DNA of 64,000 nt, taken from positions 62,001 to 126,000 of the forward strand of contig CACJWN010000001.1 in the NCBI GenBank assembly GCA_902597175.1, written 5' to 3'. Below the pieces are notes generated by a model. That model made no database searches, was not told the DNA's origin, and saw only the letters and a program-made list of their open reading frames with translations. This document shows positions 1 to 64,000 of the stretch, piece by piece. Position 1 is the stretch's first letter, and the number at the start of each line of letters is the position of its first letter. Origin of the DNA: an uncultured Pelagibacteraceae bacterium. Its GTDB lineage: Bacteria > Pseudomonadota > Alphaproteobacteria > Pelagibacterales > Pelagibacteraceae. The translations under genes and the position numbers were made by a program.

Positions 1-229
1 GGGTGATAAGGGAGCAATTGCAATAAATAAAAGTGAAGTTGTACAGTGTTCTGCGAAAAAGGATCTTCAAATAAAGGATTTAACAGGTGCAGGAGATTTA
101 TTTGCAGGTGGTTTTTTACATGGTTTATTAAACAATAAATCCATTAGAGAAAGTTTAGAAACTGGTACAGAAATGTCATCTAAAGTTATTCAAATAATAG
201 GAGCTAGGCTTGATCGGCCAAATATATAA
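1..229 (+). CDS. PfkB-family carbohydrate/adenosine kinase, C-terminal fragment (truncated by window edge)
   Basis: Frame 2 translation ...GDKGAIAINKSEVVQCSAKKDLQIKDLTGAGDLFAGGFLHGLL... with the PfkB signature DLTGAGDLFAGGFL; stop TAA at 227-229. Confidence 0.85.
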   Translation, partial: GDKGAIAINKSEVVQCSAKKDLQIKDLTGAGDLFAGGFLHGLLNNKSIRESLETGTEMSSKVIQIIGARLDRPNI

Positions 230-233
230 AGAT

Positions 234-356
234 TTAGAAAGATCTTAGATTAGTTTTTTTTCTTTTAAAACTTCCTTTTCCTTTTTTGGGCTTAACAACT
301 CTTTTTCTATATTTTTTAGTAAATAAATCTAATGCAAATTTATTTCTTTTTTTCAT
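234..356 (-). CDS. arfA: ArfA-like alternative ribosome-rescue factor (40 aa), not in the ORF track
   Basis: Translated by hand: MKKRNKFALDLFTKKYRKRVVKPKKGKGSFKRKKTNLRSF*. Resembles the ArfA core ALxxxLFxxRVxxxKKGKGSxxRK; ATG overlaps the stop of the upstream ORF (353-955). Confidence 0.75.
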   Translation of the reverse strand: MKKRNKFALDLFTKKYRKRVVKPKKGKGSFKRKKTNLRSF

Positions 357-955
357 AGATGATAACCATCTTTGCTATTTAGTATAAATTCTTCATCCAT
401 AAATTTTTGATTGATTTTTTTTCTTAATCTATAAATATGAGTTTCTACTGTATGAGTATCTGCTTCAGCTGAATAATTCCAAACAGAAGATAAGATGTCA
501 TCTTTAGATAATGGTTTAGGATTATTTAATAAGAGATCAATAAGATGGACCTCTTTTTCAGTCAAAATAATTGAATCACTGTTTTTAATTAATTTTTTTT
601 CATTTTTATCCAATAAATAGTTTTTAACTTTTATTGAAGAATTTTTAAGGAATTTTTTTTTTGCAAAAATATTCTCTAAGGTATTGTTAATTTCTTTTAA
701 AGTTGTAGGAAGCTGAATAACAGCATCGCATTTAGAGATTTGTTTTTTTTTAGATAAACACACTTTTAAGTAATCGCTTTTATCAATGTGATTTTTAATT
801 TTCTTATCTTTAAGAACCTCATCATGAAACAATATAATATCATATCCAGTTTTTGGGGCTGATGTAAAATGATTAAACTTTAAAAAGGGCTTTAGTTCAT
901 TTAATGTAGAAACAAATGAATTTGAAGCATAAATTAAAACGTTTAAACGATGCAT
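353..955 (-). CDS. OmpR-type winged-helix response regulator with degenerate receiver domain
   Basis: C-terminal Trans_reg_C motif (LTEKEVHLIDLLL...DTHTVETHIYRLRKKI...); N-terminus lacks the receiver acidic pair, phospho-Asp and Lys. Confidence 0.75.
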   Translation of the reverse strand: MHRLNVLIYASNSFVSTLNELKPFLKFNHFTSAPKTGYDIILFHDEVLKDKKIKNHIDKSDYLKVCLSKKKQISKCDAVIQLPTTLKEINNTLENIFAKKKFLKNSSIKVKNYLLDKNEKKLIKNSDSIILTEKEVHLIDLLLNNPKPLSKDDILSSVWNYSAEADTHTVETHIYRLRKKINQKFMDEEFILNSKDGYHL

Positions 956-1450
956 ATTAAAATAAATAAAAATTACCTTAGTTATGAAAAATATAAAGTA
1001 AAATGTGCTTTAGGTAAAAGGGGAATCGGCACAAAAAAGAAGGAAGGTGATAAAATTACTCCAATAGGACGGTATAATATTAAGTTTCTTTTGTACAGAA
1101 AAGACAGAATTAAAAAAATTGAAACTAAATTAAAAAAAATCATAATAAAGAAAAATATGGGATGGTGTGATGACTCTAGCTCAAGGAATTATAATAAATT
1201 AATTCAACTTCCTACAAAATATAACCATGAAAAACTTTATAAAAATGATAACTCATATGACATTATTCTTGTTTTAAATTTTAACATGCATCCAATCATA
1301 AAAAATAAAGGAAGTGCAATTTTTATACATGTTGCAAAAAAATATTATAAAAAAACTTTAGGATGTGTTGCGATAAGCAAAATTTCACTTTTGAAAATAA
1401 TTAAAAACCTAAACAAAAAATCTATTGTTGAGATCTCGAACCAAAGATAG
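950..1450 (+). CDS. L,D-transpeptidase (YkuD) family protein
   Basis: ALGKRGIGTKKKEGDKITPIG and catalytic-type motif IFIHVAKKYYKKTLGCVAIS. Confidence 0.75.
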   Translation: MHIKINKNYLSYEKYKVKCALGKRGIGTKKKEGDKITPIGRYNIKFLLYRKDRIKKIETKLKKIIIKKNMGWCDDSSSRNYNKLIQLPTKYNHEKLYKNDNSYDIILVLNFNMHPIIKNKGSAIFIHVAKKYYKKTLGCVAISKISLLKIIKNLNKKSIVEISNQR

Positions 1451-2078
1451 AACTGCCAATTCTTACAAAAGTTGCACCATTTTGAATTGCGTCTAAATAA
1501 TCTGCTGACATGCCCATGCTTAATTCTTTTAATGCTAAAGATTGATTAAGTTCATTTATTGATTGAAAATATTTTTTTGTCTGTTGATCGTTTGGGGGAA
1601 TAATCATTAAACCAATGACATCAAGTTTTACGTTGTTAATACAATAGTTATAAAAAGAATCGATTTCATTTATTGGAACTCCTGATTTTTGAATTTCGTT
1701 ACCTATATTAACCTGAATAAAATATTTAAGTCGTTTACCCAAATTCATTTGATGTTTTGCTAAATTATCTGCAAGTTTTTGGTTATCTAAAGAATGTATG
1801 TAGTCAAATAGCTTAACTGCATCTTTAGCTTTATTACTCTGTAATTTACCTACCATGTGCAATTTAATATTTTCATTGTCTTTTTTGATAGCCGTCCATT
1901 TTGAAGTTGCTTCCTGGACTTTATTTTCACCGAAATTCAAATGTCCATAATCGATTAATGGTTTGATGTGCTCTATAGAGAAGGTTTTACTTACAGCAAT
2001 AATATTTACTATCTTGTCTGTATTAATCTTACTAATATTGAGTTGTATTTTTTTAAAACTTTCTACTATGTTAGTCAT
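1422..2078 (-). CDS. YggS family pyridoxal-phosphate homeostasis protein
   Basis: AVSKTFSIEHI...FGENKVQEA...HMVGKLQSNK...LSMGMSADYLDAIQNGATFVRIGSSIFG. Confidence 0.9.
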   Translation of the reverse strand: MTNIVESFKKIQLNISKINTDKIVNIIAVSKTFSIEHIKPLIDYGHLNFGENKVQEATSKWTAIKKDNENIKLHMVGKLQSNKAKDAVKLFDYIHSLDNQKLADNLAKHQMNLGKRLKYFIQVNIGNEIQKSGVPINEIDSFYNYCINNVKLDVIGLMIIPPNDQQTKKYFQSINELNQSLALKELSMGMSADYLDAIQNGATFVRIGSSIFGSRSQQ

Positions 2079-2258
2079 ATGTTTGCATATAAAAAAAGTA
2101 TTTTTTAATTATTCAAAATATAAAAGATATTAATTTAAATAACATAAAAAAAAAATAATAAATTTATTATAATTTTAAGAAACCAAAAATTAAGTGATAC
2201 ACTTAGTTGTTTAATCAAATTTAGAAAAGAGTGCAAATTAAAAGGCATTGAATTTTTT

Positions 2259-2645
2259 GTGGCAAATAATTCAAAACTTGCTGTTTTACTAAAATCTGAT
2301 GGTATATATATATCAGCTTTCTATAAGGGCTACGAACAATTAAAGCTTAAAAAACTTAATAAAAAAATACTGGGATCTGCTCATAATTTTAAGGAAATTA
2401 ATGAAAAAAGAAAACAAGGCTGTTCTTACATAATCTTATCAAAACTATTTCAAGTAGATTATGCTCCGTCAGAAAATTTTTTTGGGATTGTAAAATTTAA
2501 TCTAATTGGAAATGAAAAGAATTTAATTCCTTTAGGAGGTATTAAATTAATTAATCTAAATAAAGTTAAATTGGTAAAATCTAAAGGAATAGCAATTATG
2601 TCTGAGGTAAAAAAAAAGCCGGCTATTACTAGCCGGCTTTTTTAA
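2259..2645 (+). CDS. Thiamine-phosphate synthase/TenI-like protein (N-terminus probably extends upstream)
   Basis: ANNSKLAVLLKSDGIYISA...FFGIVKFN...LIPLGGIKLINLNKV resembles the ThiE/TenI barrel; GTG start in the ORF track. Confidence 0.55.
   Translation: MANNSKLAVLLKSDGIYISAFYKGYEQLKLKKLNKKILGSAHNFKEINEKRKQGCSYIILSKLFQVDYAPSENFFGIVKFNLIGNEKNLIPLGGIKLINLNKVKLVKSKGIAIMSEVKKKPAITSRLF
2609..2643. terminator. Bidirectional Rho-independent terminator between convergent ThiE-like and porin genes
   Basis: AAAAAAAGCCGGCTA-TTAC-TAGCCGGCTTTTTT: perfect stem with A/T flanks on both sides. Confidence 0.85.
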
Positions 2646-2662
2646 ATCAAGTTTCTAACTTA

Positions 2663-3682
2663 TTAGAATGCTACTTTTACAGAAACAGTTCGTGTGTCAT
2701 CTGCACCAGTTGCCCATGATTTGTTATCAGTAGATGCATCTTGGAAACCAATTGTCATTCCACCGATAGCATAACCAAGAGAAATCGCAGTAGATTCTTG
2801 TCTTAAGTTAGCTGCGTCACTATTGTGTCTTTGAGACTCATACGTATTGTAAGAGATCGAAAGATCATCATTGATTGCGTATGCAACACCAATGATTGTA
2901 TCTTTGTAGAAAATAGCGTCAGTTGTTGCATCTGTAGCACTTTCACCTTCGTTGTGTACTTTCTTTTGTACACCAAAGCTGAATGGACCAGTTGAGTATG
3001 TTAATGCTGCTGTTACGTCAAACGCGTCATCAACATTAGCTACTGTAGAATGGTCGTGCTCTGCAAAACCAGTTGTTAAAGTTGCACCGTCAAGGTACGA
3101 ACCTACAAATGGTAAATCACCTAAAGCTGTTTTGATTGACACTTCATACATGCTACCTACTGCTGCATTTGTATCACCTGATGCAGCTTTTTCTGTGTTC
3201 TCAGCTCCGTCCATTTTAGGTACGTATTTGTAGTTTACTGCACCTAATACTGGTACTGAGAATTTGAAACCAATACCTGTGTCGCCAGCAGCGTCACCGA
3301 TATCGTTGTAAGATCCTGAACCCGCACCGTTAGCTTCTTCAAAAGCCGAAGGTGTGATATCGTCGATTGCATCCATTGGGCTTCCATCAGATCCAATATA
3401 GATATCCACTAAACCACCAACGTTACCGAAAGTAATTAGTGAGTCACCAAATGTTAAAGTATCACTAGAATCTTGCATAACAGAAACTGTCATACCGTTA
3501 TCCAACTCTGTAGAACCAGAGAATGTTAATTCTCTATCCATACCAAGTGGGTTACCAGTAGTTCTGTCTACTTCAGATTGGTAAGTTGCTTGCATGCTAC
3601 CTGTCACAGATAATTCACCAGCATTTGCTGTTGAAACTGCAAATAGGAAAGATAAAGCAACTAATATTTTTGTTATTTTCAT
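2663..3682 (-). CDS. Gram-negative porin (outer membrane beta-barrel)
   Basis: Signal peptide MKITKILVALSFLFAVSTANA, then GELSVTGSMQATYQ..., ending in aromatic F; AAGGAAATAACATG supports a start at 3682 rather than 3742. Confidence 0.85.
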   Translation of the reverse strand: MKITKILVALSFLFAVSTANAGELSVTGSMQATYQSEVDRTTGNPLGMDRELTFSGSTELDNGMTVSVMQDSSDTLTFGDSLITFGNVGGLVDIYIGSDGSPMDAIDDITPSAFEEANGAGSGSYNDIGDAAGDTGIGFKFSVPVLGAVNYKYVPKMDGAENTEKAASGDTNAAVGSMYEVSIKTALGDLPFVGSYLDGATLTTGFAEHDHSTVANVDDAFDVTAALTYSTGPFSFGVQKKVHNEGESATDATTDAIFYKDTIIGVAYAINDDLSISYNTYESQRHNSDAANLRQESTAISLGYAIGGMTIGFQDASTDNKSWATGADDTRTVSVKVAF

Positions 3683-3872
3683 GTTATTTCCTTTGTTTTT
3701 ATAAATTATTAATAATTTAATATTAACGGTAGTTTTATACATTAGAGTGAATTGAAATTGCTTTTTTTGCTTTATAATTAAGCTTTTTTTTTATATGTGT
3801 GATATTTTTGCAACCCTTAAAAAGTCTATATAATAAAAGCTTTTTGAGCTATATAAGTGATATTAATTTTAT

Positions 3873-4445
3873 ATGATAATTAATAATTTAAAATCTTTAA
3901 AAACAATCACAAGTGGTATCAAATTTCTTAGTCATTTATTGTTAATTTGTGTTTTCCTAGCTAGCTGCTCAGTTCCAAATGCTCTGAAACCAAAAAAAAT
4001 AAGTAAAGATAGACCCGTTAATGCTGACGAAAGAGCAAGGCAAAACCTAGAGCAAGGAAAAGGGATAACCTTAAAAAGTTTAGCTGGTGGAAAAAAGTCA
4101 ACTACTTATGAATTTAGTACATCTAATCCACTATGGAGAGCTTCTCTTGAAACAATAGATTTTATGCCCTTGGCAACTGTAGATTATTCCGGAGGAATAA
4201 TAATTACAGATTGGTATAGCGATATATCTAGTGGCAACGATTCTATTAAAATAACAGTACGATTCTTATCTAATGAAGTTCAATCGAATAGTATCAAAAT
4301 AATCGTTCATAATAAAAAATGTAAAATAAATGAGAATTGCACTATTAGGGAAATCGACTCTAAAATTAAGTTTGAATTACAAAAATCAATTTTAGCAAAG
4401 GCGGTTTTAATAGAACAAGACTCAAAAACTTCTAAAAAGAAATAA
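3873..4445 (+). CDS. DUF3576 domain-containing lipoprotein
   Basis: Lipobox-like LLICVFLASCS; NPLWRASLETIDFMPLATVDYSGGIIITDWY; directly upstream of leuS as in other alphaproteobacteria. Confidence 0.75.
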   Translation: MIINNLKSLKTITSGIKFLSHLLLICVFLASCSVPNALKPKKISKDRPVNADERARQNLEQGKGITLKSLAGGKKSTTYEFSTSNPLWRASLETIDFMPLATVDYSGGIIITDWYSDISSGNDSIKITVRFLSNEVQSNSIKIIVHNKKCKINENCTIREIDSKIKFELQKSILAKAVLIEQDSKTSKKK

Positions 4446-4457
4446 TTTAGAGGTTAA

Positions 4458-6974
4458 ATGGAAAGATACAGTTTTAAAAATATAGAAAAGAAATGGCGCA
4501 ATAATAAGTCATTATTATCTGTCGCTAATTCTAAATCAGAAAAAAAATATTACTGTTTGGAAATGTTTCCTTACCCATCTGGGAAAATTCACATGGGTCA
4601 TGTAAGAAATTATACCATCGGTGACGTAATCGCACGATATAAATTTTTAAATGGGTATAATGTTTTGCACCCTATGGGGTGGGATGCATTTGGTTTGCCG
4701 GCAGAAAATGCTTCAAAATTAAATAAACTTCACCCTAGAAAATGGACAAATGAAAATATAAATACTATGCGATCTCAACTTAAGCTTTTAGGACTTTCAA
4801 TAAATTGGGATCGAGAAATATCAACTTGTGACAAAAATTATTATAAACATCAACAAGAACTATTTATTGATTTTTATAATCAAGGATTAGTCTCAAGGAA
4901 AGAAACATACGTCAATTGGGACCCAAAAGAAAAGACTGTTCTTGCAAACGAACAAGTAATTAATGGTAGAGGCTGGCGATCGAATGCGGTAGTCGAGAGA
5001 AAAAAATTATCGCAATGGTTTTTTAATATCACAAAATTTTCTAACGAACTTTTGAAAGACTTAGATACTCTAAAAGGTTGGCCAGAAAAAGTAAAACTTA
5101 TGCAAAAGAACTGGATTGGAAAATCTATCGGTTGCGAAATAGATTTTATAATGAGTAATGAAAAAAAATTAAGAATCTTTACAACTAGACCTGACACAAT
5201 ATTTGGTGCTACTTTTATCGCTTTATCTGCTGATCATGAACTTAGTAGAGAATTTAAAAATGACAAAAAATTTATTAATTTCAAAAAAGAATGTAATAAA
5301 TCAGGAACTACAGAGGAAGCTTTATCTAGCGCTGAAAAAGTAGGATTTAAAACTGATTTTTTTGTACATCATCCCTTTATTAGTGGGAAAAAATTACCAG
5401 TTTATTTTGCTAACTTCGTATTAATGGATTACGGAAGTGGAGCCATATTTGGATGCCCAGGCCATGACCAAAGAGATTTTGAATTCGCTAAAAAATACAA
5501 TCTTGAAATAATAAGAGTAGTCACGGATGAAACAAAAAATGTCGATCTCAATGAAGCCTATACTGGTGATGGAAAAATGATTAATTCAAGTTTTCTGGAC
5601 GGTTTAGAAGTTCAAAAAGCAAAAGAAAAAATAATTGAAGAAATAGAAAAAAAATCTATTGGGAAAAGGAAAACTCAATACAGGCTCAAAGATTGGGGTG
5701 TTTCTAGACAACGTTATTGGGGATGTCCTATACCAATGATCTATCTGGAAGATGGATCTGTTGTTCCTGTCGATAAAAGTGAATTACCAGTAGAATTACC
5801 AGAAGACGTTGATTTAAATGCAAATGGAAACCCTTTGGAAAATCACCCAAAGTGGAAAAATACTGTACAAAAATCTACTGGGAAAAGAGCAATAAGAGAA
5901 ACTGATACCTTAGATACATTTGTAGACTCATCATGGTATTTCATGCGTTTTTGTTCGCCTAAGCATAATTCATCTCCGTTTGATGAGGAACAAATAAAAT
6001 ATTGGATGCCTGTTGATCAATACATTGGAGGAATAGAGCATGCAATATTGCATCTTTTATATTCTCGTTTTTTTACAAAGGGGATCTCAAAATTTAATAA
6101 AAAAATAGATATATCAGAACCTTTTCAAAATTTATTTACTCAAGGAATGGTTTGTCATGAGACATATAAAGATACAAATGGAAATTTTTTGTATCCTGAT
6201 GAAATTGAAAAGATTGATAAAAATGTTTTAAAAAAAGCTGACAAATCCAAAGTTTTAGTAGGTCCATCAGAGTCGATGTCTAAATCAAAAAAAAATACTG
6301 TTGATCCTGAAGCTATGATTGATCAATACGGAGCGGACGCTGTAAGATGGTTTATCCTATCAGACAGTCCACCAGAAAAAGATGTTCAATGGTCAGATAC
6401 AGGAGTTAATTCCGCAAATAAATTTTTACAAAAAATTTATAATTTAACTCATATTATATTAAATAAAACAGACAAAAAAAATAACAAAGAGATTGAAAAT
6501 AAATTTAATTTAGAAATAAATAGTTTCGTAAATAAAATCGATAATTCAATTAAAGAATTTAAGTTCAATGTCTCAATTGCGCATTTTTATGAGGTTTATA
6601 ATATATTTAAAAGATCCGTTCAAAGTGACTTGGGCCAAACTGTTCTTAAAACTAATATTATTAAAATTTTAAAATTACTAATACCTTTCATTCCGCATTT
6701 GGCCCATGAGTGCTTAGAATTATTTAATTGTAAAACAATTGATAAATGGCCAGATATTGAAAAAGGCTTCGAACAGAAAGTCAAATTTGCTGTACAAATT
6801 AATGGAAAGACGAGAGATATAATTAATATAAAAACAAATTCATCAGAAAAAGAAATTAACCAAATAATCCACAATTCGTCAAAAGCTAAGAAATTTCTAG
6901 GAAAATCTAAAATTATAAAAACTATCTTTATTAAAAATAGGATAATAAATTACATTGTTAAGTCTAATAAATGA
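4458..6974 (+). CDS. leuS: Leucyl-tRNA synthetase
   Basis: [38 protein letters not shown]-like, [11 protein letters not shown]. Confidence 0.98.
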
Positions 6975-7444
6975 AAAAAAAAATACTATTTCCAATTTTA
7001 ACGATCTTTTTGTTAATCAATAATTGCGGGTTCAAAATAGTTAACAAAAGTGAAATTTATAAGTTTGATATCAATGAAATTATTGCGACTGGTGATAATA
7101 GAATAAACTTTAAAATTAAGAATAAGCTTATATTTAGTTCTGAGAAGAATGAAAAGAAATTAGTAGACATTTATCTAGACACTAACAAATCAAAAGAAGT
7201 GAAAGAAAAAAATATTAATAATGAAATAACAAAATATCAAATTTCAATTACTTCCACTGTAAGAGTAAAAGAACTAGTAAGTGAAAATGAGATATCTTTT
7301 AGTATTGTAAAAAATGGAGATTACTCTGTAGCTAGTCAATATTCACAGACACTAGCTAATGAGAAAAAACTTATTGAAGTTCTTGCTGATGACGTCACTG
7401 AAAACATACTCAGCACAATAGTTCTAAAATTAGATGATTTATAA
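6971..7444 (+). CDS. lptE: LPS-assembly lipoprotein LptE-like
   Basis: Lipoprotein signal (LLINNCGF); position between leuS and holA. Confidence 0.65.
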
Positions 7445-8420
7445 AAGTTATATTTTAGAACAAGATGTTAATTCAATTGATGAAAAAATAGCTTTATTTT
7501 ATGGTGTGAATTTAGGATTAAAAAACGATCTAAAAGTAAAAATTATAGAAAATAACAAAAATTCTGAAATTTTAAGGTATACACAAGACGAACTTTTAAA
7601 AGATAAAGCCCTTTTAGAAAATGAAATTAAAAATATCTCGTTATTTGAAAAAAAAAAGATTTTTTTTATTGAAAATGTAAACGATAAAATCTTAGAGCTA
7701 ATTAAAGAATTCGAAATTATACCGTCAGACAGAAAAATTTTTTTATTCTCAGATATTTTAGACAAAAAATCTAAATTGAGAAACTATACAGAAAAATCAA
7801 AAGAATGTGCATGTGTTGCCTGTTATGAAGATAATGAAATGAGTATTAAAAAATTAATTAATTCAAGACTTAGTGGCTTTAGCGGATTGTCTCCTTATAA
7901 TATTAACTTAATAGTAGAGCATACAAACCTAGATAGATCAAAACTAAACAATGAATTAGATAAAATCATATCATGTTTTTCAAGTAAAAATATTCTTACC
8001 GAAAAACTTGAAGTGCTTCTTAACGCTAAAGTAAATACTGATTTTAACAAACTTAATGATGAGGCATTTTTAGGAAATAAAGTGAACACAAATAAATTAT
8101 TAGCACAAACAGGGATGGATAATGAAAAGAATATATTTTATTTAAATATTATCAATCAAAGGTTAGAGAAACTTCGACAAATAAACAATTCTAATAAATC
8201 AACTATAGAAGTCGCAATTAATAGCCTAAAACCACCTATATTTTGGAAAGATAAACCAAACCTTACAAATCAAGCCAAAAAATGGGATAAATTCAAAGTC
8301 CAAAAAATGATAAATTTAACTTATAACTTAGAAAAAAAAATAAAAAGAGATAATCTAATCGATAAGAATATATTAATTAAAAAATTACTCGTTGATATTT
8401 GTTCATTGGCTAATTCTTAG
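7434..8420 (+). CDS. holA: DNA polymerase III subunit delta
   Basis: FYGVNLGLKNDLK...ENEIKNISLFEKKKIFFIENVNDKI; synteny leuS-lptE-holA. Confidence 0.8.
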   Translation: MIYKSYILEQDVNSIDEKIALFYGVNLGLKNDLKVKIIENNKNSEILRYTQDELLKDKALLENEIKNISLFEKKKIFFIENVNDKILELIKEFEIIPSDRKIFLFSDILDKKSKLRNYTEKSKECACVACYEDNEMSIKKLINSRLSGFSGLSPYNINLIVEHTNLDRSKLNNELDKIISCFSSKNILTEKLEVLLNAKVNTDFNKLNDEAFLGNKVNTNKLLAQTGMDNEKNIFYLNIINQRLEKLRQINNSNKSTIEVAINSLKPPIFWKDKPNLTNQAKKWDKFKVQKMINLTYNLEKKIKRDNLIDKNILIKKLLVDICSLANS

Positions 8421-9264
8421 TTAATAAATCTGAAATTAATTCAAACTGATCCAAGTCTTTATACTGAATTGTTATCTTGCCAGAGTTATTTTTTTTATTA
8501 ATAATATTAACTTTAAGTCCTAATATTTTTTCAATTCGCTCCTGAGTTTTGAGAATATTTGTATCTATGGTTTTTTCCTTATTGTTACTCTTTTTATTTC
8601 TAGTTAAATATTCAACTTTCCTAGCACTATAATTCTTTGAAACAATTTCCTCTGCAATAGATGATGCATTTTGAATTCCAATCAAGGGCCTAGCTTGACC
8701 CGAAGTTAAAGTACCCTCTTCCAGCATTGCAATAACGTCTGAAGGTAAAGTTAATAATCTTAAAGTATTACTGATATGACTTCTACTTTTAGACATTAGT
8801 TTTGAAATATTTTCATGATCATAATTGAATTCGTCATTTAACCTTCTATAGCCTCTAGCTTCCTCTATTGGATTCAGATCGTCTCTTTGAATATTTTCAA
8901 CTATTGCAACTTCTAAAGACTCTACATCGCTTAAATCTAGAATTGTTACTGGTATCTCGTGTAAGCCAGCACGTTGTGCAGCAAGCCACCTTCTTTCGCC
9001 TGCAACTATTTCATATTTTCCATCTCCTGACTTATTTGGTCTCACAGCTATTGGCTGTATAATCCCATTTTTTTTTATTGAATTAGCTAATTCCTCAAGT
9101 TTTTCTTCACTGAAACTCTGTCTTGGCTGATATGGATTTCTACTTAAGTCACTAATAGATATTAAATTGGACTGCTTAAATTCTTTAGGTTTTTCAGGAG
9201 TTTTTTGATCTCCGAATAATGCTGATAGACCTCTACCTAAACCCTTTTTTTTTCCGGAACTCAT
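8410..9264 (-). CDS. parB: Chromosome partitioning protein ParB
   Basis: KKGLGRGLSALFG; NPYQPRQSFSEEKLEELANSIKKNGIIQPI; GERRWLAAQRAG. Confidence 0.97.
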   Translation of the reverse strand: MSSGKKKGLGRGLSALFGDQKTPEKPKEFKQSNLISISDLSRNPYQPRQSFSEEKLEELANSIKKNGIIQPIAVRPNKSGDGKYEIVAGERRWLAAQRAGLHEIPVTILDLSDVESLEVAIVENIQRDDLNPIEEARGYRRLNDEFNYDHENISKLMSKSRSHISNTLRLLTLPSDVIAMLEEGTLTSGQARPLIGIQNASSIAEEIVSKNYSARKVEYLTRNKKSNNKEKTIDTNILKTQERIEKILGLKVNIINKKNNSGKITIQYKDLDQFELISDLLTKN

Positions 9265-10067
9265 GCTGCACTCTCTATATTGCTATTTTTTATAAATTCC
9301 TCAGCAAGCTTAAAATACGATTTACTCCCTATACAATTTTTATCGTAAATAACGCAGGGCAAACCGTGAGATGGAGCCTCTGATAATCTTACATTCCTTT
9401 GAATAACTGTTTGATAAACTTTTTCTTTAAAGTAATTTCTTGCTTCTTTATCAACCTGAGAAGACAGTTTATTTCTTTTATCAAACATTGTTAATAATAT
9501 TCCCCTAATCGTTAATGATGGATTTAGATTTTCTTTAATTCTGTCTATTGTTTTCACAAGTTGGGTTATTCCTTCTAAGGCAAAGAATTCAGTTTGCAGT
9601 GGTACTAACAACTCATCTGATGCTACTAAAGCCATTATTGTTAAAAGACTTAATGACGGAGGGCAATCTATAAATATATTATCATAATTATTAAGTAATC
9701 CGTTCTTCTCAGCAGATAGAATTTCTTTTAATACAAATGCCCTGTTCGAGTCATTAGCTGTTTCAACCTCAAGTCCAGATAAATTTACGTGAGAACCAAT
9801 TAAATCTAGATTTTTTATTTCGGTTTTTTGAATTGTTTCTTTAATATTAATTTTTTTTATTAAAAGATTATAAATATTTTTTTTCTCTTCACTGTTGCTC
9901 TTACCTAAGCCTGTTGTTGCATTGCCTTGTGGATCTAAATCTATAATTAAATTATTTAGACCCAAAATGGACAGTGATGCAGCTAAATTTATTACCGTGG
10001 TAGTTTTGCCGACTCCACCTTTCTGGTTAATTACTGCTAATGTTGTCGGTCTTGTCATTTTTTTCAA
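9261..10067 (-). CDS. parA: Chromosome partitioning ATPase ParA/Soj (start may be Met at 10058)
   Basis: VINQKGGVGKTTTVINLAASL deviant Walker A; DLDPQGNATTGLG. Confidence 0.97.
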   Translation of the reverse strand: MKKMTRPTTLAVINQKGGVGKTTTVINLAASLSILGLNNLIIDLDPQGNATTGLGKSNSEEKKNIYNLLIKKINIKETIQKTEIKNLDLIGSHVNLSGLEVETANDSNRAFVLKEILSAEKNGLLNNYDNIFIDCPPSLSLLTIMALVASDELLVPLQTEFFALEGITQLVKTIDRIKENLNPSLTIRGILLTMFDKRNKLSSQVDKEARNYFKEKVYQTVIQRNVRLSEAPSHGLPCVIYDKNCIGSKSYFKLAEEFIKNSNIESAA

Positions 10068-10671
10068 TTTCCATCAAAATTATTTTTGATTTAGCATTTG
10101 TTATACTATTTACTAATTTATAAGAATATTTTTTAATTTTTAAAGTTTTATTTATCTCTTCCTGTGCATTTTGACCCTTCAAAATCATCAATTTATGTGG
10201 CTTTTTAGCGATTTCACGTGAAACTTGTATTACTTGCTCCAACTTTTTAAAAGCTCTGCACACAATTATATCAGCATCGAGGACTTCTTCTCTCACATCA
10301 CCATAAACTTCAGCATTTAAATCTAATTCCTTAATAACCTTACTTAAAAACTGCCTTTTAACTGGTGATTTTTCATACAATTTCACGTGAAAATCCTTAT
10401 ATTTATTGAATATTTCTATAATTAATCCTGGAAATCCTGCTCCAGATCCTAAGTCTGCTAAAGAAGTTAATTTAAAATCAATAAATTTAACTAATTGGGC
10501 CGAGTCTAAAATGTGCCTTTCCCAAATTGAAGATTCAGTACTTTTTGCTATTAAATTATGATTTTTATTTTCATTTAATATTAATTCGACAAATTTTTTT
10601 AGTTTTTCAATAGACCTATCGTTAAAATTAAGGTCTTTTTTTAAAATACTTATAACTTCAAGCTGCTGCAT
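10027..10671 (-). CDS. rsmG: 16S rRNA (guanine527-N7)-methyltransferase
   Basis: NLIAKSTESSIWERHILDSAQL; LADLGSGAGFPGLII; gidB position. Confidence 0.95.
   Translation of the reverse strand: MQQLEVISILKKDLNFNDRSIEKLKKFVELILNENKNHNLIAKSTESSIWERHILDSAQLVKFIDFKLTSLADLGSGAGFPGLIIEIFNKYKDFHVKLYEKSPVKRQFLSKVIKELDLNAEVYGDVREEVLDADIIVCRAFKKLEQVIQVSREIAKKPHKLMILKGQNAQEEINKTLKIKKYSYKLVNSITNAKSKIILMEIEKNDKTDNISSN
10210..10225. promoter_or_regulatory. Candidate parS site 1
   Basis: GATTTCACGTGAAACT: 13/16 match to the parS consensus TGTTTCACGTGAAACA, inside rsmG next to parAB. Confidence 0.8.
10379..10394. promoter_or_regulatory. Candidate parS site 2
   Basis: AATTTCACGTGAAAAT: 12/16 match to the parS consensus; same 12-bp palindrome core TTTCACGTGAAA as site 1. 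Confidence 0.7.
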
Positions 10672-12539
10672 TAAGCAGTAGCTTTATATCTAATTTTTTT
10701 TATGTGTGAAAGGAGAATAATTATTGCTGCAGGTGTTACTCCATCTATACGAATAGCTTGACCTAACGTTTTAGGCTTAACCTGAAGCAACTTACTCTTA
10801 ATCTCATTAGATAGGCCGCTCAATTTTTCATAATTTATACCTTCAGGTATGATAACAGACTCATCTTTCTTAAAAGACTCTATATCTCTTTCTTGTCTGT
10901 CTAGGTAACCCATGTAATGGGCATCTGTTACAACTTGCTTTTCTATAGACCTTGGAAAACTAGGAATATCTTGGAATACTTGCCTTATTTTTGCCATATT
11001 TACTTTTCTCTGACCCATTATCTCTAAGCAAGATCTTTTTACTCCATCCATAGCAATTTTAATATCATATTTCTTAGCTTGATTAGGTGATAAATAATTA
11101 TTTTTTAAAATAGAATTAAGAGCCAAAATATTTTTTTTCTTTTCATTAAATATTTTTTTTCTTTCAAACTTCACTAAATTTAAACTGATACCAAAATCAG
11201 TTAGTCTTTGATCGGCATTATCAGCTCTTAAAGTTAATCTGTATTCAGCTCTAGAAGTAAACATTCTATAAGGTTCTGTTACTCCTTTGGTAATAAGGTC
11301 ATCAATCATAACACCAATATAAGAAGTTGATCGATCTAGAATAAACTCTTCGTGATTTCGAATTTTTAAAGCCGCATTAACCCCTGCTATCAAACCTTGA
11401 GCTGCTGCTTCTTCATAACCTGTGGTTCCATTAATTTGTCCAGCAAGAAATAAAGAATTAATTTTTTTGGTTTCTAATGTTGCCTTTAACTCCCTTGGAT
11501 CCACATAATCATACTCAATTGCGTATCCAGCTCTCTTCATCTCAACATGCTCTAAACCCTTGATTTTATTCAATATTTTAAGCTGAATCTCCTCCGGAAG
11601 TGAGGTTGATATACCATTTGGGTAAATAGTATTGTCCTTTAATCCTTCTGGTTCTAGGAATATTTGGTGTTTTTCTTTTTCCTTAAACTTAACAATTTTA
11701 TCCTCTATAGATGGACAATACCTAGGCCCTACTCCTTTTATGTTTCCTGAATACATAGCGCTTCTTGAAATATTATTGCTAATAATTTTATGAACTTCAT
11801 TATTAGTATAAGTCATCCCACATTTGATCTGCTTATTGTCGATCTTGTTCGTCAAGAAAGAGAAATAGTAATGATCATCATCAGCAGGCTGCATTTCTAA
11901 GTCATCGTAATTAATTGTATCACCATCTAATCTAGGAGGTGTTCCGGTTTTTAATCTTCCAATTTGCATTTTGAATTTTGCTAGTTGTTCACTTAAACCA
12001 GTAGATGGTTTTTCATTATACCGACCAGCTGGTATCTGTGTTTCACCTATATGTATTAAACCATTCAAAAAAGTTCCCGTAGTAAGTATTAGTTCTTTAG
12101 TTCTTATTTCTTTACCGCTCTGGCAAATGAATCCTATAACTTTGTTGTTATCAAATAAGAATTTTACTACTGGATCGGCTATGACCTCTAAATTATCATA
12201 ATTTAATAAAATCTTTTGCATGTGCTCTTTATAAAGAGCTCTATCTGACTGGGTTCTAGGTCCTTGCACTGCTGGACCACGACTTCTATTTAATAATCTA
12301 AATTGAATACCTGATTTATCAGCTACTACACCCATCACACCATCTAAGGCATCAATTTCTCTAACAAGATGCCCTTTTCCAAGTCCTCCAATGGCGGGAT
12401 TACATGACATTTCACCAATAGTCTCGATTTTATGAGTAAAAAGAGCAGTATTTACGCCCATTCTAGCGGAAGCTGCTGCTGCCTCACATCCAGCGTGTCC
12501 ACCGCCTATTACTACTACATCAAAGCTTTGTTTTTTCAT
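10671..12539 (-). CDS. mnmG: tRNA uridine-5-carboxymethylaminomethyl modification enzyme MnmG (GidA)
   Basis: [44 protein letters not shown]. Confidence 0.98.
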
Positions 12540-12581
12540 GATGAGAATGTAAACGTCTAAATTAAGAATACAAGTAGTATT

Positions 12582-13910
12582 TTATTTACCAATACAAAAG
12601 TCTTTAAAAATAGATCCAAGTATTTCTTCCACATCTACCTTACCGACGATTTTACCAAGATGCTGTGTAGCCATTCTAAGGTCTTCAGCAGCTAATTCGA
12701 GATCTTTGGTTTTATCCTTTTTAAGAAACTTGTCAATTTCTTTTAAACAGTCATTTAGTTTAACTCTATGTCTTTCTCGTGTAATTAGAGCACTATTATT
12801 TGATGTGAATTTTTTGCTTAACTTAGCTTTAACCAAATTAATTAGTTTATCTATATTTTTATTACTTTTTACTGAAGCTAAAACAGTATCAACATCGAAT
12901 TGATGATTTTGCTTATCTGAAACATCTGATTTATTCAAAAGAATTATAGTATCTTTATTAATCATATTCTGTATTTCATTGTTAATCTTTTTAGATGAAT
13001 TGTCTATTACTACAATATTTAAATCCGCTTCTTTTGATCTGCCTAAAGCTAAAGAAATACCTTTTTTTTCAACTTCATTTTTAGCTTCTCTTATTCCAGC
13101 AGTATCAGCCAAAATTACAGGGTAACCATCTAAATTTAGATAAGTTTCTATAACATCTCTTGTTGTTCCAGCTTCATCTGAAACAATAGCTACTTCTCTT
13201 TTTGAAAGTAAATTTAATAATGATGATTTCCCCGCATTAACTTCTCCTGTAATTGAAACTCTGAAACCGTCTCTAATTTTCTCTCCGACTTTGTTATCTT
13301 CAATAATTTTTGTAATTTCTGTATGAATTTCTTTAATTGATCTGTGGGCGTCTTTTAATACTTTATCTGGAAGATCATCTTCTGCAAAATCAATTTTGGC
13401 TTCTATAAAAGCAAGTGATTTTATTATTTTTTCTCTCAAATCGTTATAATAATTTGATGCATTACCCTGAACTAATTTAACTGCTTGTTGTCTTTGTAGT
13501 TCTGTCTCAGAGTGGATAAGATCACCTATACTTTCTGCTTTTAGCAAATCAATTTTATTATTTTGAAACGCTATTTTAGTGAACTCACCAGGTTCAGCTA
13601 ATCTACAGTTTTCTTGCTCAGACAAAACTTTTAAAAGACCATTTATAATTGCATTACTACCGTGAATTTGTAATTCTGCAATATCTTCACCTGTGTAGCT
13701 ATCAGGGCCAGGAAACCATAATAATAAAGCTTCTGGATCTATAATTTCACCATTGTTAGGATCAAAAAATTTACAAAAATTTATCTCATTAGATTTTATT
13801 TTTTTTAGTTTTGTAATATTTTTGCAAATTTTCAGCACATCTTTTCCTGATATTCTGATTATCGCAATTCCTGATGGGCCACGTCCCGTTGATAATGCAT
13901 ATATATTCAT
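12582..13910 (-). CDS. mnmE: tRNA modification GTPase MnmE (TrmE)
   Basis: STGRGPSGIAIIRISG; GEVNAGKSSLLNLLSKREVAIVSDEAGTTRDVIE; C-terminal FCIGK. Confidence 0.98.
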   Translation of the reverse strand: MNIYALSTGRGPSGIAIIRISGKDVLKICKNITKLKKIKSNEINFCKFFDPNNGEIIDPEALLLWFPGPDSYTGEDIAELQIHGSNAIINGLLKVLSEQENCRLAEPGEFTKIAFQNNKIDLLKAESIGDLIHSETELQRQQAVKLVQGNASNYYNDLREKIIKSLAFIEAKIDFAEDDLPDKVLKDAHRSIKEIHTEITKIIEDNKVGEKIRDGFRVSITGEVNAGKSSLLNLLSKREVAIVSDEAGTTRDVIETYLNLDGYPVILADTAGIREAKNEVEKKGISLALGRSKEADLNIVVIDNSSKKINNEIQNMINKDTIILLNKSDVSDKQNHQFDVDTVLASVKSNKNIDKLINLVKAKLSKKFTSNNSALITRERHRVKLNDCLKEIDKFLKKDKTKDLELAAEDLRMATQHLGKIVGKVDVEEILGSIFKDFCIGK

Positions 13911-13933
13911 CTATAAAAGTCTATAATTAATTT

Positions 13934-14773
13934 ATGTTTCAAATTAACTGGAAATTAAAAGCTTTTCTATATAAAGTTTTTCAATCTCTAAGGCTTACAA
14001 AATCTTTATATTTTATACAAAAATATATTACTCGTAGATCGAAAATTAATATCCAAAAAATAGATCCACATTGGGAAAGGCATGAATCTTCAATAAGAAA
14101 AAATAATTGTATTAGCTTGCTAGAAATTGGTGCTGGGAAATCTTTAGAACAGAATATTTATTTTTCGTACATCTTTAATAATCAACTTAAACAAACAGTA
14201 ATTGATATTAATAAGATGATTGATTTCAATCTTTTTAATGATGCAAGTCTTACAATTTCGAATTTACTTAACTTAAAGTTCAAAGGCAAAGTCACTAATC
14301 AAGAGGAAATTTTAAATAAGTACAATATACAATATTTAGCTCCTCATAAGTTATCAGACTTATCGGAAAAAAAATTTGATATATGCGTATCAACAACTAC
14401 TCTTGAACATTTTTCATTACAAGATTTAAATAATTTCTTACTAGATGTAAAAAAAATTCTAAAAGAAGGCGGATTAATTTCTTCTGTAATTGATTATAGT
14501 GACCATTATTCTCATACTGACAAAAATATAAAATCACTTAATTTTTTGAAATTTGATGAGAGTGACTGGGTAAAATATAATAATTCTTATCTGTACCAAA
14601 ATAGACTTAGACATCAAGATTATAGAAAATTATTTAATGATTTTAACTATGAGATTAAAATTGAACATAAAGGCAACTCTGCAGAGAAATTTCAAAATAT
14701 CTCAAATAAATTTGATGCACATGATGATGAAACATTTATATGTTGGGGTTATTATTTGTTAGCAATAAATTAA
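13934..14773 (+). CDS. Class I SAM-dependent methyltransferase-like protein
   Basis: SLLEIGAGKSLEQN; FDICVSTTTLEHFSLQDLNNFLLDVKKILKEGG. Confidence 0.65.
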   Translation: MFQINWKLKAFLYKVFQSLRLTKSLYFIQKYITRRSKINIQKIDPHWERHESSIRKNNCISLLEIGAGKSLEQNIYFSYIFNNQLKQTVIDINKMIDFNLFNDASLTISNLLNLKFKGKVTNQEEILNKYNIQYLAPHKLSDLSEKKFDICVSTTTLEHFSLQDLNNFLLDVKKILKEGGLISSVIDYSDHYSHTDKNIKSLNFLKFDESDWVKYNNSYLYQNRLRHQDYRKLFNDFNYEIKIEHKGNSAEKFQNISNKFDAHDDETFICWGYYLLAIN

Positions 14774-15876
14774 TAAAGTCCTTTGTCAGAAATTCTTTTA
14801 CTAAAATTTTTTAGAAATTTAGATTTAGATAATTGTTTTAACACCGTTTTTTTTATTGGATCTAAAAACTTATTTTCTTTAAAAAAGTTATGAGTAATAT
14901 CAACCCCCAATCCCATAATAGTGTTCTCTGGTTTTCGACTATTATAAAAATCACTTAAAGCATAACTATTTTTAATAGAAATACCTAATCCAGCATAATA
15001 TTTAATAACTTCTTTCAATTTTTTTATATCTCTGAGAACTAAATTAAACCCTTGTCCAGCTACAGGATGTATTGAGTGAAGTCCCTCGCCAAGAATTAAA
15101 ATATTTTTTTGATAATACTGTCTCTTTAAATTAAGTGATATAGGATAAGACTGAATATTACTTACAGTAATACTTTTTTTGGTTTTTAAGATTTCTAGTA
15201 ATTTATGTTCTACAAGTTCTTTCATCTTTTTTAAATTATTCTCATAAAATTTTTTATTTAGACTCCAGACAATAGAAAAGTAATTTTTTGAAAAAGGAAG
15301 AATAGCCAGTGGCCCTTCTTTCAAAAAGAACTGACTTGTATTTAGACTTTTGAAATCATGTTTAACATATCCTGTAACTGCAATTTCTTTATAATCTTTT
15401 TTGATGGGTTTTAATTTAATTATGTTTTCATAAATATTTGATTTAGTGCCCAAACAAAGAATAACTAAATCGTAATTTTTTAGATCTGTTAAACTTTTAA
15501 TATCCTTCCTTATTATTTCTATTTTATTTTTGCGTATTTCTTTTAGTAAATTATTTTTAATCTTATCATTTTCGAAAACGTACATTAAATTAGAATGAGC
15601 CTCATTTAGATTTAAAAAATTTATTTTCTCTTTTGAAGTTTCGTAAAAAAGCTCTATATTTTTCGAAGGCCAGAACAAATTATTATCTAACCCAACAATA
15701 TTTTCTTGAATAAATTTAAAATTTGTTTGTGAGATAGCAGTTGTTCTTTTATCTAAGTTTTTTTTCTCTTTTTTAGCTATTAAATTTATATCTACTTCTG
15801 GGATTCGACCTAAAACTACCGCGGTCATTAAGCCAGCAAGACCATCTCCAACGATGCATATTCTCTGTTTATTCAT
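14770..15876 (-). CDS. UbiH/UbiF/VisC-type FAD-dependent monooxygenase
   Basis: RICIVGDGLAGLMTAVVLGR; LGEGLHSIHPVAGQGFNLVLRDI. Confidence 0.8.
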   Translation of the reverse strand: MNKQRICIVGDGLAGLMTAVVLGRIPEVDINLIAKKEKKNLDKRTTAISQTNFKFIQENIVGLDNNLFWPSKNIELFYETSKEKINFLNLNEAHSNLMYVFENDKIKNNLLKEIRKNKIEIIRKDIKSLTDLKNYDLVILCLGTKSNIYENIIKLKPIKKDYKEIAVTGYVKHDFKSLNTSQFFLKEGPLAILPFSKNYFSIVWSLNKKFYENNLKKMKELVEHKLLEILKTKKSITVSNIQSYPISLNLKRQYYQKNILILGEGLHSIHPVAGQGFNLVLRDIKKLKEVIKYYAGLGISIKNSYALSDFYNSRKPENTIMGLGVDITHNFFKENKFLDPIKKTVLKQLSKSKFLKNFSKRISDKGLY

Positions 15877-15931
15877 ATAAAAATTTTTAACACTTTAATA
15901 AAAATGGTAAAAGTACTTAAAACGATTCGTA

Positions 15932-18013
15932 ATGAATACAAATTTTTTAGATAGTTTAACAAATTTCTTAAAAAAACGAACCTTTGAGTTTCTAGGTTTG
16001 ATCCTAGTTTTATCAAGTGTCGCACTAGCAATAGCATTTACAACTTATTCTCCAGAAGATCCCTCTTTTATCTATGGAGATAGGAATTTTGAAATTCAGA
16101 ATTTTTTTGGGATTTACGGTAGTAGTATCGCAGATTTTTTATTACAAAGTTTTGGTTTATCATCCTTTTTATTATTGCTTAATTTTTTATTTTGGGGATT
16201 AGATTTAATAATAAATAAGCAATTAGAAAGGATAATTTTAAAGTTATTTTTAGTTATAGCATACTTAACAGTAGGCACGGTTTTTATTTATTTAACTTAT
16301 GATAATTCATTTTGGCTCATCGATAATGGTAATTCTGGCTTTGTAGGAAAAATAACTTACAACTTTATAAATACTTGGGCGCCTTGGATTGATAACACAT
16401 ACTCAATTTATATATTATTTTTATTAACTATAATTTTTTTTTCTTTTTCGGCTGATATTAATTATAGGAAAATATTCTCCTTAATGATTTCTTTGTTTAG
16501 AAGAAAAGAGGTTGAGAATATTGAGCCAGATTTTAGTAAAATCAATATTGAAGATCAGCCTCAAACTTTAGAAAAACCTCAACAATCATTTTCCTTCGAT
16601 ATAGATGATAACTCTCAAAAAGATAAAATTGTTCCAAAAAGTAAATATAGACTACCAGATATAAATTATTTAGAAAAAAATTTAACTAAACTTAGTTCTG
16701 ATGGAAATAAAAATCGTCCTGACTCAGGCTTTATGGAGAAGATATTGTTAGACTTTGGTATAGACGGGAAAATTAAAGCAATTAATAATGGTCCGGTCGT
16801 AAGTCTGTATGAGTTTGAGCCAGCTCCTGGAGTGAAAGTATCTAAAATAATCAATTTGTCCGAAGATTTAGCAAGAAATACGAGCTCAACATCAACAAGA
16901 GTTTCGGTCATTCCAGGTAAGAACACTGTTGGAATTGAAATTCCTAACGAAGAAAGAGAAAGTGTATCGTTAAGAGAAATAATTTCTTACGATAAGTTTC
17001 AGAAAAAAGAAGTGAGGCTTCCGATAGCTTTGGGGAAAAGTATTTCCGGAATGCCTCTAGTCGGTGATTTGACATCAATGCCTCATCTATTGATAGCGGG
17101 TACAACTGGTTCTGGAAAATCCGTTTGTATTAATACAATTATCGTATCACTACTTTACAAGTTGAGCCCTGATCTTTGCAAATTTATCTTAATCGATCCA
17201 AAAATGTTAGAGCTTTCTACATATGAGGGAATACCCCATTTATTAACACCAGTTATAACTGATGCAAAAAAAGCAACCTCGGCTTTATCCTGGACAGTCA
17301 AAGAGATGAACAGCAGGTATAAATTAATGAGCAAAGTAGGTGTCAGAAACATAGATGGCTATAATGCTAAGCATAAACTGAAAATGCCTTACATTGTCGT
17401 AGTAGTTGATGAGATGTCAGACTTAATGCTCGTAGCTGGAAAAGAAATTGAAAACTATATTCAAAAATTATCCCAAATGGCTAGAGCTGCAGGAATTCAT
17501 ATTATTATGGCAACGCAAAGACCGAGTGTTGATGTGATAACAGGTACGATAAAAGCGAATTTCCCAACAAGAATATCTTTTCAAGTAAGTTCCAAAATTG
17601 ATAGTAGAACTATTTTAGGAGAGCAGGGTGCTGAACAATTACTTGGAAAAGGAGATATGTTATTCATGTCATCAGCAAACAGAATAGTAAGAATTCACGG
17701 TCCTTATGTTTCTGAGCAGGAAATTGAGAAAATTACAAACTCATTGAGAGCGCAAGGTGAGCCAGACTATATGGAAGAAATTACTTCCCAGGAAACTACT
17801 GAGAGCTCATTAACGCCCGGAAATGAAGGTGATGAGGACGAATTATTTAACCAGGCTGTAGAAATTATAAAAGCTGAGGGAAAAGCCTCTACAAGCTTCT
17901 TACAGAGAAAATTACAGATCGGGTACAATAGAGCTGCCAGAATTATCGATATGATGGAAGAAAAAGGTATTGTAAGTAAGGCAAATCATGTTGGTAAACG
18001 TGAAGTTCTTTAA
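15932..18013 (+). CDS. ftsK: DNA translocase FtsK
   Basis: HLLIAGTTGSGKSVCINTIIVSLLYK; VVVVDEMSDLMLVAGKEIE; C-terminal gamma winged helix. Confidence 0.97.
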   Translation: MNTNFLDSLTNFLKKRTFEFLGLILVLSSVALAIAFTTYSPEDPSFIYGDRNFEIQNFFGIYGSSIADFLLQSFGLSSFLLLLNFLFWGLDLIINKQLERIILKLFLVIAYLTVGTVFIYLTYDNSFWLIDNGNSGFVGKITYNFINTWAPWIDNTYSIYILFLLTIIFFSFSADINYRKIFSLMISLFRRKEVENIEPDFSKINIEDQPQTLEKPQQSFSFDIDDNSQKDKIVPKSKYRLPDINYLEKNLTKLSSDGNKNRPDSGFMEKILLDFGIDGKIKAINNGPVVSLYEFEPAPGVKVSKIINLSEDLARNTSSTSTRVSVIPGKNTVGIEIPNEERESVSLREIISYDKFQKKEVRLPIALGKSISGMPLVGDLTSMPHLLIAGTTGSGKSVCINTIIVSLLYKLSPDLCKFILIDPKMLELSTYEGIPHLLTPVITDAKKATSALSWTVKEMNSRYKLMSKVGVRNIDGYNAKHKLKMPYIVVVVDEMSDLMLVAGKEIENYIQKLSQMARAAGIHIIMATQRPSVDVITGTIKANFPTRISFQVSSKIDSRTILGEQGAEQLLGKGDMLFMSSANRIVRIHGPYVSEQEIEKITNSLRAQGEPDYMEEITSQETTESSLTPGNEGDEDELFNQAVEIIKAEGKASTSFLQRKLQIGYNRAARIIDMMEEKGIVSKANHVGKREVL

Positions 18014-18557
18014 AAAAACATTTTTAATCTCGTTTTTTCTATTAACAACAACGAGTTTGTTAGCTAATGAAAAAGATAAAATAGTTGATCAATTAAATAG
18101 CTTAAATTCGTTAGAATTTACATTTGTTCAATTAATTAATGAAAAAACAGAAAAAGGAAGTTGTCTTTTAGAATTTCCTGGTAAATTAAAATGCAATTAC
18201 TTTGATGACAAAAAAAAAGAACTAGTTATTAATAATAAAAGGTTAGCAATAACCCAGAAAAGGTATAATAAAACTTACTATTATCCTATTTCAAAATCTC
18301 CATTTTTAAATATTTTATATAAAGATAAACTTTTGGAAATTGTTCAATCAGGGGAATTAGAGTCAACTGATCAAATAATTAAGCTTGTTTATTTTAATGA
18401 TAATGAAATTACAGTTTTTTTTGACAAAAAAAAACTAAATTTGAAAGGATGGGAAATTAAAGATCAATACAACAATAATATAAATTTTTCCCTTAAAATT
18501 GTAGCAAAGAATGATGTTTTTAAAAAAGGTACCTTTAAATTGCCTGAAATTAACTAA
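17988..18557 (+). CDS. lolA: Outer-membrane lipoprotein carrier LolA-like
   Basis: FTFVQLINEKTEKGSCLLEFPGKLKCNYFDDKKKELVINNKRLAI; signal peptide; overlaps the ftsK 3' end. Confidence 0.8.
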   Translation: MLVNVKFFKKTFLISFFLLTTTSLLANEKDKIVDQLNSLNSLEFTFVQLINEKTEKGSCLLEFPGKLKCNYFDDKKKELVINNKRLAITQKRYNKTYYYPISKSPFLNILYKDKLLEIVQSGELESTDQIIKLVYFNDNEITVFFDKKKLNLKGWEIKDQYNNNINFSLKIVAKNDVFKKGTFKLPEIN

Positions 18558-19060
18558 GCTACAAAATCAATTTCTTCTTCTTTAAAAATTTCAAAGCCTT
18601 TAGATTTATAATTTTGTAATGCATGTTTGTGGTCTAGACTACAAGTATGAACCCACATTCTACTAGGATTTTTTCTTGATGCACTTGCAATAGCATGATT
18701 TACAAGTGTTGAGCCAAGCTTCAAACCTCTGAATTCTTTTAGTACCCCTAGATTAATAAGCTCTACTTCATTTGATCCAGGATGATATTCTTGTTCATAA
18801 TATCCTACTAGATCTTCACCTTTTTTTAGAACATGCGTTTCTAAATTTTTATTTGTGACATACTTTACCCATTCGCTATCAGACCAAAGTAATCTATCTC
18901 TCCAGTAATGATCTACACCAATTTGTTTATAAAAAAATCTATTTAAATGAAAATTATCTTTGTCATCCAAAATAATTTGAAAATTTTCTGGAAGATTTAA
19001 ATCGATTGTTTTTGAAAAGTCTCTAATTTCTAAAAAATATCTTTTTACTCTTGAAACCAT
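18554..19060 (-). CDS. GNAT family N-acetyltransferase
   Basis: VELINLGVLKEFRGLKLGSTLVNHAI; MWVHTCSLDHKHALQNYKSKGFE. Confidence 0.85.
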   Translation of the reverse strand: MVSRVKRYFLEIRDFSKTIDLNLPENFQIILDDKDNFHLNRFFYKQIGVDHYWRDRLLWSDSEWVKYVTNKNLETHVLKKGEDLVGYYEQEYHPGSNEVELINLGVLKEFRGLKLGSTLVNHAIASASRKNPSRMWVHTCSLDHKHALQNYKSKGFEIFKEEEIDFVA

Positions 19061-19416
19061 CAGCTAACCATCTTTCCAATCTTTTCGCCTGCAAATATGT
19101 GAAAGTGTAAATGAGGAACTTCCTGACCGCCATCACTTCCAATATTAGTTAAAGCTCGATATCCTTTATCTTTTGCTCCCACTAAGTTTGCGACATGTGT
19201 CACTGCCTTGTTTAACTCTATAATCTCTTTATCTGAAGCTTTGTTGTTGAAGTCATTAAGATCTACATATTCACCTTTAGGAATAACTAAAACATGAACT
19301 TTCTTTTGAGGATTAATATCATGAAAAGCTAAAACATAATCATTTTCATAAACTTTTTTACACGGAATTTCTCCTCTTATAATCTTAGCGAATATATTAT
19401 TTTTGTCGTAACTCAT
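19060..19416 (-). CDS. HIT family protein (HinT-like)
   Basis: NIFAKIIRGEIPCKKVYEND; GGQEVPHLHFHIFAG histidine triad. Confidence 0.95.
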   Translation of the reverse strand: MSYDKNNIFAKIIRGEIPCKKVYENDYVLAFHDINPQKKVHVLVIPKGEYVDLNDFNNKASDKEIIELNKAVTHVANLVGAKDKGYRALTNIGSDGGQEVPHLHFHIFAGEKIGKMVS

Positions 19417-19685
19417 TTCTGTCTTTTCTTAAGTTCGCTCATCACATCTTCAATTTTTACGTTGTTAGCCTCTAAGTAAACCATCAAATGATAAACCACA
19501 TCAGCAGCTTCGTGTATCTTATTTGAATTTTTTTCCACAGATTCTATTAGTTCACCTATTTCTTCTTTTACTTTTGAAACACTTAGGTTTTTATCGTTCA
19601 AAAGTTTATTGGTATAAGACTTATCTGGAGAAGAATTTTTTCTCTCTCTGATTGTTTTAATTAATTGTTCTAAGTTTTCAAACAT
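19413..19685 (-). CDS. hisE: Phosphoribosyl-ATP diphosphatase
   Basis: KVKEEIGELIESVEKNSNKIHEAADVVYHLMVYL; his operon. Confidence 0.92.
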   Translation of the reverse strand: MFENLEQLIKTIRERKNSSPDKSYTNKLLNDKNLSVSKVKEEIGELIESVEKNSNKIHEAADVVYHLMVYLEANNVKIEDVMSELKKRQK

Positions 19686-19686
19686 T

Positions 19687-20448
19687 TTATAACCTTACCG
19701 ATACATTTTTAGAATTCAAATATTCTTTAGCATCTTTTATTTTATATTCGCCATAATGAAAAATAGAAGCCGCTAAAACTGCACTTGCTCCACCTTTAAC
19801 TATACCATCATATAAGTGATCTAGAGTTCCAACTCCACCGGAAGCTATCACAGGAATATTTGTGCTATTTGTAATTTCTTTTAACAAATCAATGTCATAG
19901 CCAGATTTAGTTCCATCTTTATCCATTGAAGTTAATAAAATTTCTCCAGCTCCATTCTTCTCAACTTGTTTTGCAAACTTTATAGCGTCAATACCTGTTT
20001 TATTTCTCCCACCGTGCGTAAATACCTCCCATTTATTGTCTGAAACTTTTTTTGCGTCGATAGCAACAACAATGCATTGAGATCCAAATTTTTTTGAAGC
20101 CTCTTTTATAAAATCAACATTTTTTACTGCAGCTGTATTAATAGAAACTTTATCTGCACCAGCTAACAATAAATCAGTTATATTTTGAATGGTTCTTACA
20201 CCTCCTCCAACAGTTAAAGGAACAAAACATTCTTTAGCTGTTTTTCTAACAATTTCAATTATCGTTTCTCTATTTTCATTTGATGCAGTGATATCTAAAA
20301 AGCAAATCTCATCAGCTCCGCCGTCGCTATAAATTTTAGCTTGTTCAACTGGGTCTCCAGCATCTTTTAATTCAACAAAGTTAATACCTTTAACAACTCT
20401 TCCGTTTTTCACATCAAGACAAGGTATAATTCTATTTTTAAGCATCAA
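19687..20448 (-). CDS. hisF: Imidazole glycerol phosphate synthase subunit HisF
   Basis: [32 protein letters not shown]. Confidence 0.98.
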
Positions 20449-21163
20449 TCTCCTTTGCTAACTCACCAAGTTTAATGTCACCATCATAAATAGCTTTACC
20501 AACAATAATACCTTCAATCTTTTTATTATTTAAATCTTTAGCTTTCTTAATATCACTTATCGATGAAACACCTCCTGAAATCACAACAGGACAATTAGAA
20601 AGCTCTGCAATTTTTACAGTCTCCTCTAGGTTAGGACTTGTTTTCATTCCATCTCTATTAATATCTGTATAAATTACTCGGCTTACACCATAATTATTTA
20701 CTTCTTTTAGAAAATCTAGAGTTTTAACGTTTAAATTTTCTTTCCAGCCTGATACAGAAAGATTTCCATCTTTTGCGTCCAATCCTAAAGCAATTTGACC
20801 TTTAAACTTTTCACAAGACTCTTTTAGAAATTCTTTATTTTTTATAGCACCACTACCTAAAATAACTTTTTCGACACCCGCATCGATATATTGTTTAATG
20901 CTATCAAGAGATCTAACACCGCCACCTATTTCAATCTTTAAATTGTGTTTACTCACTATTTCTTGAATAATATCTAAATTAACCGTCTTTCCAGTTAATG
21001 CACCATCCAAATCAACAATGTGCAAATTTTTGAAGCCATGATTTTTAAATTTACCTGCTTGATCAATAGGTGAAATTTCATATTCAGTTTTTTTATCAAA
21101 GTCTCCTTTGATTAATCTTACGCATTTCTTATCTTTTATATCTATTGCAGGAAATATTTTCAT
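20438..21163 (-). CDS. hisA: Phosphoribosylformimino-5-aminoimidazole carboxamide ribotide isomerase
   Basis: [39 protein letters not shown]. Confidence 0.97.
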
Positions 21164-21792
21164 TATAATTTTAAAAAGTTATCAATTACTTTTAATCCGA
21201 TTTTATCACTCTTCTCGGGATGAAACTGTGTTCCAAATAAATTATCTTTCTCAACAGAACATACAATTTTTGAAGAGTAATTTGTTATCGACGAAATGAC
21301 TGACTTATCTTCAGGAATAAACTCATAACTGTGAACGAAATACATATGAGATTTATTTTTTACATCTTTAAATATTTTGCTTTCTTTTTGGATTTCAATT
21401 TCGTTCCAACCAATATGTGGAAGTTTAAATTTTCCTTTTTGATTATTAATTTTAGAAACTTTACCAGAAATCCAGCCTAATCCTTTTGTTTCTGCTTCTT
21501 CATACCCGATATCTGCGAACATTTGTAGGCCTACACAAATTCCTAATAAAGGTTTCTTATTTGTTATTGCAAATTCTTTAAGTGTATCAACCAATCCCTT
21601 AATTTGATTAAGAGAGTCAACACAGCTTTTAAATGATCCTTGTCCTGGTAAAACAATTTTGTCACTGGATTTAATTTTTTTTATATCTGAGGTTACCTCA
21701 ATATTAACTTTACCTTTAGCCACCTCTGTAAAAGAATTTATGACAGAGCTAATATTGCCCGATTGGTAGTCAACAATTGTGACGTTCATCAA
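21163..21792 (-). CDS. hisH: Imidazole glycerol phosphate synthase subunit HisH
   Basis: VDYQSGNISSVINSF; PLLGICVGLQMFAD; FGTQFHPEKSDKIGL. Confidence 0.97.
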   Translation of the reverse strand: MMNVTIVDYQSGNISSVINSFTEVAKGKVNIEVTSDIKKIKSSDKIVLPGQGSFKSCVDSLNQIKGLVDTLKEFAITNKKPLLGICVGLQMFADIGYEEAETKGLGWISGKVSKINNQKGKFKLPHIGWNEIEIQKESKIFKDVKNKSHMYFVHSYEFIPEDKSVISSITNYSSKIVCSVEKDNLFGTQFHPEKSDKIGLKVIDNFLKL

Positions 21793-21794
21793 TT

Positions 21795-22385
21795 TTAAAT
21801 AGAGCCTTTTGTCGAAGGTATTGAGTTTTTAATTCTTTTATCAATCGCTAAAGCATCTTTTAATGATCTAGCTAACCCTTTGTAACATGACTCAATCTTG
21901 TGGTGACTATTTTCACCGTAAATATTTTCTATGTGTAAAGTAACTCCAGCTGATTGTGAAAATGCTTGGAACCACTCTTTAAATAATTCTGTATCCATCT
22001 CACCAAGTTTCTCTACTGGAAGATTAACTTTCCAGATTAAATAAGGTCTATTCGATACATCTATTGAAACTCGGCTTAGAGTTTCATCCATAGGAATCAT
22101 TGTTGATGCATATCGTGTAATTCCTTTTCGATTGCCTGCTGCTTTTTTAATAGCTTCACCAATAGCTATACCTGTATCTTCAGTGGTGTGGTGTAAATCT
22201 ATATGCGTGTCACCTTTTGCTTTAACATCTAAGTCTATAAGAGAATGCTTTGATAGTTGCTCCAACATGTGGTCTAAAAAACCTATTCCAGTTCTAATTT
22301 TATACTTTCCTTTTCCGTCTAGATTAACCGCGACAGAAATACTGGTCTCTTTTGTTTTTCTAGTAATTTTTGCTTTTCTACTCAT
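21795..22385 (-). CDS. hisB: Imidazoleglycerol-phosphate dehydratase
   Basis: [44 protein letters not shown]. Confidence 0.98.
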
Positions 22386-22481
22386 AAACTATACCTGATT
22401 TACCTTTGATATATATTTAAATGGCCGTTTTATCAATAAATCACTATTGAAGATCCCAAAATAATCTCCACATATAACTTT

Positions 22482-23021
22482 ATGAATACAGCTGAAAAAT
22501 GGCACGGTACTACAATTGTCCTACTTAGAAAGGGCGGGGAGACCATTGTGGCAGGCGACGGTCAGGTCAGTCTTGGTAATACAGTTTTAAAAAGCAAAGC
22601 CAAGAAAGTTAGAAAAATTGAGAACAGAGGTGTAATTGCAGGATTTGCTGGCTCAACTGCGGACGCTCTAACTTTATTTGAGAGACTAGAGGCAAAATTA
22701 GAAAAACATGCCGGCAATTTACAAAGAGCAGCTGTTGAGTTAGCTAAAGATTGGAGAAGTGATAAATTTTTAAGAAGATTAGAAGCATTAATGGCAGTTG
22801 CAGATAAAAATCACAGCTTTATAATCTCTGGAACTGGTGATGTTTTAGAACCAGAGGATGGAATAATTGGAATAGGATCTGGAGGAAACTACGCTCTTGC
22901 AGCTGCAAAGGTATTAATTGAGACTGATATGAAAGCAGAAGAAATTGCAAGAAAAGCACTAAAAGTAGCATCAGATATCTGCGTATTTACGAACAATAAT
23001 GTAACAATGGAAAAAATTTAA
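22482..23021 (+). CDS. hslV: ATP-dependent protease subunit HslV
   Basis: [31 protein letters not shown]. Confidence 0.98.
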
Positions 23022-24398
23022 ATGTCCAAATCAAAAAAAGAGACAAATTTAAAACTAGTTAAAGGATCTAAAGCTGATAGCTCAAAGGTAAGCGCTCTTT
23101 CCCCAAGAGAAATAGTTTCAGAGTTGGATAGATATGTAATCGGTCAAAAGGAAGCAAAAAAAGCTGTTGCTGTTGCATTAAGAAATAGGTGGAGAAGACA
23201 GGCTCTTACTGATGAAATGAGAGATGAAGTATTACCAAAGAATATTCTTATGATCGGTCCAACAGGAGTAGGAAAAACCGAAATATCAAGAAGACTCTCA
23301 AGATTAGCTGAGGCACCTTTTATAAAAGTGGAAGCGACAAGATTTACTGAAGTTGGTTATGTAGGTAGAGATGTTGAACAAATCGTCAGAGATTTAATTG
23401 AAATTGCAATAGCTATGGAAAGAGAGAGAAAAAGAAAAGAAGTTAAAGCTAAAGCTGAATTAAAGGCTGAGGAAAAAGTTTTAGATGCTTTGGTTGGGAA
23501 TAAAGCAAGTGTTGCTACGAGAGAAAGTTTTAGAAAAAGACTTAGGAACGGTGATCTAGACAATAACGAAATTGAAATAGAAGTTCAGGATACATCCTCT
23601 GGATTACAAAGCTTTGAAATACCCGGTATGCCCGGAGGAAACGTTGGTATGGTCAATCTCGGAGACATCCTTGGAAAATCTATGGGAAACAAAAAAGGAA
23701 AAAAGAAAAAAATGACTGTTAAAGAGTCTCATGGGATTTTAGTTGCTCAAGAGTCGGATAAAATGATTGAGGAAGATAAAATTATTAAAGAAGCCAAAAA
23801 AGCTACTGAAGAAAATGGAATAGTATTTCTGGATGAAATCGATAAAGTTTCTGCAAGAAGCGATAGGGTTGGGGGAGATGTTTCTAGAGAGGGTGTTCAA
23901 AGAGATCTGTTGCCTTTAATTGAGGGAACAACAGTGAGTACTAAACACGGACCGATTAAAACTGATCATATCTTATTTATAGCGTCAGGAGCTTTCCAAT
24001 TGGCCAAACCATCTGACTTATTGCCTGAACTACAAGGAAGATTACCAATAAGAGTGGAATTAGACGCTCTTAATGAAGAGGATTTTAAAAGAATTCTCAA
24101 AGAACCAGATAATAGTTTAATAAAACAATACAAAGCACTTTTAAAAACTGAAGACGTTAATCTTCAATTTTCAGAAGACGGTATTGATATGCTTGCAAAA
24201 ATATCTGCAGAAGTAAATTCTTCAGTTGAAAATATTGGAGCGAGAAGACTTCATACTATTATTGAAAAAGTATTGGATGATATTAGTTTCAACGCTACAG
24301 ATAGAGCTGGAGAAACAATCACAGTTGATAAAAAATTTGTTCAAGATAATTTAGGTAATTTAGTTAAGGATACGGACTTATCAAAGTTTATATTATAA
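23022..24398 (+). CDS. hslU: ATP-dependent protease ATPase subunit HslU
   Basis: [53 protein letters not shown]. Confidence 0.98.
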
Positions 24399-24809
24399 AT
24401 TCTTCAACTTTATTAAAATTGCACCTTCTCCACCATCTTTTACATCGGCTTCATTAATTGAAACTATAAGTTTATTGATCTCAAGATTAGATCTAATAAA
24501 TTCTGGAACAGAAAATTTTAATTTTCCGAAGTCTTTAGAAATATATGTATCTTTATCACTTTTAGAATGAAGCCCTTTACCTGTAATTAATAAAAGTTCT
24601 TTATACTTATTCTTGACGCAAAAAAGTAAAATTTCTTTTACCTTCTTATTTGCTTTATCTAAGGTGAAACCATGAAGATCAAACTTAAATCTATCTTTTC
24701 TGACTTTTTTTCGATTATTTTTATCTTTATCGTAAATATCTGTCGGATCTTTAATATAATCTTCCCAAGTTTGTTTATCTTCTTGGGAAAGATCTTTTTT
24801 TTTACTCAC
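24393..24809 (-). CDS. Smr/MutS2 domain protein
   Basis: [45 protein letters not shown]. Confidence 0.9.
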
Positions 24810-25426
24810 TGACTAATAATTTCAGATAAATACCAGTTTGGACTTTTGTTGTTAATATTTTTTGTAAATTTCCAACTATCAGTTACAAATTTAATTTTGT
24901 CCGGATTTCCTTCGATTATTTTATTATTTTTATCTTTTTTTACAGAGATCACTTCTGCAACAAACTTAACTGTAGCAAACAGATTATCTTTAATTTTCTC
25001 ATATTTTTCCACAGAAGACTCTTTTACTCCAATAAATGTAAACTCTGATTTAATATTATCTTTTTTTCTTGATTTTATTGCATCAGAAAAATTAGAAAAC
25101 ATGTTCGGTGATAACAAAGCCTTTAGTTTGATCAAATCACCTGATGCGAAAGAAGTTAAAATGCTCTCATAAGCTATTTCAGCACCTTTCAAAAATTCTT
25201 TTTTATCTTTTCCTTCAAGAATTTCAAAGTTTTGTTCATCAGCTTTGTTGTCTTTTTGAGGCATGCTGAATTTTTTTTCAGCAAAGTTAGGATAAACTTT
25301 TGTCTCATGACCAGTTTTTCTTCCTAATATGCTTCTTAATCGCAAGATTATAAAACCCGCAATCATTCCTAATAAAATTATGTCTAAATAGCCAAAATTA
25401 TTACTCATAGTTTGATAAATATACAT
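24806..25426 (-). CDS. Tim44/TimA domain-containing protein
   Basis: N-terminal TM, ILGRKTGHE, FLKGAEIAYESILTSFASGDLIKLKALLS. Confidence 0.88.
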   Translation of the reverse strand: MYIYQTMSNNFGYLDIILLGMIAGFIILRLRSILGRKTGHETKVYPNFAEKKFSMPQKDNKADEQNFEILEGKDKKEFLKGAEIAYESILTSFASGDLIKLKALLSPNMFSNFSDAIKSRKKDNIKSEFTFIGVKESSVEKYEKIKDNLFATVKFVAEVISVKKDKNNKIIEGNPDKIKFVTDSWKFTKNINNKSPNWYLSEIISQ

Positions 25427-25452
25427 GAATAATATAATTTTGTATCAGACAA

Positions 25453-25875
25453 ATGAACACATTTTTCCTACTTTTAATAGGTTTGCCTGCTCTAGAAATA
25501 TTTATTATGATCAAAATCGGTGCGCAAATCGGAGCCTTTAACACTATATCTCTTATTTTTCTAACAGCAATAATAGGTATTTACTACGCTAGGATACAAA
25601 GTATTCAAACTTTAAAGTCTGGAATTGCTAGTATATATAAAAATAAGGCTCCAATTTATGAAATGATGTCTGGTGCATCTATAGCTTGCGCTGCTTTGCT
25701 GTTGATCATTCCTGGTTTTTTAACTGATAGCGTCGGATTTATATTATTATTTCCTTTTTCAAGAAAAATTTTATTAAAAATAATATTTAGAAAAGGAGGA
25801 GAAACAAACGAAACTAGAAAGAATATTGAAACAATTGATGGTGAAATAGTTAATAAGGATAAGGATGAGCTATAA
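25453..25875 (+). CDS. fxsA: FxsA family membrane protein
   Basis: LPALEIFIMIKIGAQIGAFNTISLIFLTAIIGIYYARIQ; IPGFLTDSVGFILLFP. Confidence 0.92.
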   Translation: MNTFFLLLIGLPALEIFIMIKIGAQIGAFNTISLIFLTAIIGIYYARIQSIQTLKSGIASIYKNKAPIYEMMSGASIACAALLLIIPGFLTDSVGFILLFPFSRKILLKIIFRKGGETNETRKNIETIDGEIVNKDKDEL

Positions 25876-26284
25876 AATTATTGGTAAATACATAAAAGAA
25901 TTAAACTTTAATATTCCAAATACTAAAACTTTTTATTTACTATCAAAGGATATTGTAAACTACAAAATTAATATTGATATAAAAAGTAATAGAATTAAAC
26001 AAAATATTATTGAGGTTTTAACCTCACTTAATTTATCACCCACTAAAACTGATTTTGAGGTAATTGATAGTAAAATTATTTTCGCTACAATCATTGAGTT
26101 GCAAAATGACAAAGTAGAAAAAAGCCAGTTAGAAAAAATTATTTTAGTAGAAGTGCCGTCGAAAATTTATGGTGACCTTAGAAAAATATTTGTTAGTTTA
26201 TTTGAAAATTCAGGATTTAAAGATGTTAAAATTAGTGAAAACGTTGATTTTCTAAGTCTTTATAAAACGAGGAATGCTCAATAA
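25865..26284 (+). CDS. secB: Divergent protein-export chaperone SecB-like
   Basis: IGKYIKELNFNIPN...; LVEVPSKIYGDLRKIFVSLFENSGFKDVKISENVDFLSLY resembles the SecB core; syntenic position between fxsA and dnaQ. Confidence 0.7.
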   Translation: MSYKIIGKYIKELNFNIPNTKTFYLLSKDIVNYKINIDIKSNRIKQNIIEVLTSLNLSPTKTDFEVIDSKIIFATIIELQNDKVEKSQLEKIILVEVPSKIYGDLRKIFVSLFENSGFKDVKISENVDFLSLYKTRNAQ

Positions 26285-26937
26285 AAATTCTTTTTCAACT
26301 CTTTTTTTAAAAATTCCTTGTGCATATTAATTTCATCTACAGGAACTTCTAATATTTTTTTATTATAACTTTTGTCTCTAACAAGATTTTGCTCTAGATC
26401 TTTAGTAGATAAATTAAACTTTGGTTCCTTTGCATCTAATAAATTAATATAGACCTCCCTTAATAACTGACAGTCAAGTAACGCATTATGTTTAGTTCTT
26501 TTTGAAAGATCAATATTAAATCTTTTACATAAGGCATCTAAAGAATTAGATATACCAGGAAACTTATTTCTTGCAATTTCAAGTGAGTCTACAACATTTT
26601 TAGGATCTATTATGTTTTTATTTAATAACCTAAGTTCGCTGTTTAAAAAACCTAAATCAAAAGATGCATTGTGTATGATAATTTTTTTTCCATCAATGAA
26701 ATTTAAAAAATCATCTGCTATTTTATCGAATTTTTCTTTTGTACTTAAAAATTTTTCTGAAAATCCGTGAATTTTAAAAGCTTCTTCTGGTATATTTCTT
26801 TCAGGGTTTATTAATCGATGAAATACATTTCCAGTTGCAATTAGATCTTTTGTTTCTACACAGGCGATCTCAACAATTTTATGTCCATCTTTGAATGATA
26901 AGCCAGTTGTTTCTGTGTCTAAAAATATTTCATTCAT
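26278..26937 (-). CDS. dnaQ: DNA polymerase III subunit epsilon
   Basis: EIFLDTETTGLSFKDGHKIVEIACVE; KRTKHNALLDCQLLREVY. Confidence 0.96.
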   Translation of the reverse strand: MNEIFLDTETTGLSFKDGHKIVEIACVETKDLIATGNVFHRLINPERNIPEEAFKIHGFSEKFLSTKEKFDKIADDFLNFIDGKKIIIHNASFDLGFLNSELRLLNKNIIDPKNVVDSLEIARNKFPGISNSLDALCKRFNIDLSKRTKHNALLDCQLLREVYINLLDAKEPKFNLSTKDLEQNLVRDKSYNKKILEVPVDEINMHKEFLKKELKKNFY

Positions 26938-27496
26938 ATTTTTTAAATATAACCGATAAATTTTTTTTTAAAATCTTAATATTTTTTTCATTAACAATAA
27001 TATGATCACAATATTTACCTTTTTTGACATCACTTAATTGTTTTGAATTTAAGATATTAAAGGTAGATATTTTTCCGCCTTTCAACTTAAATCTTTTTAA
27101 CCTTATGGATTTTTTTGCTTTAATATAAAAAATAATGTCAAAAATATTAATTAAATTACTTTCAATAAGAAGCGGAATTTCTAAGAAAACAAATTTTTTT
27201 TTTATATTTTTTCTTATAAACTTTAGCATCTCCTTTCTTACTAAAGGATGAATAATTTTTTCGAGCTTTTGGATGTTTGATTTGTCTTCCTTGATTTTTT
27301 CTCTCAGTAATTTTTTAATATTTAAAGATTTTTTTAAATCAAGTTTTTTAATAATATTCTTTTTAATACTATTTTTTGTGTATAGTTTTTTTACAACTGC
27401 GTCTGCACTAAAGAGAGGTCCTCGACCTGCTGACAAGATTTTACTTGCTGTTGTTTTTCCTGAGGCTAAAGAACCTGTAATACCAACCTTGATCAT
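26930..27496 (-). CDS. coaE: Dephospho-CoA kinase
   Basis: KVGITGSLASGKTTASKIL; synteny dnaQ-coaE-aroE-maf. Confidence 0.92.
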   Translation of the reverse strand: MIKVGITGSLASGKTTASKILSAGRGPLFSADAVVKKLYTKNSIKKNIIKKLDLKKSLNIKKLLREKIKEDKSNIQKLEKIIHPLVRKEMLKFIRKNIKKKFVFLEIPLLIESNLINIFDIIFYIKAKKSIRLKRFKLKGGKISTFNILNSKQLSDVKKGKYCDHIIVNEKNIKILKKNLSVIFKKYE

Positions 27497-28317
27497 TATT
27501 TTAATTTAGATAATAAGAGTTCGATTAACTTTTGATCAATCTCTGGATTAATTTTAGTCCATAAATAAAAAGCTTTTTGTCCTTGATAAATGAACATTTC
27601 AAGACCATTAAAAACTCTTATATTCTTTTCTTTCAAATATTTAAAAGTTTTAGTCTCTAAAGGATTATAAATTGTATCAATATAAATTAAACTGTTTTTC
27701 ACTTGATCAAAATTAAAATTAAAATCTTGTCCATTTTTAAGACCCAAACTAGTTGCATTGATGATTATATCATAATTTTTCAACTCATTTTTTAAATTTG
27801 TCCAGTTTATTATGTTCAGATATTTAAATTTTTTCTTTAAGAAAATACACTTATCTTCCGTTCGATTAACTATAGAAATATTCTTCACTCCACATTTTTC
27901 AAGAGATAAGATTACTGATGGCGAAACTCCTCCTGCACCTATAACTAGGGCGTTCTTCTTATTAATATTATCTACCTCTTTAAAATAAGCCGCCTGTAAT
28001 CCAAATACGTCTGTATTTTCTCCGACAATTGTCCCTTTATCATCTAAAAAAACTGTATTAACTGAGCTTGTAATTTCAGCATCGTTGATAAGAACATCAA
28101 TGTGTGGGACGATTTTTTGTTTATATGGAAGTGTTATATTAATGCCAATTAAATCTTTATTTTTAATTCTATTAATTAGATTTTGTATTTCACTGTTTTC
28201 AATTTCTATTATTGAATAGTTTGCATCTATTTTGTATTTTTCAAACCAGTAATTATGTAGAATAGGTGATAAAGAGTGTTTTATAGGGTTTCCAATTATC
28301 CCGTATTTTTTTGTCAT
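27496..28317 (-). CDS. aroE: Shikimate dehydrogenase
   Basis: YGIIGNPIKHSLSPILHNYWF; INITLPYKQKI; GAGGVSPSVILSL. Confidence 0.96.
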   Translation of the reverse strand: MTKKYGIIGNPIKHSLSPILHNYWFEKYKIDANYSIIEIENSEIQNLINRIKNKDLIGINITLPYKQKIVPHIDVLINDAEITSSVNTVFLDDKGTIVGENTDVFGLQAAYFKEVDNINKKNALVIGAGGVSPSVILSLEKCGVKNISIVNRTEDKCIFLKKKFKYLNIINWTNLKNELKNYDIIINATSLGLKNGQDFNFNFDQVKNSLIYIDTIYNPLETKTFKYLKEKNIRVFNGLEMFIYQGQKAFYLWTKINPEIDQKLIELLLSKLK

Positions 28318-28898
28318 TTTTTATATTTATTAATATAGTTGATAATATCTTTAATAGGCAAACCCATAATTGAGTTGTGGTCGCCTTTTATATACTCAAA
28401 CAATTCCAAGCCCTCAGCTTCAACTTGATAGACACCATAAGCTAGTAAAGTTTCAGTCTTAATTTTATTTAGATAATTTAATAGTTTTTCATCAGTAAAA
28501 TTTTTCATTTTCAACTCAGAAGAGTCCGTATGATTCCAGACCATTGCTCCATTCTTAGAAATACACACAGAACTTATTAGGTAATGTTTAGAATTATTCA
28601 ACTTTTTTAAAATATCAAATGCCTCATTTCGATTTTTTGGTTTGTTAATCAGTTTGTTGTCTAAAGAAATTACACTATCAGCTCCTAGGACCATTATATC
28701 TGGATTTTTACTACTAACTTTAATAGATTTTATCTCTGCTAAATTTTTTGAAATTATCAATGGATCTGCTCCCTCGCTGAGAAGAGCTGCTTTTACTTCG
28801 TCTTCGTCTACGTTTGAAACAATTACATCAGCATCAATATTATTATCATCTAAGATCTTTTTTCTGACACCGCTTTTTGAGGCCAAAATTAATTTCAT
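28314..28898 (-). CDS. Maf-like nucleotide pyrophosphatase
   Basis: LILASKSGVRKKIL; VLGADSVISLDNKLINKP; GDHNSIMGLPI. Confidence 0.93.
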   Translation of the reverse strand: MKLILASKSGVRKKILDDNNIDADVIVSNVDEDEVKAALLSEGADPLIISKNLAEIKSIKVSSKNPDIMVLGADSVISLDNKLINKPKNRNEAFDILKKLNNSKHYLISSVCISKNGAMVWNHTDSSELKMKNFTDEKLLNYLNKIKTETLLAYGVYQVEAEGLELFEYIKGDHNSIMGLPIKDIINYINKYKK

Positions 28899-29713
28899 AT
28901 GTTTTTTTTAATTTCTATTATCTTTAATATAGACGCAGCTGTTTCTTCAACAGACCTTCTTGTAACGTCTATTATTGGCCAATTGTTTTTTTTAAAAAGA
29001 TTTTTTGAATCATTTACCTCTTTTTTAATAAATTCTAAATTTGTGTAATCTTTAATTTGATGTTCATTCATTATCGCAACTCTATTCCGTCTAATGTCTG
29101 CTAACCGTTCAGGATCAGCTATAAGACCAATAACGCAGGCTTTTGTTTTAGAATTTAATTTTGGTGGTATTTTATGGTCTAGTACTAAAGGTATATTTAT
29201 AGTTTTATATCCCCTATTAGCTAAATATATGGAGGTAGGTGTTTTACTAGTTCTGCTTACACCTAGCAAAATAACGTCTGCATCATTTATATCATCTACT
29301 TTCTTCCCATCATCATGTGACATGGTAAATTGAATAGCTTCTATACGTTTGTAATAATCATCATCTAATACGTGTTGTGCGCTGGGTTTATGAATTGCCT
29401 TTTGGTTAAGTAATTTTGAAAAACTTAAAATAAGATTCCCTAGAATGCCGAAACATGGAACCTTGTTTTTTTCAGCTTGATTTGAGATATATTTCGCCAG
29501 TTTAGTTTCAACTATTGTATATAAAATTAATGAGCTTTCTAGTCTTAAACACTCTTTAATTATTTTGTCTATCTGTTGTTCAGTTCTAACAAAAGCAAAC
29601 TCCCTTTTTTCATAATCAAAGTTTGAAAATTGTGATTTTAGAGAAAGAAATATTCTATCTAAAGTTTCGCCAGTAGAGTCAGACACAAGATATACATTGT
29701 ATTTTTGGTTCAT
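28895..29713 (-). CDS. Pyruvate phosphate dikinase regulatory protein (PpsR/DUF299)
   Basis: VYLVSDSTGETLDRIF; ILLGVSRTSKTPTSIYLANRGYKTINIPLV. Confidence 0.95.
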   Translation of the reverse strand: MNQKYNVYLVSDSTGETLDRIFLSLKSQFSNFDYEKREFAFVRTEQQIDKIIKECLRLESSLILYTIVETKLAKYISNQAEKNKVPCFGILGNLILSFSKLLNQKAIHKPSAQHVLDDDYYKRIEAIQFTMSHDDGKKVDDINDADVILLGVSRTSKTPTSIYLANRGYKTINIPLVLDHKIPPKLNSKTKACVIGLIADPERLADIRRNRVAIMNEHQIKDYTNLEFIKKEVNDSKNLFKKNNWPIIDVTRRSVEETAASILKIIEIKKNI

Positions 29714-29985
29714 ATGTGTGTTAATAAATAATTAATAAATAAATTTATTCACTTTTTAATTTACTAGAGTAAAAAAAATTAACATTAATTCACAATATTT
29801 AAACATTTTGTTAGATGTTAATAATGTTGTTTTACTAATGTTTACAAGATTAATAAAGTCTTCAAAATAGGACTTTTTGATGAAAGTTATTCATCTTTCT
29901 ATGTATAAAAATTGTATAAATAGTTATATGACTATTAAACAGGGTCAATTACTCAAACAATACTTTTAAAATACTTTTATATAAT
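29714..29985. other. oriC: Probable chromosomal replication origin region (oriC)
   Basis: Divergent, AT-rich ~270-bp gap between ppsR(-maf-aroE-coaE-dnaQ) and hemE(-hemH-rho), the gene context of oriC in Caulobacter and related alphaproteobacteria; contains TTAA-N7-TTAA and degenerate DnaA-box-like sequences. Confidence 0.7.
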
Positions 29986-30996
29986 ATGAGCAATCTTAAT
30001 AAAATCTTATTAAATAAAATTAATTGTAAATCTGTATGGTTTATGAGACAAGCAGGTAGGTACCTTCCAGAATTTCAAAGAATTCGATCTAAAAACCAAG
30101 ATTTTGTTAAATTATGCTTAAATAGTGAGTTGAGTTCAGAAATTACATTACAACCAATTGAAAGATTTGATTTAGACTCTGCAATTATTTTTTCTGATAT
30201 TTTGATGGTTCCTTACGCATTAGGGCAGAATGTAAAATTCACAAAAGGTTCCGGACCAAAGCTGAGTGATTTTAATTTAAATCAATTTTTAAAGAGTGAA
30301 GAAAATATTTTTTCCGATAAACTTAGTCCAGTCTACAAAGCAATAGATATCACAAGAAAAAAATTAAAAAAAAGTAAGTCGCTTATTTCTTTTATTGGGG
30401 CGCCATGGACTCTTATCGTGTACATGTTGAATGTTAAAGAGGATAAAGGAGAAATAAATCTACGAAAACTTCAAGATAAAAAAAAGGAACTCAATCAAAT
30501 AATAGAAACTTTAATCAACTTTTTGTGCATTCATATCAAAAACCAGATAAATGCCGGTGCAGATGTAATACAAATTTTCGACTCTTGGGCAGGCTTAATT
30601 CCCACAAAGAATTTAAATGACTATTGTTACACACCTAACGCAAAAATTTTGAATTTTTGTAGAAAACAAAAAATACCTACCATTTGCTTTCCTAAAGGAA
30701 TAAGAGAAAGATACGAAGATTTTAACGACATTGTTAAACCAGATGGAATTAATTTGGACCCAGACATCGATCCGGCATGGGCAAGAGAAAAGTTAAGAAA
30801 TGTAGTGATCCAAGGAGGTCTAAATCCCAATATATTATTAAAAGATGATGAAGATATTATTAAGGGGGCGACTAAATACATTCGAACTTTCAAGGATATT
30901 CCTTATGTTTTCAATTTAGGTCACGGGTTACTTCCTGAAACAGATCCTGATAAAGTAGGTAGGTTAATAAAATTTTATAGGAACTTTAATGGATAA
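29986..30996 (+). CDS. hemE: Uroporphyrinogen decarboxylase
   Basis: VWFMRQAGRYLPEFQRIR; IIFSDILMVPYALGQ; FNLGHGLLPETDPDKV. Confidence 0.98.
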   Translation: MSNLNKILLNKINCKSVWFMRQAGRYLPEFQRIRSKNQDFVKLCLNSELSSEITLQPIERFDLDSAIIFSDILMVPYALGQNVKFTKGSGPKLSDFNLNQFLKSEENIFSDKLSPVYKAIDITRKKLKKSKSLISFIGAPWTLIVYMLNVKEDKGEINLRKLQDKKKELNQIIETLINFLCIHIKNQINAGADVIQIFDSWAGLIPTKNLNDYCYTPNAKILNFCRKQKIPTICFPKGIRERYEDFNDIVKPDGINLDPDIDPAWAREKLRNVVIQGGLNPNILLKDDEDIIKGATKYIRTFKDIPYVFNLGHGLLPETDPDKVGRLIKFYRNFNG

Positions 30997-31981
30997 AAAT
31001 CACCCCGAAGTAAAATTTGGCAAAACTGGAGTTTTAATTATAAACCTCGGAACACCAGACTCAACAAGTTGGTGGGATATAAGAAGATATTTAAAAGAAT
31101 TTTTATCTGATAGAAGAGTAATAGAAATTAATCCAATAATTTGGCAAATAATTCTGAACTTATTTATTCTTAATTTTCGACCTTCTAAAACCGCACATGC
31201 TTATAAGCAAATCTGGAGAAAGGAAAGCAACGAGTCTCCATTATTATATTTTACAAAACAACAGTCAGAGAAATTAAATGACAAAATAGGAAATGAAAAT
31301 GTATTAGTGGATTTTGCAATGAGATACGGTAATCCAAGTATCAGATCTAAACTGAGCACAATGAAAGAAAAGGGTTGTGAAAATATAATAGTATTACCTC
31401 TTTACCCTCAATATGCTGCAGCAACAACTGCAACTGTCTGTGATGAAATCTATAGATCATTAATGAAAATGAGGTGGCAGCCAAGTCTACAGATAATACC
31501 ACACTATGAGAGTGACCCTTTATATATTGATGCTTTGATTGACAGTATTGAAAAAAAAATTAGTGAAATAGACTGGAAACCCGATCTGATAATTTCTTCC
31601 TATCACGGAATTCCAAAATCCTATTTTGATAAAGGAGACCCGTATCATTGTTATTGTCATAAAACAACCAGACTAATGAAGGAAAAGTTCAATAAAGTTG
31701 AAATACAGACAACTTTTCAGTCAAGATTCGGCCCACAAGAATGGCTTACACCTTACACGGATAAAACTTTAGAAAAATTACCAGGAGAAGGAATTAAGAA
31801 TTTATTAATTATTTGTCCTGGTTTTGCCTCTGACTGTGTTGAAACGCTAGAGGAAATAAATATTCAAGGAAGAGAAAGCTTTATTGAAAAAGGTGGTAAA
31901 AATTTCGATTTAATTCCTTGTTTAAATGATAATTCAAAACACATTAATCTATTCGAAAAATTAGTAAGCAAATATTTATAG
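30989..31981 (+). CDS. hemH: Ferrochelatase
   Basis: TGVLIINLGTPDS; YRPSKTAHAY-like; ISSYHGIPKSYFDKGDPYHCYC. Confidence 0.98.
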   Translation: MDKNHPEVKFGKTGVLIINLGTPDSTSWWDIRRYLKEFLSDRRVIEINPIIWQIILNLFILNFRPSKTAHAYKQIWRKESNESPLLYFTKQQSEKLNDKIGNENVLVDFAMRYGNPSIRSKLSTMKEKGCENIIVLPLYPQYAAATTATVCDEIYRSLMKMRWQPSLQIIPHYESDPLYIDALIDSIEKKISEIDWKPDLIISSYHGIPKSYFDKGDPYHCYCHKTTRLMKEKFNKVEIQTTFQSRFGPQEWLTPYTDKTLEKLPGEGIKNLLIICPGFASDCVETLEEINIQGRESFIEKGGKNFDLIPCLNDNSKHINLFEKLVSKYL

Positions 31982-31982
31982 A

Positions 31983-32414
31983 ATGAACTTATATCTTCTT
32001 TTTAAATCCTTGCATCTTATTGCTGTAATTTCTTGGATGGCAGGCCTTCTTTATCTACCGAGAATATTTGTTTATCATTCAGAGGCTGATCATGAGTCTC
32101 AAAAAACAATCTTTAAGATTATGGAAAAAAGACTTTATAACTACATCATGATGCCCGCAATGCTTCTTTCATGGCTGTTTGGTATTTTGCTTATTCATAG
32201 TCTCGGTTTTGGTGTTTTTTCAGAATTGTGGATGCAAATAAAGACTGTTGCAGTAGTTATTCTTACTTATTATCACTTTACTTTAGCAAAATATTTAAAT
32301 GATTTTGCTCTCAACAATAATCAGAAAACCTCAAAATTTTTTAGGATATATAATGAAATACCAACAATAATACTAATAGTAGTAATTTTTGTTGTTATTT
32401 TTAAACCTTTATAA
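31983..32414 (+). CDS. hemJ: Protoporphyrinogen oxidase HemJ-like membrane protein
   Basis: FKSLHLIAVISWMAGLLYLPRIFVYH; MEKRLYNYIMMPAM; adjacent to hemH. Confidence 0.92.
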   Translation: MNLYLLFKSLHLIAVISWMAGLLYLPRIFVYHSEADHESQKTIFKIMEKRLYNYIMMPAMLLSWLFGILLIHSLGFGVFSELWMQIKTVAVVILTYYHFTLAKYLNDFALNNNQKTSKFFRIYNEIPTIILIVVIFVVIFKPL

Positions 32415-32481
32415 TTAGGGGTTGAAATTTTTCTAAAAAGACATATATTTTTATAACTTCTCTTAAACTAAAAATAATCAC

Positions 32482-33756
32482 ATGAATTTACAAGAATTAA
32501 AGCAAAAAAATCCTGCAGAGCTTATAACTGAAGCTGAAAAACTCGGTATAGAAAATCCAAGCACTTTAAGAAAACAAGAAATTTTATTTGCTATTTTAAA
32601 AAAATTGGCTGAAAAAAACGAACAAATAACAGCCATTGGAGTTTTAGAAGTTTTACAAGACGGCTTTGGTTTTTTACGAGCGATCGAATCAAATTATCTT
32701 CCTGGACCTGATGATATTTATGTAAGTCCAAGTCAGATCAGAAGGTTCGGTTTAAGAACTGGTGACTCGGTTGAAGGGGAAATTAGAGGGCCAAAGGACG
32801 CCGAAAGATACTTTGCACTCCTTAAAGTAAATAAAATAAATTTTGATGACTCTGATAAAGGAAAAAATAAAATAGCTTTTGATAATTTAACCCCTCTTTA
32901 TCCAAACGAAAGAATTAAATTAGAAGTAGAAACATCAAAAATTGAAAAAAAACCAGACAACACAGCAAGACTAATTGATCTTGTGAGCCCAATAGGAAAA
33001 GGACAAAGATCTTTGATAGTCTCACCGCCAAGGGCTGGTAAAACAATAATCCTTCAGAACATCGCTCAATCAATTACAGCCAATCATCCTGAATGTTACT
33101 TGATGGTTTTGTTAATTGACGAAAGGCCCGAAGAAGTTACTGATATGCAAAGGTCTGTTAAGGGCGAAGTTGTAGCCTCAACTTTTGACGAGCCGGCCTC
33201 TAGGCATGTAGCTGTTGCTGAGATGGTGATTGAGAAAGCAAAAAGATTAGTTGAGCATAAGAAGGATGTAGTTATTTTATTGGATTCTATTACAAGATTG
33301 GGAAGAGCATACAACGCTGTTATACCAAGTTCTGGTAAAGTTTTGACTGGAGGTGTTGATGCTAACGCTCTTCAAAGACCCAAAAGATTCTTTGGCGCAG
33401 CAAGAAATGTCGAAGAAGGGGGATCCCTTACAATTATTTCAACTGCTTTGATAGATACAGGAAGCAGAATGGACGAGGTAATCTTTGAAGAATTTAAAGG
33501 AACAGGTAACTCCGAATTAATTCTTGATAGAAAAGTTGCCGATAAAAGAATTTATCCTGCGCTAGATATTACTAGATCAGGGACAAGAAGAGAAGAATTG
33601 TTATTTGCAAAAGATGAACTATCGAAAATGAACGTCTTAAGAAGAATAATTAGTCCTATGGGCACTATGGATGGGATAGAGTTTTTAATTTCCAAATTAA
33701 AAAATACAAAAAACAATTCTGATTTTTTTGACTCAATGAATAAGTCCGCTAACTAA
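32482..33756 (+). CDS. rho: Transcription termination factor Rho
   Basis: [58 protein letters not shown]. Confidence 0.99.
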
Positions 33757-33758
33757 CT

Positions 33759-34376
33759 TTACTGAACAGTTTGATTGCTAAAATTTACTTCATGTAAGTA
33801 AAAACTTATAATACTCTCAAGAGTATTAACTTTATCTTTTATTGTTATAGCCTCTAAAAGTTTCTGTTTTTCTTCATTAGTGACTGGTGAAATCATTGAA
33901 AGGGTATTTATTTTTTGTGCTTTATCTAATTTTTCAAATTCTCTCCAGTTTAATAATAATCCATTTTTTCTAAAAAATGTTTTAGCTTTGTTCATAAGAT
34001 CTACTGTGTCCAAATCACCTGATGTATCTTTAAGGTCCTCCTCAAAACTTTTATAATCAACTTTAAATTCTCTATACAATTTATTATTTTCCACTTCTTC
34101 CAGTATTTTAAATCTAGTAATCCCAGTGAGATTTATTAATATTCTCCCATCCTCACTTTTTTGAAGGTCACTAATTTTACCTAAGCACCCAATTTTATAA
34201 ACTTGATTTCCATTTCTTTGAGATTGAACCATTCCCATTAGTTTATCTTTTTTGTAAGTATCATTTACAAGATCTAAATAGCGCTGCTCAAAAATATTTA
34301 AAGGCAGATTAGTCTTTGGAAAATAGATTACCCCACTTAGAGGAAAAACTGGAATTACATTAGGAAAAGATTTCAT
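33759..34376 (-). CDS. Lon N-terminal substrate-binding domain protein
   Basis: IPVFPLSGVIYFPKTNLPLNIFEQRYLDLVND. Confidence 0.88.
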   Translation of the reverse strand: MKSFPNVIPVFPLSGVIYFPKTNLPLNIFEQRYLDLVNDTYKKDKLMGMVQSQRNGNQVYKIGCLGKISDLQKSEDGRILINLTGITRFKILEEVENNKLYREFKVDYKSFEEDLKDTSGDLDTVDLMNKAKTFFRKNGLLLNWREFEKLDKAQKINTLSMISPVTNEEKQKLLEAITIKDKVNTLESIISFYLHEVNFSNQTVQ

Positions 34377-34482
34377 TTAATTAATATATTAAAAATTTTA
34401 TATTACTGGTAGTGACATTATTTGCAAATTTTGTTTATTGCTTAATTAGAAAAAAGCTAATACATTCCATGTTGATTTACAA

Positions 34483-34557
34483 GCGGGCATAGCTCAGTGG
34501 TAGAGCGTCTCGTTGCCAACGAGAAGGTCGAGGGTTCAAGTCCCTTTGCCCGCTCCA
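34483..34557 (+). tRNA. tRNA-Gly (anticodon GCC), CCA encoded
   Basis: GCGGGCA acceptor pairs with TGCCCGC; anticodon stem TCTCG/CGAGA with loop TTGCCAA; T-arm GAGGGTTCAAGTCCCTT; terminal T-CCA. Confidence 0.97.
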
Positions 34558-34562
34558 TATTT

Positions 34563-35456
34563 ATGTTTTCAGAATTTAAAAAAGAAAAAATTACTATTGA
34601 AAACCAAGGTTTTGGAAAAGCAGAAATCACATTTAGACATGGTGGTTCGGGAGAGCCATTATTGTTATTACATGGAAATCCTATGTCACATGTAACATGG
34701 CATAAAATAACCGACGAATTAAAAAATAAATTCTATATTGTGGCTGCAGATCTTAGAGGATACGGAGAAAGCATAGGCCCAGAGGACGGTGGCGAAAATC
34801 ATATAAACTATTCATTTAGAGCAATGGCAAATGATCAAATTAATTTAATGAAAATTCTAGGATATGACAAGTTTCACATAGTTGGTCATGATCGAGGGGC
34901 AAGAACAGCACATAGGATGGCTTTAGATGCTAGCGATAAAATAAAAAAGTTAGCATTGTTTGATATTATGCCTAATCGACATATTTGGACTGTTCAAAAA
35001 AAAGGATGGTCAATTTCTAAATGGCATTGGCTTTTAATGATGCAACCTTATGATCTTCCAGAAAAAATGCTATCCTCCATACCAGCTGATTATTATATGA
35101 AAAAAAAATTATCAAAAAGAGGCGCGAGCTTAGATTTTTGCAAAGAAACTTTTGATGAATATGTCAAATGTTTTAATTACAAAACTATTAGGGGATCATG
35201 TGAAGATTATAGAGCATCACCTTCTTGTGATTTAGATATGGACAACATTGATTTCGAAAAAAAGAATAAGATACGTTGCCCTCTTTTAGTATTATGGGGC
35301 AACAAAAGTGATACTGGAAAAGTTTGGGGTGATGTTTTAAACGTTTGGGGAGACTATAGTATTTCAAAACCAATTGGTGAGGGTCTTGATTGTGGACATT
35401 ATTTGCAAGAGGAGAAACCAAAAGAAGTTATCAACTGGTTAAAAAATTTTTTATAA
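34563..35456 (+). CDS. Alpha/beta hydrolase (haloacetate dehalogenase-like)
   Basis: MFSEFKKEKITI...GGSGEPLLLLHGNPMSHVTWHKI; VGHDRGARTAHRMALD. The 34497 start in the ORF track reads through the tRNA, so the start is reset to 34563. Confidence 0.9.
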   Translation: MFSEFKKEKITIENQGFGKAEITFRHGGSGEPLLLLHGNPMSHVTWHKITDELKNKFYIVAADLRGYGESIGPEDGGENHINYSFRAMANDQINLMKILGYDKFHIVGHDRGARTAHRMALDASDKIKKLALFDIMPNRHIWTVQKKGWSISKWHWLLMMQPYDLPEKMLSSIPADYYMKKKLSKRGASLDFCKETFDEYVKCFNYKTIRGSCEDYRASPSCDLDMDNIDFEKKNKIRCPLLVLWGNKSDTGKVWGDVLNVWGDYSISKPIGEGLDCGHYLQEEKPKEVINWLKNFL

Positions 35457-35794
35457 TGTCTGATCTTTCAAAAAAAAAATGTATTGCATGTAATGGTGAT
35501 ATTCCTCCATTCGACAAAAGTGAAATACATAAATATTTAAAAAAAGTAGATGATTGGGAAGTTAAAAAAAGTGAAGAGGAAAACTTTTACTTAATTAAAG
35601 AATTTAAATTTAAAAATTTCCGAGAAAGTCAAAAATTTGTGAATAAAGTAGGTGAAATCGCAGAGACAGAAAATCACCATCCTGATATTCATTTTGGGTG
35701 GGGTTATTGCAAAGTGAAAATTTTTACGCATGCAATAAAAGGTCTTGCTGAAAGTGATTTTATACTAGCTGCTAAAATAGATAAGATTAATTAA
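35456..35794 (+). CDS. 4a-hydroxytetrahydrobiopterin dehydratase (pterin-4a-carbinolamine dehydratase)
   Basis: ENHHPDIHFGWGYCKVKIFTHAIKGLAESDFILAAKID; Met at 35456 overlaps the upstream stop (TAATG). Confidence 0.93.
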   Translation: MSDLSKKKCIACNGDIPPFDKSEIHKYLKKVDDWEVKKSEEENFYLIKEFKFKNFRESQKFVNKVGEIAETENHHPDIHFGWGYCKVKIFTHAIKGLAESDFILAAKIDKIN

Positions 35795-37341
35795 TGATTG
35801 AAATGTCTTACACCTGTAAATAGCATTTTAATTTTTGCTTTATTAGCAACATTAATTACTTCCTGATCTCTTATTGATCCCCCGGGCTGAACTATTATTT
35901 TTATCCCTGCTTTTATTAGTGCTTCTATACCGTCTGCAAAAGGGAAAAAAGCATCTGAAGCAGCAACTGAATTTTTAATTTTTTCTAATTGAAATTGCCT
36001 TGCTTTTTGAATCGCTATTTTACAGCTATCGAGTCTACTAGGTTGGCCTGCACCAATTCCAATAGTTGAATGATTATTACATAAAACGATTGCGTTAGAT
36101 TTAACATATTTACTTACATTAAAAGCGAATCTTACTTCTGCGAGCTCTTTCTTACTAGGTTTTAGTTTTGTGACACATTTAATTTTCCTTCTATCAAAGA
36201 CTATCTTGTTTTTATTTTGTACCAAAAAGGATCCATCAAAAATTTTAAATGAAGAAACATTTTTAGGCTTGAATTTCGATATATCTATTATTCTCAAGTT
36301 TTTTTTCTTTTTTAATATTTTCAAAGACTCTTTGTCGAAACCTTTACCAAGTATAACTTCAAGAAAATTCTTATTAATTTCTAGCGCAATATTTTTAGTA
36401 ATTTTATAATTACACGCAATTACTCCACCAAAAGCACTAATCGGATCACATGCATATGCATTTTTAAATGAGTCTAAAGGATTTTTATGTTCAGAAACCC
36501 CGCAAGGATTTGCATGTTTAATAATTACTGTGCTAGCTTTTCCTTTAATAGACTCAAGAACATCTAATGAGGCAAACATATCGTTAAAATTATTATAACT
36601 CAATTCTTTACCGTGAATTTGGGTAAATCCAAGTTTTTTATCTTCATAATCGTTAATATAAATAGAGCTTTCTTGATGTGGATTTTCACCATATCTTAAC
36701 TTTTTTAGTCTTCGTCCGAAAATAGTTTTTCTTTCTGGAAATTGAATATTTAATTTATTGTTAAACCAATTAGCAATCATAGCATCATAGTATGCAGTTA
36801 AACCAAATGCTTTAGAGGACATGATCTCTCTAAATTTTAATGAGGTTGCTCCGTTGTTTTTTTCTAACTCTTTTATCAGCGAGGTATAATCATTTTTGTT
36901 GGTAATTATAGTTACATTCTTAAAATTTTTTGCTGCAGCACGAACCATTGTTGGTCCACCAATATCTATATTTTCAATAATTTTATTGGGATTTTTAGTC
37001 TCGGAAACTACTTTTTGAAACGGATAAAAATTAACTACAATCAAATCTATCGGAGAAAACTTTTGCTCAGACATTTCAGTCTTGTGAGCTTTGTTCTTTC
37101 TGTCATGTAAAATCCCTGCATGAATCTTTGGATGAAGAGTTTTGACTCTCCCATCCAGCATTTCTTTAAATCCAGTGTAATGAGATAACTCAATACATTT
37201 GTACCCAAGTTTTTTTATAGATTTATAAGTTCCTCCAGAACTAATAATTTTGATATTGTGTTTTTTTAGACACTTTAATAAGGAGGGAATATTTTCTTTA
37301 TCAAACACAGAAACTAAGGCACTTTTAATTTTTAAATTCAT
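35791..37341 (-). CDS. purH: Bifunctional AICAR transformylase/IMP cyclohydrolase
   Basis: ALVSVFDKENI; LDGRVKTLHPKIHAGIL; VIIKHANPCGVSEH. Confidence 0.98.
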   Translation of the reverse strand: MNLKIKSALVSVFDKENIPSLLKCLKKHNIKIISSGGTYKSIKKLGYKCIELSHYTGFKEMLDGRVKTLHPKIHAGILHDRKNKAHKTEMSEQKFSPIDLIVVNFYPFQKVVSETKNPNKIIENIDIGGPTMVRAAAKNFKNVTIITNKNDYTSLIKELEKNNGATSLKFREIMSSKAFGLTAYYDAMIANWFNNKLNIQFPERKTIFGRRLKKLRYGENPHQESSIYINDYEDKKLGFTQIHGKELSYNNFNDMFASLDVLESIKGKASTVIIKHANPCGVSEHKNPLDSFKNAYACDPISAFGGVIACNYKITKNIALEINKNFLEVILGKGFDKESLKILKKKKNLRIIDISKFKPKNVSSFKIFDGSFLVQNKNKIVFDRRKIKCVTKLKPSKKELAEVRFAFNVSKYVKSNAIVLCNNHSTIGIGAGQPSRLDSCKIAIQKARQFQLEKIKNSVAASDAFFPFADGIEALIKAGIKIIVQPGGSIRDQEVINVANKAKIKMLFTGVRHFNH

Positions 37342-37343
37342 TA

Positions 37344-38987
37344 CTAAATTTTTTTCTTAATTTCCCAATTAAAAAACTTATCTTTATTAACTAGATTACC
37401 AGAAATAGTTATACAAGTATTATCTAATATTTTTTTTCCTCCTAAATAAATACTCTTCTCCAATTCAAGATTTTCATCTTTAATTGTAAAAATAAGTGAC
37501 TTATTCTTTGATATTTGTATTAAAGCGCTATTTCCGCTAATTGTTTTTACAGCAGATAATTCAGGATTTAGATGAAATCTTAGTACATACCTTATTGGAA
37601 TTCCATCTTTCTTTTTAAAGATATGATCAACACCGTTTAACTTATTGTTATTTTGATCAAGATAAACTTCTCTTTTATGAATACAATTGAAATTTTTTTC
37701 ATATCCATTGTGAGATGCGGAACAACCAATTAAATTTTTGTCAGTTTTAAATTCTAAGTCACTTGTTTTAAAAGTATTTTTAATTGAATTTCCAAAAACT
37801 CTGTTGATTAGCTTATTCCTCTCAAATTTTGTTATACTAGTATCATTTATAGTTAATGTAGATTGACTAGCAGTTAATCGACTAATAAGTTCTGCTTTCG
37901 GTGAGATATTATTTCCAAATCCACAATTAGTAATTATTTTTATTCCATCTAAAAAATACTCAAAAGAAAGAGGGCCTGATTGATAATTTTTTGAGAAATT
38001 TTTGCCAGGAGGTCCACCAATGTCAAAGTACAGAACTTGCTGTTTAGATTTTGCATAGAATATACCTCCGATTATTTCCTTGTTACTTTTTTTGCTTACT
38101 TTAAAATTCTCAAGATATTTTTCGTAATGATTAAGCATTTTTTCAGAGGCTCCATTAAAAAGTGGAGTCTGATTATTTGGAGCTTTAAAAAATTTAATAC
38201 ACATTAAATTTTTTTGAATAATTTCATCAAGAAATTCAGGTATATACTGTTGAGCATCTTTTATGTTTTCATGACATAATAAAAAATATTTAGTAAAAAA
38301 TATAAGGTCATTAGGACTTCTAGTTAATGGGAAACCATCATCATCAAAATATGAATTAACAAATTTTTCTAAAGCCTTAATACCAAAATTATAGTTTTCT
38401 TCATATTCTTTAAAAATTATTCCTGATAATATTAGTGCAGATAATGCCTCAATTTTTTTGATAGGATTCTTCTCAAATTTTATATTCTTTTTTAAATGGT
38501 TACACTGCAAAATTATATTTTGAAAAAAATTTTTTTTAAATTCAAATGTTCCATTATTAATGATAATATCAATATTAAGTATCCAACTAATTATTCTATT
38601 GCTTAAAGTGGAGGTTTCCCAAACTTTTCGTTTAAATTTTGAATATTTAAACATCCATAGATAAATAATTTTTTGAATACTTTTACCATCTACTTTTCTA
38701 TCAATTAAATTTAACCATAAAAAATTATGATGATCGTAAATATTCTTATTCTTACTTTCAATCCAAAAGTCATTGACATTTATTTCATTAATTTTAAATG
38801 ATTTTTTTTTATAGGGAGAAATAAGAGATAATAAAAATGGATTTGGGCTAAAATAAACTTGAGTAGGAATTTTTGATTTTAGAGTCTCGTGATAATGATT
38901 AGATAGGAAATAAACTTTTTTAAAAAATTTGATAAAAGTTATTTGAATTGCAACAAAATAAAAATAGGCACCTTTTAAGCCGAACAT
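37344..38987 (-). CDS. Heparinase II/III family protein
   Basis: FLWLNLIDRK...; YFDIGGPPGKNFSKNYQSGPLSFEYFLDGIKIITNCG; next to purH. Confidence 0.8.
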   Translation of the reverse strand: MFGLKGAYFYFVAIQITFIKFFKKVYFLSNHYHETLKSKIPTQVYFSPNPFLLSLISPYKKKSFKINEINVNDFWIESKNKNIYDHHNFLWLNLIDRKVDGKSIQKIIYLWMFKYSKFKRKVWETSTLSNRIISWILNIDIIINNGTFEFKKNFFQNIILQCNHLKKNIKFEKNPIKKIEALSALILSGIIFKEYEENYNFGIKALEKFVNSYFDDDGFPLTRSPNDLIFFTKYFLLCHENIKDAQQYIPEFLDEIIQKNLMCIKFFKAPNNQTPLFNGASEKMLNHYEKYLENFKVSKKSNKEIIGGIFYAKSKQQVLYFDIGGPPGKNFSKNYQSGPLSFEYFLDGIKIITNCGFGNNISPKAELISRLTASQSTLTINDTSITKFERNKLINRVFGNSIKNTFKTSDLEFKTDKNLIGCSASHNGYEKNFNCIHKREVYLDQNNNKLNGVDHIFKKKDGIPIRYVLRFHLNPELSAVKTISGNSALIQISKNKSLIFTIKDENLELEKSIYLGGKKILDNTCITISGNLVNKDKFFNWEIKKKI

Positions 38988-38990
38988 CTA

Positions 38991-39653
38991 CTAATTTTTT
39001 CTAAGAATTTCTATATTTTTTTTAAGATCGCCTTTGTTCTCTTTAAAAATAGTTGATCCTGAAACAAGAATATTTGCTCCAGCTTGTTTCGCTAAAGAGC
39101 AATTTTCAAAATTAATCCCACCGTCTATTTCAATGTCTACATTAAAACTTTTTGACTTAATTATTTCTTTTAGTTGTTTTGTTTTTTCTAATACTTCTGG
39201 CATAAACTTTTGCCCCCCAAATCCTGGCTCAACACTCATTATTAGAACTAGATCAATTTCATCTAGATGATCTTTTATTAAATCAATACTTGATTTTGGT
39301 TTGAGAGAAATTCCAACTTTTTTGTTTTCTTTTTTTATTAGCTCTATAGTTTTAGAAGTATCTTTAGTAGCTTCAGGGTGAAAGGTAATAATATCCGCTC
39401 CCGCATTAGCGTAGTCTTTAATAAAATTATCTACTGGAGAAATCATTAAATGAACGTCGAATACTTTTTTTGTGAGAGGTCTCAGTTTTTTAATTACTTC
39501 TGGGCCAATAGTGAGATTTGGCACAAAATGTCCATCCATTACATCTATATGTATATAATCAGCACCTGCCCTCTCTAAAGAAATAACTTCTGCACCCAAT
39601 TTACTAAAATCAGCTGATAAAATAGACGGTGATATTTTGATTAGATTACTCAT
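38991..39653 (-). CDS. rpe: Ribulose-phosphate 3-epimerase
   Basis: KISPSILSADFSKLG; YIHIDVMDGHFVPNLTIGP; VEPGFGGQKFMPEVLEK. Confidence 0.98.
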   Translation of the reverse strand: MSNLIKISPSILSADFSKLGAEVISLERAGADYIHIDVMDGHFVPNLTIGPEVIKKLRPLTKKVFDVHLMISPVDNFIKDYANAGADIITFHPEATKDTSKTIELIKKENKKVGISLKPKSSIDLIKDHLDEIDLVLIMSVEPGFGGQKFMPEVLEKTKQLKEIIKSKSFNVDIEIDGGINFENCSLAKQAGANILVSGSTIFKENKGDLKKNIEILRKN

Positions 39654-39697
39654 TCTACATTTATATTTTAATCTTAAATTTTGTCAAAAAAATTAGA

Positions 39698-40033
39698 TTA
39701 ATTAAACAGTTGATATAATTGTCTTGAAAAATCGCTTTCTAGAGGAAATGCTAACATTCCCCAAACATCATAACCAAGAATGTAAGGCATGGCGTAAAAT
39801 CTGAATAAATAAAAAAACCATGCCACATATAAGGCTATGAAAGGTCCAAATAAGAAACTTGGAGTAATAAATTTAAATAAATTAATTATAGGGTTCGTGG
39901 TTTTTACAAATATTCTCATGAAAAAAAAAGTAGAATCTTCTTTTTGAAAAATATTCATGAATGCACGACCAATTAAAGTCCACATTATTGTTCCGAGCGT
40001 ATAATCTAAAACTATTGCCCAAGTTGGTATCAT
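39698..40033 (-). CDS. Small multi-pass membrane protein, unknown function
   Basis: Hydrophobic 111-aa ORF (LDYTLGTIMWTLIGRAFMNIF...); gap-free fit between rpe and the symporter operon. Confidence 0.6.
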   Translation of the reverse strand: MIPTWAIVLDYTLGTIMWTLIGRAFMNIFQKEDSTFFFMRIFVKTTNPIINLFKFITPSFLFGPFIALYVAWFFYLFRFYAMPYILGYDVWGMLAFPLESDFSRQLYQLFN

Positions 40034-40060
40034 ATTTCTAAATTACCATGATTTAGGTAA

Positions 40061-40090
40061 AAAAAAAGGGGCGAATAAATCGCCCCTTTT
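40061..40090 (-). terminator. Rho-independent terminator after the symporter operon
   Basis: AAAAAAAGGGGCGA-ATAAA-TCGCCCCTTTT; perfect 7-bp GC-rich stem with A/T extension; U-tract on minus strand. Confidence 0.85.
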
Positions 40091-40109
40091 AATTTTAAAT
40101 AATTGTTAA

Positions 40110-41966
40110 TTAGTGTTGCTTACCAAGAATAGCCTTACCTGTTGGTATTCTTGTATCGTCTACTAATTTTTGTGTAGCTGGGCTTGGCTCTTTAGTCATT
40201 AAACTGACTACCACCATTACAACTAAACAAATTGGTGCTCCAATTAATCCAAATCTTAAGTGGTCAATACCTAAGAATGGAGTATTTACACCGCCCCACA
40301 TTGGAACTGAGAATTTAGGGAACACCCACGTTAAGTATAATGTTCCTGATACAATTCCCGCAATGATACCAGCGATTGCACCTTCTCTAGTAGCTCTCTT
40401 CCACCATACACCAAGTACAAGTGGGAAGAATAAGCCTGACATTGCAAAGTCGAATGCCCAAGCAACCGAACCTAAGATACTTGTTAGCCTGAAAGAGGCT
40501 ATGTAAGCACCAGCAGCTCCGATTATTACTAGAAGTACACGAGCAACTAATAGTCTTTTAGCAGTTTCCGCTTTTGGATTAATGATCTTGTAGTAAATGT
40601 CGTGTGATAACGCATTTGAGATCGCTAATACTAATCCATCAGCAGTTGACATAGCAGCAGCCATACCACCAGCAAACACTAGTCCTGAGATTACGAACGG
40701 TAGACCTGCTACTTCTGGAGTAGCTAATACTACAACGTCACCTCTCATGAACCACTCGTTCAACTGAAGTATTCCGTCACCATTAAAGTCTGCGATAAAT
40801 ACTTGTTTAACTTCAGACCATCTTTGTACCCACTCTATCGACTGAACTTCAGAAATAGATTTTCCGATAATTCCAGTTGGTAGATTTGGATCCATCAATG
40901 CTAATTTAGACAATGTCGCTAACATAGGCGCTGAAGAGTAAAGTAAGAAAATAAAGAATAGCGACCAAGCTACTGATTTTCTTGCTGCTCTTACTGTAGG
41001 AGTTGTAAAGTATCTCATTAAGATATGAGGTAACGATGCAGTTCCTACCATCATACAAATCGCTAACGATAAGTATTTCCAGACAGCCATTCCACCTTCA
41101 GGTACTCCAGAGTGAGATCCAGAGATGTATTTCAATCCTCCTGGTACCCCAGCTGCTTTCATATCTGCGGCGCTGTTTTTAACTAGTCCAAATTGTTGTT
41201 CAAGTTCGCCAAGTCTTGCAACTTCATCACCCAACATCAAGTGAGGGAAAATTCCTCCACCTACGTTAGAACTAATCCAGAATACTGGTATTAAGTATGC
41301 GATGATTAATACAATGTACTGAGCAACCTGTGTCCAAGTTACAGCTCTCATTCCACCAAGCATTGAACAGATAAGGATACTTATTAATCCTACCCATACA
41401 CCTGCTTCAAACGGAATTCCAAGAGCTCTAGAAGCAATTGTTCCCGTAGCATTAATTTGTGCTGTTACGTAAGTAAATGATGCTATGAAAAGCACGAACA
41501 CAGAGCAAGCTCTTACGAGGTTACCACCGTATCGTGTTCCGATAAAATCAGGAACTGTGTAACATCCAAACTTTCTTAGGTACGGAGCCATTAGTGTTGC
41601 AACAAGTACGTATCCACCTGTCCAACCTACTAAGAAAGCCATATAAGTATAGCCACCAAAGTAAACTCCACCCGCTAAAGCTACGAATGATGCACCTGAC
41701 ATCCAGTCAGCTGCTGTTGCCATTCCGTTAAATACGGTTGGCACTTGTCTTCCTGCAACATAGTAGGCATCTACTTGAACGGTTCTTGATAAATATCCGA
41801 TTAAGGCATAAATCAATACCGTGAAAGCTACGAACATCACTCCGATGTTTTTAGCTGACACACCTGCTTGCTCTGCTAATGCCATCAAAATGATGAACAC
41901 TATAAAGCCACCAGTGTAGGTACCATATATTTTAGGAAGGTTTTGTATAAAATCTCCTTTAAACAT
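40110..41966 (-). CDS. Sodium:solute symporter family protein (ActP/VC_2705-like, probably acetate/monocarboxylate)
   Basis: DAYYVAGRQVPTVFNGMATAADWMSGASFVALAGGVYFGGY; AGGMAAAMSTADGLVLAISNALSHDIY. Confidence 0.9.
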   Translation of the reverse strand: MFKGDFIQNLPKIYGTYTGGFIVFIILMALAEQAGVSAKNIGVMFVAFTVLIYALIGYLSRTVQVDAYYVAGRQVPTVFNGMATAADWMSGASFVALAGGVYFGGYTYMAFLVGWTGGYVLVATLMAPYLRKFGCYTVPDFIGTRYGGNLVRACSVFVLFIASFTYVTAQINATGTIASRALGIPFEAGVWVGLISILICSMLGGMRAVTWTQVAQYIVLIIAYLIPVFWISSNVGGGIFPHLMLGDEVARLGELEQQFGLVKNSAADMKAAGVPGGLKYISGSHSGVPEGGMAVWKYLSLAICMMVGTASLPHILMRYFTTPTVRAARKSVAWSLFFIFLLYSSAPMLATLSKLALMDPNLPTGIIGKSISEVQSIEWVQRWSEVKQVFIADFNGDGILQLNEWFMRGDVVVLATPEVAGLPFVISGLVFAGGMAAAMSTADGLVLAISNALSHDIYYKIINPKAETAKRLLVARVLLVIIGAAGAYIASFRLTSILGSVAWAFDFAMSGLFFPLVLGVWWKRATREGAIAGIIAGIVSGTLYLTWVFPKFSVPMWGGVNTPFLGIDHLRFGLIGAPICLVVMVVVSLMTKEPSPATQKLVDDTRIPTGKAILGKQH

Positions 41967-42223
41967 TAGTCATCCTCTCTTTCTGAGAAACCATGTTCTT
42001 CGTCGATTTTTTCTTGTTTATTTGCAGTCCAAAACAAAATTATCACAAAGGCAAGAAGTGAACCTTGCGCAGTCATGTAATATGCTAATGGATAGCCAAG
42101 AAAAGACATCGTGTTCAGTTCAGAACCAAACATGAAGATCACTAATGAGAAGAAAGCCCAAAGAACCAATGTTACGATCATATGGTTTTTGGTCTTATTC
42201 CAATATGCGTCTTTATTTGACAT
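41966..42223 (-). CDS. DUF4212 domain small membrane subunit of the symporter
   Basis: WNKTKNHMIVTLVLWAFFSLVIFMFG...FLGYPLAYYMTAQGSLLAFVIILFW; overlaps the symporter start. Confidence 0.9.
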   Translation of the reverse strand: MSNKDAYWNKTKNHMIVTLVLWAFFSLVIFMFGSELNTMSFLGYPLAYYMTAQGSLLAFVIILFWTANKQEKIDEEHGFSEREDD

Positions 42224-42377
42224 ATTTCCCCCTATTTATTTTTAACTTTTTACGTAAAAAGTACTCTTATTGCTGGGGAGCATACTGATTATGAGTTGAA
42301 TTAAAAGAGAAAAAAGGACCCCAAAACCAATATGAAATGCTATAAGACAAGTAAATAAAGGGTTTTTTATATACAAC

Positions 42378-43019
42378 GTGAAATTGAATCTAGATAAATT
42401 ACGAAACACTCTTAGAACTACTCTAATTGACATTTGGGAATATGTAATTCCAATTTGGAAAATATCTGGTCTTTTTAAAAGAATAAAATCCAAACAAGAT
42501 TTAGAAAATTTCATTCAAGAAAGATCCGCACATGTTGCACAAACAACTTTATACGGTTACTTGAAAACAAGAATAGGAGTTAAATATATTGCGATGATGG
42601 AGGATGAGGTTTTTCTAAAATCCATTAATATCGCAAAATGGAACATTTACGTGGTCGCATTAGCTGACTGTGCTTTTTATGTTTTCTCCTATCTTATTTC
42701 AGAAAAAAACTTAAAGGAGAATGAATGTAAAGAAGTTTTTTTAAATATCTTAGAAAATGAAAAAAAAAATGGTTTAAATGATGAAATTTTTGACAGAGGT
42801 AAAAAAAATTTTTTAGAGAGGATAAATAAAGTAAATTTTTCAAACTATCATTTAGATGATCCCTTTAAGGAAAGTGGTCAAGCATTATATTATTGGTCAC
42901 CTATTGCAGATGAACTAAAATCACTTGATAAAAAAATAGTTTTAAATTCTATTCATTTAAAATGGGGATTGATGAAAGACGAGTTTAAAAAATTAACAAA
43001 AGATTTAAAATTTAATTAA
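42378..43019 (+). CDS. Conserved-looking hypothetical protein adjacent to acs/symporter
   Basis: 213-aa ORF, GTG start, fills the gap between the DUF4212 gene and acs. Confidence 0.65.
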
Positions 43020-45151
43020 CCTTTATTTTGTCTATTCTCTACTAGAGACGTTACTACACTAGGATCCGCTAAAGTTGTTGTATCTCCCAAATTATCAGGC
43101 TCATTGGCAGCAATTTTTCTTAAAATTCTTCTCATAATTTTTCCAGATCTTGTTTTTGGTAACCCAGGTGCAAATTGAATAACGTCAGGTGTCGCTATTG
43201 GACCGATTTGTTTTCTAACCCAAAGTTTAAGATCTCTTTCTAAATCCCCAGTAGGGTTTTCACCAGCGTTTAAAGTCACATAACAATATAACCCATTACC
43301 TTTTATACTATGCGGAAATCCAACCACAGCAGCCTCAGCTACTTTAGGATGCGCAACGAATGCACTTTCAATTTCAGCTGTTCCTAGGTTGTGGCCTGAT
43401 ACAATAATTACATCATCCACTCTTCCTGTAATCCAATAATACCCATCTTTATCTCTTCTACATCCGTCTCCAGTGAAGTACTTTCCATCAAATTGAGAAA
43501 AGTAAGTATCTATAAATCTTTGATGATCTCCATAAACTGTTCGCATTTGACCCGGCCAAGAAGCAGCCATACAAAGTCTTCCTTTACCTTCTCCTTTTAT
43601 AGTTTTACCATCTTTATCAACTAAAACTGGTTTAATGCCGTAAAAAGGTTTAGTAGCTGAGCCCGGTTTTAAGTCTATAGCACCAGGTTGAGGTGCAATT
43701 AAAATACCTCCAGTTTCTGTTTGCCACCAAGTATCAACAATTGGACATCTAGAGTCCCCTACTGTTTTGTAATACCACATCCAAGCTTCTGGATTTATGG
43801 GCTCTCCAACAGTTCCTAATAATTTTAGCGTCTTTCTACTTGTTTTTTTTACAGGCTTATCTCCCTCACGCATCAAAGCTCTTATTGCTGTTGGAGCAGT
43901 ATAAAAAATATTTACTTTATGTTTATCGACTATTTGCCACCATCTGGAACTATCTGGATAATTTGGAACTCCTTCAAACATGATAGTTGTCGCTCCGTTC
44001 GAGAGAGGTCCGTAAATAATATAACTATGACCTGTTACCCAACCTATATCAGCTGTACACCAATAAATATCATTAGCCTTGTAGTCAAAAATATACTGAT
44101 GGGTCATCGAAGCATAAACCATGTATCCACCCGTAGTGTGTAGGACTCCTTTAGGTTTTCCAGTAGATCCAGAGGTATATAAAATAAATAGTGGGTCTTC
44201 TGCATTCATTTCTTCCGGATCACATTTTGATGGAACTGATGAGATAAGTTCCTTGTAAGAAACATCTCTTTCGTTATTCCAATCAACTTGATTTCCAGTT
44301 CTTTCAACAACTACACATTTTTTTACTCCGGGACATTGATCTAAAGCCTCATCAGCAATTTTTTTTAACGGAATTATTTTTCCACCTCTTACTCCTTCAT
44401 CTGCAGTTATTAAATATTCAGACTCGCAATCTGTAATCCTAGTAGCTATTGAGTCAGGTGAAAAACCACCAAAAATAATAGAATGGACAGCGCCAATTCT
44501 CGCACAAGCTAACATTATGTAAGCTAATTCAGGGATCATAGTCAGATAAATTGTAACTCTATCTCCTTTTTGAATACCTAAACTTTTTAAACCATTTGCA
44601 GCTTTACACACGTTTTGGTGCAGTTCTTTGTAAGAAATTTTCTTTGTATCAGCGGGATCGTCACCAACCCAAATGATTGCTGTTTTGGTTGGATTTTTCT
44701 TTAAATGTCTATCTATACAATTCGCTGAGGCATTTAGAGTTCCATCATAATACCACTTTATTTTAACTTCATCTTTGCTGTACTTAACATCTTTAATTTT
44801 GGTATACTTCTTCATCCAAGTAATTCTTTTACCTTCCTTAGCCCAAAACTTATCGTTTTCTTTGATGGACATCTTATATTTCTTTTTATATTTAGATTCG
44901 TTCACGTAAGCATGATTTGCCCAGCTATCCGAGACTTTTATAACTGAATTACCGTCGCTATCTTTTGAGTGTGTAGGAGATTTTAAAATAATTCTCCTTG
45001 CCTTTCTGGCTTTTTTTTTGGATTTTTTTCTTTTTCTAGATTTCTTAGTTTTTTTTCTAGGCCTATTTATTTTTCTAGATTTTTTTACTTTTCTAGATTT
45101 TTTTCTAGACTTTTTTATTTTTGATTTTTTCTTTTTTTTCTTTTTAGCCAC
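43016..45151 (-). CDS. acs: Acetyl-CoA synthetase with Lys/Arg-rich N-terminal tail
   Basis: [18 protein letters not shown]...[67 protein letters not shown] start. Confidence 0.95.
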
Positions 45152-45167
45152 AAATACCCCAATATTT

Positions 45168-45581
45168 TTATACTTTACCCATCTTACAAATAATTTTCCA
45201 GCTTTTATAATCTATTGGCATTACTGACAATCTGCTTTGTTTTATCAACGACAAATGAGAAATTCTCTTGTTTTCTTTAATTTTTTTAAGAGAAATAGCC
45301 GTTTTAAATTTACTCACAAACCTAACTTGAACGGCCACAAACCTCTTTTCCTTATCAGTTTTATCGATAAACGCTGATTTAATTATTTTAACTATACCAA
45401 CAATTTCTTTTCCAATATTTGAATGGTAGAAAAAACATAAATCACCTTTTTTCATTTTCCTTAAATTATTTGCAGCTTGATAATTTCTTACACCATCCCA
45501 GGCAGCACCCTTTATGCCAGCTTTTTTTTGTTGCTCAATCGACCAAACATCGGGTTCAGACTTAAGTAACCAGTAATTCAT
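45168..45581 (-). CDS. EVE domain-containing protein
   Basis: [16 protein letters not shown]...[27 protein letters not shown]. Confidence 0.95.
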
Positions 45582-46657
45582 TATAACTTTAAACCTGGCC
45601 CTTTCATGTAGGGAGCATTTTCATCTAAAGGCCATCTGGATTTGGCTTCGACATCAATTTTATTTAATAAATTTTTTTTAAATCTTTGAATACCAGCCCA
45701 GGCAATCATAGCAGCGTTATCACCACAAAATTTTAAATTAGGATAAACAGTTTTAAATCCTACCTCGTCGGAAAGTTTTTTTAAATTTTCTCTTATCGAA
45801 AGATTAGCAGCCACACCTCCAGCTACAACTAAATTAATATTTAATGTATTAATTTTTTCTTTAAACATTTCAATTGCAATTTTTGTTTTTTTATAAAGAA
45901 TTTTGTTTATCGTATTTTGAAAAGACGCTGCAAGATTAAATTTTAATTTATCGTTACCATTTATTTTTTTTGCCTGTCTTAAAACTGCAGTTTTTAGTCC
46001 AGCAAATGACAAATTACATCCTGCTTTATTTATTATTGGTTCAGGAAGTTTAAAAAAGTCTTTGTCTCCTAATTTTGCAAATTTCTCAACACTCGGTCCT
46101 CCTGGATATCCTAGATCTAGCATCTTCGCAGTTTTATCAAATGCTTCGCCTAAAGCATCGTCGATTGTGGTTCCTAATTGTTCGTATTCATTAATATTTT
46201 TCACTATTAGATATTGGGAATGACCTCCAGAGATTAATAAAAGTAAATATGGGAATTGAATTTTATTTTCTAATCCTGGACTAAGAGCATGACCTTCTAA
46301 ATGATTAACTGCTACAAATGGCTTATTTGAAAATGCAGCAATTGTTTTACCTATGTTTAGACCAACTGTTAAACATACAATTAAGCCTGGACCTGCAGTA
46401 GCTGCAATGCCATCTATTTCATCTAAAGAAACTTTACTTTCCTCTAAAGCAGCTTTGATTATATATTCAATATTTTCTAAATGCGCTCTAGCTGCTAATT
46501 CAGGTACCACTCCTCCAAATTTTTTATGCTCTGAAATCTGACTCGAAACGATATTTGATAAAACATCTGCAGTGCCCTTATCATTTTCCCTTATTACAGC
46601 TGCTGCAGTTTCATCGCAGCTTGTTTCAATTCCTAAAAATGTAATCTTTTTTGTCAT
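45581..46657 (-). CDS. tsaD: tRNA N6-adenosine threonylcarbamoyltransferase TsaD
   Basis: FLGIETSCDETAAAVI; VNHLEGHALSP; LLLISGGHSQYL. Confidence 0.98.
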   Translation of the reverse strand: MTKKITFLGIETSCDETAAAVIRENDKGTADVLSNIVSSQISEHKKFGGVVPELAARAHLENIEYIIKAALEESKVSLDEIDGIAATAGPGLIVCLTVGLNIGKTIAAFSNKPFVAVNHLEGHALSPGLENKIQFPYLLLLISGGHSQYLIVKNINEYEQLGTTIDDALGEAFDKTAKMLDLGYPGGPSVEKFAKLGDKDFFKLPEPIINKAGCNLSFAGLKTAVLRQAKKINGNDKLKFNLAASFQNTINKILYKKTKIAIEMFKEKINTLNINLVVAGGVAANLSIRENLKKLSDEVGFKTVYPNLKFCGDNAAMIAWAGIQRFKKNLLNKIDVEAKSRWPLDENAPYMKGPGLKL

Positions 46658-46712
46658 CTCTTTAAAAAATTAAAATAGTATAAAATAATTCTATCAAATA
46701 TATAATCAATTA

Positions 46713-47630
46713 ATGACAAAAATTACAATTGGAGCTCGAGGCAGTAAACTCTCATTAGCCTATGTAACAAAAGTTAAGGAGCTATTAGTAAAAAATAATA
46801 AAGACCTTAAAGAGGAGAACATTAATTTTAAAGCAATAAAAACATCAGGCGATTTGAATTTAAATAAGAACATCTCAGAAATAGGTGGAAAAAATTTATT
46901 TTGTAAAGAAATTGAAGAAAGCTTATTAAAAAAAGAAATAGATATTGCTGTGCATTCTCTAAAAGATATGGAGGCAAATGAAAATGAAGGCCTTTTGATA
47001 GGAGCGTATTTAAAAAGAAACGATTACCGTGATGTAATAATTAGTGAAAAAATTAAAAGTATTTCTGATTTAAAAAAAGGCGTAAAAATCGGTTCAAGTT
47101 CAAAAAGGAGAGAACTTCAATTAAAAAAAATTAATAATAAAATTTCTGTAATCAATATTCGGGGAAATATTGACACTAGAATAAATAAGATTAATGAAAA
47201 CAAATTAGATGGAATCATTCTTGCGGCTGCCGGAGTTAAATCACTTAAACTCGATAAAAAAATAAGCTTTACTTTTAATTGTGAGCATATTCTACCAGCG
47301 GTTGGACAAGGAATAATTGCTGTGCAATGTAGAAAGGAAGATGAAATTAAAAATTTGATTAAAAGAATAAATGATAGTGCAACTAGTCTTTGCGCAATAG
47401 CCGAAAGAAAAATGCTTCAAACTATCGGAGGTGATTGCGAAACTGCAATAGGTGGGTTAGCTGAAATTGAAAACCATAATTTAAAACTTAAAGCTCAGCT
47501 TTTTTCCGATACCGGTCAAGAGAGTTTTGAATACGAGCTTATAGGAAGAGAGGCAGACGCGTCTTTTATTGGAAAAAGTGTTGGAGAAAAATTATTAGAT
47601 CTAGCTGGAGAAAAATTTAAAAAAAAATGA
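46713..47630 (+). CDS. hemC: Hydroxymethylbilane synthase
   Basis: TIGARGSKLSLAY; DIAVHSLKDM; GGDCETAIGGLAE. Confidence 0.97.
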   Translation: MTKITIGARGSKLSLAYVTKVKELLVKNNKDLKEENINFKAIKTSGDLNLNKNISEIGGKNLFCKEIEESLLKKEIDIAVHSLKDMEANENEGLLIGAYLKRNDYRDVIISEKIKSISDLKKGVKIGSSSKRRELQLKKINNKISVINIRGNIDTRINKINENKLDGIILAAAGVKSLKLDKKISFTFNCEHILPAVGQGIIAVQCRKEDEIKNLIKRINDSATSLCAIAERKMLQTIGGDCETAIGGLAEIENHNLKLKAQLFSDTGQESFEYELIGREADASFIGKSVGEKLLDLAGEKFKKK

Positions 47631-48325
47631 ATATTATAATAACGAGACCGCTAATAGATTCTGAGGATTTAATGGGAAAATTATTTTCTTTAGGTCATAA
47701 AATTATTCATCTGCCAACCTTAAAAATCTCTAAAGTAGAACTTGATCCTATTGATCCTGAGAAATACAACGCTTTTATATTTACAAGTGCTAATGCAATT
47801 AGGTTTTTAAAACTATTAAAACCAGATAGAAATAAACTTTGTTTCTGCGTTGGAGCAATTACAGAAAAGATTGTAAGACAACAAGGTTATAACAATACTA
47901 TTTCAGCTGGCGGCACGATAAACGCCTTAAAAAATATTATTGTTAATTCAGGTGACTTAGATAAAAAAAAAATCTTAGCGTATATATGTGGAGACAATAT
48001 CGCTTCAGACTTAGATTTAGAGCTGCAAAAAGAGGGATTTCAAATAGATAAAATCATCAATTATACTTCAGAAAAAATTAAAGAATTAAACGCGGATACG
48101 AATAATTTAATTAACAATCATCCTCCTGACATAATTTTTATTTACTCCAAAAGGAGCGCGGAAAGCTTTAATGAACTTATGAAAAAATATTCACTTAAAG
48201 GGCTGATGACAGAGTCAAGAGTTATGTGTATAAGTGATAAAGTTTTAAATGTATTAAAACAGTCTGGTTGGAAAAAACTAGAAATTTTCGAAGCTGGGGA
48301 AGAATTAACAAAATTAAAAAAATAG
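47627..48325 (+). CDS. hemD: Uroporphyrinogen-III synthase
   Basis: IIITRPLIDSEDLMGKL; FIFTSANAIRFL; adjacent to hemC. Confidence 0.88.
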   Translation: MNIIITRPLIDSEDLMGKLFSLGHKIIHLPTLKISKVELDPIDPEKYNAFIFTSANAIRFLKLLKPDRNKLCFCVGAITEKIVRQQGYNNTISAGGTINALKNIIVNSGDLDKKKILAYICGDNIASDLDLELQKEGFQIDKIINYTSEKIKELNADTNNLINNHPPDIIFIYSKRSAESFNELMKKYSLKGLMTESRVMCISDKVLNVLKQSGWKKLEIFEAGEELTKLKK

Positions 48326-48329
48326 TTTA

Positions 48330-49421
48330 ATGGAAGTATTAGAAAATTTTAAAAATTTATTTTTTGATGTTTGGAACAAGGGAATATCTGGAGTTAATAT
48401 TTCCGAAATTGTCATAGCATTGTTAATATTTCTTTTTTTTCTTTTTTTAAGAGGCATCTTTTCAAAATTTGTTATTAGGCGATTAGAAAATTACGTATCA
48501 AAAACTACAAATAATTTTGATAATTCGTTAGTTTTTTCTATGGAAGGACCAGCAAAATTCTTTCCAATTGTTTTAGGATTTTTTGTATCTACAAGCTATT
48601 TAACCATTGAAAGTCAAGCAGCAGAATTCCTTGAAACCATTAATCGTTCTTTGATAACAATTTTAATTTTTTGGACCTTTCATCAAATAATTGGACCACT
48701 TTCAGCTGTCATTAAATCAATAGGAGATCTTATTTCTCGGGATCTTGTGAACTGGATTATAAAAGCCATAAAAGTTTTAATCTTTATATTAGGAGTAGCT
48801 GCGGTATTAGAACTTTGGGGAATAAAAATTGGGCCCATCATTGCTGGTCTAGGTTTATTTGGTGTTGCAGTAGCATTAGGCGCACAAGATTTATTTAAGA
48901 ATCTTATTTCAGGAATTTTAGTTTTAGTCGAAAGGAGATTCCAAGTTGGTGATTGGATTTTTGTTGAGGATGTTATAGAGGGAACAGTTGAGTCTATTGG
49001 CTTTAGGTCTACCGTTGTTAGAAGATTTGATAAATCTTTAGCTACAATACCGAATTTTCAATTTGCTGAGAAAGCAGTAATAAATAATTCTCAAATTACC
49101 AATAGAAGAATTAATTGGATTATAGGCCTTGAATACAGAACAACTAGCAAGCAACTTTCAGATATTAAAAAAGAAATTGAAGAATATATAAAAAAGAGTG
49201 AGCATTTCACTACTTCTGAAAACACTATTCTCTCTGTAAAAATTGATCAGTTTGCAGCAAGCTCTATAGATATTAAATTAATATGTTTTACCAAAACTAA
49301 ACACTATCTAGAATGGATGAAAGTAAAAGATATTCTCGCTATCGAAATCAAAAATATTGTTGAAAAACATAAGGCATCTTTTGCTTTCCCGAGCACATCA
49401 ATTTATGTGGAGAAAAATTAA
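48330..49421 (+). CDS. MscS-family mechanosensitive ion channel
   Basis: AGLGLFGVAVALGAQDLFKNLISGILVLVERRFQVGDWI; IPNFQFAEKAVINNS. Confidence 0.95.
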   Translation: MEVLENFKNLFFDVWNKGISGVNISEIVIALLIFLFFLFLRGIFSKFVIRRLENYVSKTTNNFDNSLVFSMEGPAKFFPIVLGFFVSTSYLTIESQAAEFLETINRSLITILIFWTFHQIIGPLSAVIKSIGDLISRDLVNWIIKAIKVLIFILGVAAVLELWGIKIGPIIAGLGLFGVAVALGAQDLFKNLISGILVLVERRFQVGDWIFVEDVIEGTVESIGFRSTVVRRFDKSLATIPNFQFAEKAVINNSQITNRRINWIIGLEYRTTSKQLSDIKKEIEEYIKKSEHFTTSENTILSVKIDQFAASSIDIKLICFTKTKHYLEWMKVKDILAIEIKNIVEKHKASFAFPSTSIYVEKN

Positions 49422-49717
49422 TGAAATCAATATTAATTCTGTTTGATAATATTGTCAGTCTATACATATGGGTTTTGATAATACACGTTATATTTAGTTG
49501 GTTAGTTGCCTTTAATGTTTTAAACACAAGTAATCGTTTTGTTTATTCTGTTTTAGACATTTCTTACAAACTGACAGCACCACCTCTTAACTTTATAAGA
49601 AAGTTTTTGCCTAACTTAGGGTCTATAGATATTTCTCCTGTGATACTGATCTTAGGATTAATGTTTTTTAGAAATTTAGTTTTTGAAATGTTAGCACCAG
49701 GGTTATTTTTAAGATGA
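49421..49717 (+). CDS. YggT family membrane protein
   Basis: LYIWVLIIHVIFSWLVAFNV...PPLNFIRKFLPNLGSIDISPVILILGLMFFRNLV. Confidence 0.9.
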   Translation: MKSILILFDNIVSLYIWVLIIHVIFSWLVAFNVLNTSNRFVYSVLDISYKLTAPPLNFIRKFLPNLGSIDISPVILILGLMFFRNLVFEMLAPGLFLR

Positions 49718-50556
49718 TTATTGATGGGAAAAAAGAAGCAGAGATTATTAGAAATGAAATTAAAAAAGAAATTTCAGATTTGAAGAAAATGAATGGCAAA
49801 ACACCCACTTTGACAGTTATTCTAATCGGAGATTTTGCACCAAGTTTAATCTATGTAAAGAACAAAGAAAAAAGCGCTAAAGAGGTCGGTATCAAATCTG
49901 AAATTATAAAATATCCAAAAAATGTGAGCGAAAAGGATATTTTAGAAAAAATTAAAGAGCTAAATAAAAACGATGAAATTTCTGGTATTTTAGTTCAGCT
50001 CCCTTTGCCTAGCCAAATCAGTAAAAAGAAAATTATTAATGCAATACATCCATCTAAAGATGTTGATGGCTTTAACCCATTAAATGTTGGTAATCTTTCA
50101 TCAGGTTATGAATCAATTGTTCCCTGTACACCTTTAGGATGTCTTTATTTGATTAAAAAGATAGAACCAAATTTAGCAGGTAAACACGCTGTTATAATAG
50201 GAAGATCTAATTTAAACGGAAAACCAATGGCTCAATTATTATTAAAAGAAAATTGCACAGTAACTATTGCTCATTCAAAAACTGATGATTTACAAAATGA
50301 GTGCCTTAAAGCAGATATTTTAGTAGCAGCTGCCGGAGTTCCAAATTTAATCAAAAAAAATTGGGTAAAAAAAAATACGATTGTTATAGATGTTGGAATT
50401 AATAAAGTAGGAGAAAAAATAGTAGGAGATGTTAACTTTGACGAATTAAAGAACAATGTTAAAGCAATAACTCCTGTTCCTGGAGGTGTAGGGCCAATGA
50501 CAATTGCATGTTTGTTAAAGAATACTCTAACTTGTTTTAAAGCTCGCTTGACCTAG
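49714..50556 (+). CDS. folD: Bifunctional methylenetetrahydrofolate dehydrogenase/cyclohydrolase
   Basis: ILVQLPLPSQI; AIHPSKDVDGFNPLNVGNL; VPGGVGPMTIACLL. Confidence 0.98.
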   Translation: MIIDGKKEAEIIRNEIKKEISDLKKMNGKTPTLTVILIGDFAPSLIYVKNKEKSAKEVGIKSEIIKYPKNVSEKDILEKIKELNKNDEISGILVQLPLPSQISKKKIINAIHPSKDVDGFNPLNVGNLSSGYESIVPCTPLGCLYLIKKIEPNLAGKHAVIIGRSNLNGKPMAQLLLKENCTVTIAHSKTDDLQNECLKADILVAAAGVPNLIKKNWVKKNTIVIDVGINKVGEKIVGDVNFDELKNNVKAITPVPGGVGPMTIACLLKNTLTCFKARLT

Positions 50557-50923
50557 ACTTTTCAATTTTTAAGTACCTGCTATTTCTAAATCTTATAATA
50601 ACTGTAGCAATCGCAACTATTAAAATAGCTAAAGAAATATAAATTAAGTTTGCAGGGTCACTCTCTTTATCTTGTAATATTATGAACCGAGCCAGCGCTG
50701 TAATAGCTATGATTAAAGGATATGTTATTCTTACGGATTGAGTTTCCCAATATGATCTCACTAAACCAATTACTTCGATATAAATGAACATTAAAAGTAA
50801 ATCAGCTAATGTAATGTCTTTGTTTTCGTACATTTCTTTCATTTCTAAAAAGAAAGCAATAATAGTTGATACAAGAACAACTATAACCGCAACTAACTGA
50901 ATATTTCGAATCGAACTGTTCAT
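50537..50923 (-). CDS. PsiE family membrane protein
   Basis: EMKEMYENKDITLADLLLMFIYIEVIGLVRSYWE; TM segments. Confidence 0.8.
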   Translation of the reverse strand: MNSSIRNIQLVAVIVVLVSTIIAFFLEMKEMYENKDITLADLLLMFIYIEVIGLVRSYWETQSVRITYPLIIAITALARFIILQDKESDPANLIYISLAILIVAIATVIIRFRNSRYLKIEKSRSSEL

Positions 50924-50945
50924 TTGATATTAATCTACCAAAAAT

Positions 50946-52130
50946 TTAGGCTTTATTTAACTGTTTAGAGTGAAATTTTATGAAATTTTCAACTTTTCTT
51001 TTATTAAATGTTTTATTTTCCTCAAAAGAAACTTTTTTCATTGAATAAGCTTTATTTTTTGTCCTTCTTGATAAAATAGTTACGTTACCTTTGAATAAGC
51101 TTAAAACAATATCACCAGATACTTTGTCTCTTTTTTTATCAATTAGTTTTTGTAATTTTAATCTTTTTTTTGAAAACCAGTAACCGTTATATACCAGCTC
51201 AGCATACTCTGGCATTATTCTCTCTTTTTTATGAGTAGTTTCTTTATCTAGAGTTACAGACTCGATAGCTCTATGTGCAGTATACAACAAAGTTCCACCT
51301 GGAGTTTCATAAACACCTCTAGATTTGATTCCAATAAATCTATTTTCAACTAAATCAACTCTTCCAATTCCATTTTTCCCAGCCAGAATATTCAATTTAC
51401 TCAAAAGCTTTTCAGGACTTAATTTTTTTCCATTTACTGCAATAGGGTCACTGTTTTTAAAAGTAATTTTTACTTTTGTAGGTCTGTTAGGAGCTTTTTG
51501 AGGTGAAACTGTTCTTTGATAAATAAATTCAGGAGCTGAGTTTTTTGGGTCTTCTAAAACTTTACCCTCCGTTGAGGTATGAAAAATATTATCATCCACA
51601 GAAAAAGGTGGAGCACCTTTTTTATCTTTAGGAATTGGTATATTGTTTTTTTTTGCGTATCTAATTAAATCTGCTCTTGATTGTAATTTCCACTCTCTCC
51701 ACGGTGCTATTATTTTAACCTTATTCTTACCAAAATATGCATATCCAAGTTCAAATCTCACTTGATCGTTGCCTTTTCCAGTCGCGCCATGTGAAACTGC
51801 AAAAGCCTTAAATTTTTTTGCAATTTCAACTTGTCTTTTTGCAATCAATGGCCTGGCAATAGATGTACCTAACAAATATACTCCTTCATAAACTGCATGC
51901 GCCCTTATCATGGGGAAAACATAATCTTTAACAAATATATTTTTAAGATTTTCTATAATTATCTTTTTAACACCTAGTCTTTTAGCATTTCTAACAATCT
52001 TTTTTTTATCTAAAACTTGTCCAATATCAGAGGTGTAAGCTATTATCTCAGCATTATAATTTTCTTGTAACCATCTTAAAATTATAGATGTATCTAAACC
52101 GCCTGAGTAGGCTAAAACAATTTTTTTCAT
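50946..52130 (-). CDS. argG: Argininosuccinate synthase
   Basis: KIVLAYSGGLDTSIILRWLQENY; AVSHGATGKGNDQVRFELGY. Confidence 0.98.
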   Translation of the reverse strand: MKKIVLAYSGGLDTSIILRWLQENYNAEIIAYTSDIGQVLDKKKIVRNAKRLGVKKIIIENLKNIFVKDYVFPMIRAHAVYEGVYLLGTSIARPLIAKRQVEIAKKFKAFAVSHGATGKGNDQVRFELGYAYFGKNKVKIIAPWREWKLQSRADLIRYAKKNNIPIPKDKKGAPPFSVDDNIFHTSTEGKVLEDPKNSAPEFIYQRTVSPQKAPNRPTKVKITFKNSDPIAVNGKKLSPEKLLSKLNILAGKNGIGRVDLVENRFIGIKSRGVYETPGGTLLYTAHRAIESVTLDKETTHKKERIMPEYAELVYNGYWFSKKRLKLQKLIDKKRDKVSGDIVLSLFKGNVTILSRRTKNKAYSMKKVSFEENKTFNKRKVENFIKFHSKQLNKA

Positions 52131-52631
52131 TTAACTGCAAGTCTTTTTTGCTGTGTTGTATGCTTTTGTGAAACCCATCATTGAATAATGATCTGTAGTT
52201 TCAGCTCCTTCTGTAGTTCTTGCTTTGACAATTATATCTGTTGCTTTTTTCATAAGTTGAATAAATTTTTTTTCTTCTTGATCGTCTAATAACCAAGCAA
52301 ATTCTTTTTGAGAAAAAAATGAGTATCTTCTCTTCCCAGAGCTTGCAGTTACGCTAGATGTTTTGTAATCATGACCACTTGTCAAACTTACTTCATCTTT
52401 GATTTCTTCTGATGGCCTAAATGTTACAAATAGTTTAGATTTATCTCTTTTTACTGCTGCAGGTGCTCTTTTTGTAGGAACAGTTTGAGCAAAACAAATT
52501 TTTCCTTTATCAGTCTCTGCTACAAAACTTTCCCAGTTTTTATATTTTCCAGTTGATCTAGGTGCAACGGCAAGAGCATTAGAAGAAAAAATAACTAAAA
52601 TTAGTAATATAAAAATTTTTTTTAATAACAT
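52131..52631 (-). CDS. Invasion-associated locus B (IalB)-family periplasmic protein
   Basis: Signal peptide; KNWESFVAETDKGKICFAQTVP. Confidence 0.75.
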   Translation of the reverse strand: MLLKKIFILLILVIFSSNALAVAPRSTGKYKNWESFVAETDKGKICFAQTVPTKRAPAAVKRDKSKLFVTFRPSEEIKDEVSLTSGHDYKTSSVTASSGKRRYSFFSQKEFAWLLDDQEEKKFIQLMKKATDIIVKARTTEGAETTDHYSMMGFTKAYNTAKKTCS

Positions 52632-52674
52632 AATTTATTTTTATACTAAAAATTATCTATTTCAATGCTTTGAA

Positions 52675-53712
52675 TTAAGGAGATGGGTTTGGATTATTGT
52701 TGTGAATCACATTAATCTTTTCCATAATTTCATCAGACAGCTCAATATTAACACTATTTATATTTTCCTTTAATTGTTCCATAGTTGTTGCGCCTATTAT
52801 ATTACTAGTAACAAAAGGCCTAGAGTTAACGAATGCCTGAGCTAATTGTGCCATTGTCATATCGTATTCTTTAGCAAGTTTAAAGTACTCTTCATAAGCA
52901 TGCATTGCTAAAGGATTAAGATGTCTTTCCCATCCTTTAAATAAAGCTTGTCTAGAATTTTTTGGCATATTACCGTTTCTATATTTTCCTGAGAGAGCTC
53001 CTGTGGCTAAAGGGTAATAAACTAGAAGACCACATTTTTCTCTTATTGATATTTCAGACATACCAATTTCATAAGTCCTGTTTACTAAATTATAAGGGTT
53101 TTGAACTGACATCATCCTAGGTAAATTTTTATTTTTTGATAGTTCAATATATCTTGATAGTCCATATGGTGTTTCATTTGACATACCAATGTATCTAATT
53201 TTACCGCTTTTAATAAATTTTTCTAGAGCTTTGAGAATACTTTCAAAACTATTCCAATCACCCTCTTCGCTGTCCAAAGTGAAATCTCTTTTACCAAAAT
53301 AATTTGTAGACCTTTCTGGCCAATGTAACTGATACAAATCAATATAATCTGTTTTAAGCCTTCTTAAACTCCCATCGATTGCTTCACCTATTGTTTTTTC
53401 ATCAAAATTGTTTCCTCCACCTCTTATCCAGTTGCATCCCGGACCTGCTACTTTTGTAGCTAGAATTATTTTTTCTCTATTTTTTCTTTTTTCAAACCAA
53501 TTTCCAATCATAGTTTCAGTTTTACCGTAAGACTCTGAATTGGGTGGTACGGAATAAAGTTCTGCCGTGTCAAAAAAATTTATTCCACTCCCTATGGAAT
53601 AATCCATTTGTTCAAACGCATCTTTTTCAGTGTTTTGTGTGCCCCATGTCATAGTCCCTAAACATATCAAACTTACGTCTAAGTCAGTGGTGCCCAGTTT
53701 TTTAAATTTCAT
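52675..53712 (-). CDS. Aldo/keto reductase
   Basis: LGTTDLDVSLICLGTMTWG; GINFFDTAELYSVPP; YIDLYQLHWPER. Confidence 0.96.
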   Translation of the reverse strand: MKFKKLGTTDLDVSLICLGTMTWGTQNTEKDAFEQMDYSIGSGINFFDTAELYSVPPNSESYGKTETMIGNWFEKRKNREKIILATKVAGPGCNWIRGGGNNFDEKTIGEAIDGSLRRLKTDYIDLYQLHWPERSTNYFGKRDFTLDSEEGDWNSFESILKALEKFIKSGKIRYIGMSNETPYGLSRYIELSKNKNLPRMMSVQNPYNLVNRTYEIGMSEISIREKCGLLVYYPLATGALSGKYRNGNMPKNSRQALFKGWERHLNPLAMHAYEEYFKLAKEYDMTMAQLAQAFVNSRPFVTSNIIGATTMEQLKENINSVNIELSDEIMEKINVIHNNNPNPSP

Positions 53713-53792
53713 AAAATTGCAACAATTATAATAGTTTTTTAGGTCAATTTTTGCCTATTGAAAAGTATTTAAAAAAACATATATATTAAGTT

Positions 53793-54545
53793 ATGGAAAT
53801 CAATAAACAAAGATCAACAGTACGTTCATCAGCCTCTGAAGCAATTATAGATCAAGGATTAAGATCTTATATGCTTAAAGTTTATAATTACATGGCTTCT
53901 GGTGTGCTGTTAACAGGATTTGTTGCTTTATTCTTTTTTAAAATGGCAGTCGTCACTTCTACTGAAGGTCAAATATTAGGTCTTACTAATTTTGGTAATA
54001 CAATTTATGCCTCGGGTTTAAAATGGGTAATAATGTTAGCTCCATTAGCAATTGTTTTTTATATGAGTTTTGGAATAGCAAAAATGTCTGCAGCTAAAGC
54101 ACAAACTACTTTTTGGATTTTCGCAGCATTAATGGGAGCATCACTATCATCAATATTTCTAATATATACTGGCGCTAGCATAACAAGAGTTTTCTTTATT
54201 ACGGCTGGTACTTTTGGAGCTATGAGCATTTATGGCTATACAACTAAAAAAGATCTTACAAAACTTGGCTCTTTTTTAATGATGGGTCTATTCGGAATAA
54301 TAATTGCATCATTAGTAAATATTTTTATGAAATCTTCAATGATGTATTTTGTTATCTCAATTATTGGTGTCCTAGTGTTTGTCGGTTTAACAGCTTATGA
54401 CACTCAAAAAATTAAAAATATGTATATGGTAAGTGATAGCGGCGAATTAATGGGCAAGAAAGCCGTCATGGGAGCTTTAACGCTTTACTTAGATTTCATA
54501 AACCTTTTCATAATGCTTCTAAGGCTTTTTGGCCAAAGAAGATAA
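53793..54545 (+). CDS. Bax inhibitor-1/YccA family membrane protein
   Basis: LRSYMLKVYNYMASGVLLTGFVALFF; GLTAYDTQKIKNMY; LYLDFINLFIMLLRLFG. Confidence 0.96.
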   Translation: MEINKQRSTVRSSASEAIIDQGLRSYMLKVYNYMASGVLLTGFVALFFFKMAVVTSTEGQILGLTNFGNTIYASGLKWVIMLAPLAIVFYMSFGIAKMSAAKAQTTFWIFAALMGASLSSIFLIYTGASITRVFFITAGTFGAMSIYGYTTKKDLTKLGSFLMMGLFGIIIASLVNIFMKSSMMYFVISIIGVLVFVGLTAYDTQKIKNMYMVSDSGELMGKKAVMGALTLYLDFINLFIMLLRLFGQRR

Positions 54546-54890
54546 TCACTTAATTATCTTAAGTTTATTCCAACTTGTCTTGCTAATTAAATTATCCAAA
54601 TTTTCGGATTTTCGCAAAATATTTCCATTTCTATCTTTTATAAAAAATTTTTCGTTAAAATATTTAGGTTTAAAATTTTTCGTAATCCTCAAAACTGGTT
54701 TTTCAGACGCTCTTTGATAAACATCGAATGAAACTTCTTTAGATCCGGAAGAAAAGGAATAGTCTTTCCAAGATCCATTTGAAACCATTTTCGCATAAAG
54801 ATTTAAGATACATTTAAGTTCTCCTTTGATAAAAAATTCTTCACTATATTTTTTTACGTCGTTATTTATAACTAATTGAATACGTTTCAT
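54546..54890 (-). CDS. DUF2794 domain-containing protein
   Basis: LNLYAKMVSNGSWKDYSFSSGSKEVSFDVYQRASEKPVLRI. Confidence 0.8.
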   Translation of the reverse strand: MKRIQLVINNDVKKYSEEFFIKGELKCILNLYAKMVSNGSWKDYSFSSGSKEVSFDVYQRASEKPVLRITKNFKPKYFNEKFFIKDRNGNILRKSENLDNLISKTSWNKLKIIK

Positions 54891-55489
54891 ATCTTATATC
54901 TTCTAATTAGCGGTAATTGAAAAACTGTAAATATAAATGTAATTGGTAAAATTCCCCAAACTTTAAAGTTTACCCAAGTAGTTTCAGGTTGGGTTCTCCA
55001 TACAATCTCATTAATAAATGCTAAAAAAATAAAAAAATAAGCCCATCTGAAATTTAATTTATCCCAGCCAATTTCATTCAATTGAAAGGCAGTTTGTAAG
55101 AAAAATTTTAGGAAATTTTTGTTGAAAAAAACTTTACTGACTATCAAGGTTCCTGCAAAAATTACATTTACAATTGTAGGCTTCATATAAATGAATACTG
55201 GATTATTAAAATATAAAGTAAGACCCCCAAAAAGGGTTATAACAATACCACCAATCAACGGCACATACGGGATTTGTTTTTCTACAAAGTAAATCACCGC
55301 TACAGCTAATACTGTTGCGATTATAAGTGGAGGGATGGCAGTAGTAAGATTATTCCCACTTTTGTAATAAATTGTAAAAAATATTAATAATGGACCAAAG
55401 TCACAGATAAATTTTAAGAATGACTTATTCACAATATAAGAGACTAACACATTATAAATTTTAAACAAATTAGATATTGATTTTAACAA
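54887..55489 (-). CDS. Septation protein A / YciB-like inner membrane protein
   Basis: FICDFGPLLIFFTIYY...LTLYFNNPVFIYMKPTIVN; NEIVWRTQPETTWVNFKVWGILPITFIF. Confidence 0.92.
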   Translation of the reverse strand: MLKSISNLFKIYNVLVSYIVNKSFLKFICDFGPLLIFFTIYYKSGNNLTTAIPPLIIATVLAVAVIYFVEKQIPYVPLIGGIVITLFGGLTLYFNNPVFIYMKPTIVNVIFAGTLIVSKVFFNKNFLKFFLQTAFQLNEIGWDKLNFRWAYFFIFLAFINEIVWRTQPETTWVNFKVWGILPITFIFTVFQLPLIRRYKI

Positions 55490-55510
55490 AAAAATTACTA
55501 ACTATGAGGT

Positions 55511-55834
55511 ATGACAATAAGTAACAATGCAAAATTTTCTATCGGAGAAATAGTCAAACATCGTCATTTTGATTTTAGAGGAGTAATTTACGATGTGGAT
55601 TTTGAATTTAATAATTCTGAAGAATGGTATCAATCAATTCCTAAAGAAGTTCGCCCAAGAAAAGATCAGCCATTTTATCATTTATTAGCTGAGAGTAATG
55701 ACGTTACTTACGAAGCTTATGTTTCAGAGCAGAATTTATTAATTGATAATTCAAAAGAGCCTGTGAAGCATCCGCTTATAGAGGAAATTTTTTCGGGCAA
55801 AAAAGGCTCAAGTTACTTTAAAATATCTAATTAA
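55511..55834 (+). CDS. hspQ: Heat shock protein HspQ-like
   Basis: KFSIGEIVKHRHFDFRGVIYDVDFEF; QPFYHLLAE; AYVSEQNLL. Confidence 0.92.
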   Translation: MTISNNAKFSIGEIVKHRHFDFRGVIYDVDFEFNNSEEWYQSIPKEVRPRKDQPFYHLLAESNDVTYEAYVSEQNLLIDNSKEPVKHPLIEEIFSGKKGSSYFKISN

Positions 55835-55865
55835 TAATTACCCGCCTTAAATAAAACAACATTTA

Positions 55866-55996
55866 CTCAAATCTGGAACACAGAGATTATATATTTTTTT
55901 CAAGTTTTAGCTCAATTGAGAATAAACTTCTTATATTACTCCCTCCAATTCTCAATTGGGCCTATAATAGACCTTCACAAAAAAAAATTATTATAG
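55866..55996 (+). promoter_or_regulatory. Hairpin-rich leader/intergenic region upstream of ccmC (candidate structured RNA or operator)
   Basis: 14-nt inverted repeat GCTCAATTGAGAAT (55910-55923)/ATTCTCAATTGGGC (55948-55961), then CTATAATA (55962-55969)/TATTATAG (55989-55996). Confidence 0.45.
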
Positions 55997-56008
55997 TAGT
56001 TAAGGGAA

Positions 56009-56716
56009 ATGTTTAATTTTTTTCATAATAGCAATATCTTTATTTGGATAGAAAAATTAATAAATTTTATAAATTCTATCTTCTTTGTTTTGCTTTTGGT
56101 TGCCCTTTCATTTGCTTTAATTTTTTCTCCTCCAGATTATTTACAAGGAGAAAGTGTAAGAATAATGTATGTGCATGTTCCTGCTGCCTGGATAGGTCTG
56201 GCTTCTTTTACGGCCATTGCTTTTCTATCGATAATAAATTTTATTTTCAAAATTAAAAATTTAACATTAATAGCAAAAAGTATAGCTCCGATAGGACTAT
56301 TGTTCACTTGTATTGCGATTGTCACAGGATCTATTTGGGGTCAACCTACATGGGGAACTTTCTGGGCTTGGGATGCAAGGATAACCTCAATGGTTATTCT
56401 AGCTATTTTCTATTTACTTTTTATTTTTACACATAAATATTTGTCGGAAGAAAGCAAAGCTAATAATGTTTCAAGTTTAATAGCCATTGTAGGCTTGATT
56501 AATATACCAATAGTCAAATACTCGGTAGAATGGTGGGCAACTCTTCACCAACCAGCTAGTATTAAAATTAGCGGAACAAGTTCAATACACTCATCAATGT
56601 TAATGCCTCTATTACTAATGTTTTTTGTATTCATTTTGTACTGTGCGTTAATTTTTCTAATGAAATATAAGACAGAAATCATTAGAATTAAGAAAAAAAA
56701 TTTAAAAAGAATATGA
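56009..56716 (+). CDS. ccmC: Heme ABC transporter permease CcmC
   Basis: RIMYVHVPAAWIGLASF; GSIWGQPTWGTFWAWDARITSMVIL; VEWWATLHQPASI. Confidence 0.97.
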   Translation: MFNFFHNSNIFIWIEKLINFINSIFFVLLLVALSFALIFSPPDYLQGESVRIMYVHVPAAWIGLASFTAIAFLSIINFIFKIKNLTLIAKSIAPIGLLFTCIAIVTGSIWGQPTWGTFWAWDARITSMVILAIFYLLFIFTHKYLSEESKANNVSSLIAIVGLINIPIVKYSVEWWATLHQPASIKISGTSSIHSSMLMPLLLMFFVFILYCALIFLMKYKTEIIRIKKKNLKRI

Positions 56717-56946
56717 TAAATAATTTAATATTAATGGACGGTTACGGGATTTTCGTGTGGTCGTCATTTGTAATTACTTTCTCAGTTTGTGGAATTTTTT
56801 ACTACAAAACTCGCAAAACTTTGAAAAAGTATGAAAAAGAATTTGCAAAAGAGATTGAAAATTTATCTGCTGAGCAAAAAAAAATTGTTTTAGAAAATTC
56901 TAAAATTGCTTCAAAAATTTTATCAGCTTATAACAAAACGATCTAA
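56713..56946 (+). CDS. ccmD: Heme exporter protein CcmD
   Basis: DGYGIFVWSSFVITF single TM; between ccmC and ccmE. Confidence 0.88.
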   Translation: MINNLILMDGYGIFVWSSFVITFSVCGIFYYKTRKTLKKYEKEFAKEIENLSAEQKKIVLENSKIASKILSAYNKTI

Positions 56947-56954
56947 AGCATTTA

Positions 56955-57383
56955 ATGCTTCCAAAAAAAGTAAAAAAAAGAGCCTCTCTTTTAGCCATTT
57001 TTCTTTTAGCTTCTATTCTAGGTGTTTTTCTAATTTTAAATACCCTGAATAAAAATATTTTATATTTTAATTCACCTACAGATATCAAAATAAGTCAGGA
57101 CTTAAATTATAATAAAAAGATTAGAATAGGGGGCATGGTAAAAAAAAATACTTTAGAAATTAGCAATCAAGAAATAAAGTTTATTATTACAGATTTCAAA
57201 AATGAGATTAGTGTAAGCTTTAGAGGAACAATCCCAAATTTATTTGCCGAGGGCAAAGGAGTGGTGGCGGAGGGGATGTTGAAAGATAAAAGATTTTTTG
57301 AAGCTGATAGAATTTTAGCTAAACATGATGAAAATTATATGCCTCCAGAATTAAAGAATATTTTAAGTGACAATGCTAAGTAA
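56955..57383 (+). CDS. ccmE: Cytochrome c maturation protein CcmE
   Basis: RIGGMVKKNTL; FAEGKGVVAEGML; LAKHDENYMPPEL. Confidence 0.97.
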   Translation: MLPKKVKKRASLLAIFLLASILGVFLILNTLNKNILYFNSPTDIKISQDLNYNKKIRIGGMVKKNTLEISNQEIKFIITDFKNEISVSFRGTIPNLFAEGKGVVAEGMLKDKRFFEADRILAKHDENYMPPELKNILSDNAK

Positions 57384-59247
57384 TACTGGGAACTTTTTAC
57401 TATCTCTTAATGTCCTACTAAGTACTCTAATTATTTATTACTCTTATAATGATCTTAAAACGGCAGAGAATTTAATTTCTAAAAAAGTATTTAAAATTAG
57501 TATACTGCAAAGTACGTCAATTTTAATATGCTTCTTTACTCTTGTGTCTGCTTTTTTGGTTTCTGATTTTTCATTGATCACCGTTTACCAAAATTCTCAC
57601 ACACTTAAGCCAATTTTTTATAAAATATCGGGAACCTGGGGAAATCATGAAGGAAGTTTGTTGTTATGGGTAATAATTTTAACATTATTCTCTTTTTTAT
57701 TTTTAATTTATAATAAGAAACACCCAAAAAATTATAGACTTTATACTTTAATAATACAAAATTTTCTCATCTTAGGTTTTTTATTTTTTATATTATTTAA
57801 TTCAAATCCATTTAGTTTTGTTAGCCCTCCACCAAATGAAGGGTTAGGATTAAATCCAATTTTACAGGATCCCGCTTTAGCGATACACCCGCCTTTACTT
57901 TATGTGGGCTTTGTAGGATCTTCAATTTATTTTTCAGCAGCCATAGCATCGATGATTACAAATTACTCTGATAAATCATTTGCAAGCTCTATTAAGAGCT
58001 GGGTTTTAATATCTTGGTCCTTTCAAACTCTTGGAATTTTAGTTGGGTCTATTTGGGCTTATTATGAATTAGGCTGGGGTGGTTTCTGGTTTTGGGATCC
58101 AGTAGAAAACGCTTCGCTCTTACCATGGTTTGCAATGACAGCTCTTTTACATTCTTTATTAGTTTTAGAGAGAAGAAATGTATTATATTTTTGGTCTATA
58201 ATTCTTTGTTTACTAACTTTTGTTTTAAGTGTTACGGGGACCTTTTTAGTAAGATCTGGAATACTTAATTCAGTTCATACTTTTGCTAATGATCCAACAA
58301 GAGGTATTTATATCTTAGTATTTTTAAGCTTAATGATTCTAGCATCTGTTTACATTTTATTTTCAAAATATAAACCAGCAAGCACTGAAATAAATTCAAA
58401 TAGTAAAGAAACTTTTGTTTTAGTAAATAATTGGTTTATGATGTTTTATCTTATTACAGTATTACTTGGTACCTTGTACCCAATATTTACAGATGCAATT
58501 TCAAATAATAAAATTTCAGTTGGTCCTCCTTTTTACAATTCAGTAATTATACCAGTTGTTGTCATATTTTTATTTTTTATGGCGATAGGACCTAATGCGA
58601 AATGGGTAAAAAATAAATTTATTGATCTAAAAATTTATTCATTGATAATATTAGCTGCAGTATTGCTTAATTTTATTATTTTTTTCTTTCTCAAAAGCTA
58701 TAGTATTTTATCTAATTTAATAGTTATCTCTTCATTATTTTTGATTTTATCATCTATTTTAGATCTTCTTAAAAAAGAAAGTTTTAATTTTCCAAGAGTG
58801 ATATCGCATTTATCTTTTGGATTTCTTATCCTATTTATCGGGTTAAATCACAATTTCTCGATTGAAAAAGATTTTAATTTAAAAATAGGAGAAACCAAAA
58901 AAATTGATAATTTTAAATTTCATCTTAAAGATTTAAAGTTAGTTCAAGATACAAACTTTAAAGCTGTAATTGGCCAACTAAAAGTCAACGATTTGTTAAC
59001 AAAAGAAGAGAGGGTTTTAAAACCTGAAATAAGAATTTATGATAATCCTCGAACTTTAACCTACGAAGCTTCAATTCAAACAAATTTTTTAAGAGATTAT
59101 TACTTAACCATGAGTAATATTGATAGGTCTGACTATTACAATATTAAATTTCAAAAAAAACCACTTATGATTTGGATTTGGATATCAGTCGCTATGCTTT
59201 CTTTAGGAGGTTTTCTAAGTTTACTAAGACATGCAAAATATAATTAA
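57367..59247 (+). CDS. ccmF: Cytochrome c-type biogenesis protein CcmF
   Basis: WGNHEGSLLLWV; IHPPLLYVGFVG; WGGFWFWDPVENASLLPW. Confidence 0.98.
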   Translation: MTMLSNTGNFLLSLNVLLSTLIIYYSYNDLKTAENLISKKVFKISILQSTSILICFFTLVSAFLVSDFSLITVYQNSHTLKPIFYKISGTWGNHEGSLLLWVIILTLFSFLFLIYNKKHPKNYRLYTLIIQNFLILGFLFFILFNSNPFSFVSPPPNEGLGLNPILQDPALAIHPPLLYVGFVGSSIYFSAAIASMITNYSDKSFASSIKSWVLISWSFQTLGILVGSIWAYYELGWGGFWFWDPVENASLLPWFAMTALLHSLLVLERRNVLYFWSIILCLLTFVLSVTGTFLVRSGILNSVHTFANDPTRGIYILVFLSLMILASVYILFSKYKPASTEINSNSKETFVLVNNWFMMFYLITVLLGTLYPIFTDAISNNKISVGPPFYNSVIIPVVVIFLFFMAIGPNAKWVKNKFIDLKIYSLIILAAVLLNFIIFFFLKSYSILSNLIVISSLFLILSSILDLLKKESFNFPRVISHLSFGFLILFIGLNHNFSIEKDFNLKIGETKKIDNFKFHLKDLKLVQDTNFKAVIGQLKVNDLLTKEERVLKPEIRIYDNPRTLTYEASIQTNFLRDYYLTMSNIDRSDYYNIKFQKKPLMIWIWISVAMLSLGGFLSLLRHAKYN

Positions 59248-59749
59248 ATTAATCACAGTATCTTTATTAGTGTTCATTCTTGGAATATTTTACCTTTCTT
59301 TAAATAGAAGTTCTAATTACGATACTAAATTTCTTGTCGGAAATAAAATAGCTGATATTGAATTAAAAAGCTTACAAAATGAAAAATTTTTTACGAATGA
59401 TGATTTTAAAAACAATAAATATACTTTAATAAATTTTTGGGCATCGTGGTGTGCACCTTGCAGAGTTGAACATCCATATCTAATGATGCTATCAAAGCAC
59501 CAACATCTCAAAATATTAGGTATTAATTTTAAAGATAAAAAGATTAATGCTTTAAAATTTTTAGAGGAACTAGGCGATCCCTACCATTACCTTGCAAAAG
59601 ATAGCTTTGGAAAACAATCAGTCAATTTTGGAATTTATGGTATACCTGAGAGTATATTGATTGATAATAAATTTAAAATTTTAAAAAAGATTATTGGTCC
59701 TCTTAATGAAAAAGATTTAGAGGAAATTAAAGAAATTATAAAATCCTAA
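59231..59749 (+). CDS. ccmG: Thiol:disulfide interchange protein DsbE/CcmG
   Basis: TLINFWASWCAPCRVEHPYLM; FGIYGIPESILID. Confidence 0.96.
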   Translation: MQNIIKLITVSLLVFILGIFYLSLNRSSNYDTKFLVGNKIADIELKSLQNEKFFTNDDFKNNKYTLINFWASWCAPCRVEHPYLMMLSKHQHLKILGINFKDKKINALKFLEELGDPYHYLAKDSFGKQSVNFGIYGIPESILIDNKFKILKKIIGPLNEKDLEEIKEIIKS

Positions 59750-60117
59750 TGAAAATAAAGATACTTTATTTAATCCTTTTTTTTAACATCTCTATTTGTG
59801 CCTCCTCAAATGAAATTTTAAATGAAAGTCAAATTCACAAAAATCTCCGTTGTTTAGTCTGTCAAGGTCAATCAATTTCAGACTCAAATTCTGAATTTGC
59901 TCAAACTTTAAAAATGGTTGTTAAAGATTTAATTAAGCAAGGAAAAACTGAGGATGAGATCTATAATTTTCTTTCAGATAAATATGGAGATTGGATTTTG
60001 TATAAACCCAAGTTCAATTACGAAAATTTTTTACTTTGGTCATTTCCTTATTTAGTATTAGTTTTTGGAGGCTTTATAATCGTTTTTTTAATAAGAAAAC
60101 GCCAAAAAAAAACATAA
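59749..60117 (+). CDS. ccmH: Cytochrome c-type biogenesis protein CcmH (N-terminal/CycL domain)
   Basis: LRCLVCQGQSISDSNSEFAQTLKMVVKDLI; YGDWILYKPKF. Confidence 0.96.
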   Translation: MKIKILYLILFFNISICASSNEILNESQIHKNLRCLVCQGQSISDSNSEFAQTLKMVVKDLIKQGKTEDEIYNFLSDKYGDWILYKPKFNYENFLLWSFPYLVLVFGGFIIVFLIRKRQKKT

Positions 60118-60161
60118 ATTGCTAACTGTACTTATTAACTATTTAGTTGTATTTTTTCAAA

Positions 60162-60665
60162 ATGAATCTTAAAATTTTAAGAGTTTTAACAATATTAGTA
60201 ATTTTTTCGTCTCAAGTTTTAGCTGATGATGACAACAAAGAACTTTCCTTCTATACAGGAACTTTTGATGTAATTGATAAAGAAGGTGACGATAAAACAA
60301 CTTTATTTGGTATTGAACATAAAAATCCTGATTTATTCAGAGACACCTTTTTAGGAAAATTTAAACCTGTTAGTGGCGCGTTTATAACAGGAAACAGTTC
60401 AGTATACTTGTATACAGGAATTGAAGGACAATATGGTCTAGGTCCACTAAAAATTTTACCAAGTTTTACTCCAGGGTATTATGAAAAGGGAGACGGTAAA
60501 GACTTAGGAAGCGTTTTAGAATTTAAAAGTGAAATTAAGTTTGGATTAGATATTTTTGAAAACTCTAAGCTAAGTTATAGTTATAGTCATATTTCTAACA
60601 ATGACTGGGGAGATACAAATCCAGGTACAGATAACCAACAAATTACATTTTCTAAAAACTTTTAA
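60162..60665 (+). CDS. Acyloxyacyl hydrolase / PagL-like lipid A deacylase
   Basis: Signal peptide from Met at 60162; SVLEFKSEIKFGLDIFENSKLSYSYSHISNNDWGDTNPGTDNQQITFSKNF barrel and HxSN-type motif. Confidence 0.7.
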   Translation: MNLKILRVLTILVIFSSQVLADDDNKELSFYTGTFDVIDKEGDDKTTLFGIEHKNPDLFRDTFLGKFKPVSGAFITGNSSVYLYTGIEGQYGLGPLKILPSFTPGYYEKGDGKDLGSVLEFKSEIKFGLDIFENSKLSYSYSHISNNDWGDTNPGTDNQQITFSKNF

Positions 60666-60670
60666 TAACA

Positions 60671-61819
60671 ATGAATTTAAACGATTGTTATAATTTTGAT
60701 GATTTTAGAAAATTAGCAAAAAAGAATCTTCCAGCTCCAATATTTCATTATATTGACGGTGGCGCAGATGATGAAACTACTTTGAAAAGAAATACAGAGT
60801 CTTTTTTGAAATGCGACCTGGTGCCAAATATTCTTGCAAGTGTAGGAGAACCCGATTTATCAACGACAGTGTTTGGACAGAAAATCGATTTACCAATTTT
60901 CTTATCACCTACAGCCATGCAAAGACTTTACCATCATGATGGAGACAAGGCTTCAGCAAGAGCAGCAGAAAAATTTGGAACTTTTTATAGCATGTCCACA
61001 ATGGCGACTTCTTCAATAGAAGAAATAGCTAATATTTCTGGAGGTCCAAAACTTTTTCAACTCTATATTCATAAGGATCAAGGCTTGACAGATAACTTGA
61101 TTGATAGATGTAAAAGTTCTGGCTTTAAAGCAATGTGTTTAACTGTTGATACTGTCGTTGCAGGAAATCGTGAAAGAGATCACAGATGGGGCTTCACCAC
61201 TCCTCCAAAACTTACTTTAAAAAGTCTGATGAGTTTTGCAATGCATCCTAAATGGTCATTTAATTATTTAACACATGAAAAATTCCAATTAGCAAACGTG
61301 TCTCATTGGACAAAAAAAGGATCTAGCATCGCTAAAGGAGTAATGGATTATATCAATGAACAATATGATCCTGCGATGAGCTGGAAAGACGCTGAATATG
61401 TTGTAAAGAAATGGGGTAGACCGTTTGCTTTAAAAGGAGTTATGTCTGTTGAAGATGCAAAAAGAGCTGTTGATATTGGAGCATCTGCAATTATTCTTTC
61501 TAATCATGGGGGAAGACAACTCGATGGATCGAGATCTCCGTTCGATCAATTACCTGCAATTGCAGATGCAGTTGGAGGAAAAATAGAAATTATTTTAGAT
61601 GGTGGAATTAGAAGGGGGACACATGTTCTAAAAGCACTTTCTTTAGGAGCAACAGCATGTAGTTTTGGAAAAGGTTTTTTATTTGCATTAGGTGCAGGCG
61701 GCCAGAAAGGTGTAGAACAGATTCTGACTAGAATGAGAGATGAAATAAGGAGAGATATGATTTTACTAGGCTGTAAAAGCATAAAAGAGCTAAATAAAAC
61801 AAAAATCGCATATAGGTGA
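60671..61819 (+). CDS. FMN-dependent alpha-hydroxy acid dehydrogenase (L-lactate dehydrogenase-like)
   Basis: FHYIDGGADDETTL; FLSPTAMQRLYHHDGD; LSNHGGRQLDGSRSPFDQLP. Confidence 0.95.
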   Translation: MNLNDCYNFDDFRKLAKKNLPAPIFHYIDGGADDETTLKRNTESFLKCDLVPNILASVGEPDLSTTVFGQKIDLPIFLSPTAMQRLYHHDGDKASARAAEKFGTFYSMSTMATSSIEEIANISGGPKLFQLYIHKDQGLTDNLIDRCKSSGFKAMCLTVDTVVAGNRERDHRWGFTTPPKLTLKSLMSFAMHPKWSFNYLTHEKFQLANVSHWTKKGSSIAKGVMDYINEQYDPAMSWKDAEYVVKKWGRPFALKGVMSVEDAKRAVDIGASAIILSNHGGRQLDGSRSPFDQLPAIADAVGGKIEIILDGGIRRGTHVLKALSLGATACSFGKGFLFALGAGGQKGVEQILTRMRDEIRRDMILLGCKSIKELNKTKIAYR

Positions 61820-61868
61820 TGCAAAAAAACTAGTTTGCAAAAGTGCCAATAAATACTAGGTTTAAAAT

Positions 61869-63032
61869 ATGAAAATAGCAAAAAATTTAGACAGGCTTGG
61901 AACAGAAACGGCCTTTAGTGTTTTAGCTGAAGCTAAAAAACTTGAAGCCCAAGGAAAAGAAATGATTCACTTAGGACTTGGTCAACCTGATTTTAAAACA
62001 CCTCAGCACATAATGGATGCAGCAAAAAAAGCTATTGATGATGGACATCACGGATATGTTTTAGCTAATGGTATCACAGAATGTAGACAGGCAGTTTCTC
62101 GAAAAATAAAAAGTCTATATAAGAAAGAAGTTGATCCTGAAAGAATTATGATTATGCCAGGCGGCAAACCTACAATGTACTTTGCAATTCAAATGATTGG
62201 TGAGCCTGGCGCTGAAATAGTTCATCCGACACCTGGTTTTCCAATTTATGAGTCTATGATTAATTACACAGGTGCTAAAGCAGTGCCTTATGATTTAACA
62301 AAAGAGAAAGATTTAAAGTTTGATCCTGAAAAAATTTTATCTTTGATAACAGATAAAACTCGACTTGTGATCCTAATAAATCCAAATAATCCTACGGGGA
62401 GTTTTGTAGAAAAACCAGCAATTGATTTTCTTGCAGAAGGTTTAAAGAAACATCCACATGTCACGATACTTAGTGATGAAATTTACAGTAGGCAAATTTT
62501 TGATGGAAAAGAAATGCCAACTTTTTTTAATTATCCTGATTTACAGGATAGATTAATAGTTTTAGATGGATGGAGCAAAGCTTACTCCATGACTGGTTGG
62601 AGAATGGGTTGGAGTGTTTGGCCGGAAAAATTAATTTCGCATGTAACAAAATTAGCTATAAATAGTTTTTCCTGTGTAAATGCACCTTCTCAGTTTGCTG
62701 GAATAGCAGCATTAGATGGACCTGACGACTCTATTCATCATATGATGGAAAAATTTGATCAGAGAAGAAAATTAATTCACAAAGGATTAAATGATTTACC
62801 AGGAGTAACATGTAGTATGCCAGGAGGAGCATTTTATGCTTTCCCAAATGTTAAAGGAACAGGCATGAGTGGGTCAGAATTTTCAAAAAAATGTATGCAT
62901 GAGGCTGGTGTGGCAATTGTACCTGGAACAGCTTTTGGAAAAACATCTACAGATTACGTTCGTTTTAGCTTTGCAGCTTCTAGGGATAACATTCAAAAAG
63001 CACTAGAAAAAATCTCGAAAATGCTTAAGTAG
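61869..63032 (+). CDS. Class I/II PLP-dependent aminotransferase
   Basis: MIHLGLGQPDFKTPQHI; INPNNPTGSFV; VLDGWSKAYSMTGWRMGW. Confidence 0.96.
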   Translation: MKIAKNLDRLGTETAFSVLAEAKKLEAQGKEMIHLGLGQPDFKTPQHIMDAAKKAIDDGHHGYVLANGITECRQAVSRKIKSLYKKEVDPERIMIMPGGKPTMYFAIQMIGEPGAEIVHPTPGFPIYESMINYTGAKAVPYDLTKEKDLKFDPEKILSLITDKTRLVILINPNNPTGSFVEKPAIDFLAEGLKKHPHVTILSDEIYSRQIFDGKEMPTFFNYPDLQDRLIVLDGWSKAYSMTGWRMGWSVWPEKLISHVTKLAINSFSCVNAPSQFAGIAALDGPDDSIHHMMEKFDQRRKLIHKGLNDLPGVTCSMPGGAFYAFPNVKGTGMSGSEFSKKCMHEAGVAIVPGTAFGKTSTDYVRFSFAASRDNIQKALEKISKMLK

Positions 63033-63040
63033 GACTGATT

Positions 63041-64000
63041 ATGAGTATTTTACAAATGCCAAAAGTTGATGAAGTAGTCTTATCTAAAAAGGATAAAATT
63101 GTTTCAGATCTTAAAGAAATTATAAACTCTAAAAATGTACTTCATCATCTTGATGAATTGAGACCTTTCGAAACAGACGCTTTAACTGCTTACAGAAAAA
63201 TGCCTCTAGTCGTGGTTATGCCTGAGACTGTAGATGAAGTTAGTAAGATTTTAAAATACTGTAATGAAAATAAGGTTAAAGTGGTTCCGAGAGGAGCCGG
63301 AACAGGATTGTCAGGCGGCTCTTTACCTTTAGAGGATTGTGTTCTAATGGCAATGGGAAAATTCAACAAAATTATTGAAATTGATTATGAAAACAGATGT
63401 GTAGTTACTCAACCTTGTGTAACAAACTTAGCAATCACTCATGCTGTCCAAGACAAAGGTTTTTATTATGCTCCAGATCCATCAAGTCAAATTGCTTGTT
63501 CAATTGGTGGAAACGTTGCTGAAAATTCCGGGGGTGTTCATTCTTTAAAGTATGGGGCTACTACAAATAACCTTTTAGGCATCGAAGTAGTTTTGATGGA
63601 TGGCACAATTACTAGATTCGGAGGAAAGGCAATGGATGCTGAAGGTTATGACTTTTTAGGTTTGATGACAGGTTCAGAGGGTCTCTTAGGAGTGATCACG
63701 GAGGTCACTGTAAAAATTCTAAAATCTCCTGAGATTGTAAAAGCAGCTTTGATAGGTTTTCCAACTATTGAAGATGCAGGAAATTGTGTTGCAGAAATAA
63801 TTGCTAAAGGTTGTATACCTGCAGGCTGCGAAATAATGGATAAGGCTTTAACGAAAGCTACTAACGATTATTCCAAAGCTGGTTATCCAACAGACGCTGA
63901 GGCAATAATGATAATAGAATTTGATGGAACAGAACATGAGGTTGAAGCTTATATTCAAAAGGTAAAAGAGATTGCAGAAAAGAACAATTCTTCTAGCTTA
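63041..64000 (+). CDS. FAD-linked oxidase / glycolate oxidase subunit GlcD-like, 3' truncated by window edge
   Basis: Translated by hand: MSILQMPKVDEVV...VVPRGAGTGLSGGSLPLEDCVLMAMGKFNKIIEID...SIGGNVAENSGGVHSLKYG...GLMTGSEGLLGVITEVTVKI. Confidence 0.92.
   Translation, partial: MSILQMPKVDEVVLSKKDKIVSDLKEIINSKNVLHHLDELRPFETDALTAYRKMPLVVVMPETVDEVSKILKYCNENKVKVVPRGAGTGLSGGSLPLEDCVLMAMGKFNKIIEIDYENRCVVTQPCVTNLAITHAVQDKGFYYAPDPSSQIACSIGGNVAENSGGVHSLKYGATTNNLLGIEVVLMDGTITRFGGKAMDAEGYDFLGLMTGSEGLLGVITEVTVKILKSPEIVKAALIGFPTIEDAGNCVAEIIAKGCIPAGCEIMDKALTKATNDYSKAGYPTDAEAIMIIEFDGTEHEVEAYIQKVKEIAEKNNSSSL

Follow-up and report, generated by a model that had tools for sequence, protein, structure and literature searches.

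The mapped origin of Caulobacter crescentus and the predicted origin of Rickettsia are bounded by the same divergent gene pair, hemE and a COG1806 gene (PMC1914354), which makes the gap between ppsR, a COG1806 member, and hemE the expected site of the origin in this class. The predicted hemE/COG1806 origins of R. prowazekii and R. typhi are 383-384 bp long and 82% AT (PMC1914354). For strand opening, a basal unwinding system has been described that combines a DnaA box, across a spacer, with DnaA-trios; the published rule allows at most two mismatches in the box and 0-16 bp in the spacer and requires at least three trios (PMC8287927). SAR11 bacteria are among the most abundant in the ocean. Their genomes have been anchored by the coverage minimum, which marks the terminus (PMC9589681), and a base-level origin call would provide an anchor for metagenomic growth estimates derived from origin-to-terminus coverage.

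The window analyzed here is a stretch of 64,000 nucleotides (positions 62001-126000 of contig C1) within a 988-kb draft genome, G000 (19 contigs, 86% complete); the named records related to it are genomes of uncultured Pelagibacteraceae (SAR11). A first-pass annotation of the window had predicted a replication origin in a very AT-rich gap between divergent ppsR and hemE genes, with ppsR-maf-aroE-coaE-dnaQ on its left and hemE-hemH-hemJ-rho on its right. This gene order was confirmed by Pfam (hemJ as UPF0093), as was the divergent arrangement, with PF03618 on the minus strand, PF01208 on the plus strand and 272 bp between them (Table 1). The 150-kb contig has 12 intergenic regions of 150 bp or more, and the gap, at 82.4% AT, ranks first among them in AT content. 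Its length is nearly constant: the 34 congeneric gaps measure 269-275 bp and 11 gaps from more distant relatives 267-289 bp, and the divergent pair recurs in 32 of 32 held-out gaps of 261-289 bp. In pairwise conservation the gap does not come first among intergenic regions and does not stand out, and an Rfam search of the window returned only a tRNA. We conclude, with a probability of about 0.93, that this SAR11 bacterium replicates its chromosome from an origin (oriC) in this gap, a prediction supported by the skew of related genomes, the proximity of parS and parB, and the enrichment of DnaA boxes in held-out gaps. As a separate observation, hemE in the closed genome G188 (C1:358203-359209) is apparently split by stops or a frameshift, yielding two overlapping partial matches.

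Table 1. Features of the predicted origin and of the partition locus, in window coordinates.
Feature	Position	Strand	Remarks
predicted oriC	29714..29985	.	ppsR/hemE intergenic region, divergent, 272 bp, 82% AT; basis: AT content, skew, parS, held-out motifs
ppsR (COG1806 / DUF299)	28895..29713	-	PF03618; left oriC boundary gene
hemE	29986..30996	+	PF01208; right oriC boundary gene
relaxed DnaA box TTATTAACA, ppsR-proximal (putative)	29719..29727	-	genus enrichment
degenerate DnaA-box-like TTATTCACT	29745..29753	+	TTTTYCAC block partly conserved in congeners
TTAACA / TTCACA / TAAACA phased repeats	29779..29805	+	starts 29779, 29789, 29800; spacing 10 and 11 bp; basis: conservation, periodicity
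relaxed DnaA box TTATTAACA, central (putative)	29816..29824	-	genus enrichment
TTGTAAACA	29839..29847	-	one change from TTATAAACA, which most congeners have here; basis: alignment
tandem TGTATAA repeats	29902..29919	+	11-bp period, starts 29902 and 29913
hemE-proximal element AACAGGGTCAATTAC	29938..29952	+	diverged TMACA-spacer-CTANTA; candidate DnaA-box / DnaA-trio unwinding module
parB + parA	8410..10067	-	parB 8410-9264 (ParB_N), parA 9261-10067; origin-proximal partition genes
parS-like site GATTTCACGTGAAACT	10210..10225	.	core TTTCACGTGAAA at 10212; inside rsmG
parS-like site AATTTCACGTGAAAAT	10379..10394	.	core TTTCACGTGAAA at 10381; inside rsmG

A GC-skew minimum located elsewhere in the chromosome had been named as the finding that would contradict this placement. 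The analysis was run on three closed relatives (G198, G409 and G193), where the skew switches at or near the ppsR-hemE gap, leaving the origin call standing. In G198 (1,199,990 bp, all 60 stretches included), the best origin/terminus split falls at 65/685 kb by third-position GC (GC3) skew, at 100/675 kb by GC skew and, judged by gene strand, at 25/675 kb. The raw GC minimum extends over a wide interval (20-100 kb), and the gap, at 66.8 kb, lies almost opposite the terminus. In G409 (1,308,759 bp, one-third sampled) the sample that contains the switch covers 327-347 kb, and the gap is at 335.5 kb. In G193, also sampled, the switch occurs between the samples at 218 and 291 kb, and the gap is at 234 kb. 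The resolution of these skew estimates is only tens of kb. The skew evidence for G000 itself comes from a single contig of the 19, whole-genome skew being taken from the relatives. On this 150-kb contig, which is only roughly consistent with the call, cumulative GC skew reaches its minimum 17 kb beyond the gap (108.7 versus 91.85 kb) and GC3 skew near the left end of the contig. The 325-kb contig of G079 behaves in a similar way: both contigs have a rough GC and gene-strand minimum 16-17 kb past the gap, without agreement from GC3. Contig-level skew in these two genomes is too noisy for placing an origin, and neither refutes nor proves the call.

The first-pass annotation had overlooked a mnmE-mnmG-rsmG-parA-parB block in the same window (13910-8410), which lies about 19.5 kb from the gap and includes two degenerate parS palindromes. 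The 12-bp core that these palindromes share is found at one site in the whole of G198 and at one site in the G079 contig, 8 kb and 18 kb from the gap, respectively. All 13 relatives searched (11 single-contig genomes plus the near-closed G380 and G407) have a site matching parS with 0-1 mismatches, approximately 6-9 kb from hemE in genus-g9 genomes and 17-19 kb from it in g4 and g8 (G179, G188). No perfect parS was found in the window's genus, in which parB lies about 20 kb from hemE where both share one contig. The par block is located on the ppsR side of the gap in G000 and G079 and on the hemE/rho side in G198, and has therefore been rearranged between genera. In G184 and G187 (genus g7), the only hemE homologue found is a distant one (30% identity) located far from parS, and the origin neighbourhood of this genus may be different.

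Skew and parS data also bear on the placement of the origin beside dnaA/dnaN, as in many bacteria. These two genes share a contig with the gap, 73 kb away, and the broad skew minimum of G198 extends to about 100 kb, with dnaA at 129.5 kb. The GC3 switch in that genome, however, is at 65 kb and not at 129 kb, its parS core lies 8 kb from the gap and 54 kb away from dnaA, and the densest windows for the relaxed DnaA box TTATNNACA, described below, fall at the hemE gap. An origin beside dnaA/dnaN is accordingly considered very improbable.

The DnaA-box words examined in the ppsR-hemE gaps included the relaxed box TTATNNACA and the canonical box TTATNCACA, clusters of which were used in the Rickettsiales predictions. 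Because TTATNNACA had first been noticed by eye, before all NNNN-NN-NNN words were scanned, it was tested on held-out gaps. In the scan it ranked fifth in the genus gaps (62 instances versus 8.6 expected) and second among all 4-NN-3 words in the 11 more distant gaps (27 versus 4.1). The 32 held-out gaps contain 94 instances against 10.0 expected (maximum 19 in 200 shuffles), along with 29 instances of the canonical TTWTNCACA against 2.0 expected, and the tallies for TTATNNACA in the genus and in other genera are 76 versus 10.4 and 121 versus 14.2, although all these counts are made non-independent by shared ancestry, especially within the genus, and some held-out gaps come from close relatives of species already used. 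Ranked by TTATNNACA, the ppsR-hemE gap comes first of all 300-bp windows in the G198 genome. This pattern is difficult to accommodate if the gap is only the divergent promoter/operator of ppsR and hemE, with repeats that bind a transcription factor and an origin elsewhere in the same 100-kb neighbourhood. In favour of that reading, both promoters have to lie within the divergent region, the gap is not exceptionally conserved in pairwise comparison, and skew alone resolves just tens of kb. Against it, the enriched word is a relaxed DnaA box confirmed in held-out gaps, the word peaks at this gap in G198, and in other orders hemE and COG1806 flank origins that have been mapped or predicted (PMC1914354). 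A promoter region can, moreover, also serve as an origin, and we regard a promoter-only gap as unlikely.

The window's genus fits a hemE-COG1806 oriC by its place and its relaxed boxes, not by canonical boxes. TTWTNCACA is present in only 1 of the 34 gaps of this genus versus 25 of 42 in other genera, and the 272-bp gap of the window contains none of the canonical forms (TTATNCACA, TTATCCACA, TTWTNCACA); the annotation had correctly reported the absence of a perfect TTATCCACA box. Canonical DnaA-box density alone was rejected as an origin marker, being uninformative in this genus. The 34 congeneric gaps contain 42 copies of TTATTAACA (1.9 expected) and 28 of TTATAAACA (2.1 expected). The window's own gap has two relaxed boxes only, both TTATTAACA on the minus strand, which had initially been missed. 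Of the degenerate DnaA-box-like sequences that had been proposed, TTCACA is at the position given for it (29789-29794), and TTATTCACT is real but had been placed two bases off, at 29747-29755. In G000, domain IV of DnaA is conserved and aligns with B. subtilis DnaA over RDHTTVIHA, and the drift of the boxes would represent the same DnaA protein at weaker sites, if these motifs are, as we infer, DnaA sites. Neither the GANTC (CcrM) motif nor the IHF consensus WATCAN5WTR is enriched in the gaps, the latter being absent from the window gap and showing no enrichment in either the genus set or the other-genera set.

Phased repeats, also overlooked at first, are a second component of the gap. Seven-base direct repeats at spacings of 10 and 11 bp are strongly over-represented in the genus gaps (z = 13 and 24, respectively) and in other genera (z = 5 and 10), and in three genomes the gap falls within the top 0.04-0.15% of windows for such repeats. 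The TTAACA/TTCACA/TAAACA repeats could constitute a weak DnaA array, and the 10/11-bp phasing, as expected for such an array, can be interpreted as fitting DnaA molecules that sit next to each other along the same helical face. The interval 29779-29824 holds conserved TTAACA repeats in direct orientation and, after them, inverted copies (TGTTAA).

The third component is the hemE-proximal element. The general trio pattern (NAN x3) was excluded as evidence, since it was judged to be common by chance in AT-rich DNA, and the stricter form TMACA-N1-14-CTANTA was used on the held-out gaps, where it occurs in hemE-proximal position in 19 of 32 (0.2 expected). In G409, TTATTCACA is followed by ten bases and then CTA-ATA-CTA; in the relatives the element with its TTATTCACA-like box starts about 43-53 bp before hemE, and some of them (e.g. 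L111) match the box-spacer-trio rule by eye. The hemE-proximal element is a plausible candidate for the melting site.

The first-pass annotation had also pointed to a CtrA-type box, TTAATAAATAATTAA, at 29721-29735. The sequence is present there; its reading as a CtrA site is unsupported, no CtrA having been found. The G000 draft encodes four OmpR-family regulators, namely PhoB, a ChvI-like and an OmpR-like protein (so named from their neighbourhood and their best partial hits) and a fourth whose receiver is degenerate, and none of the four exceeds the CtrA cut-off in this 86% complete draft; likewise, no ctrA ortholog is reported in Pelagibacter (PMC2877005). The window itself encodes, at 353-955 on the minus strand, an OmpR-type DNA-binding protein of 200 aa whose receiver domain is unrecognisable. 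A Caulobacter-type origin, in which CtrA control represses initiation through TTAA-N7-TTAA sites, would be favoured by the excess of this motif across the genus gaps, where 64 instances were found versus 17.9 expected (the palindrome being counted on both strands, in related species). The single instance in the window gap is nevertheless reached by 18 of 100 shuffles, and the signal in other genera is weak (7 of 100 shuffles). Given that no CtrA was found in the G000 draft and that Pelagibacter is reported to lack ctrA, TTAA-N7-TTAA is not evidence of CtrA control. The TTAACA array together with AT bias accounts better for the match in the window, and the array can also account for the excess across the genus gaps. 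CtrA control of the origin was rejected and appears highly unlikely.

In the mechanism that we propose for the ppsR-hemE origin, DnaA would bind the relaxed AT-rich boxes TTATTAACA/TTATAAACA and the helically phased weak repeats, and the resulting filament would open the very AT-rich DNA beside hemE, probably via the DnaA-box/DnaA-trio-like element. Helicase would be loaded after this opening on the hemE side, with CtrA presumably playing no part, and ParAB would partition the newly copied origins at parS sites some 20 kb away. A narrower proposal, against which we would set the odds somewhat, is that the window's genus has a CtrA-free origin that has lost its canonical boxes, in which a conventional DnaA reads weak, 11-bp-phased TTATWAACA-type arrays and a diverged unwinding element, using low-affinity sites only.

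Compared with known systems, the SAR11 relatives resemble the basal unwinding system in having a TTATTCACA-like box that a short spacer separates from CTA/ATA/CTA triplets (3'-GAT-5' on the opposite strand), but the window's copy, AACAGGGTCAATTAC, is diverged and exceeds the two mismatches allowed in the box (PMC8287927). The predicted origins of Rickettsia share the same flanks and a nearly equal AT content with the SAR11 gap and are likewise predictions; they differ from it in length, the SAR11 family gap being shorter (261-289 bp), in including CtrA sites, no CtrA having been found in G000, and in the IHF consensus applied to them, which is not enriched in SAR11 gaps. Relative to Cori of C. 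crescentus, the G000 locus is far more AT-rich, lacks a detected CtrA, shows no GANTC enrichment and, as in its congeners, has boxes that are mostly TTATTAACA/TTATAAACA, whereas the divergent flanking genes, the AT-rich intergenic region and the DnaA-box-like sites are alike in both. The location of parAB near the origin in C. crescentus is a further feature in common. The SAR11 locus is very probably a known kind of origin whose details have diverged, with CtrA apparently absent and boxes drifted to weak AT-rich forms, and it would provide a naturally occurring example of an origin in the Alphaproteobacteria that works without CtrA and in which DnaA boxes have become weak under extreme AT bias.
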